Assembly: GCA_034687125.1 (NCBI GenBank)
Contig: JAQGBZ010000293.1
Location: 16,790-80,789, forward strand
Source: Neelides folsomi
Taxonomy: Eukaryota; Arthropoda; Collembola; Neelipleona; Neelidae
Reading direction: 5' to 3'
Length of the DNA: 64,000 nucleotides
The notes under the pieces are model-generated. The model was given only the letters and a program-made list of their open reading frames with translations. It was not told the origin of the DNA and did not search any database. Position numbers and translations under genes: made by a program. Shown here one piece after another: positions 1-64,000 of this stretch. Position 1 is the stretch's first letter; the number at the start of each line of letters is the position of its first letter.

Positions 1-195
1 CCGGGAATCTTTCCGCGATTCAGTTGGGGAATCAGTTGGGGGATCTTCCGGGGTCTCGAAAAGCTCTTTGGATCCGAATTGGGTAAATTTTGAGACAAAG
101 TCAGAGATTTCATAAGAGACTCGGAAGAGGCGGAGTTTTAATAAATCTCGACGGGTTGGCGAGGGTCTTCTCACTTGCTTAATTTTGCTTCTCAT
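1..195 (-). CDS. 5' end of an unknown gene, cut by the window edge
   Basis: An open frame of 65 codons runs from an ATG at 195-193 to the left edge of the window without a stop. The DNA here is clearly richer in G and C than the flanking AT-rich spacer, which is what coding DNA looks like elsewhere in this window. The predicted start MRSKIKQVRR is basic; further on there is an acidic, proline- and serine-rich part with the near-repeat PTDSPTES. I do not recognise the protein. It is transcribed away from the SLC5 gene at 999, so 196-998 would be a shared upstream region. The start codon is the first in-frame ATG, but an exon further upstream cannot be excluded. Confidence 0.5.
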   Translation of the reverse strand, partial: MRSKIKQVRRPSPTRRDLLKLRLFRVSYEISDFVSKFTQFGSKELFETPEDPPTDSPTESRKDSR

Positions 196-998
196 GGCCA
201 ATGGAATTATTTGCTTATTTTGAGTTATTTGATGTTTATTCAGTGGTTGGGTATTTACATGAGATTTTAAGAGGATTTGTTTAATCAATGAAGAAATTGA
301 AACGCCATGCACACAACAATCATTTGAATATTGAAAGCGGAGTAATTGAAAAGTTTAATTTAAAAAACCAATATCATAAAATGTAAATAAAATAATAGAG
401 TACTCACATTGCATAGGTATATACCTAATAATATAAAATATCCTTTCTGATAGTTTTTATTACTTTAAACAAATCATCATTGTTCGCATAATATGGCATA
501 TTAAAAAAATCTTTTAATGTAATGTTAAACTTGAAGTAAACTTACTTAACAATGTAGTAGATATACCTATTACTCATAAAAACTATTACAGATATATTGT
601 ATGTAGAGTATTAGTATAAATTAAAACTCAATTTATAGTAACTGCTCAAATTCATCTAAGCTCTTTAACCGAATTTGTATTTATTATTTATCACAAATAT
701 GAAGATTATGTTATAATCCACATTTATGATTATTAATTCTCTTGCATTCAAGTAAACATTATGTATACAACAATTCATACAGATAGGTAATGGATATCTC
801 TGTAATCTGAAATAATGGTTTTCGGGTGATTATAGTTTAAAATTTCTTCATCACTTGATATGAATGAATATTCAATTGATTAGATTTAATACATTGTCTA
901 GCTTTTAATTTTATTACAAACCCAAACAATATCCCTTTGTGCTACACACTATAATTAATTAAAAGTTAGTTGTCCCTCACAAGCTTCCAAGTTCAACT
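196..998. other. AT-rich spacer between divergent genes
   Basis: No coding frame of note is visible. The stretch lies between the left-edge partial gene on the minus strand and the SLC5 gene on the plus strand, so it should hold both promoters. I cannot point to a convincing TATA box or initiator. Confidence 0.5.
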
Positions 999-3900
999 AT
1001 GGAGGAAACTGATATTTTGGCGGAAAGATTTGGTGTCGGTGAATATTTGGTGTTTGGGGCCGTTTTGGCATGTTCCACAGCTGTGGGAATTTTCTATGGA
1101 TGTTCCGGAAGTCGACAGGCGAGCAACGAAGAGTTTTTAATGGGAAACCGAAAAATGACTCCATTTCCTGTTGCTCTTTCGCTCGTTTGCAGGTTTTTGA
1201 ATTTTAACTTTAGAATAGAAATTAAGTTTTAAAATAATTAGTAATCAGATAGGTTCTTAGGTTAGATAGATCTCTTCATTCGACTCGATTGAGTTATTCA
1301 TTTAATTCATTATTGATTGTCTTGATGCGTTTTAGTTTTCAATCTGCCATTTCCATACTTGGAAATCCTGTGGAATTGTATTTGTATGGAATACAATACT
1401 CTTTGATCCTCGTGGTTTTCATCCCACTCACTTTAACCTTGGCATATCTCTATGTTCCGGTTTTTCTTACACTCAAATTAACATCGGCGTTTGAAGTAAG
1501 GCGATTATTTTTATTATTTTTGAAATTGTCAATTTCTATAAATTGGAACTTTAACTTTTTTCAGTATTTCGAATTGAGATTTAATAGCAAGAGAATTCGA
1601 AGATTTATTTCAGTCATATCAATTCTCGACCTCGTAAGTTTAATGAAAAAGATAACTACTACAGGGTAACCCTTAAGTAATGCAACACCCTTAAAAAGAT
1701 TATACCTTTTTAATATTTGACTCTTGCGAGGCTGTAGAGGGTAGGTTGAGGCGATGCATTGAAGTTAATGGAGGTCAAATTACCAATTAAAGTTTACGTA
1801 CTCATTATTAGATGCACTAATTGTATGTACAGTATGCTAATTGTAGGAAAAATTGATTAATAAATAAAGATTATACGATTGATTGAATCATGTTGCGTTA
1901 CTTAAGGGCTACCCTGTATACTTATATAGTAGTACAAATTATTTATGTATTTGCGAATTTACATACGTTTTACATACAAATATATGGTACCATACATATA
2001 TTTATGAAGATTGAAAATTCTCATAATTCTTCAATATTTTATTGATAAAAACTTAATTGAGATCATGGGCTCATGCTTTCATAAATAATAACGTTTCAGA
2101 TTGTTTATATGCCCATGGCCGTCTACAGTCCAGCACTTGCATTAAGTCAAGGTATGAAAATAAGAAAAAAAATTTTCAAAACTACTAATGGTATTTCTAT
2201 TTGATTAATTTAAGTTTAATTTTTAAGTGACTGGAATTCATCATCGAATCTCAGTAGTGGCAATATTCATTGTTTGCATTTTTTACTCAACTTTAGGTGG
2301 TTTAAAGGTTTCTTTAACTTAATTTCTGTTATTCTTAATGTTACTTTATGTCAAGTTCTATCATCGCATCTTATTATTTTATTCTTAGGCAGTATTATGG
2401 ACTGATGCTTTCCAATGTATTATCATGATTGGCTCTTTGGCTCTCATAGTATTCAAAGGAGTAGCTGACGTTGGAGGTCTTTCATTCATGTGGGAAAAAG
2501 TACAAGAATCTCAAAGGGACAATTTTTTAAAGTATGTTAAATATTCTAAATAAATATTGGATATAAATGTTAATATTATTTACCTTATTTAAAGTTTTGA
2601 TTTTGATCCTCGCACTCGCCACACTGTGTGGACTTCCCTATTTGGTGGATATTTCTTTTGGCTAACTCTCTATGCGGCAAGTCAAGCAAATATTCAGAGA
2701 TTCTCTTCACTTCCAGACTTGGCAGCCGTCAAGAAGTAAATCTTCCTTCATTCATCTCCAATAATCGAAAAAATAGGCCAATACGAAATAACAATATTTA
2801 TATAAAATTTCCTAAATTCTATCAAATTTATTATATAAAATATATATCTAGGTTAGTATAGTATTTTTCTCAATATATTTATGTATATCTTGGAACATAT
2901 CTAAATATATTCTAATCATACAGATTGATGTAAATTGTATATTTGTGAAGATGTTTGGCGATCAATGTGGTCGCTTTGTATCTCCTTCTAGTCTTTTGTT
3001 TATTTACTGGACCACTTATCTTTGCTCGCTACTTCAACTGCGATCCTGTTACCATCGGCCGAGTTTCAACATCCGACCAACTCCTTCCACTCTTTGTGAT
3101 GGACACTCTCGGGGAATATACAACATTACCTGGAATATTTGTAGCTGGAATTACATGTGCAAGTTTAAGGTTAATTTAATTTAAAATATGGATCATGAAA
3201 GATAAACTACTTTAAAAGTTATATAAAATTAAATATAATTAATTTAACTTTTAATAATAAAATGATTCGGCAGTTCCGTTTCTTCAGGATTGAATTCTTT
3301 AGCTGCTGTGATCACTGAAGATTATGTTAAACAATGGAAGTCCAACTTGAGTGATGAGAAATTGTCCTTCATTTCCAAAATGATCTGTTTGACCAGCGGC
3401 GTCCTTTCGCTTTCACTCGTTTTTGTGGTGGAACGGATGGAAAATATTTTACCAGTACATTTTCACAATAGTTTTATGATCAATTTTTATATGAATTTTT
3501 ATACCATTATACACAAATACATACAATCTTTTGCATACATCTTATATGACATAAGTACACATACAACATTTAGTATTTATGAATTTTTTTGTATGATTCG
3601 AAATATTGTTGAATGTGACAGTTGAGGAATAATGATAGGTGACAGTTTCCCTCGTGGGTGTTGTGTCCGGGCCTGCCCTTGGCATTTTCACTCTTGGAAT
3701 GTTTTTCCCCTGGGCAAACTCAAGGGTGAGTTTTTATCTTCCAATTCGCAATTCAAATATATATTTTATTTACTTTTTTCCTTATCATAAAACTTTTATT
3801 TACAAAGTTTTTCAACCCTCAATCTCGAATATTTATATGCAAATGAGTAAGTATATTAAATAATCATTTTTATAAAAGAAAATTTTGCAATAAAATTATT

Positions 3901-5329
3901 TATTTGGATGTATAATAATAATATTAGGGCTGGACTTCCGTAAACCTGAACACCATGGTGCACCATTCAAAGTCCATAGTTTTTCATGGTGCACCATGTA
4001 AAATTCCACCTCACCATGGTGATTTTAATGTTGATTTTCCTATCTCGAGTTGGGGTATTTCTGACCTCACCATGGTGCACCATTTTTGATCCATGGTGCA
4101 CCAACTCCATGGTGAAGCTCTCCATGGTGCACCATTTTTCACCATGGTGAGCGCAAAAATTCAGAGTTCAGCCTTTAGTTTTACGTTACAATAAATATCT
4201 TTATTTACCCATTTCTATTGAATCCATGTGCTTTTAATGATTTTCACCTTCCTACCTGTTTTCTTTAATTGGGAAATAGAAAAATCTTACAAATTATAAT
4301 ACTATTACAAGTGACTGTTTCCATCTCGATTATCTTAAGTATATTTAAGTATTTTGCAATTTTACATGACAGGGCTGGGGAAGACTGGTTTTTTACAAAC
4401 TGTTTAAACAGGTGTTTAAATAGGGTAGGCTCAGCCTGTCAAAACGGTTACATTTTCACAATATTCCATCATTGTAATTAAGAAATAATACTTCCTATCG
4501 TCCCCATTCATTATAAGAAGCTCTAATCCGCCCAATATTATGCACATTTGATATTTTATCATTTTTCTCATTGACATTTGGCCTGCAACATAGAAGCTTA
4601 GTTAATTGGGAAAAAATATTGGAAATCATGGATCAAAATGCACCATGGTGCACTATGGTGTGCAGGTTTGCGGAAGTCCAGCCAATATTAGTACATTTAA
4701 TCTAGGTACTATGATATTTTCAATACTTAATTATTTTACTTAAAATAATAGATCAGGTGAAAAGAGATCAGTAATAGTTAATAAACAATAGCGGGAAAAT
4801 TAACCAATTGTGTAAAAATGATTTGATGAATCGAGTGAACAACCAATGATTAATTGGGATGATTCATTTTGTATTCTTTCAGGGTGCAAGTTTGGGGCTG
4901 GGAGCTTCATTTTGCTTCATGCTGTTTCTCTGCATTGGTTCTCCTATAATTGGAGATGATCTTCCAGATCAACGTCTTTCCCTCTCCACTGAAGGATGTG
5001 CCCATAACGGAAGTTTATTTCCATCTCACGAACCCATTGATTGGAAAGGAGCCGACGATGGATTGCTGAAGAGAATTCTCTCCGTTTCCTACCTTTGGTA
5101 TCCGGTTTATGGGACGTTGACGGCATTATTGGTCGGACTGATGGGAAGTTTCGTCTTCTCATCGGCCGGATTCTCAGACAAAATCGAGAGAAAAGTATTA
5201 AGAAAATGTTCGAGTCCTCCCTTGGTCAATCTTTGGACTTTCCTCTTTCCCTCGTCCGTGTTTGCACTTCTGGGAGATGGGAAAGGAGAGGAAGAGCCGG
5301 AAGGGTCGAGTTACTCAATACAAAAATAA
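999..5329 (+). CDS. SLC5-family sodium-coupled transporter (SMCT/SMVT-like)
   Basis: Eleven exons close in frame to 590 aa: 999-1192, 1336-1495, 1565-1633, 2100-2151, 2228-2307, 2389-2531, 2595-2735, 2951-3169, 3274-3454, 3639-3725, 4883-5329. The product has the sodium:solute symporter layout with about 13 hydrophobic segments. Recognisable blocks are DEYxxG-like N-terminal [12 protein letters not shown], the [10 protein letters not shown] linker, [39 protein letters not shown] and [13 protein letters not shown]. These are typical of SLC5A5/A6/A8/A12 relatives, which move iodide, vitamins or monocarboxylates with sodium across the plasma membrane. The substrate cannot be told from sequence. 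The last exon carries a long cytosolic tail. Introns hold two transposon-like elements (1662-1916 and 3928-4683). An AATAAA overlaps the stop codon near 5325. Confidence 0.92.
1662..1916. mobile_element. Small TA-flanked inverted-repeat element (Tc1/mariner-like MITE)
   Basis: The ends CAGGGTAACCCTTAAGTAAT and the reverse complement of TTACTTAAGGGCTACCCTG match over about 26 bases with two mismatches. The element is flanked on both sides by TA (1660-1661 and 1917-1918), the target duplication of Tc1/mariner transposons. It is 255 bases long, has no coding capacity and sits in intron 3 of the SLC5 gene. Confidence 0.85.
3928..4683. mobile_element. hAT-like MITE with CCATGGTGCACC internal repeats
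   Basis: The element is 756 bases long with terminal inverted repeats: GGCTGGACTTCCGTAAACCT at the left and the reverse complement of AGGTTTGCGGAAGTCCAGCC at the right, one mismatch in 20. It is flanked by an exact 8-base direct duplication, AATATTAG, at 3920-3927 and 4684-4691. Eight-base duplications are typical of hAT-superfamily elements. Inside lie eight copies of the palindrome CCATGG, usually extended as CACCATGGTGCACCAT. There is no transposase frame. It occupies intron 10 of the SLC5 gene. Confidence 0.88.
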
Positions 5330-7972
5330 ATGTTGTATGTTAATGGATGGATCGATAAGTAATATTGAGAATATTTGGATGATATGTTATATGCGTATAA
5401 TAGTGTACTTTTGATTATAAATTTTTTAAAGCAATTATATTTTAATTTTTAATAATGAATGATGATAGTATTTAATGCAAACTTATGGTAAAATTTTAAT
5501 CTTTATAAAAAACTTATGTAAAAATAACACGTTATATTACTTATTTAATTGTATTAACAATTTAAATAAATTCAAGTTTGTAGATGAATAATTTACTATT
5601 TCACATTTTCAGCCATCCCAATGATGTTCGAAAAACCCAATCAAAATCTATAAATCCTTTAAAATGACAAACCTGTCAAGCTATCGCTCAATTATTAACA
5701 TATAAAATATCTATATACATATATTAAATAATTTTAAAAATGTCAAAACAATAATTTTATTTGGAAAACCTTATTAATTGAAAGATTGAAACACACAAGA
5801 GAAATAATATTTAAACATTCCCCATAAAATTGAATTTTAAATATAATACTAGATAAATGCTTGTATAAATTTTCTTGAACGAAAATAATATAAATAGAAA
5901 ATATTATTTTAAAAATTGCGAGTATATAATTTTAAATATTTAATTTCGGATATATAACAATGTTTAAATAATTATTCATCATTGATAAAATTAAAATTAA
6001 AATTAAAATGCATATATTTTTAAATTTTTAAAATATATGCTACTTATATTAATTTGTACAATAATTCAAATTAAGTCTTTGGTATTATTTAGACATTTCG
6101 AATTGCAAAATGCTACATATATTTGGTTCAAATATTTCGAATTTATACAACAAATATTTTTCTTATGCAAACGCTTCTCAAATTTTGCAAAGCAACGATA
6201 AAAATGGAATCATATTTATGGAAAATTTAATAAATTCAACTAAAATCAACTTACAAAAATTTTCTTTTTACAAAACAAAGTTTTTAAGCTGCTCGACAAT
6301 TTTCTAAATTTTCCTCTTTTCAAATGAACAACATTATTGGCGTTTGAACAAAGAGTCAACTCGAATGGGAGAAATAAGGGTTAAATTATCTCTAAAAATT
6401 AACCCAATGTTTACTGTTTTAGTTTTTAACCAAGACCTTGGAGAGGATGGAGAGTTTTTCGCATTAAATTATTTATATATTAGTAATATTAAATCAATCT
6501 TTTTTGTTTTTTATTAAACAAATGATAGAAGGTCAGATAACGCTTTCATAACAAATAATATTACTTTTTGATATTAAAACGTACATAGATTTGGAACAAA
6601 AGATTTATCGAACTCCTAATGAAATCGAATTTGTTCTAGAAATTCGATATAACGAAAATGGCCATTTCAAAGAAAAAATTCCAGAAAATTTTATTATAGT
6701 TGATGCATTAATAATTATGAGCAATTGTTTAAAATATATTCGGATATATCTGTAATTAGAAATAATGACCAAAATTCGAAACTAGCTTTAAGAAAACATT
6801 GGATATTTGAAAGAAATTTAGTGTTCCACATATTTTCCAGAATAATTTATTTAATTGGTGAATCAGGGATATCAAAATTTTGGGGAAATGAACACAACAA
6901 TTTTGCAAAGTCATTATTCAAGAGATTATATATAAAACGCGCCAATAAAATCGTTAATCAAAATTCGAGTAGCCATTCCAAAATAAATTCAAAATATAAA
7001 AAAAATTACGAAAAAAATTCCATCGAATTTTATTCTTTAAACTCTGTTTATATATTTTTGCGTGCATAATTGTAATAGCATTAATAATAATATCTTGTGA
7101 ATTACTATTTTGATTCAGTACAAAGTTAATGAATTTCACAAAATATTTAAAATATCTTTATCTTATTTGAACAAAAATCTTAGGATTTAATATAATCTAT
7201 TTAAACTATTAAACTGGTGAATAAAATTAAATCCTCTTGGTTAAAATTGTTTCCTACATATTCTAACATAATGATATTCAACTTGTAAACCATTCATCCT
7301 TTACATCGATTCAATCCATCCAAATGACCCAGATATAGGGAAATGGAATGCAAGTTGAATTCAAATGCATTTCGCTCTTATTACTCGGCCATAAGATATC
7401 AACTTCCACTTATTTTCTGTTTTTTCTTTCTGTTTTTGTGGCAAGAAAAGTATATTTCAACTTGGGTGGAGTTCAAGTTTCAAGATGAGTAAATCTGTCC
7501 AATGGTCTTTTCCCTCTTTCACTAACATTAACTGTAAGAGCCGGGATAGAATGAATGGTTCATGTCATGGGATTATTGAAGAGAGGAAGTGAAAGATTCT
7601 CTCCGTCAAAATATCCCAAAATTCACTTTCATTTCCTCGTGCTCAATGGACGTCAATGGTACGGGTTTTAGTTTCAAGGTCATTGAACTAAATGATGCTA
7701 CCTACTAAATACTTACCAAATTGCAGTTATAAATTGTCATAGTACTACTCTACATAAATTGCCCGCTACTTGTAAAAGGTTAATGGTAAGCGCAACGAAA
7801 TCACACGACTCCCCATCCAATTCAATTCTTTAAGAGAAGCAGAATAACAAAATCTTCTCAAATATGTTCAATCCTAGAAGTAAAGGTCGCAAAGATTTGC
7901 ATACATATTAAGTAGTACTTTTTGGTGCGTAGTTTTCACCAAGGAGTGTTTTGAAATATTCAATAAATTTAT
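5330..7972. other. AT-rich spacer downstream of SLC5 and of the receptor array
   Basis: The 3' ends of two convergent genes flank this stretch. It is very AT-rich. A few open frames occur (for example 6110-6307 and 6725-7069), but they lack splice support and recognisable motifs. The 6570-7069 part keeps long open stretches in two adjoining frames and could be a decayed coding sequence. Confidence 0.4.
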
Positions 7973-9810
7973 TTATTCTGTTGGAGGTAAGGCCCCTTTG
8001 AATTGCACCACAAGAATTGCATAAGTCAATATGAGGCTCAGGATCTGCAAGATATAAATTAGAAATCACAATTTGTAAAAAAATTGTAGAAATGTCGAAT
8101 GTAGAGGAAAGAAAGAAAATGAAAGATTAAAGATTATTTTATATTGTTTTTTTACTACATGGTCCTCATATGGTAAGCTCTGAGAGTGAAGGGAACTTAC
8201 TGCTCCTGCAAGACCTGAAGTAACGTGAAAGAAGCCGTAACCATTGAGACTGATTTCATTGGTCGTGATGTCGTGCATCATTAACTCCACTTTCCCAGAA
8301 TGGACCTTGTAAAACTTGTCAGATTCCATCAGCCAGCTCTTCACATCTCCACTCTGCAAATCCCAACATGTGTGGATTAATCAAGAGGATTTTTTAATTC
8401 TCCTCTTTACGATGATATTTGCATAAATGGCAAAGAACACGGCAGCAATGAAATTTCCCAAAGGCAAGGCGGTGAGGAATAAAAAGATCCCGTCTTTCAT
8501 TTCCAACATTTCCACAATGTTGATGGCATAGAAGGGAACTCAAAAGAAAATGATAAATTTTTTAATTAATTAACATCATGATTAATATAATAATTATTAT
8601 TTATATTTAATTTAATCATGTTATGATTTAATTATTATCGGAAACCTGATCCAAGAAAAAAGAATAAAATGTGCATTCCAATACATTCGTTCAATAAATC
8701 AATAGTTCTTTTTAGCCCATCGTAATGGATGAGAAACTGAAATGTATTTTTATATAAAAAATTTAATTTTGAATAAAACATTATTAAGGATGGTTTCTAA
8801 ATTCATTAAATGACCTCATCAGTTGTATAACGTTCACTTTTAAGATTTGACAAGAAATCTTCAAGAAGATGCCAAAACGTGATTGAACCCAAAAGGACAA
8901 AAATATCAGAGAAATTCCTAAATAAGTTATTGGATATTCGAGCAATTGTGAATAAAATCATTAAGAAAACTGAAAGAATTTCATTGATCTTTTCATTGTC
9001 TTTGTTAAGGAAAAACATTGGTTTCGTTCTTATCCAAAGATCCCCGCGAGTGGAGAAGCCGTAAATAAATGACACAACAACGTGTAAAATCCCAATGACA
9101 CAAAAAGTTGTAGATATCCATTTTGCCTAAATTTTATACAGGTATTAGGGATTAAGCCAAACCAAGATTTTAAAAAATGTTAAATAGAACCATTATAATT
9201 AAATATTTTAATAGGTTCTAATAATTTCCACTTCATATATTTAGCTAACCACTTGTGACTTTTTAACATAATTGATTTTAAGATTTGAGGTCCTAAAATC
9301 ATTCATTAGTTGGACGAAATTCTCTCGTTTAGCCCAAATCCTTACAATGATGAAAATATGGTAAAGAGAGTAAATGAGAAAAGAAGAAAGCTCAATGTAT
9401 AAAATAGAATTCTTTTTAAAACTTTCCAGATTGAGATCTTTCAAGTAGACGAAAATTGTAAACAATGCCAGGAATTGGGTTATGATGCAGAAAATCTGTA
9501 AATTAACAAATTGGACGATTGATGAAATGTGATCAATGTAATTAACCGAATTTCGATGAAATATGTATTTGTAGAGAGAAGTATTCAGACTAATTTTTTA
9601 AGTTGTTCTCATTACCTTCTGAACAAAGTATTCTTTGATTTGGTATGTTCTGTCCGAGTTGTCAAATTGAATGAAATAAGGCGTGATGAAGCACCCAAAG
9701 GTGAATTTGAAATATGTGGCAAAATATTGGTAACAATTACTTTGATTCTCCTCATTCTCTGAATCATTGTTATTTAATGAGCTCCAAATTGAGAGCAACT
9801 CGCGATTCAT
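7973..9810 (-). CDS. Gustatory receptor A
   Basis: Seven exons close in frame to 398 aa: 9616-9810, 9250-9495, 8815-9126, 8646-8736, 8411-8538, 8201-8353, 7973-8044. The protein is a seven-helix membrane protein. Its C-terminus has the diagnostic arthropod gustatory-receptor signature: a last helix with TYAILVVQF (TYxxxxxQF), preceded by NGYGFFHVTSGLAGA. Members of this family form ligand-gated cation channels on sensory neurons and detect tastants or carbon dioxide; the ligand here is unknown. The last two exon joins are phase 0, as in receptors B and C downstream. It is the most 3' of three tandem receptor genes on the minus strand, and receptor B begins about 460 bases upstream. Confidence 0.88.
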
Positions 9811-10270
9811 AATTACTAACTTGTTTAATTGGGAAAATTATTTCGAATTAAAATTAAATTATTTAGAAATATTGGAAATATAAACGCGATCAAAAAATCA
9901 ACCCCCAAAGCAAAAAAGGTCGTTAGAATTAAAATTTTATTTCAAAATAATATCCATACAATACTTGTATTTGTGTAGTTTAATAAATTCAACGGTTTAA
10001 CTTTATCTATATGCCAATAATATTTAAGAAGAGTATTTATTTTTATTTATTTGACTTTCTTTGGGTAATCTTTGAAATTTTCGTGATCGAATACAGTCAG
10101 GTTTTTATTGTGACATTTATGTATAAACGAAACAAAGGCTCTTTATTTATTCATTGTATAATCAATACGATCATTTAATGATACACAGCATTTACCAGAC
10201 ACTTAAAAATCATATCGAAATACCTTTTAAAATTGACATTTTTCCAATTTTATTAGGTATAAATAAGGAA
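9811..10270. other. Spacer between gustatory receptors A and B
   Basis: About 460 bases of AT-rich DNA between the 5' end of receptor A and the 3' end of receptor B. No gene is visible. It should contain the promoter of receptor A. Confidence 0.5.
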
Positions 10271-12281
10271 TTATTTAACTTGGGCGTTATCAATGAAGGC
10301 TTCAACTCCTGATGCATCAGATAATGTGTCATCCGTTTTAAATTGAACTACCAGAATTGCATAAGTCAGAATGAGACTCACAATCTAAATAGTGACAATA
10401 TTAAGAAGAGTTTTATCAATATTACTCTATACACATCAATATTTAATTATACTTTTAGAGATAAATTTTTATATATAAGTATATATATTTCTTGTTCTTG
10501 ATCGTAATATTTAAATTTCTGTACCGTTCCAACTACTCCAGAAGTAGCGGAAAAATACCCACTCCCGCTCATGCTGATTTCATTATTAGAAATCGTATGA
10601 AGAACCATGGACCATTTGGCTGGAGGGATTTGTTCAAATTTCTCTTCTTCGGTCATCCAGTCAATGATTTCAAAAGACTTTAAAAATCAAATATTTATAC
10701 AGTTTTTATATAGTATTTTTATTATTAAAAATAATTTATTGGGTATATAGTGTCAATTTCCATACTTTATTATTAAGCCTAGCAGAAAGAGCCAATGTAA
10801 GGAAATATTGGAGAAGCTTCATTGAATTGCTCAAGAGCAGAAAAAGATCCGAAGCCTCCATGATGTTCACAACCTTCAAAGATCAAAACCATTCAACCCA
10901 AGGGACGATTAGTTCATTAATTAAAAAACATTCCTTACAACCTACATTGATAGAATAAAAGGCAATTGGGGCCAAAAAGGCAAAGAAGATGAAGAGCCCT
11001 CCAGCAGAATTAATTGAATTGAGAACTTCCACGAATTCATCAAAACATTTCATCATCTTTAATTAATAAAAGAAATTAAGATTCCAATCTTTTAGCCCAC
11101 CATTATTTGAAACATTTCAACATTATCATTACAACAAAAATGTATCATTAAAATCATTGTATTTAGCTATTTATAGCAAGTTAATTTTAATTAATTAGCA
11201 GGAATAGTTAATGGTGCTTTAATGGAGTGTTTTATATTACCCGCCCCGGCGATCCTTTTTCTAGTTTCATTTGAGTGAAAGCATCGGAGAGACAATGGGA
11301 AGCCGCGATGACACAAAGTATGGCGAAAGTATCAGAAATATTTTTCAACAATTTCCCTTCCAAGCTTGCAATTATAAAGATGAATGAAATGATACCATTG
11401 AGGCTTTCAGGTCCATTGAAATTCGGATTAATAAAAAACATAAACTTCCCTTGTTGGGCGATGGAATCAAAATTCCCGGTGTTTGACAGTGATTTGTTGG
11501 ATTTAATATTTGAGATTTGGCCTTGGCCAATTTCATAACAAACATTGATAATAGCTTGTAGAACGGAACCAATACATAATAATGATGTTACAGCCTTTAC
11601 CTATTATTTATAAAAATTCATTCATACTTATCTGTATATGTATGCATATATCATACAAGTAGTAGAATGTAAATTTTGTTTGTGATATTTTGTGCAGATA
11701 TATAATTTATTGATAATTTACAGTTCTCGGCCGACCGGAGCTTCTGGAATGAAATATTGTATTTAATTGTAATTGATTTACAAGCGTGATGAAGACATCT
11801 GCTTTGACCCACAATACCCAAATAATTCCAATGTGATAAATCGAATTCATGGCGAGATCTGCAAGCTCAATGTAAAGCGTAGGTTGCTTCTTCAGATCTT
11901 TCTCTTTGATCAGGCGGAAGGTCGTGGTGAGGGAAAATAAACCGAGGAATTGCAAAATGAAGCATAAACCCTTCAAAATCATCAAAATAAAAATTATTAG
12001 TTTTATAAATGATAAATCTTTATTTTATGTAAAAGTGTATTTACACGTGTAACAGTCAGTATGAATAATATTGATATTTTACTATTTATGATATAAAATT
12101 AATTAACCCTTTGAAGAATGTTTGATTTCACTTCAAGCCTTCCGGTTTGTTTCTCCAAATCAAAGGAAAATGGGCAGAGGAGAAAACCATGAGCAAATTT
12201 AAAGTAAATTTTGAAATATTCGACCCAACTTGTTTGAATGGAAGTGTGGAGGAACGCAAATTCATTCATGTAAGACTTCAT
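10271..12281 (-). CDS. Gustatory receptor B
   Basis: Seven exons close in frame to 422 aa: 12108-12281, 11722-11970, 11241-11600, 10946-11056, 10766-10873, 10525-10677, 10271-10384. The ATG at 12281 was chosen because MKSYMNEF lines up with the starts of receptors A and C; the open frame continues upstream without another ATG. The C-terminal exon reads VSLILTYAILVVQF, the gustatory-receptor TYxxxxxQF motif, followed by an acidic tail of about 23 residues. The block ending SARLNNK lines up with AARINNK in receptor C. Compared with C it has an additional intron inside the penultimate helix region (YSIN|VVNIME). It is predicted to be a plasma-membrane ligand-gated channel of sensory cells. Confidence 0.88.
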
Positions 12282-13084
12282 TGAAAAACACTTTTTAATC
12301 CCCTGATCAAAATCCAAAATAACAAAACCAATGGGGAAAAGACTTTAACAGTTATAGGATAGCCCCTGCATCTGCATTATTTAAATTTTGTTACCAACTA
12401 AACGAGAATTTTTATTAATGCACATGATGGGCCAATGTATAACTTAAGCGCAAATTCACCGTGAATGAATTATAATTAACTAAAATTTTAATTATATAAA
12501 ATTAACTAATTAAGGTATATAAAACATTCAAATCCCCATAAAATTGTGCATTGCAAAAAATGGTAATTTGGTAAACTTTGAATGACGTTGAGAATTTTTT
12601 GATATAAATTATTAACTGATTCCACAACAGTTGACAATTATGCGAACGATTGTGTCATTAAGGCGATTTCCGAATATGGAAAGTTCACATGAAAAGATTA
12701 AATTTTAAAGGTCTCATCTATAATTCACAAAAGTCTCTCTTTATCACATTTCATCACTTGTCGGTCAGTTAAGATTAAGATGTTTAGTAATTATTAATCA
12801 GCTTCATACATTAATTATAAATTTCATACTCTTTATCTTTGCTTATTAGTAAATGTATGTAAATTTTGAATGAAGGTAAATTATTAAGAATTTGGAAATC
12901 CTATCAATCATATTGTCGTTTTGAGTATGAAATTAGAATTAAGATTAAAATCCACTCAGGTCATTAAAATTATCATATAAATTGAATATTTTATGGTTCA
13001 AAAACTAATAAAATTGCATATTTTCTAAAAACACTCAACATGTGTAAAATTTTTATTTATTAAATTATTAAAAATAAATTGAAT
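12282..13084. other. Spacer between gustatory receptors B and C
   Basis: About 800 bases of AT-rich DNA with no coding frame of note. It would include the promoter of receptor B. An unseen upstream non-coding exon for B is possible, because a good polypyrimidine tract and AG occur just before 12302. Confidence 0.45.
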
Positions 13085-15471
13085 CTACAAAGTTATTGTT
13101 CCATTTCCAGCATTTTCACCAAGGGGGTTGTTTTCATCTCCACCAAGTGAAGTGGCTTCAAATTGAACCACAATGATGGCATAAGTCAAGATGAGACTCA
13201 CAATCTACAGAAATATTCCAGATATACTCTCCATATAGGGAAATATTTGAAAATTCAAAATGTTCGATTTTTAATGTAACATTTATAAATATTTGAAATG
13301 TTACACTTTAAGAATATTGTAATTTTGTAATGTTAATTAAAACAATGTGTATGTGTACCGTTCCAAGCAAACCAGAGCTCGCCACAAAATATCCTTTAGC
13401 ATTCAATCCAATTTCATCATTTGTCAGATCATATAAAATCATGCTCAATTTTGCTTCTCCAATCTTCTTATAATTCTCATTAGTTTCTAGCCATTCTTTA
13501 AATTTAATTTCCTATGAAATTCAAATCAAGTCAAATTAGTTTATTTATGTAATTAAAGTTATTTACGTTTCCAATTCTTGCAATCATCATTTCCTATCTA
13601 GAAAGAATAGCTAGTAATAAGCTATTTATTATAAGTAAAATATTTAAATGTGAATGGACGCATAGTATTTACTTAAAATTAAACTGCACAATGGACAATA
13701 GCTTTCAACATTTCCAAATTAAAGTGCAAAACATCAAAAAGGAAAAAAAAGTTTGTCTAAAAGGGGAAATTTCGATTTAAAAAGGAGTTTGATGAAAAGA
13801 AGCATTTGGTAAATTGAGAGTTCCATCTGAGAAAGGAATCTTCCCATTGTCCTCCACATTTCCTATACAAAAGGAACGAGAGGGATTGTGCAGATGATAT
13901 TTCTCTATTTGCTTATTGCTATCATTGTCGTCCTTTCCCCACCACATGTATCCGCCTGATTGACGTCCATTGTGTTCCTTCCACATTTCGGTCCTAAATA
14001 TTTGGGACATTTGGGATTGTTCCGATGTGTTCCCAACCTTGTTATTGATTCTCGCTGCGAGGATGAGGGTCGTGAAGTAAAATCCGAGATTTATGCATTT
14101 GTTGAGAAGCAGAAGTTTCTCTGACGTGTGGAGGACCTTCACTATATTGATAGCGTAGTCAGGGACGGGAGTGAGGAAGATGAAAAAAATAAATTCCCCA
14201 ACAGATCCATTCAAAAGGTTCACAAAACCCTTCAATCCATTGTAGCTTTCTTCAAACTAGGATATTTAATAATAACAATATTAAATAATATCAACATTGC
14301 TGAAATTCAATAAAATCATACCTTTGTATTGTATAGCTACAATAATACAAATATTGTTATATTGTTTTGATATAAAATAACAATAAAGTATATCAATCAA
14401 TTCATATGATTTTCAAACATATTATTAAATTCCGCAGTGGTTGCCAATTTTGAAATTTTGAAATTCTATTTTAATTTTGGTATTTTTGTGTTAGTTAATT
14501 GAACGCAATAAGGCATTTGAAAATTTACCGTTTCCGGACTCATTTCATTTTTAATCGCATGGAGAAAATCGTTGATGACATGTCTGAAGAGGAGAACGGA
14601 GAGGATCCCAATTGTGATAGAAAAGTTCTTGAGCACTTCGTGGAATAATTTGAAGATGAGGAAAAGGAAAGAAAGGAAAATGGTCAATGGGAAATTTCCA
14701 TTGTGAGCAGATTGAGGAACGAAGAACATGTATTGGGCATTAGAATAAAGATCACTCAAGAAACGGTCACTTGAAAATGGATCTTGGCTGATTTCATAAA
14801 GAAGCGAAATGACCGATTGGAGGAAAGAAATTGTTAACAAAAATACGGCTACAATTTTTGTCTGGAATTTAAGTTTACATTAAATTAATAATCACATGTG
14901 ATTTTTAATTTATTAAAATTGATTTTATTAATTACCTGAAAAATAGTTCCAGAAAAATAATTGTTTAAAATATTTGCTTCAAGGTTTTCTATTAGGCTGA
15001 GAAATAAATTAGAATTTGTCCATAACATGAAAATGACTCTTATTGTAAAAAAGCTTCCAAGGCCGATATTAGCTAATTGGATGTATAAAAGAGGATTCTT
15101 GGTGAAATCGGCTTCTCGGATGATCCGAATATTTGTGATAATGCATAAAATGGAACATGAATGGGAAATGATGACAAGAAGCTGTATTGATTAAAAGTAA
15201 ATATGATTTATATTACATCATTATATTAATTTGTTAATTAATTTATTTGTAAAGTGAAATAAATTATTTCGATTACTTTTTGAATTTTACTTATTTTGAT
15301 CACATTGTTTCGAGTTTCATTTTCTTTTCCAAAACGAAAAGGACAACAACAAAAGTAAAATCCATATTTAAAGTAGATTAACAAATATGCTGAACATGAT
15401 TTTGTCTTTTCTTCATCCTTCACATTGATCAATTTTTGTAAACAAGTTTCAATAAACTTTAAAAACTTCAT
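13085..15471 (-). CDS. Gustatory receptor C
   Basis: Six exons close in frame to 421 aa: 15277-15471, 14936-15181, 14529-14861, 14038-14256, 13359-13511, 13085-13204. The final exon encodes VSLILTYAIIVVQF, the TYxxxxxQF signature, then a glycine- and asparagine-rich tail. N-terminal exon lengths match those of receptor A (195 and 246 bases in both), showing recent common ancestry. The exon at 14038-14256 corresponds to two exons of receptor B, so one intron differs between the genes. After AARINNK the frame stays open for another 87 codons into the downstream intron. I placed the donor at AAG|GTTGGG because this aligns exactly with the exon end in receptor B. Confidence 0.87.
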
Positions 15472-16199
15472 TGTCAAATAAGTTTATGTACCATGTAGGT
15501 ATATTATGACTACAAAACTCAATTCGTTAAGACCCACCATGAAAATATTAATTTACCAACATACTTTACATGACAAGTATTACATTACGGTAAATTAATT
15601 GTATTGTAATTAAAGGTATGATAAATGAACACAATTTTCTTGTCTACCGTCTGTACAGTATATTAAAACATGTGAAAATTACAAAGACACATCGCTTTGA
15701 TAGGAAATGAAGAAACTTAGCAAATAGCAAGTGAAATGATTAAAAAATTATAATATGCCTTAATTGCGTGTTCCCATAAAGATATTAATGGATGAAAAGA
15801 AATGGACTTTTTGAACGAGTAAATAAATACATAATAAACGTTAATAACCCCCCGTTAGAAAGTTAGCTCTTAAGTTCCAGCTTTTAAGAACGTCATTTAG
15901 ATAAGCATAATTTATATCTAGCACAATTAAGACTAATGTTAATATAAATGATGTTTTAAAAGCGGGAACTCATGAGCTAGCTTTCTAACGAGACACTTAT
16001 TGGTATTGTTAGCAAATATGGTTTATTTATTTAACATTCCTTATTTTGTGTATAAATGCAAACATTCTCATTCTAATACTCTATATTATTGTAATTAACT
16101 ATGGATGATCAAAATCAGTATTGTATGATTTTTTATTTATTTTAATAAGGAAAATTGTTAGTTTATACAATAATTTTTATTTGTCATTTTTATTTTAAT
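15472..16199. other. Spacer between receptor C and the METTL7-like gene
   Basis: AT-rich DNA without genes, containing one small inverted-repeat element at about 15852-15991. It should hold the promoter of receptor C. Confidence 0.5.
15852..15991. mobile_element. Long-TIR miniature inverted-repeat element
   Basis: Two arms of about 46 bases face each other: left CGTTAGAAAGTTAGCTCTTA, right the reverse complement of CATGAGCTAGCTTTCTAACG. They continue through GTTCC(A/C)(G)CTTTTAA to near the centre of the 140-base unit. There is no coding capacity and no clear target duplication. The structure is that of a MITE. Confidence 0.7.
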
Positions 16200-17318
16200 T
16201 TACTTAAATGCCTTCCCAAATAAATGTGGAGTGACAAGATTTAAAAGGCTGAATTTCCCTACACGGAAATCAAGAAAGACTTTTTGACTTTCCACAGAAC
16301 TGAAACGAGATCTTTTAATGATCGACCCAACATCACGGAAATGACACCCAAACAACAAACAAGGCCAAATTCTCAATTTGTTAAGGACCATTTGACAGAA
16401 ATATTTCACAGTTCCAACATCGTCCAATGAATGTTCTATAAAATAATATTGACCTCCCTAAACGAAAATATGATAATATACCATATTTTAAAAATATGAA
16501 AATATGTAAACATCATTATATGGTATATAATAGATAATACATGTTTTAATAACTTATAAATCTTTTTACCCTTTTTAGCACTCTTTGAATTTCAATAATT
16601 ATTTCTTCATAATCATTGCAACATAGGAATCGATTTGTGACCACAACGTCAATTGATTCATCCCCAAATTTCCTTATTTCTTCAATGGAATTTGGAATGC
16701 AATGAACAGTTTGATTCTAAAAATTTAATTTCAAATTTTTATCAAGTTTAAAATTAAAGTTTTAACGATGACTCTTACATGAACATTTTCTTCAGAACCA
16801 CTTGACCCTGTTGCATAAACTGTAGAATTCTCAGGATAATATTTAAGATTTGTTGCTGAAATAAATATATTTTTAATTCATACATATCCTATATCTATAA
16901 TATTACAAATACTTCAAGTATTTATTCAGTATATATTTACAAATATCTGTAGCATTATTAATTTTTTGAATTGTAATATTACAGATAAATGGGTCATTAC
17001 ATGGAAAAACTCCAAGTTGAAGAATCTTCAGATTGCTTTCATTTATTAAAGAACTGAAGAGTGGAATCTTAAACTCATCGTAATATTTCTCAGTTTTGTC
17101 ATGCAATTTAGAAAATAATGCTTTTCCTTTCCTTCAAATAAATTAAAATACGACTATCAAAATATTTAATTAAAACTTAAAAATTTTACAAGTTGCGCTT
17201 ACTTTTGTTTATCTTCTTCGTATTTCTTTGTTTTAAAAATGAATTGTAGAAGAACGGTCCAAAAAATTGACAAAAGATGTAAATCGAACCAATAGCGAAT
17301 ATTTATGTCTTTCAACAT
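16200..17318 (-). CDS. METTL7-like protein with degenerate SAM-binding motif I
   Basis: Five exons close in frame to 248 aa, the usual METTL7A/B length: 17203-17318, 16983-17131, 16779-16855, 16570-16716, 16200-16457. The N-terminus has a hydrophobic stretch (LLSIFWTVLLQFIF), as in METTL7 proteins anchored in ER or lipid-droplet membranes. Later blocks fit the family: DESIDVVVTNRFLC (motif II/III region), IQRVLKRGGQYYFIEH (the RPGGxxxFxEH block) and LVTPHLFGKAFK at the C-terminus. However, motif I, normally hLExGxGxGxN, here reads ILQLGVFPCNDPFISTN, so the glycine-rich SAM loop is lost, and the segment after it is shortened by about 30 residues. METTL7 proteins methylate alkyl thiols; this copy may be catalytically dead or strongly diverged. 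Confidence 0.8.
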
Positions 17319-18103
17319 CTTCAACGGCTCATCGAGTCATCGACAATGTAACAGAACTTTTCATTTCACTCACCCAATTGACTTTTTTTCATTCAACTTG
17401 ATTTACCTGATTGCAAATTACCTTACCCCTTATCGAGTCAATAGGCTAAAATTCCCAGTCAGACAACATTGAATTTCTTAATAGACATCCTAACAATTTA
17501 AATTTACCATTTGTTCATATATGCCAATTTGCCAATATTCATTAACCTCACATAGCAATCTTTGCCTTCCTACTTATTGTTAGTATATTCTATTGTATGT
17601 ATGCTGATGTGTGGTAATATAATAAAACTTAATTTTCCTTATACTAATTCATCTTATGTTAATATTCAAATGGTAAAGTTTAGCTTAAGTTTGAGTTTCA
17701 ACTTAAGTATTTATTTATTTTGTCAATGATGATGTGATGAATGAATGAAATTTTTTGGCATTTGTAAACCAGGTTTATTTAACTATTTATTTTATATTGA
17801 AACTTACAAACAAATTCATATATGAATCAGTTATTCGTAAAGGGAGCTTAACATTTCTCAGATTTTTTAAAAATGCGTTTCTAACACGAATTAAATACTT
17901 TTACCATACTTGAGTATAGACAATTTTTGAAAAACTACATTTTCAAAAAATAAACAAATTTCCTAAGCTCCCTTTACGATTAAATAATTCATATGGTAAT
18001 TCTTGAGATAATTTACATTTTATTATTTGGTTATACATATTTAAATGTAAGTGCCCATAATTATTTATATTATTGAAAATGAAAATCAACAATATATTTA
18101 TCC
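17319..18103. other. Spacer between the METTL7-like gene and the modular protease
   Basis: AT-rich, no gene seen. It contains one small inverted-repeat element at 17836-17978. Confidence 0.5.
17836..17978. mobile_element. Miniature inverted-repeat element
   Basis: A 143-base unit with perfect 15-base terminal inverted repeats, CGTAAAGGGAGCTTA at the left and TAAGCTCCCTTTACG at the right. Weaker inverted similarity continues inward. It could also be read as a TA-flanked element starting AAGGGAGC. No coding capacity. Confidence 0.65.
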
Positions 18104-21100
18104 CTATTCGTTATTCTCATTATCATTTACATTATTAAATACGTATTTGTTTAAAATATCTAAAATCCAAACATTAAATGAGTCAACATGAGTAAAGACG
18201 TTGTAACTTTCATCACTGCAATATTCCCCTTTTGGTTTTTTTCCAAAGCTCACGATCCCCTAAAAGTTGAATTGAATTAGTATTTTAAATTTAATTATTC
18301 TAACTTAATATTCAAAGTTTAAAGATACAATATACTTCATTTCCGTGAATTTGTAAATTTAATTAAAAAGTATAAAATACGAACCTTAAGGACGTATTTT
18401 CTATGGGAGGCTCTGACTGTTTCGGTAAAGACAAATCCTCCTCCTGAATCTCCTTGGCATGTTGAGATTGAACCTAAAATTTCATATTCAAATTATACAT
18501 TATATCAAATAACATTAAATATTTTGAATAATTAAAATTAAAAGCCTTAAAGTTATTTTCAAGTAAGCAAGTGTAATTGACCCACCATTATGAAAACCTC
18601 CACAAAACATTGCTTGTGAAAGTTTAACATTTAGATTTTTCTCACAGGCCGCCGGTGCAGCGGTGGGAATTTGAGCAAAGGAAAGATATTGGGATACTTT
18701 ATCAAATTTGGTAGCTCCGAATCCCGGAACTTTTCCCAATTTCCCAACAGGTGGTTTTTGTGATAAATTGGACATTAAATAGCAAACTGGGCGAATGAAG
18801 GATGTGTAATTAACAGGTTGATCAAGCTGAATTAGACTAATGTCTGATCTCACTAATTGAGAAGAACTTTGGAATGTTCTTGGTTTCCAAATCCCTTTAA
18901 CGCTAAAGATTTGGGCATGGAGATCTTCAACATTATCTTCGTAATTAGGATTCAACGGTGCTAAAACAATTTGCAAGGAATCGAATTGAACATAATTGTT
19001 GAACTCGTCCGTGACACAATGAGCGGCGGATAAAATCACGTTTTTCTCAATTAAAGATCCACCACAGATATATCGGAAACCCCCATTGGCATCTTTTTGA
19101 AATATGGCGGCATGCCATGGAAAACTGTTTTTGTTATTTACAGGTCGACCATTTGCAATAAAAGGAGCAATTTCTTCTCTATTTATAATACCGCAATCTG
19201 AAATGTCCAAAAAATAATTACTTTAAAATTATGAAGTTTAATATATAAATATGTAAATACAATAAAAAGTTTAATTAATCAGTTTAAAGATAAAATGCCA
19301 TTTTTGTCATATAAACTTTGAAACTAATCAAAATAAATATCATTGGAATAAAAAATAAATTGTAATTTTGTCAAAAAGTTATACTGTTTTTTAATAAAAT
19401 TGTTAATTATTTACTGGATTGTTTACGAGAGAATAAATTAAATGGCTCGCGTCAATCCAACAAATTATCCACCACCACTACCATACGATGAAATAGCCTT
19501 TAATAATCCAAATGTATGCTAACAAATTATTAATAAACCAAGTTTAATAATATTGTTTTTTGAATACTACTATTTAATAAATGGCATATTCTTTTAATCA
19601 CTACATTAAAACATTCCTTACTCTTTTGTGTGAATTACAATAAATATTATAATGATTTGATAATTATTTTTAAGATTAATTCAACACTTCCTGTCGCATC
19701 TCAACATTTTGAGTCCAGCGGAGAAATTTCTCCTCAAGATGTAAACCCAAATGAATCCACATTGGCTCCAAGCTTACAAGAGAACATTCCAGTGGTAGAG
19801 CCAAGTTTAGTGAGAAATCAACGCCCTGTCGAAAATACCGCCGTTGAAATCATTTCTCTTGCTCGATTTCGTGCTGGTTGGGATAGTTATTGGGATAGAC
19901 CCGGATACAACAATTATGGGTTTAGAAATAATGATGGCTTTGCAATGTGTTGCGGATCAGCTGGAATGTGCTGTTTTTCGTACATCGTCGCTATTTGTTG
20001 TTGCTACTGTGCAATAATAGCCCTCGCTTTAGTGGGAAGTTTAATGGGATTTGGACCTGATATGGGAGAAACGACAACGACAACAACAAATTCAGTATGG
20101 TAAAACCAACTACAGATTCAACTCTGTCATGATTATACTAAATATAATTAAAAGTATTATTTTGAAAAGTAAAGTCAGGATTGTCATATTGAATAAAACA
20201 TAATTAAAAGTTATTGATGCTTGTTTATTTAAAATATAATTTATCGTTAGGTTAATCATACATACCTAGGCTTGTTATATAATGTAGGTTGTAATAGTAG
20301 GCTTTTTATCATATTGATCAATTTTTCATTGATAGATTTTTGGATATTTTTTAAACTCAAAAATTTTTCTTACCAGCTTTGCATACAAATGCTTTAAAAG
20401 GAGTCCATTGACCATCAGGTCCGCAAGTCATTCTCCAATATTTGTAGCGTTGTTTTGAAACAAAGAATTCTGCACAAGAGCGAGTCAAAATGGTTCCTTC
20501 CTCAGCAACTTCACCACATGGAATTGGCTTTTGATTTCGATCATGACAACTCAATTTTACACCCTAAATAAAAATTAAGATTAAAAAGATTAATCAAAAT
20601 CTTTCCAAAAGACAATAACGTTTAGGGCAAAAGGGCACTTTCTTACCCACCATCTATAAATGCCATTGATAACATGATAACCCAATGGTCAATCGGGTCA
20701 GAAATACTAATGTTAGGTGGCGCAAAAGATTGTTCTATAATGCCCCAATTTAACTAAAGCCTCGCCTCGCTCACCTCATAATGTGGAATTGCTAAGCAAG
20801 AATTCCTCTCGCTTTTCTTGATCGTTGTTGAAGGAAGTTGGAATTTGGCCACGTGTTCTTGGATCTTTCTTGTTTTGAGACAAAGAGCGAATTCCTCATC
20901 AGTTCCACTTGGACAATCTTCCTTCCCATCACACAATTTTTCTTTCCGAATGCATTTCCCATGCAGATGACATTGATGACCAGAGGAACAATTGGATCCA
21001 AGACTTGCTTTACAATAACTTTCATCTTCATCAGATTTGTCATTGCAGTCATCCTTGAAATCAAAATTATTTAAATATTTATATACTACTTAAACGAAAC

Positions 21101-22753
21101 AAATCTTTTTATTTGAATGATAAATTTTTAATTTTATAAAATTTTATAAAAATAATTTTGGCTTTATATTTAATGTTTATAAAATATAAATACTTTTCCA
21201 TTGCACACGCTTATAAAAGGGATACAAGTTCCATCTGCACAAGCATACATTTCTTTTTCACTGCAACTATATATAAAGAATATTTATTTTAAGAATATTT
21301 ATTAAATTGTATAAGATTGTTCCATAAAATGGTTAACTTATAATATAATTAATAATAAATATTAAATTCATATTAAATATTCATACTAGACATTCTTCGA
21401 AATCCAAATTGAAATAAATTGAACATTCCCAAAGAAATATATTGTATTCGTATTGCATTTCCCCTTTGTCCTTTTGGGAATTAAAGCCAAAATTCCAACC
21501 ACAGTCTGAGAATTCTTTGCCATTAAAGAACTTCCATGCAAAAGACATCTCTCATTTCGGTTCCTTAAAGCCCTAAGATCAATCCCGTGGTCATTTCCTC
21601 CTTCAAAATGAATATTCGTCCTTTTCGAATCTCCTCTCCCGCATATCAAATTCGTATTTGATTCCTTATAGTAAAACTTGAACGCTTCGGAACACTCTTC
21701 CACGTTCTCGGTTTTAATGCTACTCTTGTAAAGTGGAAAACCGCCCTTTTCCGCCGTAGCTGGAGAGGAAAATCCTCCAAAGAAACCATCACTTTCAATT
21801 ACCCGCAGGTCATCTTCACCAGATTTCGCAAAATCTTTATATTCTCTTTCCTCATTATTTCCTCTCCTTGGTTCTTCAGAACCGGGAAGACAAGCACTTC
21901 GAGCAAATGGACTTGACAAATCCAATTTCCTCTTAAGGTGAAGAAGAACATAATGATATTTATTGTATGATCCGTCATAGATGGTTTCATTCAATAATGG
22001 ATTTCTCAAAGTGGCGGATGTTTTGAGAGAGAAATAAGGAAGGACATGAGAAACATAAGAGATCTGAGTGTTTTGATCGCCATCACGAAGATTTGTTGAT
22101 TTTAGCCCAACGGCCACAAGGTAATTTTCCCCATCTTCAATCCTGTAGTTGGGAGTGGGAAAAGGGCCGCCGAATAAAGTAAGGATCGTATTTTCTCCCA
22201 AAATGATCCCACTTGTAAGGAACTTGAACGGAGAACTCCTTGAAGGCCGTGTGTATAATCCCGCCGTCCATGGCACTTGAGTTCGGATATCGTTTGAGAG
22301 AAGCCCGGGGATTTGGCCGCAACCTGGATTTTAAAAATTCGATATGTTCTTAAAATAATTGAAAAATGATTTTTTTCTAATATAGACTTTTTCTAGTGTA
22401 TTTATTTTCCATTTTCCAACTGAGCTCTACAGTACTCTCTATAGAATTTATTTACATTTTATTATTTTTTTTATATATTTAGTTTATTTTTTTATTTATT
22501 TACAGTTTATTATTTATTTTTTATTATTCCTTTGTTTGATTTATCTATTGAATTTTTTATATTTTAACTCACGAGAGGAAATTTCATGAGACGACACGAA
22601 CTCCGAAGCACCAATGACAATATTTGGGAATGTGAGGAAGAATAAAAGGCAGCAATTGGTAAATAAAATTGAACAATTGAGTAAACTGAAACACTTTGTT
22701 AAGATCAAATTATTTGGGAAAATAAAATTATTGGTGGATTTGAAGGTAAACAT
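18104..22753 (-). CDS. Modular serine protease: signal - inactive protease domain - LDLa - LDLa - sushi - trypsin domain
   Basis: Eight exons close in frame to 838 aa: 22573-22753, 21387-22323, 21194-21266, 20775-21053, 20374-20563, 18586-19197, 18385-18473, 18104-18259. A hydrophobic signal segment lies near residues 29-49. Residues 61-372 form a trypsin-like fold without a catalytic triad (ILTLFGG at the His position, GNDHGIDL at the Ser position). LDLa repeats follow at about 373-411 and 417-454 (CNGKDDCNDKSDEDE, CDGKEDCPSGTDEE), then a sushi/CCP domain (about 483-553). An active chymotrypsin-fold domain ends the protein (IANG at 567, SAAHC, DISLI, GDSGG). LDLa-sushi-protease is the arrangement of insect ModSP/HP14, initiators of Toll and melanization cascades. 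The in-frame TAG at 21386-21388 is split by the proposed intron; retention would give a secreted inactive homologue alone. Confidence 0.82.
19442..20103 (+). CDS. Small cysteine-rich membrane protein nested in the protease intron
   Basis: Two exons, 19442-19513 and 19675-20103, join in phase 0 to 166 aa. The gene lies on the opposite strand within the 1.2-kb protease intron between the sushi exon (20374) and the trypsin exon (19197). The N-terminus is proline-rich and contains YPPPLPYDE, a possible SH3- or WW-type ligand. A polar middle follows. Then comes a cysteine-packed hydrophobic segment (MCCGSAGMCCFSYIVAICCC, continuing through YCAIIALALVG) that looks like a palmitoylated transmembrane helix. 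The tail is threonine-rich. An AATAAA lies near 20190, downstream of the stop. I do not recognise a family. The donor AAT|GTATGC and acceptor TTTTTAAG are good. Confidence 0.7.
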
Positions 22754-23767
22754 TGTTGAGAATGAGTGTAGTGGGAAACAAGTTTAAAGGAGGAAGTATT
22801 GATAATTCATTTTCCTCTTATACCAATTATAAGGAGTTTCATAGAGTAGAGAAGAAACAACTTGTGGAGAATCATGCTGAAAACCAAGATGAAAATGAGC
22901 AAAGAACAAAATACAACTCCGTAGATAAAGACATTAACCATTACCTATGGACATTGAATCTTTCAATTGATCTTGATAGAAAAAAGTTGGAATAAAAGTT
23001 GAACGTGAATTCCAATGCTGGAGGGGATAATCTCATTTGAATAATACAAGTGGTTTAGCACAATTTGATACTATAGGATTTGTTAGGTAGGTCATTTGTA
23101 TATGTTAGGCAGATCAACTTAAACTACTTGATCAACTTGATACAATAAATTGATGATTTATTTCTAAGAACAAAATCGTAATTTTTAATATCAAGAGTGA
23201 AACGGGATTGTTCATTCATTAACTTATGTCTTATTTATATTCAAGACTCGTAAACTCATAAACAGCCATAAAGGATAAGCTAAACGTTTAAAAATGATTT
23301 ATTCAATACATGAATGAAGTAACGCATAATAATTTTGTTTTTAAAAGTTTTTGATCAAAATATTTATGTGTAAAATTATAATTATGTTAATTTTGTTCAA
23401 TAGAATGTAAAGATGTAAAATATATTAATTAATGATCTGATTAACTAAATAACAATTAAAGGCATTCCAATTTTCATTTTCTTAAAATTTCATTTTCGCA
23501 TTAAAGTGCATTGGTTATATTAGGTTAAAAAGAAGAAGGAATTTGAATTTACTGGCGCGTTGAAAGATTAAATTGTCTAAAATTGATAGAATTGCGGTTT
23601 GCGATTTGCGAATTGCGAATATCTACGACTTAAAGTCCAAGTCACTAAACTCGAATTACAAGTTAAAGGTAAATTAGTTAAAGATTTTGAGTTAATCTTG
23701 ACCTACTTTAAAGATTGTAAATAATTCCGAAGACGTCAAGCTGAATCAATTAAGACCAAAGGCGAAA
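22754..23767. other. Spacer between divergent protease and Nae1 genes
   Basis: About 1 kb between two divergently transcribed genes. An open frame on the plus strand (ATG at 22762, ending 22995) lies directly against the protease start. I could not support it as a gene, since no homology or splice context is visible. The rest is AT-rich. Confidence 0.45.
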
Positions 23768-26241
23768 ATGTCAACAGCCTCAGCTTCAGCTTCACCTTCG
23801 CCCAAGTCGCCGGAAGTGTCAGAAAAGAGTAAAAGATATGATCGACAGCTCCGGTAAGTTAATTACAAACACAATCAATTCAATCCCCCCAAAACCTTGT
23901 GCAATTTAGGCATACTATCAATGTTAATTTACTTTTCTTTTAATAATCATTAATCATTAAATTGTTGTAGGTTATGGGGAGATCACGGGCAAACTATGCT
24001 AGAAAACAGCAATATTTGCCTCATTAACGCGAATGCTACCGGGACGGAAATAATGAAGTCTCTTGTGCTTCCTGGAATTGGAAACTTTACTATTGTGGAT
24101 GGAAATAAAGTGACCGAAGAGGACATTGGAAATAAGTAATTGATTAACTAATTGATTTATTTATCACAATTTAATTAAAACATTATTTTTTTACAATTTC
24201 TCCATCATTTTGATAAAAACAATTCTTGTATATTAACCACATAAATTAACTTAAAATTTTAGTTTCTTCTTGGAAGCCGATTCATTAGGAAGGAGTCGCA
24301 GCGAATGTGCAACTCGACTTCTCAATGAAATGAACCCAGATGTGAGTGGGACGAGCATTGAGGAAAATCCTTCAACTCTTCTGGCACACAATCCTTCTTT
24401 CTTTACTAACTTCTCTGTTGTTATTGCATCTCAATTAAACGAAAAGTAAGATTAAGATTAGCCCATTCCTTTTAATAATTTTAAGATATTTTATTAATGA
24501 TTTTATAACTTTAACACAGATAATTGGTAGTTATATTAAAATTTAATTTAAATTTTTTTATGATTTAAGGACTTTGTCTCAGCTGAGCGGAATTTTATGG
24601 GAAGCTAAAGTTCCCTTCATTTACTGTCAAGTGGTTGGGCTTTTGGGTTGGGTTCGAGTTCAGCTGGTTGAACATCTAATTATCGAATCTCATCCTGACA
24701 ATATTACCGATGACCTGAGATTGGAAAATCCGTTTGATGAACTGAGGGAGGCCATGAACAGTATTGAATTGAATGGACGTGACGAATCTGTTAGCACCCC
24801 TTGGTTGGTTGTGATGTACAAAGGACTTGAGAAATATGTGGCTGAACATCATTTGTCCCATCCTTCACACAATCCTGCCAAGAAACAGGAATTTAAAACT
24901 TTTCTTAGAAAGTGTAAGAAATTTATAAGCCCTTTTGAAAACAATTGTTGTTGAGTAAATTTTTTTAGCCATAATTCAAAGGTTTTTGCATTATTTTAAC
25001 ATTAAATAATTAATTTAGACCTTGAAGACCTTGGACTCCATGACGGAGACGATACATTTGAAGAAGCCATAAAAGCAACAAATAGAGCATTTCCTTTGGC
25101 CGCAAACGCAATTCCTTCATCGATTCGAGCTATTCTTGATGACCCCGCAATTAAAAAACCAGAGGTGAAATAATTTTCATTTGATCTAGCTACTTAATAA
25201 TTATAATTTAATAATTGAATGTTTTTGTAGAATAAATTCTGGCTCATGTGTGCTGGGTTGAAAGAATTTATTGAAGAAACTGGGAATTTCCCATTGAGCG
25301 GACGTTTACCTGACATGACAGCCAACTCTACCAAATTCATTTCACTTCAAAACGTGTACAGAGACAGGGCAAACAAAGATGCTGAGGATGTTTTTAATCG
25401 TTGTCAGTTGATGATTGAGAAAGAAGCAAGACTCGCCAAAATCTCTCTTACTCCAAATAATGTAAAGTTGTTCTGCAAGGAAGCCAAGAATCTGATGCTT
25501 ATTCGGGGCGAAGAACTTGCAAAAGAACTCAATTCCGCTCCTTCGGCTATTCTTCCACAATTGGGTCTCATTTTAATGAATTAATTAATACCTGGATTTC
25601 TCTCAATTAGAATTTATATTACTGGGAGTTATAATCTTATATTGGTATTGTCAGTTATGCTAATTTAATTTGATATTTTAGCACAAAATACAGAAGAATG
25701 TGAGCAGAATGAAATTGCTTATGTGATGATGAGGGCAATTCTCCGGTTTGAAACTGAATACAACACTTACCCTGGAATGAATGATCAACATGTTGAATCG
25801 GACATTGCTCTGTTTAAGGTATTTGGATTAGTTTCATTGGTTCAATTTTCAGAAGAATTGTTCAAATTCATTATTATTCTCATTTTTCGCTTTTAGGGAT
25901 CTGTCAATAAATTATTGAACGAATGGAACTCTAATTTGGCCGTTGATGAAGTTTTTATTCATGTGATTTGCCGATATGGAGCTGCTGAAGTTCACTCGGT
26001 TGCAGCTTTCATTGGTAAAACCACTGTTCAATTTTAAAACAACTTTTCCCGTTTTTTTCAATTTGTTAAATTAATAAAGTAAATGAAAACTAAATATTTA
26101 ATATAATGAACAGGAGGATGCGTCGCCCAAGAAGTGATTAAGATCGTGACGGCCCAATACGTTCCATTATCAGACACTCTCATCTACAATGCGATCAACT
26201 CGACAACAACCGAAATGAAAGCAATCGTCCCTGCTCAATGA
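23768..26241 (+). CDS. Nae1: NEDD8-activating enzyme E1 regulatory subunit (APP-BP1)
   Basis: Nine exons close in frame to 546 aa: 23768-23853, 23971-24135, 24263-24445, 24570-24913, 25019-25164, 25231-25564, 25682-25818, 25897-26014, 26114-26241. The protein has the ThiF/E1 adenylation fold: [16 protein letters not shown] at the start, then [20 protein letters not shown] and [10 protein letters not shown]. The C-terminus has [20 protein letters not shown] followed by QEVIKI, the family end block. NAE1 pairs with UBA3 to activate NEDD8 for cullin neddylation; this subunit lacks a catalytic cysteine by design. Length matches the family (about 530-540). A polyadenylation signal AATAAA lies near 26475. 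The gene converges on PYROXD2, whose stop is 426 bases downstream. Confidence 0.96.
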
Positions 26242-26666
26242 GGACTTACTTTAACTTTTCTATTAATGTTATACCTTATTTACCACAGATGAGAAATATT
26301 CCTTGAAATAATTGATTATCACATCTTTACATCACATTTAAATAGCTTTTAAGATGTTTTAATTCGCACATTCAGTTGTTATTTAGCCAACATTCGAGTT
26401 TGTGATTACTGATTACTACCTTTTAATATTATGCATTGAAATTAGTGAATGACAATTGTGTAAATGAGTCATATTAATAAAACATCAAACTTTTTGAATC
26501 GTCAACTCCTCCAGAATTCAGTGACATTATCAAGGGTTAAGAAAAATCAAAATCATGTTTCTAGTATCATGTATCATTCATATTTCTACATAGTTATGCA
26601 TTCATGTATTGTACTTTGATATAAATAAGTTCAATTTTTCTTATGGGAATTTTTTATATTTATTTC
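26242..26666. other. 3' regions of convergent Nae1 and PYROXD2
   Basis: Untranslated 3' sequence of two convergent genes. An AATAAA near 26475 on the plus strand fits the end of Nae1. No other feature is seen. Confidence 0.6.
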
Positions 26667-29037
26667 TTATCCTTTTGAAGACATGAGAGCTTTGGCTGAA
26701 AAGTATCCTGGAAGTCCCATGACACCTCCACCAGGATGACATCCGCTCCCACAAAGGTACAATTTTTTCATTGGTGTTTCCGGGAACCAACACTTGTCAG
26801 TTAGAATCGGACGGAGCCAGAATAATTGATCGAAACTCATTGACCCGTGGAAGATATTCTGTAAATGACAAAATTACAGCTCAAAAATAATATCCCGATA
26901 ACTTATTTTTTAATGAACAAATGTAATAATTCCATTTATTAGTAATTTAATTAAACAAATTACTCCTCCAGTAAGCCCAAAAGTTTCTTCCAAATGATAA
27001 GGAGACAAAACTTCTTTTCCCACAATACTCGCTTTAAACCCAGGAGCGTAAGCTTCAATGGCGTCAAAAACTGTTTGAGCATATTTCTCCGTATAACTCT
27101 CGTCCTTCCAAGACCCATCCGAAGGAGAAAAGGGCGTGTATTGTGTGAAAAGTAAACAGACGTGCGCTCCCTTTGGAGCTAGTGTTGGGTCAAGACTGGA
27201 TGGAATGACCATTTCAATCATTGGCTTCCTCGAAGGGACATTTTCCTTTGAACAGACTGAAAAAGAATCTTCAAGATCCGCCATGGACTCACAGTTCAAA
27301 TGGATGGTGCATTTGTGAGGATTTCCAACTTGGCCTGAATTGGAAGGATCAGCAGAGAAATTTGGGAGTTTGTCAACCGCCACTGGAAATATTAATTTTA
27401 ACTTAAATTAATCAATGTTGATATTAAACATTTCATCAGATAAGTAAATAATTAAGTTTATTCAATAATTATTAATTAAAATAATATTATTTAATTCCAA
27501 AATCAAATCACCATTTATTTTAGTCACAGGAGATGTGTAATCAATGGAATTGACCGCTTTAACAAAATCAGTTCCAAATACAGCTGTGGGATCTTTAAAC
27601 AAGTTTTTGAACGTTACGTGGGGCGTCGCTCCTGAAAACACGGCCTTTGTAGCTTCGATCATTTTCCCGTCTTTTGTTACGACTCCTGAAGCTTCCAAGC
27701 CTGACTTCCCATCTTTGTATTCAATGCTTTGAATTTCCTAAAATCATTTCTTATTAATTAAAATAAAACCAACCCAGTAATATATTTCTTACATAATATA
27801 CAAATAATTATAACATACAATTTAAAGTATTTTTATTTGTGAAATATTTCTTTTTTAATATTTGAACTTTTAATTTATTTTACTTGATTAGTAAAAATGT
27901 GAACTCCAAGACTTGCTGCACTTGAAGCAATTGCCTGACTCACTCCGCCCATTCCTCCTTCTGGATAAGCCCAAGCTCCCGCTTTCCCATTCACGCCACC
28001 CATGATATGATGAAGAAGAACATAGCCAGTGTCAGGAGTATTCGGTCCAGACATTGTCCCAATAAGAGCATCAGTGGCCAATGTTGCTTTCAAAGGCTCG
28101 GAAGTAAACCATTTGTTTAGGACTTTGGCTGCAGAAGCTGTCAACGTTTCATGAAATTGTGGGAGATTTGACCCAAGGGACAAAAGTGCTCTGGCACTTG
28201 AACCCGCAGCTCGCATTCTCTCCATCGAGTAAAATCCTTCTTTCTTGGTGAGGTTAGGCGGGCGATTGTCCAACAGCTTGTTGATCGTTTCAACAAATTT
28301 ACCCATTTCCTTCTCATATTCATGATAGTTCCGAGCGTCTTCTTTAGAGAACTTTCCAATCTCGGCAGAGGTCAAATCGGCTGAACTGGAGAGAAGGAGT
28401 GATTTGGCTGGAAAGGATTCCCAGAGAGATTCTCGAATTGGAGTATACGAACTGTATGGCTCACGCATGTAGAATTTAAGCCCGTGCTCCTTTTAAAAAC
28501 ATTAAGATCAACAAAAGTAATTAAAACTCAATTATCATTTTGGCATATTGGTACTTAAGATTTTATTAATTGTGAGAATGAAACTGTAAGGTAAGGTCTT
28601 TACTTTTAATTTGAGATCCTCAATGATAAACGGACGGAGTAAACTGAGGACGTAGGAAGCGCGAGAGAATTTGAATCCCGGAACGATTTCTTCAGTCACC
28701 GCCGCCCCGCCAACAACTCCCCGCTTCTCGACTACACAAACGGAGTAACCCGCCTTGGCCAGATAGGCCGAAGAGACAAGGCCATTGTGACCTGATTAAT
28801 CAAACGAAAAATTATATCATTTTACAAATGTAATTCTGCATTAATGAAACAATTAATTAAGCTATTTAAGATGAAATTGAGAAAACCTCCGCCCACAATT
28901 ACAACATCATAAGATGATTTCAAATCCTCAATATTCTTAACAATTGAACTTAAATGTCTTGTATGATAAAAATTTGGTTTATTTCTTGTCAAAAGATTCA
29001 CTGAATTTACTGAAAGTTTACAAAATGAACTCCTCAT
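26667..29037 (-). CDS. PYROXD2: PYROXD2-like mitochondrial FAD-dependent oxidoreductase
   Basis: Six exons close in frame to 593 aa: 28887-29037, 28604-28791, 27884-28489, 27512-27737, 26964-27382, 26667-26858. A basic, serine-rich N-terminus suggests a mitochondrial presequence. The dinucleotide-binding motif follows ([12 protein letters not shown]), then [15 protein letters not shown] and [20 protein letters not shown]. Further blocks are [18 protein letters not shown] and, at the C-terminus, [20 protein letters not shown], the end motif of phytoene-desaturase-like oxidoreductases. PYROXD2 sits on the mitochondrial inner membrane and affects complex IV and mitochondrial integrity; its substrate is not established. 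Length agrees with human (581 aa). The gene is divergent from ZNG1, with about 870 bases between the starts. Confidence 0.95.
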
Positions 29038-29903
29038 TTTGATTCACAAGATTTTTTTTAAATTACTCTAAAACTCTAAATAAATAATAATGAATGTGAA
29101 TTTAACGAATATTTAAGATTGAAATGGAAGCATGTGTAGAATTCCATATCTATTATCTCATCTTTAAGTCCATCGTCTTTATATATAATTCTATTAAGCC
29201 ATACAAGTAAATAACATAATCTTTAAGGATATTGATCTTGGATAAGGATATTGTACATTGGTATTTAGTATATCTGTATAGATATATTTATGAGTTACGA
29301 CGAGTATAAGTGCTTACATAACGTAATTATAATATCTAGTTTGACATAAATATATTAGCATTTAACACGCTTACAACTTCATACTTCATTTAAAGCATCC
29401 TTGAAAGTTTTAAATCAACCTTAAAAGTTTATATTTATTTGAGATGAAAAGATATAGGTAAGTTAAGTATACATATATGGCATATGGTATATAATATTAT
29501 TTCTTATAATAAATATAAATATTGAACTTGACCCAACAAGGCCAGTGCCACAGGCCATCATCCATTTAACATGAATTTAACTATTAATTAAACCTGCATG
29601 GATTCAATAGAAATGGAATATCTTCTACAGTTAAAACGAAAGTGCGGCTTAGTGAGGTTGAACTTCAACCCTTGGCTTGAAGCAATGTAGCAAGTTAGCA
29701 AGCAAAAAGCTAAAGCATGGAATTCTTTCAAATAAACTTTTATGCATATTTTTATACTTTTTATCAGAGAAAAATTATAGAAGTTAGAAGTTTCTGTTTT
29801 TGTTTGTATTTTGTATTGACTATTGACATTAATTACATAATTACTCACATTGCTTCTTTTTCGGTGATTGAGTTTGGTTCGCGGTTGTTAATTACCTATC
29901 AGT
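29038..29903. other. Spacer between divergent PYROXD2 and ZNG1
   Basis: AT-rich DNA that should contain two promoters. Short open frames near 29588-29914 in both directions have no recognisable content. Confidence 0.5.
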
Positions 29904-31892
29904 ATGAGTTTTGAATTAGAAGACGATGACGAGATTCCCAATTTGGTCGAAGGCGAGATGGAAGTGGAAAATGAAGATTTTGATCCGGTGCCTGTGACAA
30001 TTTTAACTGGATATTTGGGAGCTGGTAAAACAACACTCCTCAATTACATTCTTCACGAACAGAATCAAAAGAGAATTGCTGTCATTTTAAACGAATTTGG
30101 AACAGGTGATCATTTACAACTCAATTATAAAATATTACTGAACATGTTTGGATAGCAGAATTATAATCTTTTTGTTTTGTGATGTATAGAATCATCAATG
30201 GAAAAGAGTTTAGCTGTTGGAGAAAAAGGAGAACTTTTTGAAGAATGGCTTGAATTGAGAAATGGATGTCTCTGCTGTTCTGTTAAGTAATTGACCCATG
30301 AACATTTAATTAAAATCATGTAAAATTGTCTTATAATTCAGTCAACTTATGAATTCATTTCCCTTCAATATTAGGGACAATGGGGTAAAGGCGATTGAAA
30401 ATCTTATGAAGAAGAAAGGAAAGTTTGATTATATTCTCATTGAAACAACCGGGTTAGCCGATCCTGGTTAGTTTTAATATTCATGATTTCTTTAAAAGAG
30501 CTAAAAAAGTCATTACCTAATCTTTTTTGTTGATCCAAGGACCAATTGCATCATTATTTTGGATGGATAAAGAACTCGGCAGCGATATTTTTCTAGATGG
30601 AATTGTCACAGTTATTGACGCCAAATATGGATTACAAGTAAAACATCATTTTTATCATTATTTAACTAGCATACATTAATTTCAATATTAATATTTTATT
30701 TTATTTATATTATATATTTTTATTTAAATATATTGATTTTTAGAATCTCCAAGAAGAATCTAACGGTGGATTTAGTGCGGCCGTGAGGTTCGAAATAAGT
30801 CAAAAAGTTAAAAACAAAGACTAAAGATTTTAATGAGATTATAAAAATATTTCTTTTTAGACAAGCTGCGTTAGCCGATTACTTAATTATTAACAAGGAA
30901 GATTTAATTTCAAAAAACGAATTGAATGATTTGGAGAATGCTATTAACAAAATTAATCAATTAGCCAAGAAGGAATTTACACAATTTTGCAAGTATGATA
31001 TAAGTGTAACAAACATATTAATTTACTTTTATTCAAATCGCGATTATACATAATTTTAATACATAAATAGTTTAAATTCAACCTAGTCTAAAACTTTTTT
31101 ATGGTGAATTTTATTAGAGTAAAGTTGGACAAAATACTCGATCTCAGAGCATACGATGGAATTCACGAAAAAAGGTAAGGGATTTGATACATTAAAGTAA
31201 AATTCTTTACTTCCAGTAAAAACATTTTTTATTTAAGATTAAAAGAAATCGCCATGTCTGAAGCAGAAAAGCTAAAGTTCTCATCCAAACACCACTTAGA
31301 TGAATCCGTTGGAACAATCAGCCTCAAAATTCCCAATGGACTTGACAAAGCCATAGTTGAAAACTTTTTAGGAAAAGTTCTCTGGGAGCGTGAAAATCAC
31401 GGAATTTCCCATTCAGAAATATGGAGATTAAAAGTAGGATAAATTATAATTATAAGAAAATTCAATTTTTGAAATGTATGGTACAATGGTACTACATATT
31501 ATGTCCTAATTGTAATTATTTCACTGACAAACTGACAACGAGTCGGCTTATTAATTTGTGTTTTTATTTCAGGGCCTTGTTTACATTAATGAGATCCATT
31601 CAATGAATTCCTTCATGATCCAAGGAGTTAACGAAACTTATGAGATGAATCAAGTTGAAATTAAAGACCCAGAAGAAATTGCATTTCCAACAAGCAGAAT
31701 CATTCTTATAGGTAAAAATCAGAGGAATTAATCAGTAATTTAAATAAATATTCATGTTCTAATTAACTTATAATCTATATTTAATGAAATCCAGGAAAGA
31801 ATTTGGATGAAAAGAAGTTCATGGACATTTTCAATTCGTTGATCGACTCAACAGAAGAAACAAAAATGTCATTAATGTCATTAAAACTCTAA
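29904..31892 (+). CDS. CBWD1: ZNG1/CBWD zinc-regulated GTPase metalloprotein activator
   Basis: Ten exons close in frame to 384 aa: 29904-30105, 30190-30286, 30375-30466, 30540-30637, 30744-30787, 30861-30992, 31118-31174, 31238-31433, 31573-31711, 31795-31892. It is a G3E/COG0523 P-loop GTPase. The acidic N-terminus is followed by the Walker A site [11 protein letters not shown] near residues 33-43 and the metal-binding CLCC motif at 94-97. ETTGLADP and INKEDL (the NKxD specificity motif) come next, with a C-terminal CobW domain. ZNG1 proteins hand zinc to methionine aminopeptidase 1 in the cytosol, using GTP. The acidic N-terminal segment [10 protein letters not shown] contains the region that recognises the METAP1 zinc finger in vertebrates (family knowledge). 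Convergent with MRPS18A. Confidence 0.95.
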
Positions 31893-32072
31893 ATTTTAAA
31901 TTCAACATTTTGTAAAATTTTGGTATTTATTCCAATTTGTTTAATTATTTATTGTTAATTATACTTTTATCGTCAAATCGTGAATTACATGAGTGTAAAC
32001 AATAACATGACTATAAGTTGATTATTAAATACAAAATATTTATATGCTAAATAATTTACAAAATATTGACTT

Positions 32073-33087
32073 TTATTGGGCTCTATTTGTTTTACGAGTA
32101 AAGAATTGTTCCTCAATGACATTTTCATCATAATATTTGTTATATTTCTTCCACTGGAACCTCTTTTTGGGATCTTTCTTACTATGAGCTGGTCCAAGGT
32201 TGGGCATTAAACCTGATCAAAAATGATTAAATAACATTAGTTAAGATAATTATACGTGATGCAATTTAAGCTTAAACTATTTTTATAGTATTAAATTTTG
32301 ATACTTACCAGCTTTATGAGCCATTGCAACCAAATATGTGATTGTTCGCTGTTGCTTTTTACAAAGTCCTGTGATTCTTGCAGGTAAAAGGCATCCATCT
32401 GATCTGACAAATTGGCTCAAGATCAACACGTCCTATATTATAAATAATTTATAATATAACATTCCAATATTATATGATAGTTATTTAAATTATTGTTATA
32501 CAAAATATTTTTATTTTTATTGATACTTACAGTGTGTTTGATTCTAACTGGTAGATTGAGACGACAAATGGGACAATCGGTGCATGTGTTGTGCCAGGGT
32601 ACATCAGCTGGGATGAGGAAATCTTTCCTGGGTGAATCCAATGTGACCCCTTCGACCAATGTCACATTGCCATTCTCAGTCGCACGTACTATTTAAAAAA
32701 GAAATTAAATATTATTATAAGATAATATGGCATATAAGAAAAAATAAAATTATTCATATTTGAAAAATTTATCATACTTTCTTTTATGTTTAATATTGTC
32801 GTTGTACTCAATTTCCGGTTAAGACCTAAGTAGGTATCTGGATATATTCTTAAACAAGTTGACAAAGGTAAAAAGACATTTCGATGATTCTGACCCTGTA
32901 AAGTTATAAATCAAATTCGGTTATAGATATTAAAAAATTTAGAGAATTATCTCAAATATTATAAATTATAGGTATTTTACATTTCAAAATGTTCGAATAG
33001 TAGAAGAAAGATATTTAATCGTTATTTAAAGTAAGTAATATTAACAATTTTTACCTCGTTAATCAATCTTCTAAAGAAGAGGTTCAT
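32073..33087 (-). CDS. MRPS18A: Mitochondrial small-subunit ribosomal protein S18A
   Basis: Five exons close in frame to 190 aa: 33055-33087, 32778-32895, 32531-32688, 32309-32432, 32073-32212. The N-terminus MNLFFRRLINEGQNHRNV looks like a mitochondrial presequence. The S18 core contains CTDCPICRLNLPVRIKHTDV, LILSQFVRSDGCLLPARITG and LCKKQQRTITYLVAMAHKAG, characteristic of the S18 family, with the CxxC pair that binds zinc. It is a component of the mitoribosome. The join of exon 2 to exon 3 (AAA GAA A|TA CGT) was selected by phase. The gene ends convergently with ZNG1, leaving 180 bases between the stop codons. Confidence 0.92.
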
Positions 33088-33906
33088 AATGCCAAATTTT
33101 AACTATGAAATAATTCTGTTAATTTATTGATAATTATAAGTGTAATGTGCTAAAAATTAAGGCGGGCTTAGGATAACTTTAACTCAAACTGAACTCTTGA
33201 ACCCAGAATGAACCGATCGAAGAAATAAAATTAATTGCAATTGTTTTGTAAGTTAAAGTTAGTTAAAGTTAAAAGTAAAATATTAGATTGGAATTGGATT
33301 AGAGTCAAAGTTGAGCATGAATTTCGCAATTTTTAACTTCTACTTCTTGTAAATTCTCATTTGAATTCATTTATTTGAAAAAAAACATTTTGATATGCTT
33401 CCCTTCCCTTTGTTCAGATGATTATGAGTATGTTTGCTTAAATCTACTTTAACTTTTCTTTATTCATTGAGTTAAGCCAATTTTGAAACTAAGAATTTTA
33501 TTCATTTAAATAAACTGAATAATATATTATAGACTTGTAATGTACAAATTGAATACACTTCATAATTTTGATTTAAATGGTATAATTAATTTTTTAAAGA
33601 TCCCCTTTTTTGTATTTTGTACAACTAAAATAAAACTTATGACACTGAATAGCATTAATTTCAACTTGATCTTTTTACGTAAGATCAAAGATAATACAAA
33701 TAATACTTAATAGTTGTTGAAGGAAAGGCTTTATAGTAATTGGGTTTATTGTATTAGTATGTTTTATCCTTATGTGATGAGTTCGTTCTTGTACAAACAG
33801 TTCATTTCGCTAAAATTAAAAAAGTTCAATAAATAAATATTTTCGTTTGTGTATTTTAGCATTTTAAATGATAGTTAAGGTTGAAGTCTAATTTATAACA
33901 CATTAA
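33088..33906. other. Spacer upstream of MRPS18A
   Basis: AT-rich, no gene seen. A run of TTAAAGTTAGTTAAAGTTAA-like short repeats occurs around 33250-33275. It holds the MRPS18A promoter and the 3' end of the flavoprotein gene. Confidence 0.45.
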
Positions 33907-35009
33907 TTATGTTTTAATACTTGGTGGTGGCTGAATTTGCTTTTGATTGGAAAGAGCTGCTGCGTACCATTTCACTTCATCAAGAACTCTTCCAACAGAA
34001 CCCTCAATGGTTTCATTTGAACATCCCCCCTTATCATCGATTGATTGTCCCACTGAAAATGAAAAATAATGTGAATTATTTTTTTGTATTAGTATATGAA
34101 TGAGTTTGAATTTGAAATTAATGAATAATGAATTATAGAGCCACTTCAACTCACTCTAATTTCTCAATTTATTTAATTATAAAATAATTAAATTACCAGT
34201 TGGAATGACTGTATATGCAGGTACAGTGATCATTCCAAGTTCGCTCAAAAACGGTCGACTGATTGTTGAAGCCCGGGAGCCGCCCATTTGACCTATTAAT
34301 AACCATTAGAGTTGATTAATAACATTATTAAAATAGCAATTATCTTTGATCACTTACTGGCAGAATAAGAAATGATTCCGCATGGACGATGTTTGTATGA
34401 AGATGGTGAGAAATGGTCAAGCATGTTCGTCAACGCTGGACTGAAAAAGTAAAAACGCCTTGATCTTAACTTCTTTCCCAAATATATTTAACCATATTGA
34501 TTATACTAATTATTGAATTGAGTTTATTGTTACATTTTAATATCTTATATGTATAGTTTAGCTTACGGCAAAGAGCAGTTGTATTCCGGAGTGAGGATAA
34601 GGAATCCATCAGCTTCTTGAATTTTCTTATTTGCATCCTGCATCCATTGGGGCGCTTGGGTTGGATCAGGCATGAAGTGAAGAGGCATTCGAAGCATCTC
34701 AAACTTCATTTCAAGCGGATCTATTAATTAATTAAAAGTAATTAAACGAATCCATAAATATCTTTAAATTCATGGACGTGTCAGTGTATGTATTATACCA
34801 AAAAGAATTGGATTCATTTCCCGTTCTTCAACCTTCGGCTTAATGAACTTCCAGACCCTGTCGACCATCCTCCCATCCCGGGTAGATCCCAAAAAGACGA
34901 TGATATTTGCTCCTGTCCCCATTCTGGCCTCTGCTCCTTTCGATGTGATCCCGAGACTCAAATGATTCACGTTGGCTTCAGGACTCGATTGAAACAACCG
35001 TCTGTACAT
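33907..35009 (-). CDS. NADPH-dependent FMN reductase-like flavoprotein
   Basis: Five exons close in frame to 229 aa from the ATG at 35009: 34799-35009, 34567-34720, 34358-34440, 34197-34292, 33907-34052. The flavodoxin-like fold is marked by IIVFLGSTRDGRMVDRVW (the phosphate-binding loop GSTRxxR), TPEYNCSLPPALTNMLDH (the PEYNxSxPxxLKNxID block) and SASQMGGSRAS (the flavin-contacting loop). Enzymes of this family reduce FMN or quinones with NADPH as dimers. The start is uncertain: the sequence before codon 3 (a T-rich stretch ending TGTACAG) could instead be a splice acceptor for an upstream exon. Many arthropods have a protein of this kind, but I give no gene symbol. Confidence 0.85.
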
Positions 35010-37397
35010 CAAAAAAATAAACAATGTTACAATATCTACGGATCAGCTAAGCTAAAGGACAAATATAAAAGCTAAATAAAAATTAATGGGACGGTTCGAG
35101 AAAATAAAACATGGTCAATGAATTAAATAATATTGATTCTCCATTAAACCATTAAATTAAACACACGGTTGGGAGTTTATGAACATAGAATTTGAGTGTA
35201 TATTAAATATTATGTATCTATTTAGTTTATCCTGTAGATAAAAAACTTTTGTTAATGTATTTTTTATAAGGAAATTTACTTATTTATGCATGAATACCTT
35301 GCATGCATATGATATGAAGATATGATGATTCGAGAGCTTATAAATGATGGTTTAAAAGAAATATAGTTGATTAACAAGATAATGTAAAGACAAATTTGAT
35401 TAATGGACACAGCGGGAAATTGATAATTATGATAAAATGACCCTTTTAGAAATAAAAATTATCTTCTGAGTTAACTGGCTTACATAAAAGAGAGAATAAC
35501 ATTGGAAAATGTATTCTCCTATTTGTTTTCTGGCAATTATGACTCATGTTGAATATACAATAAAGTGAAGCGGAACGAATGGCACAAATCAATATCTATT
35601 GATTAAAAACTTCATCATTAAGAATTGTGACTTTTGTTGAAGAGGAATTACTTAATGTTGGTATAATTGTACTTTTACTTTGTTAAATATGAATTTTATA
35701 CAGATATGAACCTAAATTTTAATAAAGTTTGAATAAATAATATATTATCTACTATATTCTTTTATGTTGTAATTTGTGATGGTGCATTTTTTATAAGAAC
35801 ATGAACGAAGGTGTTATCAAATCGAAGGATAATTCAAATTAAGGCTATCTAAATTATATGTAAATGTAAATTTGACTAACGATGGAGCGTTTCATATGTA
35901 TATCAATACGATGCAAGTTGATTTAGGTAACATGATTTACGTCATTTATAAGAAAATAATAATTAATACGAGATGCATTATAATGAATTGCAAAAATTAT
36001 ACACATAAGGGACGGCGAAATTTTAAGTAAAATCTATAAAAACCAAAGTAAAGCTAAAGATGATCAATGATCAGTCTGAGTAGGGAGTCCAGGTCCAGGG
36101 AGCATCTTTATTTAATGTAAATTGCAACCCAAGTTGGAAAGTGTTATGCCAAAAAGGAGATGAAAAAAGTTGAAACATTTTTTGTCACTTACTTGAAGCA
36201 GGAGGTAATTGTAACTTTGTCCTTGACCAGATTGAATCCTGGAGAACTTGAACCACTGGCCCAACAGCGAGAAGTGAGAGACAAAACTAAAGTTTTACTC
36301 ATTTTTAGAGAACATACGAAGGTCATTTTTCCTCCTCTGCTACCTGCAACCATGCAACCAAAAATTATTCTTTTACACTTTCTTACATGCGCTATTCATA
36401 TTCACATGTCTTATAAACTATGAAAAATCAAAACTATCAATGTAAAATCTACTCATTAGTCATTACTGCATTTCTCATAGACCAATTTTAAGTAGTAATT
36501 TGTTAATGATCAACACATGCTGCTATATTCTAATATTCTTCACATGTAAATATATTGGTAAATAAACATTAATACTTGGAATGATATTTCGACAGTTGTA
36601 GAGTTAGTTGTAATGAACTAAAAGACTAATAAAGATATTAATAGGGTATTACTAAATAAATACAGCGAGTTATATGTACCAAGGTAGGTATAAGTACTTA
36701 CATAATTACAGATACAATAAACCTAAATATATAAAACTATTCTTAACTTCAACGTCAATGTAAAACTCATGCTAGCATAAATACATAGGTTCAGAGATAC
36801 AGACCATTAAGATTGGGATAAGAGATCTTGTTTCTATTTTGAGAATTGACATTAGCTTAGGCCTACGAATTTTCCCAAATTCATAATAACACTAAAAAAA
36901 CTTGAATATCTTAATAATCAAAAATCGAAAAATACGTACCTTGAATTTTTAAAGTGACTTCGTGAACTTCAATGGGATGAAAATACTCACTTTATTTTAA
37001 TATTTTTTTTGTGCTTTTAAATCGCAAAAATTTAAAATGAAAGTTACGTCTATAAACAATTATTAAGGTTTTTGTCTTGGTATTTTGAATGAATCAACAA
37101 TTATTAAGGTTTTTGTCTTGGTATTTTGAATGAATCATTGAATGCAATTTAATGATTTTTTAAGTAAAATCTATGAAATGAAAGATGAAATATGATAAAA
37201 AATAAACCAGTTAAAATAATAATGATTTATAAATTTTCCCTTTTTACAAAACGAATTTTGAATGCTATCTTTAATATATGATAGCTGATTTGAAAATGAA
37301 TAGCTCCTGCAACATCGTTTGTAAATACTGATGCTAATAATACTCACTCACATGTCATGTCATGTCAGTAATTTTGATTAGATTCGAAACACGTGTA
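35010..37397. other. Gene-poor AT-rich spacer
   Basis: About 2.4 kb with no supportable gene. An open frame at 36160-36423 is slightly less AT-rich but shows no motif or splice context. A 41-base tandem duplication lies at 37055-37136. Confidence 0.5.
37055..37136. repeat. Exact 41-base tandem duplication
   Basis: Two adjacent copies of a 41-base unit beginning AACAATTATTAAGGTTTTTG and ending TTGAATGAATC, at 37055-37095 and 37096-37136, with no mismatches seen. This looks like a recent duplication. Confidence 0.9.
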
Positions 37398-39261
37398 TTA
37401 ATAATCTCCTCTGACAAGGATGTATCCCGACTCTTCACGCTCAACAATGATGTCGAAGAAGGGAAGAGCTTTGGGAAGGTTGAGAATTTCAGTAAGGATT
37501 CTTTCTGTGAACAATCGAGACTGTGCTCTTCTCCCCTCAATCTAAATAAAAATAATTATCCATTAACCATAATTATTTTTTATATTACTAGATGATAGGA
37601 TGTTCAATATTTCACATTTACTCAATGAAAAATATTTTCCGTATAAATACGTTGATATTTATAAACTATAAAATACTCAAAAACTAATATATTTTTATTT
37701 GTCCAAAATTAGTTTCATTAAAAATGAGGTTACTTTCAATGTGAAATCACAATCATCCAATGTCAACGTTATCTCAGAATCAGTGAAGCCTCTGAAGTCG
37801 CTATACTCAAAATAGCCTGTGTAACCCTTTGGTATCTTGTGATTTGGCGACTTCCTTAATTCCAATTATATTAATATTTATGTATTCAATTTAAGTACAA
37901 TATTCATATAAATTTATTCACTGTATGAACTACCTTTAAATAACAAATAAACTTTAACAATTATTAAAAATGATTTAATAAATTTACATCATCGTTTTGA
38001 GAACATCTTTTCTGAGTGGTCCATTAAAGGTACAATTTGTCTTCACAAATCCAGAATTTCGCGGAAATATGACGAGGGGATAAGTTTTTGAAATTTTCTT
38101 CTTTCGGATCTGATCAGCGGCTGTGAGGAATTCTAGCTTGTTTGGACCAAATTCATCGACTGCGTTTAAAGGGCGAATCTATACAAAAGTGATTCTATGA
38201 ATTCCACAAGTACATATTATTGTCATGAAGTATCAAATACATTGTAAATAGTTTATTGTAGTCAATTCATAATCCAAAATTTTGATTCATAAATATTTGT
38301 TCGTAATAAAAAAATTTTGAAAAATTTATTTACCCGTGTTTTAATCATTCTTGGAACGTAAACTTCTTGAACTTCTGGAATGACTGGAACTTCTGAAGTT
38401 TCTGCACCCTCTGGAACGCCTTTGTCTTTTTGATCATCTTCTTTCTTTTGTTTTGGTTGAGGTGTCGGAGGAGTTGAATCTTCTTCTGACTCCATTTCTG
38501 AATCCTCTGACGTTTCAGTCTCTGAATCGCTATGTGTGTAAATGATCTTATCTTCTGTTCTGACTCCATTTGGCACCAAGATTCCAAGCTTGGTTGTTTT
38601 CAGCTCCAAAGTTGTGCAAGCCTAAAAGATCCATACTTACATATTTTAAATATTCTTAAATACAGGTATACAATCGTAATACTTATAATTAAATAATTTC
38701 TAATCATTTAATTTAATTTCTATTTAATTAAAAAATTTAATTTATCTATACCGATTTTGGCTCCAATTCTCTTTTGAATTCCTCAAGTTCCGCATCATTT
38801 TTACTGGCATCTCCGATCAAATCTGGCTTTGTGAAAGTTTCATTTTCCTTCATCTTTGGTTCTGATTCCTTGGCCAAAAACATTGTGTTCAAATGTGTTG
38901 AAAGGGTCTCGGGGAGTGGGATGTTTTCAATGAATCTTGAAAGCTCTTTTTTTCCACTGCTCCTCTTCGTTGATTTGACCGACTTTCGTTCAGGGTTTTG
39001 AGTTTGAGGTTCTTGATGGTGTGATTTGATGCTGTTGAGGGAAACCGATCCGCTCTTCAAACGCTGAAATTGATTTGCTTGTAATGATTCAGCCCATTCC
39101 CGCATTGAACAACTCGGGATTTGCTTCATTGTGGTAGGAGTGAAGGAGGAAGTGCATTTGCCCAGTTTCTTCTTTTCTTGAGATCTCTGGGAAAATGAAG
39201 GACTGAAACTGGTTGATGGACGCGTTTTGGATTTTCTCCCATCTTTACCGGCTTTGTCCAT
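37398..39261 (-). CDS. Uncharacterised 417-aa protein
   Basis: Five exons close in frame: 38752-39261, 38334-38621, 37988-38178, 37734-37854, 37398-37541. The N-terminal 170 residues are basic and serine-rich (MDKAGKDGRKSKTRPSTSFS). The next 95 have a strongly acidic stretch (SDSETETSEDSEMESEEDST) followed by a lysine/glutamine/proline run. The C-terminal 150 residues look folded: NKLEFLTAADQIRKKK, FPRNSGFVKTNCTFNGPLRK, GYTGYFEYSDFRGFTDSE, TLTLDDCDFTLK and RLFTERILTEILNLPKALPF. I recognise no family. The charge pattern suggests an intracellular, perhaps nuclear or cytoskeletal, protein. The open frame at 39704-39907 upstream could be an untranslated exon, but no splice join was found. Confidence 0.75.
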
Positions 39262-40592
39262 TATGGCTAATCAAACAATTTTATTAAAATAATTAACAAT
39301 TAAATTATTAAAAAATAGTAATTAAATTTTAATTGGTGATTAAATAATGTAATTTTACCATTTACTTTAATAATTAATAAATATTTTACCATTTAATTAA
39401 GTTTAAAAAATTGCAATGATTTATTTTAATTAAATATTAAATTAATAGTTAATTAAACATTTTGGGTACATACCTGTACTTAGTTATAAGGCATGCTATC
39501 CTTTTCTAATGTAAATTTAAAAATTTGTATATCTAAAAATTTGATGAATAAATCGATATAATAATAATAAAAAATTAAATTATTGGTTAGTTATATGCTA
39601 GTTAAATATTAATTTTAAGTTAATTACTTGAGTATGTTGAATAGAAAGATCTGACTTTGATTTTCGGATTTGTATTTATTATTGACGAGACAAGATTTTT
39701 ATTTTAGTTGTTGGTCATTTGGAAAAATTTTTTTCTAGGAAAAGTTGGCGAAAATAAAAGAAATTCATTCTTTGGCAACTGACAGAAAGCTTGGGAGAAC
39801 AAAGGGAGGGAAAATCCGCAATAAAGGGAAATGAAAGAAAGCGGTTTCTTTTTATGGCACTTCTGATTCTGATGTTCAGGATCATTTTTGCCGCATGTTC
39901 CCTTCATAATTCAGTGGTGAAAAAGTTTTTTAAAACTTTTGAATAAAATTCTGTTAAATATTAAATGTGACTAAATCATTGTGGATTTATAATACGATTT
40001 ACAATACTCGTATTATAATGCTTAACTAAATATTTAATTTATCAAATAAAAAATTGTGGTTTTGAAGTAAAATTGAGTATTTGTCTTTATTTACAAACAA
40101 TGTCAATTATATTATTACTCACATGAAATTCACATTATTAAATTGTGACGTTGTTCATTAACATGTATACCAGAGACATACGCACTTCTGTTCATCTACT
40201 TATAAAGTCTCATTTTTACAATATTTTTATAAAGTCTTTAATTTACATTTAGTTAACTCTCATTACATTTATTCATTATTATTTTTCATTTAGGTCATTT
40301 TTGAAAGTGAGTGTTTTTCATGTATATATGATTTTGCACAAAATCTTCCAAAATATACATTCCATTAATTTGTGTCATTTTCATTACTGTTCCATTAAGC
40401 TTTGGTTCATCAACTTTAATGATTTAATAATAATTGAGTCCACTTACACAATTATTGCTCATTATTAACATTTAACAATTATTGATAAAAAAGAAAAACC
40501 GGCCCATTTTGTCAATGTGCATATAAATATTGAGTAAAATCACAATTAAAATTTACATAGTTTTGGTCAGGTATTTGGAAAAGAGGCGTTTT
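39262..40592. other. AT-rich spacer with one unassigned open frame
   Basis: No gene can be supported. On the minus strand 39704-39907 is a 67-codon frame starting with ATG (MKGTCGKNDPEHQNQKCHKK) that is less AT-rich than its surroundings; it may be part of the 5' region of the 417-aa gene. The rest is AT-rich. Confidence 0.4.
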
Positions 40593-41144
40593 TTAATACA
40601 CAGGTGTGGTATTTGGAGCAAAATACTCCAAAGGCTCGTCCAGACCTTTGGGCCCATCCACGGCAGTGTAAAAATAAAGGCAATCGTTGTTTTTCAAAGC
40701 TCTCAAATGCCAAATGGTCCCATTTGGATCGGAGATTTTAATGAAGAAGTTGATTCCCTCCACTTTCTGCATCCGGAAGGCGAGGGTTTTGAACGGCCCG
40801 CTCCCGCCGATAACTTCAATCACTTGAGGACTCAATCTCTCAACAATGTGGCAAACTTCGTCAGTTGGTGGCAATTCCAAACCAAGCAAACGTGTCTTTG
40901 TAATGGCTAATATCAGGAGCTAAAAAACAATTTTTTCAATAAATAAATACAATTTTGATTAAATTACAAATAATCAAAAATTTTAAAATATAATTATTAT
41001 TTATGTTAAATGTTTGCAATTTTGCTGAATTAAATTATTAGAGTTTGGTCTTACAACTACTGCAAAAAATATGAGTGATCCAATCATAATGTAGAGCAAC
41101 ATCTCCACCTTTTCTTCCTTTGGAAGCATCAACACTTCACCCAT
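40593..41144 (-). CDS. Stefin-type cystatin with N-terminal membrane anchor
   Basis: Two coding exons, 41055-41144 and 40593-40919, give 138 aa. The ATG is fixed by an in-frame TAA nine bases upstream. Residues about 15-37 form one hydrophobic helix (MLLYIMIGSLIFFAVV, then LLILAI), followed by KTR. The remainder aligns along its length with cystatin A/B. It has the N-terminal LLGLELPPTDEV segment with the conserved glycine, QKVEG (the QxVxG inhibitory loop), then INFFIKI (TNYFIKV in stefins), IWHLRAL (FVHLRVF) and the terminal EPLEYF (DELTYF). No cystatin cysteine pairs or PW motif are seen, which fits stefins. Stefins block papain-like cysteine proteases and are normally cytosolic and anchor-free. 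A non-coding first exon at 42406 and upstream is spliced to 41166. Confidence 0.78.
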
Positions 41145-41166
41145 TGTGAATTATGTCTAATTCAAC

Positions 41167-42405
41167 CTGAAATTGAAAATGTTATTAGTTTTTTAATCTA
41201 ATTTAAAATGATAATTAAATAGGTAATAAACTTCCTAGTTAGAGTCATAATATGAGAAATACAAATTTAGGGAAATTTTCTTGTTACATCATTAAAAATA
41301 ATTGTCCAATTTGAGTGTTAATTAGGGAGATTCAAAATTATCGCAATATAAGATTTTACGATAATACCCTAAAATTACGTGTTAAATTAAGTCTGGCTAT
41401 TATAATTAACCACCATTTTAATTAATGTGAATGTGAATAACAATAAATGATAAAATCTTGTAATTTATTAAATTAAAATTAATAATTTAAAAAAATAATT
41501 CTATTCAATTTATGATAATTATCATCCAATTATATCCTAATTTAAAATAATTTTTAATTAATAATGCTAAATATCTAATAAGAAATTGTATATTTGATTT
41601 AAGCAAGTGTTAATTATCATTTTGTCATTAATGGAATCAAAGATTAATTCTCATCTAAATATTGAAGATATGAAAACTAAAGTCTTAAGCAGTTAAAGTA
41701 ATAAGGCCGAGGATTGTGAACTTTTGACCCTTATCTTTCACATTATTTACACTATACAAAACGCCACGATATATCGAGATATGCAATATCCCCGGGCATA
41801 TGGAATAAGGAAAGAAAAAAACTAAGTTAATTAGTTATATGCACGGTTATGGCACGAGCATGCTTCCGTTCAATTTGAACCAACTATAAACAATTAAATC
41901 CAATATAGTCTCATTTACTTTCACTAGCCAATAGACCACACTCTATACATTTTGACCCGTATGTGTTGATATATAATACCCGGGTCTGATTATTTAGTCC
42001 TTATAAAACTATTGCTCAACATGGATTGCGATATTCGCAATGGTGCATGAGAGTCATAAATTGCTTTCACTTTCATCTCCCAACTTCCACTAAATAATAA
42101 AACGGAATTCCACACAATCAATTCCCTCCAATTCCAAACGACTCCACATAATAAAATGAGTAAAAATAGGAGTAAAATATTTAAATTCCCAATTAGCAAC
42201 CAATTAATTTTTTATAGTTAAATTAAAATGATAATAAATCTCAGTATTTATTTTTCCTAACTGTATTTATTAAATTAAAACCAAATAAACTCTTAATGTA
42301 TTAACCAATAGTTAATTATATCTTACAAAATTACAATATTTAAATATTTAAACAGACAATTAAATATTTAAATTGGAGAACCAGAATGAAAAGAAGTGAT
42401 TTTAC
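41167..42405 (-). other. 5'-UTR intron of the membrane-anchored stefin gene
   Basis: The acceptor TTTCAG at 41167-41172 joins an untranslated stretch 41145-41166. The proposed donor AAG|GTAAAATC lies at 42405. The 1.2-kb interval is AT-rich with no gene of its own; the open frame 41990-42199 has no recognisable content. Confidence 0.5.
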
Positions 42406-42700
42406 CTTGAATTTTATTTTGCTCCTCTCTTGGTCCTCTCCGTGTACTGCATCTTCTTCCCACCGTTGTTTATCCGCATGAGAAAATAAAATTAAGCCTG
42501 TGGGAACTGATGCGAAAGAAGGGGAATAAATTTATCAAATACAAATTGCGGAAGAATTTGTCAAAACTTGTCTCTCTCGCTATCTCTTCCTGATGCTACA
42601 TCCAAGACCACCACACAGGGTTGGATTAAAGTCAGAGCAGAGACGGAGGAGTTGGTTTAATAACACTGCCCACGTCGATTGCTGCAACGAGGAATGCATT
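42406..42700 (-). promoter_or_regulatory. Probable first (non-coding) exon and promoter of the stefin gene, with a short uORF
   Basis: This GC-richer stretch abuts the donor at 42405. It contains a complete 21-codon upstream frame on the minus strand, 42479-42414, starting MRINNGGKKMQYTERTKRGA and ending TAA. If transcribed, it would precede the main start. The transcription start cannot be placed exactly. Confidence 0.4.
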
Positions 42701-44175
42701 ACAGAGACATGTGTGCGGCGTGGGGGGCCAAGCCCAGGAATTTAACTTTTAAGCTGGAATTTTCCGACGATTTGGCCGCGAGTGGGTCCATTATCTTAAT
42801 CCTCGGATCCATTAAGACATTCGGACTGCTAAATTCCAAGTCTCAACTTACTTCCTATTAGGTATATTAACTACTTTACTTTCTCCAATCTTGTTACATT
42901 TTCCGCGAATATATTTAAATTGAAATAATGAGCCAAACACACACACACACCAAAACACACACTCACACCATCACACACTCCGACAGTGAGGAGAATTATG
43001 AGATAAATATATGTTTCGGAGGTAGCGTCATTCCTGGCGTTGTGTCGGGCTTTTCTTTTCTTTGACTGGTGGTGGGACTGCCGATGGTGAGTGTTTGGTG
43101 TAGAACCAGCAGAGAGGTTTTGTCATAGCCAATTCCCCTATTCTTCTTCCCACCACCACCCTTCCACTACCACTGCGGCGAGAGAGAAAAGAAAGTGGCA
43201 AACTGGGTCGGCCAACTCCCCCCATTCACTCTCAAACCAAAGCAGATTCCCTGAAAAAATCCACACACTTATGATTTATTCACCCTTTTTCGCACATTAC
43301 CGACATTTAAATATCCATTGACCAAATGTTCATCCATCCTTCATTAAATACTCATTGGGGTAATTATCATATTATACCTACAATAGTGTGAGTAAACACT
43401 TAATTTAGCTTTTTAGATCGTTGCTTAATTAACAACTTCATTAAAATCAGATTTAAGTCTTTGGTGAGAATGAGTTGAATCATATGGGGATATGAGTTTA
43501 TGTGTATGACACTCGCCATTGTGCTCTGCTGCAGCTCATTAACTTTCCAAAGGCATAGAATCTAAATGCTTTCCTATATGGGGAGTATTTATGGATGGCT
43601 CTGCGCCTTTTGGAGAAACGAAGTGGAAAATTTGAGATAAAGTATCTCTTCAAATACTCAACCTCAAATCACCATTCATGCTTCTTTAACCATGAATAGA
43701 AATCATTTCAAAAACAGAAATAAAAAATTTAATTTATTGACATATGATGGGAAGATTTTGTATTGAAGAATTATTTTATTTATTACTTTAAATCTAATCT
43801 ATTGGGCTGGAATTGTAGGAGATATCCGGGATATGAAACGTTGCAATTTGGACGGAGAGATGAAAATGGTGCAAATTGTGATTTTACGTTTTATCAATAC
43901 TAAATAATTACCGGGGCTGCCATTTACCCTTTTAATTGCTTTCAAACGAGTTCATGTGATACATTTATGCATGTGTGTGCGAAATAAGATGAAATAGATT
44001 TTATTATTTACTATACAAGGAATGTAAAGACAATAAAACTAAAGTATTATTGTGAAATTCATGTTTAGCTAATATTTATTTATATTAGAATGTACAAAAC
44101 CCATACATTGTGAAATACTGTATAACCAGAAACGTGATTAAGATAGAGAATTTAAATAATTCACAATTTGAATTG
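42701..44175. other. Spacer with CA-rich repeat and a GC-richer patch
   Basis: No gene supported. A CA-rich simple repeat is at about 42935-42980. The patch 43030-43260 is GC-richer with short ACC/CCA triplet runs; frames there are not convincing. The remainder is AT-rich. Confidence 0.45.
42935..42980. repeat. CA-rich simple repeat
   Basis: Runs of CA dinucleotides interrupted by CAAAA, CTCA and CCAT. Confidence 0.85.
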
Positions 44176-47100
44176 TCAATTGAAAATATTCTTCAATGGA
44201 GATATTAGAGGATTTTCGAGATCGACGAGTTCGTTTTTATTTTCCTTGCTCTTGATCTTCAATTTGATGAAGAATGTCGAAGTTGGGGAATCTCCGTCTC
44301 CTTCCGCAGTGATGTGAATTGTCGACCCTGAAACGAGTTGTTGGTTTTCATGTGCAGCGGCCAATTGATTTACAACCCGCCGTTCAACTTCGTGTTTGAT
44401 TGATCTCGCACCATAAGGAATTTTGTACCCTTCTGAAAGAGCCACCAAAACGGCGTTGTCCCACTTTAATAAAAAATTATTATTATTAATTATAGAAATA
44501 CAACAACCAATTAAATAGGTATATAGTGTTAAGTGTTAACGCATAGAAGAATTGGTGCAATCTTTTATGTTTATAACTCAAATGGAAACCTTTAATTCAA
44601 TATCATGTTTCTCTTTAGCTTTCTTTCCCCAGTAATTAAGTTCTCGGTTAATCAGCTCAAAGATTTCATTCCGAGAAAATGGTAAGAAGTAAACGATTTC
44701 ATTGATCCGTCCAAGAAATTCATCTCGTTGAAAATGGGCTTTGAGAATTTTTCGCACAACATTGTCTTTGAATTGTGAAGAGATTGTGATCTTTTCAGAA
44801 ACTTCCTTATCACCTGTTCATATAATGATAATAATTTAAATCACAATTTACAATATGGTGAAAACAAAGAAAAATAACTTTTAAACCAATAGTTAAAAAT
44901 TTCACAATATTAAATAATTAAATAATCGGATTATTTAATGATTTAATATTGTGAAATTTTTAATAAATATAATACCAATTTTCCCCGAGTATAATTGTTT
45001 TGAAACTTCTTCGGCCTCTTTCCTCAATTGCATTCCATGGTGAGCAATTTCCTCCGAAGCTAAGTTTGAGGTCATGACGAAAATTGCATCTTTACATGTG
45101 ATGGTTTTACCTTGTCCATCAGTGATTCGACCCTATTTTAAAAAATTAATATATTAGCGCTTATGAATTAAATTGTTTAATATAATAAAATATTTAAAAA
45201 TGTTAGTTTAAAAATTAATTATGTAAAATATTTTTGAAAACTTCGTCAAAAAGCTGAAGTAGAACTGTAAGAACGTCAGGATGAGCTTTCTCAACTTCAT
45301 CAAATAGAACAACAGCATTGGGAGTTTTGTTCAATTTCTTAGTCAATTGACCGCCGTCTTCATGTCCAACATATCCAGGAGGAGAACCAATTAATCTCGC
45401 CACCTGCCAATAAATTTATTTTAAATCCTACTAATAATAGCAATCAATATTAGAAAGGAGATTCAAAAAGTGATAGCATTTTTATTTAAATCTAAAGATA
45501 AAGTTTGTATGCATAAAGAAGACATAACATAATTGTTTAGAAATAAAAAACTTAAAATTATTACTGAATGCTTTTCTTGATATTCCGACATGTCAATTCG
45601 AATAAAAGAATCTTTTTTGTCTTTGTGCAAATATGATGCCATTTGCTTAGCTAATTCAGTTTTCCCAATTCCAGATGATCCAAGGAATAGAAATACAAGC
45701 GGATGTTCTTCATCAACCCAACCATTTTCCTTTCTTCTTATTGCTACGAAATCATATAATTTCGTCATTTTACATCATTTTTTGTAACATACAATAAAAT
45801 GAAAAGATGATTAGATATTTATTTTAGGCATGTAGGTTTGAATAACTTACTCGAAGCGACCGTTGTAATTGCACCTTCTTGACCGACAAGATATTGTTTG
45901 AGTCTTTGCTCCAATGGAAATCTCCGACGTTCTTCCGCTTCTCTTTGTTTTAAAAGTTTTTCATACTAAAATAATAAAAATTCGAATAATATTATAGCAA
46001 ATGTGAATATTTCAAAATCTGTTGAAATATTGGATTAAGTGTAAATAAGATTAAAAAAACTCACTGTCACAATATGCTGTTTAATCAATTTCACAATAGC
46101 TGGATCTTTAGCATAATGAAGTGGCACATGACCAGAGTCATTTTGTTGATTTGGATTTGCTCCCCTTTCTAATAAAATCCTTACAACGTCCACATCATCG
46201 GCCAGTGTGGCATAATGAAGGGCTGTGCAACCGCGGAAATTAATTCGATTATTCAGTCGATCGCTAAATTCATCTTCACGGTCAATTTGAACTGTAAACG
46301 AACAAATTCTATTAATTTATGAAAATATTTTATAATATTGTAAAATGAATTTTAATCATATTTCCGACTCGTTATTTTGCTTGAGTCTTCGGAGATATAT
46401 TAATTTTAGTATATTATGGAATATGATCAATTAAATTTTCACTCATCTATTATTTCTAATATCTAAACTAAACTTTAAGACATTCATATTTTTAATTGAG
46501 TTGACTCAACTGACCATGAGCGAGTGAGTTCAACAAATGAAAATCAAACCTTGAAGAGAGTGAATTTTCGTTTTTGCAGCCATGAGGTAAACAGTTGTGA
46601 ATTCATCTCCTAAATTCGGATCAGCACCATTGTCGAGAAGTATTCGGACAACTTCGTAATGTCCATTCATTGAAGCCACTTGAAGGGCTGTCCATCCAAG
46701 CAAATGTCTCCCGTTGATGTCAAGATCTTCATTTTTCACAAGTTCATTGATTTCCTTCAGGTGACCTTTGAAAGCCGCGAGTAAAAGCCGGGATGTTAAT
46801 GCATCTATTAATCCATAAAGTATATTTTAAAATCTTTATTTAAATCACTATAAAGTCGTATATTTTATATTAAATAAATATTTAATAAGCAAATATTTAT
46901 AATTATTTGTAAAGTTTGGTTTGTTTTTCTCGAATAAATTACCTGTTTGTGACATTCTGGCTTCTGCTTTGACATTAAATGTTGTTAAATATACCCCACT
47001 GATGACAATTCCAGCTCCCCAAATAATCTTCTTATAAAGTGACGTGTAATTAAAAGGTTTGGGAAAAGACACCAAAGAACTTTTGCTTCTCAAAGGAGGA

Positions 47101-47243
47101 AAATTGATATTTTTCCCTGATTGGAAAACTGAATGGTTTCGACATTTCAATGAAATTGTCTTTAATCGATTGGAATTCTTAAATGAGATAAAATGGGAAT
47201 TTTGTAAGTTTTGAACTAGAAATTTAAAACCCTTTAAAAACAT
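44176..47243 (-). CDS. CLPB: Mitochondrial AAA+ disaggregase CLPB (Skd3)
   Basis: Nine exons close in frame to 635 aa: 46943-47243, 46550-46804, 46065-46291, 45851-45965, 45565-45743, 45242-45403, 44976-45132, 44590-44813, 44176-44463. A basic mitochondrial presequence is followed by a hydrophobic segment ([17 protein letters not shown]). Ankyrin repeats come next ([40 protein letters not shown]), then one AAA+ module: Walker [14 protein letters not shown], pore loop [13 protein letters not shown], Walker [14 protein letters not shown], and the C-terminal D2-small block [24 protein letters not shown] is an ATP-driven disaggregase of the intermembrane space, released by PARL cleavage in mammals. 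Length is close to the human protein. One intron carries a 71-base near-perfect hairpin. Confidence 0.97.
44893..44963. repeat. 71-base near-perfect hairpin in a CLPB intron
   Basis: Two 34-base arms, starting TTAAAAATTTCACAATATTA and its complement, face each other across a 3-base loop CGG with a single mismatch. The unit lies in the intron between the exons 44976-45132 and 44590-44813. Confidence 0.88.
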
Positions 47244-48321
47244 TATTTTATTTAATATTTAAAACTAACTACAAAAATTTCGTCATTTTCATTTCACTTT
47301 TCTTTCACTTTGGCTTTTTTCCGGGTAAGAATTTGAATATTTCCTGAACACATCCTCGTATATTTGTTATAAGTATTGATATACCCCGAAACGTTTTAGG
47401 ATTAATTAAGAGATTGTTGGTTTTGGTTGGATGTTGAACCATCATCCACAACTCTCGATGCCATAGATGTAATATTTTAAACTTACAATTTCATGTTTAA
47501 ATATATTAAAATTTATATCTACTAATTATGAATTTAGTTATTATTTTGTATTATAAATATTTAATTAAATTAAATTAAATAACTAAAAAGTAAAAATATG
47601 TGCTAAATCATAAATTGTTTTTTTTTTAATTTTAACATTAATATAAGTACGAGCGAAGAAGTTTCCATGAAGGAAATTGAAAATGTTAAGATTGTTAAAA
47701 TATTTCAACAAAGCAATGACAAATTGGATATAATTCTTGATTTCAGATGATTATAAAATGGGCATATGGAAATATTTTCAATGTAAAAATATGCAATGAG
47801 TAATATGAAACAATATTATCACGATGTATCTTACTTGAACTTAGGTACTCGAATGATAAACCTTTCACAAAATCTTTTGATAAAATTAAAAATAAACAAA
47901 AAATAACAATAAGATAATTACATGTTTTATTCATTATAATTTTCATATATATTACTATACAACTGTTATTATTTATATTTAACTCATATTCTGCCATTAT
48001 TAGCATTCAATGCACTACTAATGCATTATTTTTAGCGAATTACTTGTGTAACATCAGGCATCTGCATAAGGGTAGCGGGATTATTATTTATATTACAAGA
48101 AATTACAATTTAATTTTATATTTACATATAATAATATATAGTGTAATTCAATTGACTAATTTAGTGTTATTTAATATAACTTTTTATTCTTACTAACTGT
48201 TATAATATACAAAAATCAATAAAATTATTAAAAATTTAATATTTATTGATTTATAAATCCATAAGTCATAAGATTAAATATTTGTAAACCACAAGCCCAT
48301 TTGATTGATTGGATCATTCAA
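47244..48321. other. Spacer between CLPB and stomatin genes
   Basis: AT-rich DNA of about 1.1 kb. It should include the CLPB promoter and the stomatin 3' end. One possible small exon is listed separately at 47835-47946. Confidence 0.45.
47835..47946 (-). CDS. Possible first exon of a small secreted protein (doubtful)
   Basis: From the ATG at 47946 the frame encodes MKIIMNKTCNYLIVIFCLFL followed by ILSKDFVKGLSFEYL, which resembles a signal peptide and the start of a mature chain. A good donor (TTCAA|GTAAGATAC) follows at 47834. I found no matching downstream exon before the CLPB start on the same strand, so this may be chance. Confidence 0.2.
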
Positions 48322-51001
48322 TTAATCTTTCTTAACCAAATTGGTAAAAGCTCCAATGATGTCAATGGGAATTGGAAAAATTATTGTCGAGTTCCTTTCA
48401 CCTGCAATTGAGCTAAGAGTTTGCAAATATCTCAACTGCAAAGCAGCCGGGCTCTCGGAAATAATATCCGAAGCTTCTTTCAAGGCCCTCGACGCTTTCA
48501 TTTCTCCTTCAGCAGCAATAACTTTTGCTCGAGCTTCTCTCGATGCTTCTGCTTCAGCGGCCATTGCCCGCTGCAATATGAATAAATCAAAGAGTTAAAC
48601 AAATTAATAAATGAACAATTTTATAATTTTAATTTTAAAAATTATTTATTAAAATTAATTAATAAAAAATAATGAGGATGAATTTAGAAATTAATTAGAA
48701 ACGGTTAATTATTTAAAAAATAAAAAATTAATAATTTCAAAATGAACTCAGAATTTTAATTAAAACCTGAAGTTGTTGAGGCAATTTGACATCTTTGATT
48801 TCCACCCTTTCAACTTTCACACCCCAAGAATCTGTAGCGTCATCTAAAGAGAGTTTCATCATTGCAGAAATGATTGCTCTGTCAGAGAGGATCTCTGACA
48901 GATTCTTTGTTCCTAAAACGTTCCTCAGAGTTGTTGAAGCAAGAAGGCGAGTTGAAGATGCAAAATCAACAACGTTAGATACGGAAACTGAAATTTTCAT
49001 TAAAAAATATTTTTGCATACATGTAGATATTGTATGTACATACGGCAACTACTATTTGGTACACACTACACACCAAAGTAGCACTCAACTACCCACTGTA
49101 CAAATTAATACATTAGAGTTCCTATGTTATCTCCAAGGTAGTACCCAAATACCCATACAACCTGGAACCGAACTACTCACTACATATCCAAGATAAGATC
49201 ACCCGACGTGAAATTTAAGGAATCAATAACTCCATACAGTTAATTATAAAATATTGAATTATCTTAACGCCCTTTTAATCACAACTTCAATACATATTCT
49301 GATTTTTTCAATCGCCTAATTTAAATTTTACAATTTCCTAACCATCTTTCACACTTAATTAATGTCCCTAGTCTAACATGATCACAATGATATAATTAAT
49401 TCACTTAACAAGGTGCAAATTCTACATAGCAATAAATCTTTCAATGCTGTTAATTAAAGAAGTTTGTTTATACCACAAAGGGATGTCGTCCCTTATGGTA
49501 AATAGGATATGACTGGATTAAGTTAATTTCATTAGTATATCCGAAATGATTCTGTTAACTGTTGTAATTATATAGTATATAATTATTAAGGTTAATGTTA
49601 AGTTTATGTTGTATGGAGTGCTTATATTAGATAATTCGAAATCTTATAATTAACTATATGGAGAGAATGGTTCCTTAAATTTCGCGTTGGATGGTCTTAT
49701 AAAACGTAGATGAGTACTAGAAGATGAGTATTAGTTTGGAGGTAAATTGGGTAGTGGGTACTAGCTTGTATGTGAGTACTACTCAATGAGTGCTATCTTG
49801 GATGTGTAGTGAGTAGTTCGGTTCCAGGTTGTATGGGTATTTGGGTACTACCTTGGAGACAACATATAACTCTAATGTATTAATTTGTACAGTGGGCAGT
49901 TGAGTACTAGATTGGATGGGTAGTTGAGTACTACCTGGTGTGTATTGTGTACTAACTAGTAGTTGTCTGTACATACAATATCTCGTATATTAACTATCGG
50001 AGCTCAAAACTCTTAAACTAAATTTAATAATTATAAATATTGAAATAAACCGATATAATTTATAAATACCAATTGGATTGTAAACTCTGAAATAGACGAC
50101 GGCGTCCACTGAAACCGTTACTGCGTCATGAGTTAAAATTTCCTGAGGGGGAACGTCGAAAGATACAGTTCTTAAATCGACACATCTGTATGTGTCAATG
50201 CAGGGAATAACAAAGAAAATTCCTGGGCCACGAGCTCCACCCGGCCGCAAACGACCAAGGCGGAAAATAACAGCTCTAAAATAATTATCAAATTAATTAA
50301 AATTATTAGGTATATTATTTATTTATTTTAATTATTATATTATTTATTTATTTTAATTATTATATTATTTAATTATTATATTATTTATTTATTTCAATTA
50401 TTATATTATTTATTTATTTTAATTGTTATATTATTTAATTATTATTTATTATTTTTTTAAATTTAATTATCACCTTTCATATTCTTGGACAGCTTTGAAG
50501 CAAATAAATGGCGCAATTGGGAAAATAATTACTAGAAGGATGAGCGATCCAATTATAGCCACAGCTTCGATGAATCCATTGCTATCGTCGTTGTCGGCTG
50601 CTTGTCCAACATGAAGGGCCTGTCTGGAATTGTCAACGTTGAGTGGACGGCGAGAATCTTCCCCCCTTCGAGGAATTCTTTTCTCTAAAAGCGCTTGCGG
50701 TGGTTCTGAAAATAATTGCTTCAATTGTATATTCACAAGATCAATAATGCGATTGGTCAATAACAATTATGGGATTGTATTGGATTGTATTATGCATATG
50801 ATCGATTTAATTAGTTAATGATTTCATAATCTTTAACAAAAATATACTTTTGTTTTTTAGCTTTGTTAATGTTTCTAATTTTATTAAAGAAATATTTATT
50901 TGCTGACCTCCTTCCATTCCAGGTTTTGACTGGCTTGTTGAAGGATTTTCATTTCCTCCCACTGTAAAATCCACGTCGGTCTCTTCAATTCCCATTGACA
51001 T
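48322..51001 (-). CDS. Stomatin-like (band 7/SPFH) membrane protein
   Basis: Five exons close in frame to 333 aa: 50908-51001, 50474-50705, 50070-50275, 48767-48987, 48322-48570. An acidic and serine-rich cytosolic N-terminus of about 75 residues precedes a hydrophobic hairpin segment ([20 protein letters not shown]). The SPFH domain follows: [78 protein letters not shown] and an alanine/glutamate coiled coil ([20 protein letters not shown]). The end reads [11 protein letters not shown]. Stomatins oligomerise on the inner leaflet and tune ion channels, including mechanosensory ones (MEC-2 class). The N-terminal tail is longer than in vertebrate stomatin. The third intron is almost wholly a foldback element. 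Confidence 0.95.
49025..49983. mobile_element. Foldback element with long inverted repeats
   Basis: About 959 bases with inverted arms of roughly 170-180 bases. The left arm begins AGATATTGTATGTACATACG and the right arm ends with the near-complement. Both arms carry degenerate subrepeats built on AGTACTCA and TACCCA. The central part is AT-rich without a coding frame. It fills most of the 1,082-base stomatin intron. I see no clear target duplication, so superfamily is open. Confidence 0.8.
50311..50450. repeat. AT-only tandem repeat in a stomatin intron
   Basis: Several imperfect copies of a unit of about 25 bases, ATTATATTATTTATTTATTT followed by TAATT, in the intron between exons 50474-50705 and 50070-50275. 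Confidence 0.8.
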
Positions 51002-52229
51002 TTAAGTTCTACTTGTCAAATTTTCATTCAAAATTCATTAGATATTTTTTTAAATGTATAAATATAAATAAATAAAGCTTCAAATCTATAAGCTCAAGTT
51101 TCGAGTCATGAAATACTTTTAATGTGCTTATAGGTAATCCTATTCAATTAGAAAAAAATATTTGCAATTGTAACTTTATATCTAATTTTAATAATTTACA
51201 TCTGCCATATATGTAAAGAGAATTGTGTAAAAATTGAGTTTGGGACTAAAAGAAGTAAATAAAATAAATGCGATAATTGAAATGACTCTAATGGTGTGCC
51301 TTAATTTGAAATTTCCATTGGGGAAAGGAATCGAATTCATAAAATATCTCTCACTACAAAAATACCATAAACAAGATAAACAAATGTTTTTATATACAGA
51401 TAAAATATTAATTTAATGAAATATTTGTTGGATATGACAATATGAGAATATCAACTTAATACTCAATGTGCATAGAGGTATGTGATTTAAAATGTTAAAA
51501 TCAAAGAACACGAATGGGGATCACAACATACTTAATACTTTTTGTAGGCATATATTATTTATTATACATATTAGCTAAATATATAATATAATATTATGTA
51601 AATAAACACATTAATGATACTACCATAATGACACAAACGAAGTGAGATTAGAAAAACTTACAATAGAAGACCAATCTAATCTTTGGTTGAATGGGAATTG
51701 TGAAATTCAAGCACGACCTGGATTTAATACAACAATGGCAATATGTTTATAAAATTAACTCTTTTATGATCGTTATTTCCGTTATCTTTTCCTTCTTGTT
51801 ATTATTTGACGTAAAAATTAGAATTTTTCACTAGTAAGATCACATTTAACTTCACAAAATGTACTCTGATGAAATCTAAAATTAAAAGTGGAACTCGTAC
51901 TTGGAGTAATTAAGTAAATAAGTTTAATTCGGCACAATTAAAGGAGACAACGATAATTCAGCAATTACACCGCCTTGGAAGAAAGCTACATATATGTACT
52001 AAAAATATTCTTATCGAAAGCTATATAAAATAATTGGATGTATACAATAATGTGTTTATGTAGGTATTTGCATAGTATGTACCTACATACATATAGTATA
52101 CATTGGTTATTTAAATTGTTCAATAAACTGACTGGCAATTCACTTTAATGAGAAAATAACAAGTGAACATTTAAATCATTAATTATGAATTGTTAAATTG
52201 CCGATTTGTAAACTATCAATAATGTAATA

Positions 52230-52960
52230 TCAGATCATACCAAATTATGTGTCTTATTGATCTTATGCAAAATTCAAAATTACATTGGCAACATAGGGAA
52301 AATAATCAATTAATTTTTTATTAATTTTTTAAACTATTTGAGTATCTTAAAATTCACGCAAAATCAGAAGAATTTCCAAGAAATTGTTTACTTATTAACT
52401 CTTTTGAAAAACAAAGGTCAACAATTCGAGTATATTGGTCACAAGGTTGCAACCTTCCGAAGTTTTTCGAAACTTTACGGCGAAAGGTGTGTGAGTGATA
52501 GAGCTGTTAACCGATGGAAGTCCAAGTTTTCATCAGGAAGGACTTCTGTTCAAAAGATACTTTCTACTGGACGACAAATTGTTAAAGACACATTGGACAG
52601 ATTGGGAATCGAAGCTCTTCCACACTCGCCTTATTCTCCAGACATTTCTCCATCTGACTTTTATATATTTTCTCACATGAAAAGATTCTTGAGAGGTCAA
52701 CGATTTGAAAACTAAGATGATTTAAAAACTGCAGTAAACAACTAGTTAGGATCTCGCACACTACAATTCTGGCAGAGGAAGGAATTACTAGATTGGAATC
52801 TCAGTGGAGAAAATGTTTAAAAATAATGGAAACTACCTTTGATTTGTATCATACTTTAGTTAGGTAATTGCTTCATGTTATAGAAATTGAGTTAAATAAA
52901 TTTTTGCATTTTTTTGCATTTCCATAAACACAATAAGACACATAATATGGTATGATCTGA
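52230..52960 (+). mobile_element. Internally deleted mariner-family transposon
   Basis: A 731-base element with terminal inverted repeats of about 30 bases: TCAGATCATACCAAATTATG at the left and the reverse complement of CATAATATGGTATGATCTGA at the right, one mismatch over the shared part. It is flanked by TA (52228-52229 and 52961-52962), the mariner target duplication. Inside, a broken transposase frame keeps an N-terminal HTH part (VSDRAVNRWKSKFSSGRTSV) and the C-terminal part (ALPHSPYSPDISPSDFYIFS, then KRFLRGQRFEN). The catalytic core between them is missing. A full mariner is about 1.3 kb. Confidence 0.92.
52366..52862 (+). pseudogene. Mariner transposase remnant
   Basis: The frame retains the second HTH of a mariner transposase and, after an internal deletion that removes the first two catalytic aspartates, the segment LPHSPYSPDISPSDFYIF with the final catalytic aspartate region (PSD). 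A TAA stop at 52713-52715 and a later frame change precede a recognisable tail (GITRLESQWRKCLKIM). It cannot encode an active enzyme. Confidence 0.9.
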
Positions 52961-53748
52961 TAATTTATATATGGAATACTTTTCGTATCAAAAATAAAAT
53001 TGTTTAAGATAAATATTAAAATTTCAATTTAAAATATTCAATTTTGTTGACAATATTTTTTTTATTTACGTACGGAATTTTTCATTTCGTTTTATTAAAC
53101 TAATTTTTAACTCCCACGCAAAATCACATTGCGCAATGGTTAAATAATGTACCAGCCTATGCCTACCTATTTATAAAATAAGTTAGGAAAATGAAAATAT
53201 GTAATAGAAATATTTTAGATTAAGTATTTATTTGTAATTTTAGTTTTTGTAAACTTCTCGATTTCCTTTAAAACGCCTCCATGCTTGGAAACTACAGTTT
53301 TGATTGTCAACAATTGTAGTTATAATACTTTCCGAAGGCCATGACAAAAACTAGGTCTAAATGTCCAACTTTTCCACGTCAATCCAATCATAAATGGAAC
53401 CACAAAAAGCATGAGATCGATGTAATGCCTTATAAAATATTCATTTTACAATAGAAGCTCTTAGGATTGTACACGTTCAAGAGTTATTGACCATTATAAT
53501 AAGAACTAAAACTGCATATACCTAAACCTATATTATATTCTCTGTGTCTGTGCATGGTAATTGTAATGCAAAATGTATTAAATATTCTCTAATTATCCTA
53601 TTTTTCCAAAGGTTAGACAAGATTGTGAAACAACCGCTTATTTATTTGTATCTAAATCATGAAAGTTATTTGCGGTTATTTCAAACTCAAGTCTAACCTT
53701 AGAAAAAATCTATATTACACATTATGTATCATATATTTGGATAACGCT

Positions 53749-53912
53749 ATTAAAGTGAGATACATGTTTTTATGTCACTTCACAAAAAACATATAGTTTA
53801 TTTTAAATTAAAAATAAATTTATATGAAAATCTCTATAAATCTATTTTTAATTTTAAAACACTATATTATGTATTTTGTGCAGTGCCACAAGAACCCGTG
53901 TCTCACTTTAAT
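53749..53912. mobile_element. Nearly palindromic miniature inverted-repeat element
   Basis: A 164-base unit whose two halves are inverted copies: left ATTAAAGTGAGATACATGTT, right the reverse complement of AACCCGTGTCTCACTTTAAT. Similarity continues inward past ATAGTTTAT to the centre, where arms rich in AAATTAAAAATA pair. No coding capacity and no clear target duplication. Confidence 0.72.
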
Positions 53913-55068
53913 TGCATTTCCCAAATGTTTTTTAATTAAATGAAAATAATGAAAAATACGATTATAAATATAGAAATTGAAAATTTAGAATTAAATATGA
54001 ATTATTAAATTATTAAAATTATAAAATATAGTATGTAATTGATCTTGAGGTCATAAATCTCAATATGGTTGAAATGATTGAGATATGAATGATGATTAAA
54101 TCGATACGAGTAAGAGTAATTGATTATTTATTCTCCTTTTTTTCAATGTGTATTATAATTATCGTTTTGAGAGTAAAATGAAATAAACAAATAATGCCTT
54201 TAAATCAATACGACAACGATAATTATTATATTGATTATATAATTTGTGTAATAGTCCTATGAATTATATTAACCTTTTTTAATATTCGAATAAATCGTTT
54301 TCAAAAATTTTTAAATAACACACTGACATTTATTATACGTTAGAGACTACAACGGCCACAAGCCATAGGCTGTGAAGGTAATTAACGTTATTTATATCAT
54401 GCTTATCGTAATATATTTTTATTATCTTGTCTAAATCTATTTAGTGCTATACAAAATATACTAAATAATTTTAAAAATAAAATAAAGTTAACTTAATTGT
54501 CAAAATTATTATTTTAGCTTACATTTGTTAGTGTAATTGTTAACAATTACTTTAACAAATTACCGAAAAAGATTACGAGGTGAAAGCTCTTCACGTAGCC
54601 ACATTTTTTATTAAAATTATCCTCAAAATAGTCAACTTTGAAGGGTTTCCATAGTGCTAGTGGAGGAATCAAACTCTTTTGTTTGTGTAGCCGGTTTATT
54701 TATTACCTGGCTTGCTTGGACCTGTCACGAACTTTTGAAACTGCAAAATATGCAAATTTAGATTAAATACATAAGATTATGACCCTATGTGCTTGTCTTG
54801 TCACTCTTGTCTTGATTGTGACCTTCTGTGACCATAACGTCAGTTGTGGTTACTCTAAATTTTAGCTATATGTAATTATAATCTCTTCTTAATTCTTATT
54901 CCTTAATCTTTACTCCTGTATTAATTTTGATTGTTATGAAGTGTAATAAAATATTAAAAAAACTATAAGTTAAGACTAGGAGTAAGTACAGGTAGATGTC
55001 TTGTAAATATTGATGAGCCGGTATAGTTGTACATACTTCCCAAATTATCTATTTATATTTGATTAATT

Positions 55069-58000
55069 TTAGTTTAATTCGTTTTCATCATCGGAATCTA
55101 CCGATATATTGCTTGCATTGCTGTCATTACTTCTTCCCTCACTGCTTGAATTATTCTCGTTCAAATTTCCTTGTGTGGTTGAAACTATAGGAGCAGTGAA
55201 AGTAGATGAAGAATTTAAGTACGTTTCTCCAACTCGCTTGTCGGGTATTGGGGAATAAATAGGGTGGCCCGTGACTCTGATATTTGCATGAATATCCAAT
55301 GGGGCCTCCTCTTTAACTGTATGATTAATGGACTCCGAGAGTAAAGTATTTTCAGTCACATCTTCATCATTGTTCACATTCGTGTCATTGGCGAGACTAA
55401 CATGAACAGTGGTCATTTCTTCTCTATCACTTTCAGTTGTTCTCGCATTGGAACGGTCCGAAAATGAAAATGGGCGTATTTTGGTTTCTACGCTCTCTTC
55501 TGACTGATGGGATCCTGATGAATTGGGTGAAGAATCCGATGTATCGCTTCCAGATTCTAAGCTTAAACTTTGTGTGGTGAAGATAGGGGGATGTAATTCT
55601 TCCCCGTCGTCTAAAACCACCGTTTCATCGTTAGAGTCTGCCGATGGTCTATTCACACCATAAGACGAAACAATCACTTTGTCTCCGATTGTTTCATGTT
55701 CGGGGGATTTGAAGGGTATTTTTGATGAGAACGGGAGAATATATTGAGTCGTAGATGAAGTTGGAACAAGAGTAGATATATTCAAATTTTCTGAAATGTC
55801 ATCATCTTGAGTAAAATTTTTTCCTTCTTCTGGAGCTGTTTGAGAGTTATTCATTAATTCGATTTCAACAGGAATATATTTGACGGTTTCTTCTTCAGTA
55901 ATCGGCAGAGGAGTAACAACATTGCTTGTTGGCACAATTGTCTTTGGTGATGGAGATGAATAACTACTAGGCAAAATGAAATCAGAACTAGTCGTAGACA
56001 TATTTATCGGAGAAGGGCCGTAAGTTGAATATTCATTGCTTAATGATTCAGCATTTGAAAATGTTTTTGATGTTCTTTCAATTGGGTTTGTAATATTATT
56101 TTCATTATTTTCATGTCCGTGAAAGATTTCTGAAGTTTCTGTATGAAGAATGGCCATTGGAGTAGTAGTCATGGAATAAATAGGAATTTCATCAACTGGT
56201 TCAGTAGAAGTCCTATTGTTTTCTAATTCAATTTCGGGATTTGACATTTGTTCTGTCGTAATCATCTGACTTTGATCGTCTTTATTTTCATTCTGTAAAT
56301 TGTTGGTTTGGGAATCTGATAGAGTCTCATTACGGATTTCCAAAGGCAAATCAGTTTCGTTGAAGGGTAAAAGATGATGATCCGTGTGGTCTTCTAAGGT
56401 TGAGTTTGTTTCTCTTTCAAAATTATCAGTGCTTAATGTTGAGGATGAGACCAAAATATTTACTGGAGCGAGAGATATGGGTTCTTGCGATAGAGTTGTT
56501 TCGTCATCTTGGAATTGTGTGCTATATCCTGGTGTTGTCCATTCATCACTAAAAGCATCTGTGGTGTTATTCGTTGCTTCGTTACATATTTTTTCATCAT
56601 TTGTAGAAATAATCATATTTTCTGGACAAGTGCAGTGAATGTCAAGTATTTTGTGATCAAAGGAACAAAAATGGGAACAGCCTCCATTTTCTAAATTGCA
56701 CATATTCACCACGGCTAGAATTAATAAATCATTTTAAATTAGTAAAACACTAATAATAATGTTCATAATAAATAATATTACAAAAATGGAAAACAATGAA
56801 ACAATTAGGCATATTACAACTCAACATTAAAATGTTTGTTTTTAGTTTTAATTTTGCTAGATTTATTTTTAAGGTCAGGATAGTTTTTTAAATGAGATTA
56901 GAGAGCCCATAGTTATGGACATCCTATTAAAGCTTCACTCACCATAAATTGAAATGATTCCTTGTAGAACGCTGTATCTTCCAATGTTTTCTAAAATTTG
57001 CAGAAACTGTGTAACATTGGATGAATTTATCTCATTGTCTATCCACCCAATTCGCATTACCACTCTGCTTCCTTCGATTTCTGGCCTGTTATTGGTTAGA
57101 AATTGATTAATCTTTACATTTTGTAAATAGAATAATTTCATAAATATTTTTAAATTTATTATTGTACTACATATACTATACTGTACTATAGTATAGCATA
57201 AATATTTAATTAAAAATTTTAATATATGAGAAAGTATTTCAACGGTTTCTCACTATTATATTAACTTACATAATTTTCTTGATTTTAGAAGTGACTGTCT
57301 TGAGATGGAGTTCTTGTGATAAAGTCTTTCGCATCTAAAGTTTTAAAAAAGAATTCTTTACTAAAGTGATAGGTTGCTAATTTACACAGTTAAAATTAGG
57401 GAAAAAATTAAACCAACCTCTGTATTGAGTTCAAGGGAAATTTCATTGAATCTTTGTGTTGTCCTATCACTGAAATCAGTCTCATAATCTAGATGTTCGA
57501 GCGTAACTTCAAGATCGATTGCAGAGGGAACTGATTAAAATAAAAAAATGAATTATACAAGTTTAACTCGGTATCATTCTCTTCTAAATCTATTACCATA
57601 AATGTCTGGAGTTTTTGGAGTGTTTAATAAGGCTGTAAATCCAGGAGTGCTTTCATGGAATACTTCTGTCAAGTTGCTTTCTAATAATAATTAAACATTG
57701 TTATCAGATTATAGTTCATCAGATTGTAGTTCATTCTAATAAATTTTATTTGGAATGATGAATGAATAAAGTTTGAAATATAGCAGTTCATTCATATAGA
57801 AATTCCAATTATAAAATCTACATATACCATAAAAATTAGAAGTTGATTTTGAATTTGAGTATGATGGTGTAGTCGAAAGTGGTAAAATCCCTTGATCCTT
57901 AGTAGATATGGGATGGATGGTTTGCGTAAGACTTGAGGGCGTAGAAGTTACCATAGTTGTGGTCGGGTCTAATTTAGTGATCATATTCTTCGTACCGAAC

Positions 58001-58977
58001 ACACTTTCAGAAATCGAATTAGGAGATTTTTGGGAAATCAGTCCCACTGGTGAGATAAAAAATTTAATTTCAAGGTTTTGAATAAATTCTCATATTGAAT
58101 ATTAATTAGCATAACCCATACATACATTTTATATCATCATCCTTCGTGTTTATAGAAATTAGTACTATAGTTTATCCGAATCGAGAACACTGGTTAGTTT
58201 GAACAAACCGCTAAAATATTTTTATGTATCTAATAGGTATATCAATAGAAAATTAAATAGCGCTTTGTTCAATCTCATCCGTGTTCAAGACTCCGGTCGA
58301 CTATGAATACAAAGAATGAAATAAATATAATTCACCATACATCCTGCAAGAACAGCGACAGAGACTATTGATGCGAGGACGAAGGCTCCAATAATCCAAC
58401 AGAGAAATTTTTTCCAATAAATCTTCTTCCTCTTGTCTTTCGTTACGTAGAGCTTTTCGCTCCTCCTTAATACCCAAATAAAGAAACAAATAGGCAAATT
58501 ATGTAATTCGTGTATGTATGTATTGTACTTAAGAGAACACATTATAACGTTCTCTCAATAAACTATTAGGAAAACTTTTACTTTTTGCAAAAAGTCTCAA
58601 ATTAATTAATTAATTTTTTACCCGTGAAATTTTTTATGGTGGTTAACTGGAATAAAGTAATCATCATATTTCTTATAAGGCCCATACTCCGCTTTAGGTT
58701 TTTCCGGAATGACGTTGAGGATATTCAAGCTAATGAGTTCTGGGTTGGAGGTTTCATTTACGACATATTCAGAGTCAGCTCCATGAATTGTGATTTGGGT
58801 CTCATTGTTCCCGCATTTCACCTTTTCAAGGGAATCTGAAGTGAATGCCAAATTATCCTCTCCAAGAAACTTGTCTTTAGAAGGTTCCTGGGTTTTTGAG
58901 TCTTTCCGATTGTGATTCCTATTGTCTTGTTGAGGAGAAGAGTCTTGATCATCATCGCTTCGGCTCGAAACTATCAT
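55069..58977 (-). CDS. Type II membrane protein with SEA domain, EGF-like domain and mucin-like tail
   Basis: Eight exons close in frame to 916 aa: 58622-58977, 58341-58465, 57828-58046, 57597-57680, 57418-57530, 57270-57334, 56943-57085, 55069-56714. A polar cytosolic N-terminus of about 135 residues is followed by basic residues and one helix (FLCWIIGAFVLASIVSVAVL, about 139-160) with no signal peptide, so it is type II. Next come a Ser/Thr-rich linker, a SEA-like domain (about 262-368: VPSAIDLEVTLEHLDYETDF ... EGSRVVMRIGW) and an EGF-like domain from residue 374 (CNLENGGCSHFC, CTCPENM). A Ser/Thr/Pro tail of about 500 residues with many N-glycosylation sites ends the protein. It is probably a glycosylated surface protein, perhaps cleaved in the SEA domain. 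ATG at 58977 directly follows a splice acceptor, so a 5' non-coding exon is likely. Confidence 0.85.
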
Positions 58978-59972
58978 CTGAAAAAAATTTAGTAATGGTA
59001 TGAACTTAACATTACTAACCATAATCATATTAAACAAAAAAGATATTCATTTGACAAAGGACCTATAAGTTTCGTATATTGGTTAACTTTTAACTGACAA
59101 TTAAAATAGAAGACTCATTTTTATTTATCTCAAATTTTCATAAATTGAAGATGATCCTAGATATACTAAATAGTGGCAGTGGCATAAGTTCCACGTCTTG
59201 TAACCCCAATGTTGGTAAATGTAACAATTGTTCTAATTGAGCTTCATTGCTCTTTGCGTTCCAATTTAAATGATATGGGAAATGAATTCATTATTGTAAA
59301 ATTGTTTAAGTTTAATATAATTACATTTAATTTACATAAATATTATTTTTAAGTCCTATACTTCCTTACTTAAAAACGCTCTGTTGAGCGTCAGACCTCA
59401 ATTCTTATCTTAAAATTTATTCCTATTTCTATTAATTGAGCTCCTACGCAACAATTTCATTTGTCGTTCTCTGAATTATGATGAAAAGATTTTCGCGAAA
59501 CGCCGAGTTTATATCAATGGTCCATATGGAAAACAACAATTTTCAATTTGCCAAAGTTGGGAGGAAAAAATATGAAACAAAGGAGAGTTTGAATTCTCTC
59601 CTTACTAAACAACGTTTAGGAACAAAGTCGTAGAATCAAAGATCATATCTAACCAAGTTCCGGTCTCCCATTGTTCTTAACAAAAGGGCGAACGAATCAA
59701 CATCTACAATGGTTGCATTTATGTGGAAATATGTGTATTCCAACGATTCAATTAACATTCCAAGCAAAGGTATTCTATATTTTAAAGGATACTTTCGATA
59801 AAAGTCTCTTTGTTTCCGTGGATAGAGCTGTTTTTAGGTTGTTATGATTGAATGTAAAATATTCAATGTGAATAGACATGGAAGATAGAAAGGTTACTTG
59901 TTAAAAGCTAACTACCAATACGAGATATAATACCAAGGACAGTCATAAAAAACATCGTATTATATGATTAAC

Positions 59973-59999
59973 ATTGATACGTAAAACTTACGTATCAAT
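59973..59999. repeat. Perfect 12-base inverted repeat
   Basis: ATTGATACGTAA, three-base loop AAC, then TTACGTATCAAT. It could form a small hairpin; no function is evident. Confidence 0.8.
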
Positions 60000-61320
60000 A
60001 TTTCTAAGATCTTATTTTTACTCAATGGATGTATTTAATTATATTAGTAACTCATTATCTGCGAGCGATTATCATGACGGTATCCCTTAATTAATTTACT
60101 GATTCGTCATCTCTACCTATCTATTATTTTTGTCTCATTCCACTTCTAAAATTTCACATATCAATCAAGATTTCAATAAATCAATCAGTTAATTATCGTT
60201 AATAACTAATTATAGCAGAGGGTATTGTATAATCAAAATGTAAACAACGAAATGGATTTCTAAAAGGAATTCTCTATTTAATGAATATACGAGAAAGTTA
60301 GGACCACCAAATTTTTGATGGATTTTCTTCGTCTTCATTTTATAGTTAATAAAAATAAATTGTGCCTGGCTTCCTGTGTCCGGGAGGGGGGCTAATATCC
60401 CGTGGGCGTAAGTTCATTAAACTCAGCCCTCTTATAAACTCAATTATTTATAATTCTTTAAATCACGAGTAATTCATTCCTATAAAGGCAAACTCATCAA
60501 ACAGGTTTGCAACCCTTCGTTTTCCAAATAAGCAACATTTAAACAAAATATACAAGGAAATGTTTTAAATGAAGGTTTAATAAAGAAGTAATGTGCGTAT
60601 TTAAAGTTTTTTCGATTTTTTAAGTTTAATTCCTTAAATGTTGTCTTTAAATGAACATCAGGGCTGGTTTAAACAGCCTTAATTAGAAGAGTGAATTATT
60701 TTGGTTCTAATTATACTTATTTATTTTAAAATTTTACTAATTTTAATAAAAACAAGTTTAAATATAACTTTAGAGTTATTTAATTTTTTGAATAGATGAT
60801 CGGGTATTACTAACAAGAACAAGACTGGAATTTTAAGTTTTCCCAATTTATCCCATTTCACAATTTTCATATTGAATAGTATACAAGTTTACGATAAAGA
60901 GGAATGCGATTCCAATCGTTAGAAATTGGAATAATGTATAAATTCTAATGATAGCACGGTTAATGAACTAATGTTCTCTTTTCATTGTATTAGATTTTAA
61001 ATCAAAATCTGTTGATCTTTGAAACACCTTTGACACCATGTAAAAAAAAATTATTAAAAATTCCAGCCATTGTCAGATCTCCCATGGCTGCCAGAGAAAG
61101 TGAAAGAGAAATGATAGCTATACTGAACTGATATAAGATTGACTGTCTTCATTTGTTTAGTATTCGTCTGTCAACAATTTGAGAGTAGTTATTGAGTTAT
61201 CCAATACCTTTATACCTTTTTAATTTGAGTTTTTAGTTTAATTTCAAGAAATAATTAGAAGGCTTCCGATGATATGATTTATGGAGATTTTTAAATTAAC
61301 CTATTCAACTTCAAATATAC

Positions 61321-61512
61321 TATAGTTGATTCACTCTCAACTGGCCGGTGAAAATTGAATCATGTTACTTGATTAGTTATTTGAAATTAAAATAAACCGA
61401 TATTTATTTACATTTAAATGTACTAATAATTTTCTGGTGACATGACATTCTATTCCCCGGTCAATTAACATGATTCAATTTTCACCGGTCAATTGAGAGT
61501 GAATGAACTATA
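61321..61512. mobile_element. TA-flanked miniature inverted-repeat element
   Basis: Terminal inverted repeats of about 46 bases with few mismatches: TATAGTTGATTCACTCTCAA on the left, the reverse complement of TTGAGAGTGAATGAACTATA on the right, continuing through CCGGTGAAAATTGAATCATG. With TA as target duplication the element itself is 61323-61510. There is no coding frame. Confidence 0.8.
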
Positions 61513-63020
61513 ATGTTTTTTGTGAAGTTTCATTAATATTTACCTTACTTTATATCCGTTATACATAAATTAACGTTTATAAATTTAAGTCTAAAATTGG
61601 TTTGAATAAATCAATACTCTGTATGGTGATTTACATATTTATGAAAGGCTTGCAAAATACATGTGCTCACTTTGATGAATATTTAAATAAAACAGGAAAT
61701 TTAGATTGAAGTTACCTTTAATCCTTGTATAGATGGATGGAATTTTTATCAAGATCAGACAGCTTCAATTTCGAGCAGAGTTACTAATTAGAATACTTAA
61801 GATAAAATAAAAATAACGTTCATAGGAAGAAAAGAGTTGTCGATAATCCGATATTAATTCACAACAGGTGAAAAACAGAAGGTAAAAGTCTTATTTTTCC
61901 CTTCATTTCCTATCGAATTAATAAATAAGGAATCAAATGTTTTATTTCTCTTGTGCTGGTGAAAAAAATATATTTTGGAGGGGTTTCCTCCGACCTGACT
62001 CTTAACAAAGGTTATGTCCAAATGGGCAATGCAGTATCCTATTCAAGTCAGAGAGATAGAGAGGAAAGGGGTGGTTTCGCTTTGGATGGATGGGCAGAGA
62101 AGGGGTTCTAGAAAACCTTCGTCCACTGATCCGTTCCCATCTACCATCAAAACTCCCCATGTGTGAAAATTCCTCACCTATACACTTTCCATATGTGCGA
62201 GAGTTAAGGCTTTCCGTAATGTTAGATAGATGTTTGTTTGTCTTTATGGCATTCACACAGGATATTAATACGAGTCCGGTAATATGGATGTGCGTAAAGG
62301 GAATTCATTAAAAACATATTCTTGTAACTAGGAAGCTGGCATGCAACATGCAATGCAATGCACAGTGCTTAAAGGTTCTTTAAGCTGGGAATCAGTATTC
62401 ATCATGCCAAGTTTTACTAACAATAAGTGGCGGATCCAGCATTGTGCAACATGTGGATGTACACATGTACAATTTTGGTATAATACATTAGATAAAATGA
62501 GATTTTTGTAAAATTTTCCCTTAGGTCCCGTTTATTAAAAGGTCCCGTTATCGAATTCTATGCTGACTTGTTTCTTATAAATTTTCAAACTGTTCCAAGT
62601 TTCCTAAATATTAAATACTTTTCAAAAATTCAATCGCAAATCCTTTACTAAATTCCTAATAATTTCTCCGTTTCCCATCAAGAGTTTTAAACTATAAACA
62701 GTAGATGAAATGAACAATTAATCACAGATAACAAAAAATCCTGGATCAGCTACTATGGTAGTGTTATGTTATATAACTAAAGAAATTGAAATGTTTAAAC
62801 AGACTAAAATATCATTTTCTTATAAAATTATTTATTTTTATTAATTATTGCTGAAATTGAAATGTTTATCACTAATTAATTGTCAGAAGTATCATACATT
62901 AATTACTACAATATTTTGAATTACATATTTTGGAAATGCTCACAAAATCATTAAAAATATTAATAATAGTATATAGTTCAAGTAGTATATAAGCAATAAA
63001 ATATTTTTTGATAAAACTAT

Positions 63021-63792
63021 TCATAGAGTAATTTGTACGTTGAGCACCGACGTAGATCGATCAACTTTTGATGGGACCAAGTAAAAGGCAGGTTGAACTT
63101 TTGCACCGCATGGGCAAACGCATCCTGTGTTAATTAAAAATATTCTTATAAATATTTCGATTTTTTAATAAAATAAAAAATTTGGGGAAAATATTTAATT
63201 AAAAATATTAAAAATTAAGATTAAAACTCACCCATAACCCAACTGAACGATCCTAATTTCGAATTGCAATTGATGTTCGGGCAGTGGAGCTTCCCATGGA
63301 GATTTTGAGATATACTCGACATCCACGCAATAGGTTCAATAAAAAACATTTGAGAACAATCTTGGCTCCCATTGACTAAGTCTTCTGATTGAAAATCAAA
63401 CCATATTGGAGATTTCTTTTCAATGTGGGTTAACAAGTTGCTTTCACACGCTAGAACTCTTCGACATTTTCTACATCTATAAACTACAGGTTCGGGTTTC
63501 ACAGAATTGAGTGAAGGATCTGCCTTAATGACATCAGTATACGTCTGAGGAAGTATTTTCACTGCATACAAAGGAAAATTAATCAATAAAGATCTTATGT
63601 GAATTGAAAAGTTAAATTTCCGAAAATATGAATTTACACATACCACTCTTCACTTTATCAGAAGCAACATGGAGGTGAAATCTTTTGTAAAATTTGTTCG
63701 TCTTGTCAATTCTAAAGTTCATTTTTTCATACAATTTAAGTTGAGAGAGGAAACCATAATTGGGACCTATAATGCTACGACTCGCTTTAAGC
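63021..63792 (-). CDS. DUSP12: DUSP12 (Yvh1) C-terminal zinc-binding region, gene cut by window edge
   Basis: Three exons are visible: 63644-63792, 63232-63561 and 63021-63124 (stop TGA). They join in phase to about 194 residues. The first exon encodes the end of the dual-specificity phosphatase domain (SIIGPNYGFLSQLKLYEKM). Next comes the zinc-binding domain: YRCRKCRRVL, a CSQMFFIEPIAWM block, LHCPNINCNSKLGSFSW and CVCPCGAKVQPAF, as in DUSP12/Yvh1. The catalytic HCxxGxSRS part would lie beyond 64000. Yvh1 proteins displace Mrt4 during 60S ribosome maturation through this zinc domain. The exon lies behind an intron containing a long ATT microsatellite. Confidence 0.93.
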
Positions 63793-63929
63793 CTAAAAGA
63801 TTAATAGAAAACAGTCATTAGATTTATAATCTTGCGTATAATATCCCGTCTTGTTTCGGGTTTCATGAGGATATTTGTTCAATGCCTCTATTATCCTAAT
63901 TTCTATATACCAATGTATTTCTATGAACC

Positions 63930-64000
63930 ATTATTATTATTATTATTATTATTACTATTATTATTATTATTATTATTAATTATTATTATCATTATTATTA
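63930..64000. repeat. ATT trinucleotide microsatellite
   Basis: An almost uninterrupted run of ATT units reaching the window edge, within the DUSP12 intron. Confidence 0.95.

Follow-up and report, generated by a model that had tools for sequence, protein, structure and literature searches.

A triad-less serine-protease-like domain joined to a ModSP/HP14-like protease in a predicted gene family of the collembolan Neelides folsomi

The window, that is, the whole stretch of 64,000 nucleotides that was analysed, carries on its minus strand a gene of eight exons (22753-18104), which we rebuilt from the sequence. The exons are spliced at GT..AG sites without a phase conflict and give a joined coding sequence of 2,517 nt, translated into 838 amino acids and a stop, which reproduces the in-phase joining described in an earlier note on this DNA. 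The predicted protein, of roughly 90 kDa by our estimate if unglycosylated, consists of a signal peptide, an S1A-like domain devoid of the catalytic triad, two LDLa repeats, a six-cysteine sushi/Wonton-like module and a protease with intact triad. The order proposed in that note thus holds for the signal, the triad-less domain, the two LDLa repeats and the active protease; its sushi domain found no Pfam Sushi match in the window protein. Exon 1 (22753-22573) provides the start codon and the hydrophobic signal-peptide segment and ends in phase 1 (C/GTGAGT, the stroke marking the exon border). A second signal-like open reading frame with a phase-1 donor lies upstream of it at 22941-22824, so the 5' end of the gene is not certain. 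Exon 2 (22323-21387) contains the entire pseudo-protease domain (amino acids 62-372). Its 312 codons lie inside an open reading frame of 314 codons, which exceeds chance: the longest random frame in 50 Markov-1 sequences of 64 kb each had 176 codons. The intron at the border of the pseudo-protease and the LDLa repeats, hereafter the junction intron (21386-21267), is in phase 2 and has 120 bases, correcting the 118 given before. The remaining exons are located at 21266-21194, 21053-20775, 20563-20374, 19197-18586, 18473-18385 and 18259-18104. They encode LDLa repeat 1 (21012-21265, interrupted by the intron 21193-21054) and LDLa repeat 2 (20880-20990), both recognized by Pfam, the six-cysteine module (20381-20798, split by an intron and delimited by its cysteine pattern) and the C-terminal protease domain, which begins at amino acid 554 and occupies four exons (18104-20374).

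The first of the two protease-like domains is not readily recognized from a single sequence. Taken alone, the front domain of the window protein matched no Pfam family at E<=10, and its sole match in the PDB was 1a5i, a weak one (0.16); the structure predicted by AlphaFold from the single sequence had a pLDDT of 34.4, too low for use as evidence of the fold. The profile of the six family members described below aligned with the rear protease over 245 columns (hhalign probability 99.0%, E 6.9e-18) and matched coagulation factor Xa in the PDB at 4.7e-10, while Pfam Trypsin was matched at E<=10 by three of the six front domains, the best at 1.1e-5. Once the six-member profile is used, the front domain is clearly assignable to S1A. 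The alignment, from which we assigned the residue numbers, lacks the triad in all six members: around His57 the sequence is L[ST]xxG[GN] where AAHC would stand, Asp102 has been substituted, and GDSGG gives way to CLLHGS-like sequences in five members and to CTQVGT in C582. With the S1A fold (assigned by profile) and the triad residues lost, all six front domains fall within the definition of an SPH. The cysteines aligned to positions 1, 122, 168, 182, 191 and 220 are invariant in the six, and the 42-58 disulfide is missing from each with the loss of both its cysteines. Between Cys1 and the PW motif the front domain has about 10 residues fewer than the intact rear domains do, so that it lacks an activation site. 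As judged from these alignments, the front domain is a stable pseudo-enzyme and not a recently broken enzyme.

The rear half of the window protein was assigned by Pfam to two LDLa repeats (3.5e-12) and a Trypsin domain (7.2e-38). The catalytic residues of the latter are His57 (codon 19019-19021, in AAHC), Asp102 (18842-18844, in SDISL) and Ser195 (18445-18447, in GDSGGG). A predicted activation site, APF↓IANG (19157-19162), has Phe as P1 and would release a new N-terminal Ile; residues 189-190 are Ser-Thr, by sequence a chymotrypsin-like pocket. The module between LDLa 2 and the protease has six cysteines in all six family copies and so fits Wonton, described as a sushi-like domain with six cysteines where sushi has four (PMC10036332). 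Among the five full-length family proteins scanned with Pfam, C216 being left out, C582 alone passed the Sushi cut-off.

Comparison with the initiating proteases of insect immune cascades gives a context for this rear half. ModSP/HP14 proteins are described with the order LDLa-Sushi-Wonton-SP and receive their signals from recognition receptors (PMC1761132, PMC10036332, PMC11172050). Their activation sites and S1 residues are given as L↓IVNG with S-S-G, that is, hydrophobic and non-Asp, in one source (PMC11172050) and as SKTL IVNG with SSS in another (PMC1761132). Drosophila ModSP is reported to prefer Leu at P1 and to autoactivate with recognition proteins and elicitors, weakly so in the recombinant assay (PMC10732536). 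As described in these passages, ModSP, Manduca HP14 and Tenebrio MSP share with the window protein the LDLa repeats, the six-cysteine Wonton-like module and a C-terminal S1A protease, together with a hydrophobic activation site and a non-Asp S1 residue (APF↓IANG and Ser189 in the window protein). The triad of this C-terminal protease is intact in the window protein and in three of the six family members. The window protein differs by the additional pseudo-protease in front, by P1 Phe where the cited papers describe Leu, and by the lack of a recognizable canonical sushi separate from the six-cysteine module; its LDLa repeats are two and stand behind the pseudo-protease, unlike the four to five or more described for the insect proteins, placed directly after the signal peptide. 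The earlier assignment of the rear half as ModSP/HP14-like is borne out by the intact triad, the hydrophobic activation site, the LDLa repeats and the six-cysteine module, features that would allow ModSP/HP14-like behaviour, autoactivation included.

The window gene belongs to a family. The eukaryotic genome assembly has 75.1 Mb in 840 contigs. In its mitochondrial contig (15,157 bases) ARAGORN placed tRNA-Leu(taa) between COX1 and COX2, and the gene order corresponds to the ancestral pancrustacean one, so that a hexapod or crustacean source is most likely and a mite was rejected. Searching the genome with the front domain, locus counts being lower bounds, returned at least six loci: the window and those here called C115, C216, C346, C438 and C582. 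At each of the six, matches to LDLa and to the protease follow the front domain on the same strand and in the same order, and the paralogue models, built by spliced alignment against the window protein, show the full domain order (the C216 model is poor near Ser195). The phase-2 intron at the border of front domain and LDLa is present in the window gene and in four of the five paralogues (C115, C216, C438 and C582). The fifth, C346, has no intron there: an open frame at 41505-42125 covers, without a stop, the final ~123 pseudo-protease residues, the whole of LDLa 1 and the greater part of LDLa 2, the border falling at 41898, and the genome search crossed this region in a single stop-free match (8.3e-50). 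A hydrophobic start lies 174-1198 bases upstream of the pseudo-protease exon at all six loci, a count made without a chance control, and a phase-1 donor after it is listed at five. Since five paralogues share the order and the C346 border lies inside a single open frame, the joined layout is a property of the family. On this genomic evidence each predicted chain carries more than one S1A domain, as polypeptidases and polyserases do, and two neighbouring genes in place of one are, as far as sequence can tell, nearly excluded. The earlier note had argued against two genes from the small gap between the two parts; the paralogues make this argument superfluous.

Phylogenetic analysis of the rear proteases, with seven other proteases of the same genome and five control trypsins as the sampling, placed the six rear domains in one clade (100/100), with C136, C351 and C166 nearest to it (82/92). 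That the six form one clade against the 12 other proteases argues that the association of front and rear survived the duplications. The rear triad is intact in the window protein, C438 and C582, and in these three alone is I/L-xxG preceded by a hydrophobic P1 (F↓IANG, Y↓LTGG and F↓IVKG). The rear domains of C115 (H57N, S195V), C216 (D102N, S195V, in the model that is poor near Ser195) and C346 (H57T, D102E, S195L) are dead and cluster together with moderate support (87/81). When the front domains were added to the tree, they too formed one clade (100/100), attached among the six rear domains; both sets together split from the 12 other proteases (94/100), and the rear domains did not separate from the front ones as a clade of their own. 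This topology would be compatible with a front domain that arose by duplication within the gene. In view of the long branches of both sets and the open forks of the tree, fusion and internal duplication are both kept. Beyond the six loci, LDLa matches or cores occur at C136, C236, C39, C379 and C122 with no front-domain match at E<=10; at C351 and C166 no LDLa match or core was seen and the front domain was likewise unmatched at that threshold, while C280 has LDLa stretches in which no complete family member was recognized. A front-domain scan scored seven neighbouring protease loci at 53-87 against 33-50 at eight control loci, with C280 at 73; as these loci were unmatched in the protein search at E<=10, we take the scores as a probable sign of the shared protease fold. 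No relative turned up by tblastn in two further collections, viral_contigs (64 pattern matches) and genome_contigs (11), both poor places for an arthropod gene. Homology and sequence together support the gene structure, the domain order, the loss or retention of catalytic residues and the single clade of rear domains.

We infer a single origin of the layout, either through fusion or through an internal duplication of the protease domain, followed by copying; the autoactivation, docking, decoy and immune roles considered here are inferred likewise. The front half would dock the zymogen on a recognition complex or on partner proteins, and the pseudo-protease would most likely add a binding or regulatory surface, by analogy with the SPH domains of polyserases, for which such a surface is proposed in the cited passage (PMC11172050). 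Clustered zymogens could then be cut after Phe (APF↓IANG) by their own rear domain or by that of an adjacent molecule, the rear pocket being suited to a hydrophobic P1, and the active protease would remain tied to the front half through the Cys1-Cys122 disulfide. One branch of three members has lost catalysis in the rear domain too, and these double-dead proteins may act as adaptors or decoys. Taken jointly, a secreted zymogen encoded by a single gene, a family of at least six genes, a layout that arose once, docking by the front half and autocleavage by the rear make up an account that we consider moderately probable. A variant to which we give less weight, as a tentative proposal, makes the front domain a frozen recognition or control subunit that replaces SPH cofactors or extra LDLa repeats and positions or restrains the rear zymogen, the double-dead paralogues being dominant-negative or scaffold forms. 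In insects, immune proteases are described as regulated by clip-domain SPHs that act separately from them (PMC5672044).

As for the pathway, the genome has matches to CLIP (7), Spaetzle (10 pieces), Amidase_2 (3) and Hemocyanin_C (2 pieces on one contig). Amidase_2 is the PGRP fold, and Hemocyanin_C marks a hemocyanin, a hexamerin or a phenoloxidase. A Toll/melanisation-type cascade is possible in this genome on account of these matches, which say nothing of the joined gene itself; the initiation of an innate-immune cascade, as suggested in the earlier note, is a possible role of its product. The search for CBM39, the beta-glucan receptor domain, gave no match, an uninformative absence. A role of the joined protein in development or in egg or cuticle patterning, in the manner of Nudel, would be an unlikely alternative to immunity. 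DUF1986, a profile with a possible link to Nudel, matches the rear domain of C438 (7e-12), and the six-cysteine Wonton-like module points instead to ModSP/HP14. Nudel is itself a cascade initiator that joins LDLa repeats with one active and one inactive protease domain in a single polypeptide (PMC11172050, PMC10036332), as the window protein does, but the order described for it is LDLa-SP-LDLa-SPH-LDLa, with LDLa repeats flanking an N-terminal active protease and the SPH second, whereas in the window protein the dead domain comes first and the active one last. Nudel has the activation site R↓VVGG and a trypsin-type pocket (PMC11172050, PMC1761132) against Phe at P1 and Ser189 here, and the cited passages describe the beetle protein as membrane-anchored and mention no Wonton.

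The junction of the two halves calls for a further consideration. Scored with a matrix from 35 of 60 paralogue introns (poorly aligned ones were left out, and of the window gene the junction intron was scored), its donor has 4.36 bits (family 2.7-10.1), below all but two of the 35 family donors, and its acceptor 3.67 bits (family 3.7-12.4), level with the weakest of the 35. A stronger donor upstream, at 21802 (7.41 bits), is by our arithmetic in phase 0 and cannot join the phase-2 LDLa exon, and skipping of exon 2 is ruled out by the incompatible phases 1 and 2. Retention of the junction intron would bring a TAG at once, so that the protein would end after the front domain; because this stop and AATAAA motifs lie inside the 120 bases, a short pseudo-protease product is possible. 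The gene might in that case yield both the joined protein and a pseudo-protease-only form, through intron retention or polyadenylation inside the intron, as the weak splice sites would favour, but we think this improbable: a stop directly after the exon is what many phase-2 donors (GTAA, GTAG) would give anyway, AATAAA is by our estimate common by chance in such AT-rich DNA, and C346 has no intron at the border. Still less probable is a window copy in decay, from which the joined protein is no longer efficiently made; the weak junction and the loss of the rear triad in three of six members would agree with decay, but every exon is open in phase over the 2,517 nt and the triad and activation site of this copy are intact. 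A pair of adjacent genes, in which exons 1-2 make a free secreted pseudo-protease and a ModSP-like protease gene begins near 21266, is highly improbable in spite of the stop codon directly at the junction, the AATAAA motifs in the gap and the weak splice sites, as the LDLa exon starts mid-codon just after an AG and requires an upstream exon, the phase-1 end of exon 1 bars in-frame splicing to it, both halves are kept together in five paralogues with the C346 border inside one frame, and the rear domains of all six loci fall in one clade that excludes the 12 other proteases.

Beetle polypeptidases are described as Sushi-SP-Sushi-SPH, most of them in the clade of Tm-MSP with L↓I activation sites, and Anopheles SP(H)-SPH-clipE-SPH also has active and inactive protease domains in one chain (PMC11172050). 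Both resemble the window protein in being secreted tandem SP/SPH proteins, but the beetle polypeptidases that keep an active domain have, as described there, the active domain first and the SPH second, with a Sushi and an activation site belonging to each, whereas the dead domain of the window protein comes first and lacks an activation site. Human polyserases 1-3 carry tandem S1A domains in one chain, some of them inactive (PMC1435904); the cited passage describes no LDLa-Wonton-SP half for them, and their origin is presumed independent. The earlier note knew of no inactive protease domain ahead of such an initiator. Tethered active and inactive proteases are already known, from Nudel and the beetle polypeptidases as cited, and what differs here is the domain order and the ModSP-like partner. 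A dead domain without activation site ahead of an LDLa-Wonton protease was not found in the literature searched, outside which the protein databases and most subscription papers lie, and such an order may yet occur elsewhere.

The window protein extends the ModSP-like layout beyond signal-LDLa-sushi-protease. As the window alone does not show, it belongs to a family with six or more members, and in three of them the rear domain is dead as well. With a pseudo-protease retained in cis to an initiator-type protease over five duplications or more, the family would lend itself to a clean test of the part that such a domain plays in a cascade, and the natural double-dead forms could serve in it.

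The intron that separates the Wonton and protease exons of the window gene is 1.2 kb long, compared with only 81-130 bases for the corresponding intron in the five paralogues. Within it, on the strand opposite to the window gene, lie a start exon and an open reading frame (ORF) (19442-20103, plus strand). The start exon is at 19442, and the ORF that ends at 20103 comprises 179 codons from stop to stop, counted from 19564. The C-terminal part of its product is hydrophobic and rich in cysteine, and a Pfam search at 0.01 gave no match. The two may form a gene nested in the intron and coding for a small membrane protein.

Upstream of exon 1, a signal-peptide-like ORF with a phase-1 donor (22941-22824, minus strand) is a possible alternative first exon of the window gene. 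The divergent neighbor (about 23750-26000, plus strand) resembles, by eye, the gene for the NEDD8-activating enzyme regulatory subunit (NAE1/APP-BP1); Pfam searches of two of its ORFs returned no match. The two genes would have their upstream region in common. Farther along, exons at 26910-28492 (minus strand) show a resemblance to PYROXD2, again judged by eye, with one ORF giving a weak Amino_oxidase match in Pfam (0.0084, below the cut-off). A Ser/Thr-rich, mucin-like ORF of 554 codons (55069-56733, minus strand) is seen in the sequence; it begins with an EGF-like segment, for which the Pfam match to FXa_inhibition (2.9e-5) is below the cut-off.

On another contig of the genome (C280, 72000-80500), two LDLa-like stretches resemble each other, one of them followed by a transmembrane-like segment; a complete protease was not recognized beside them.

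Within the family, both the triad and the activation site of the rear domain are lost in three members (contigs C115, C216 and C346), whose rear domains cluster together in the tree with support of 87/81. These three are thus double pseudo-proteases.
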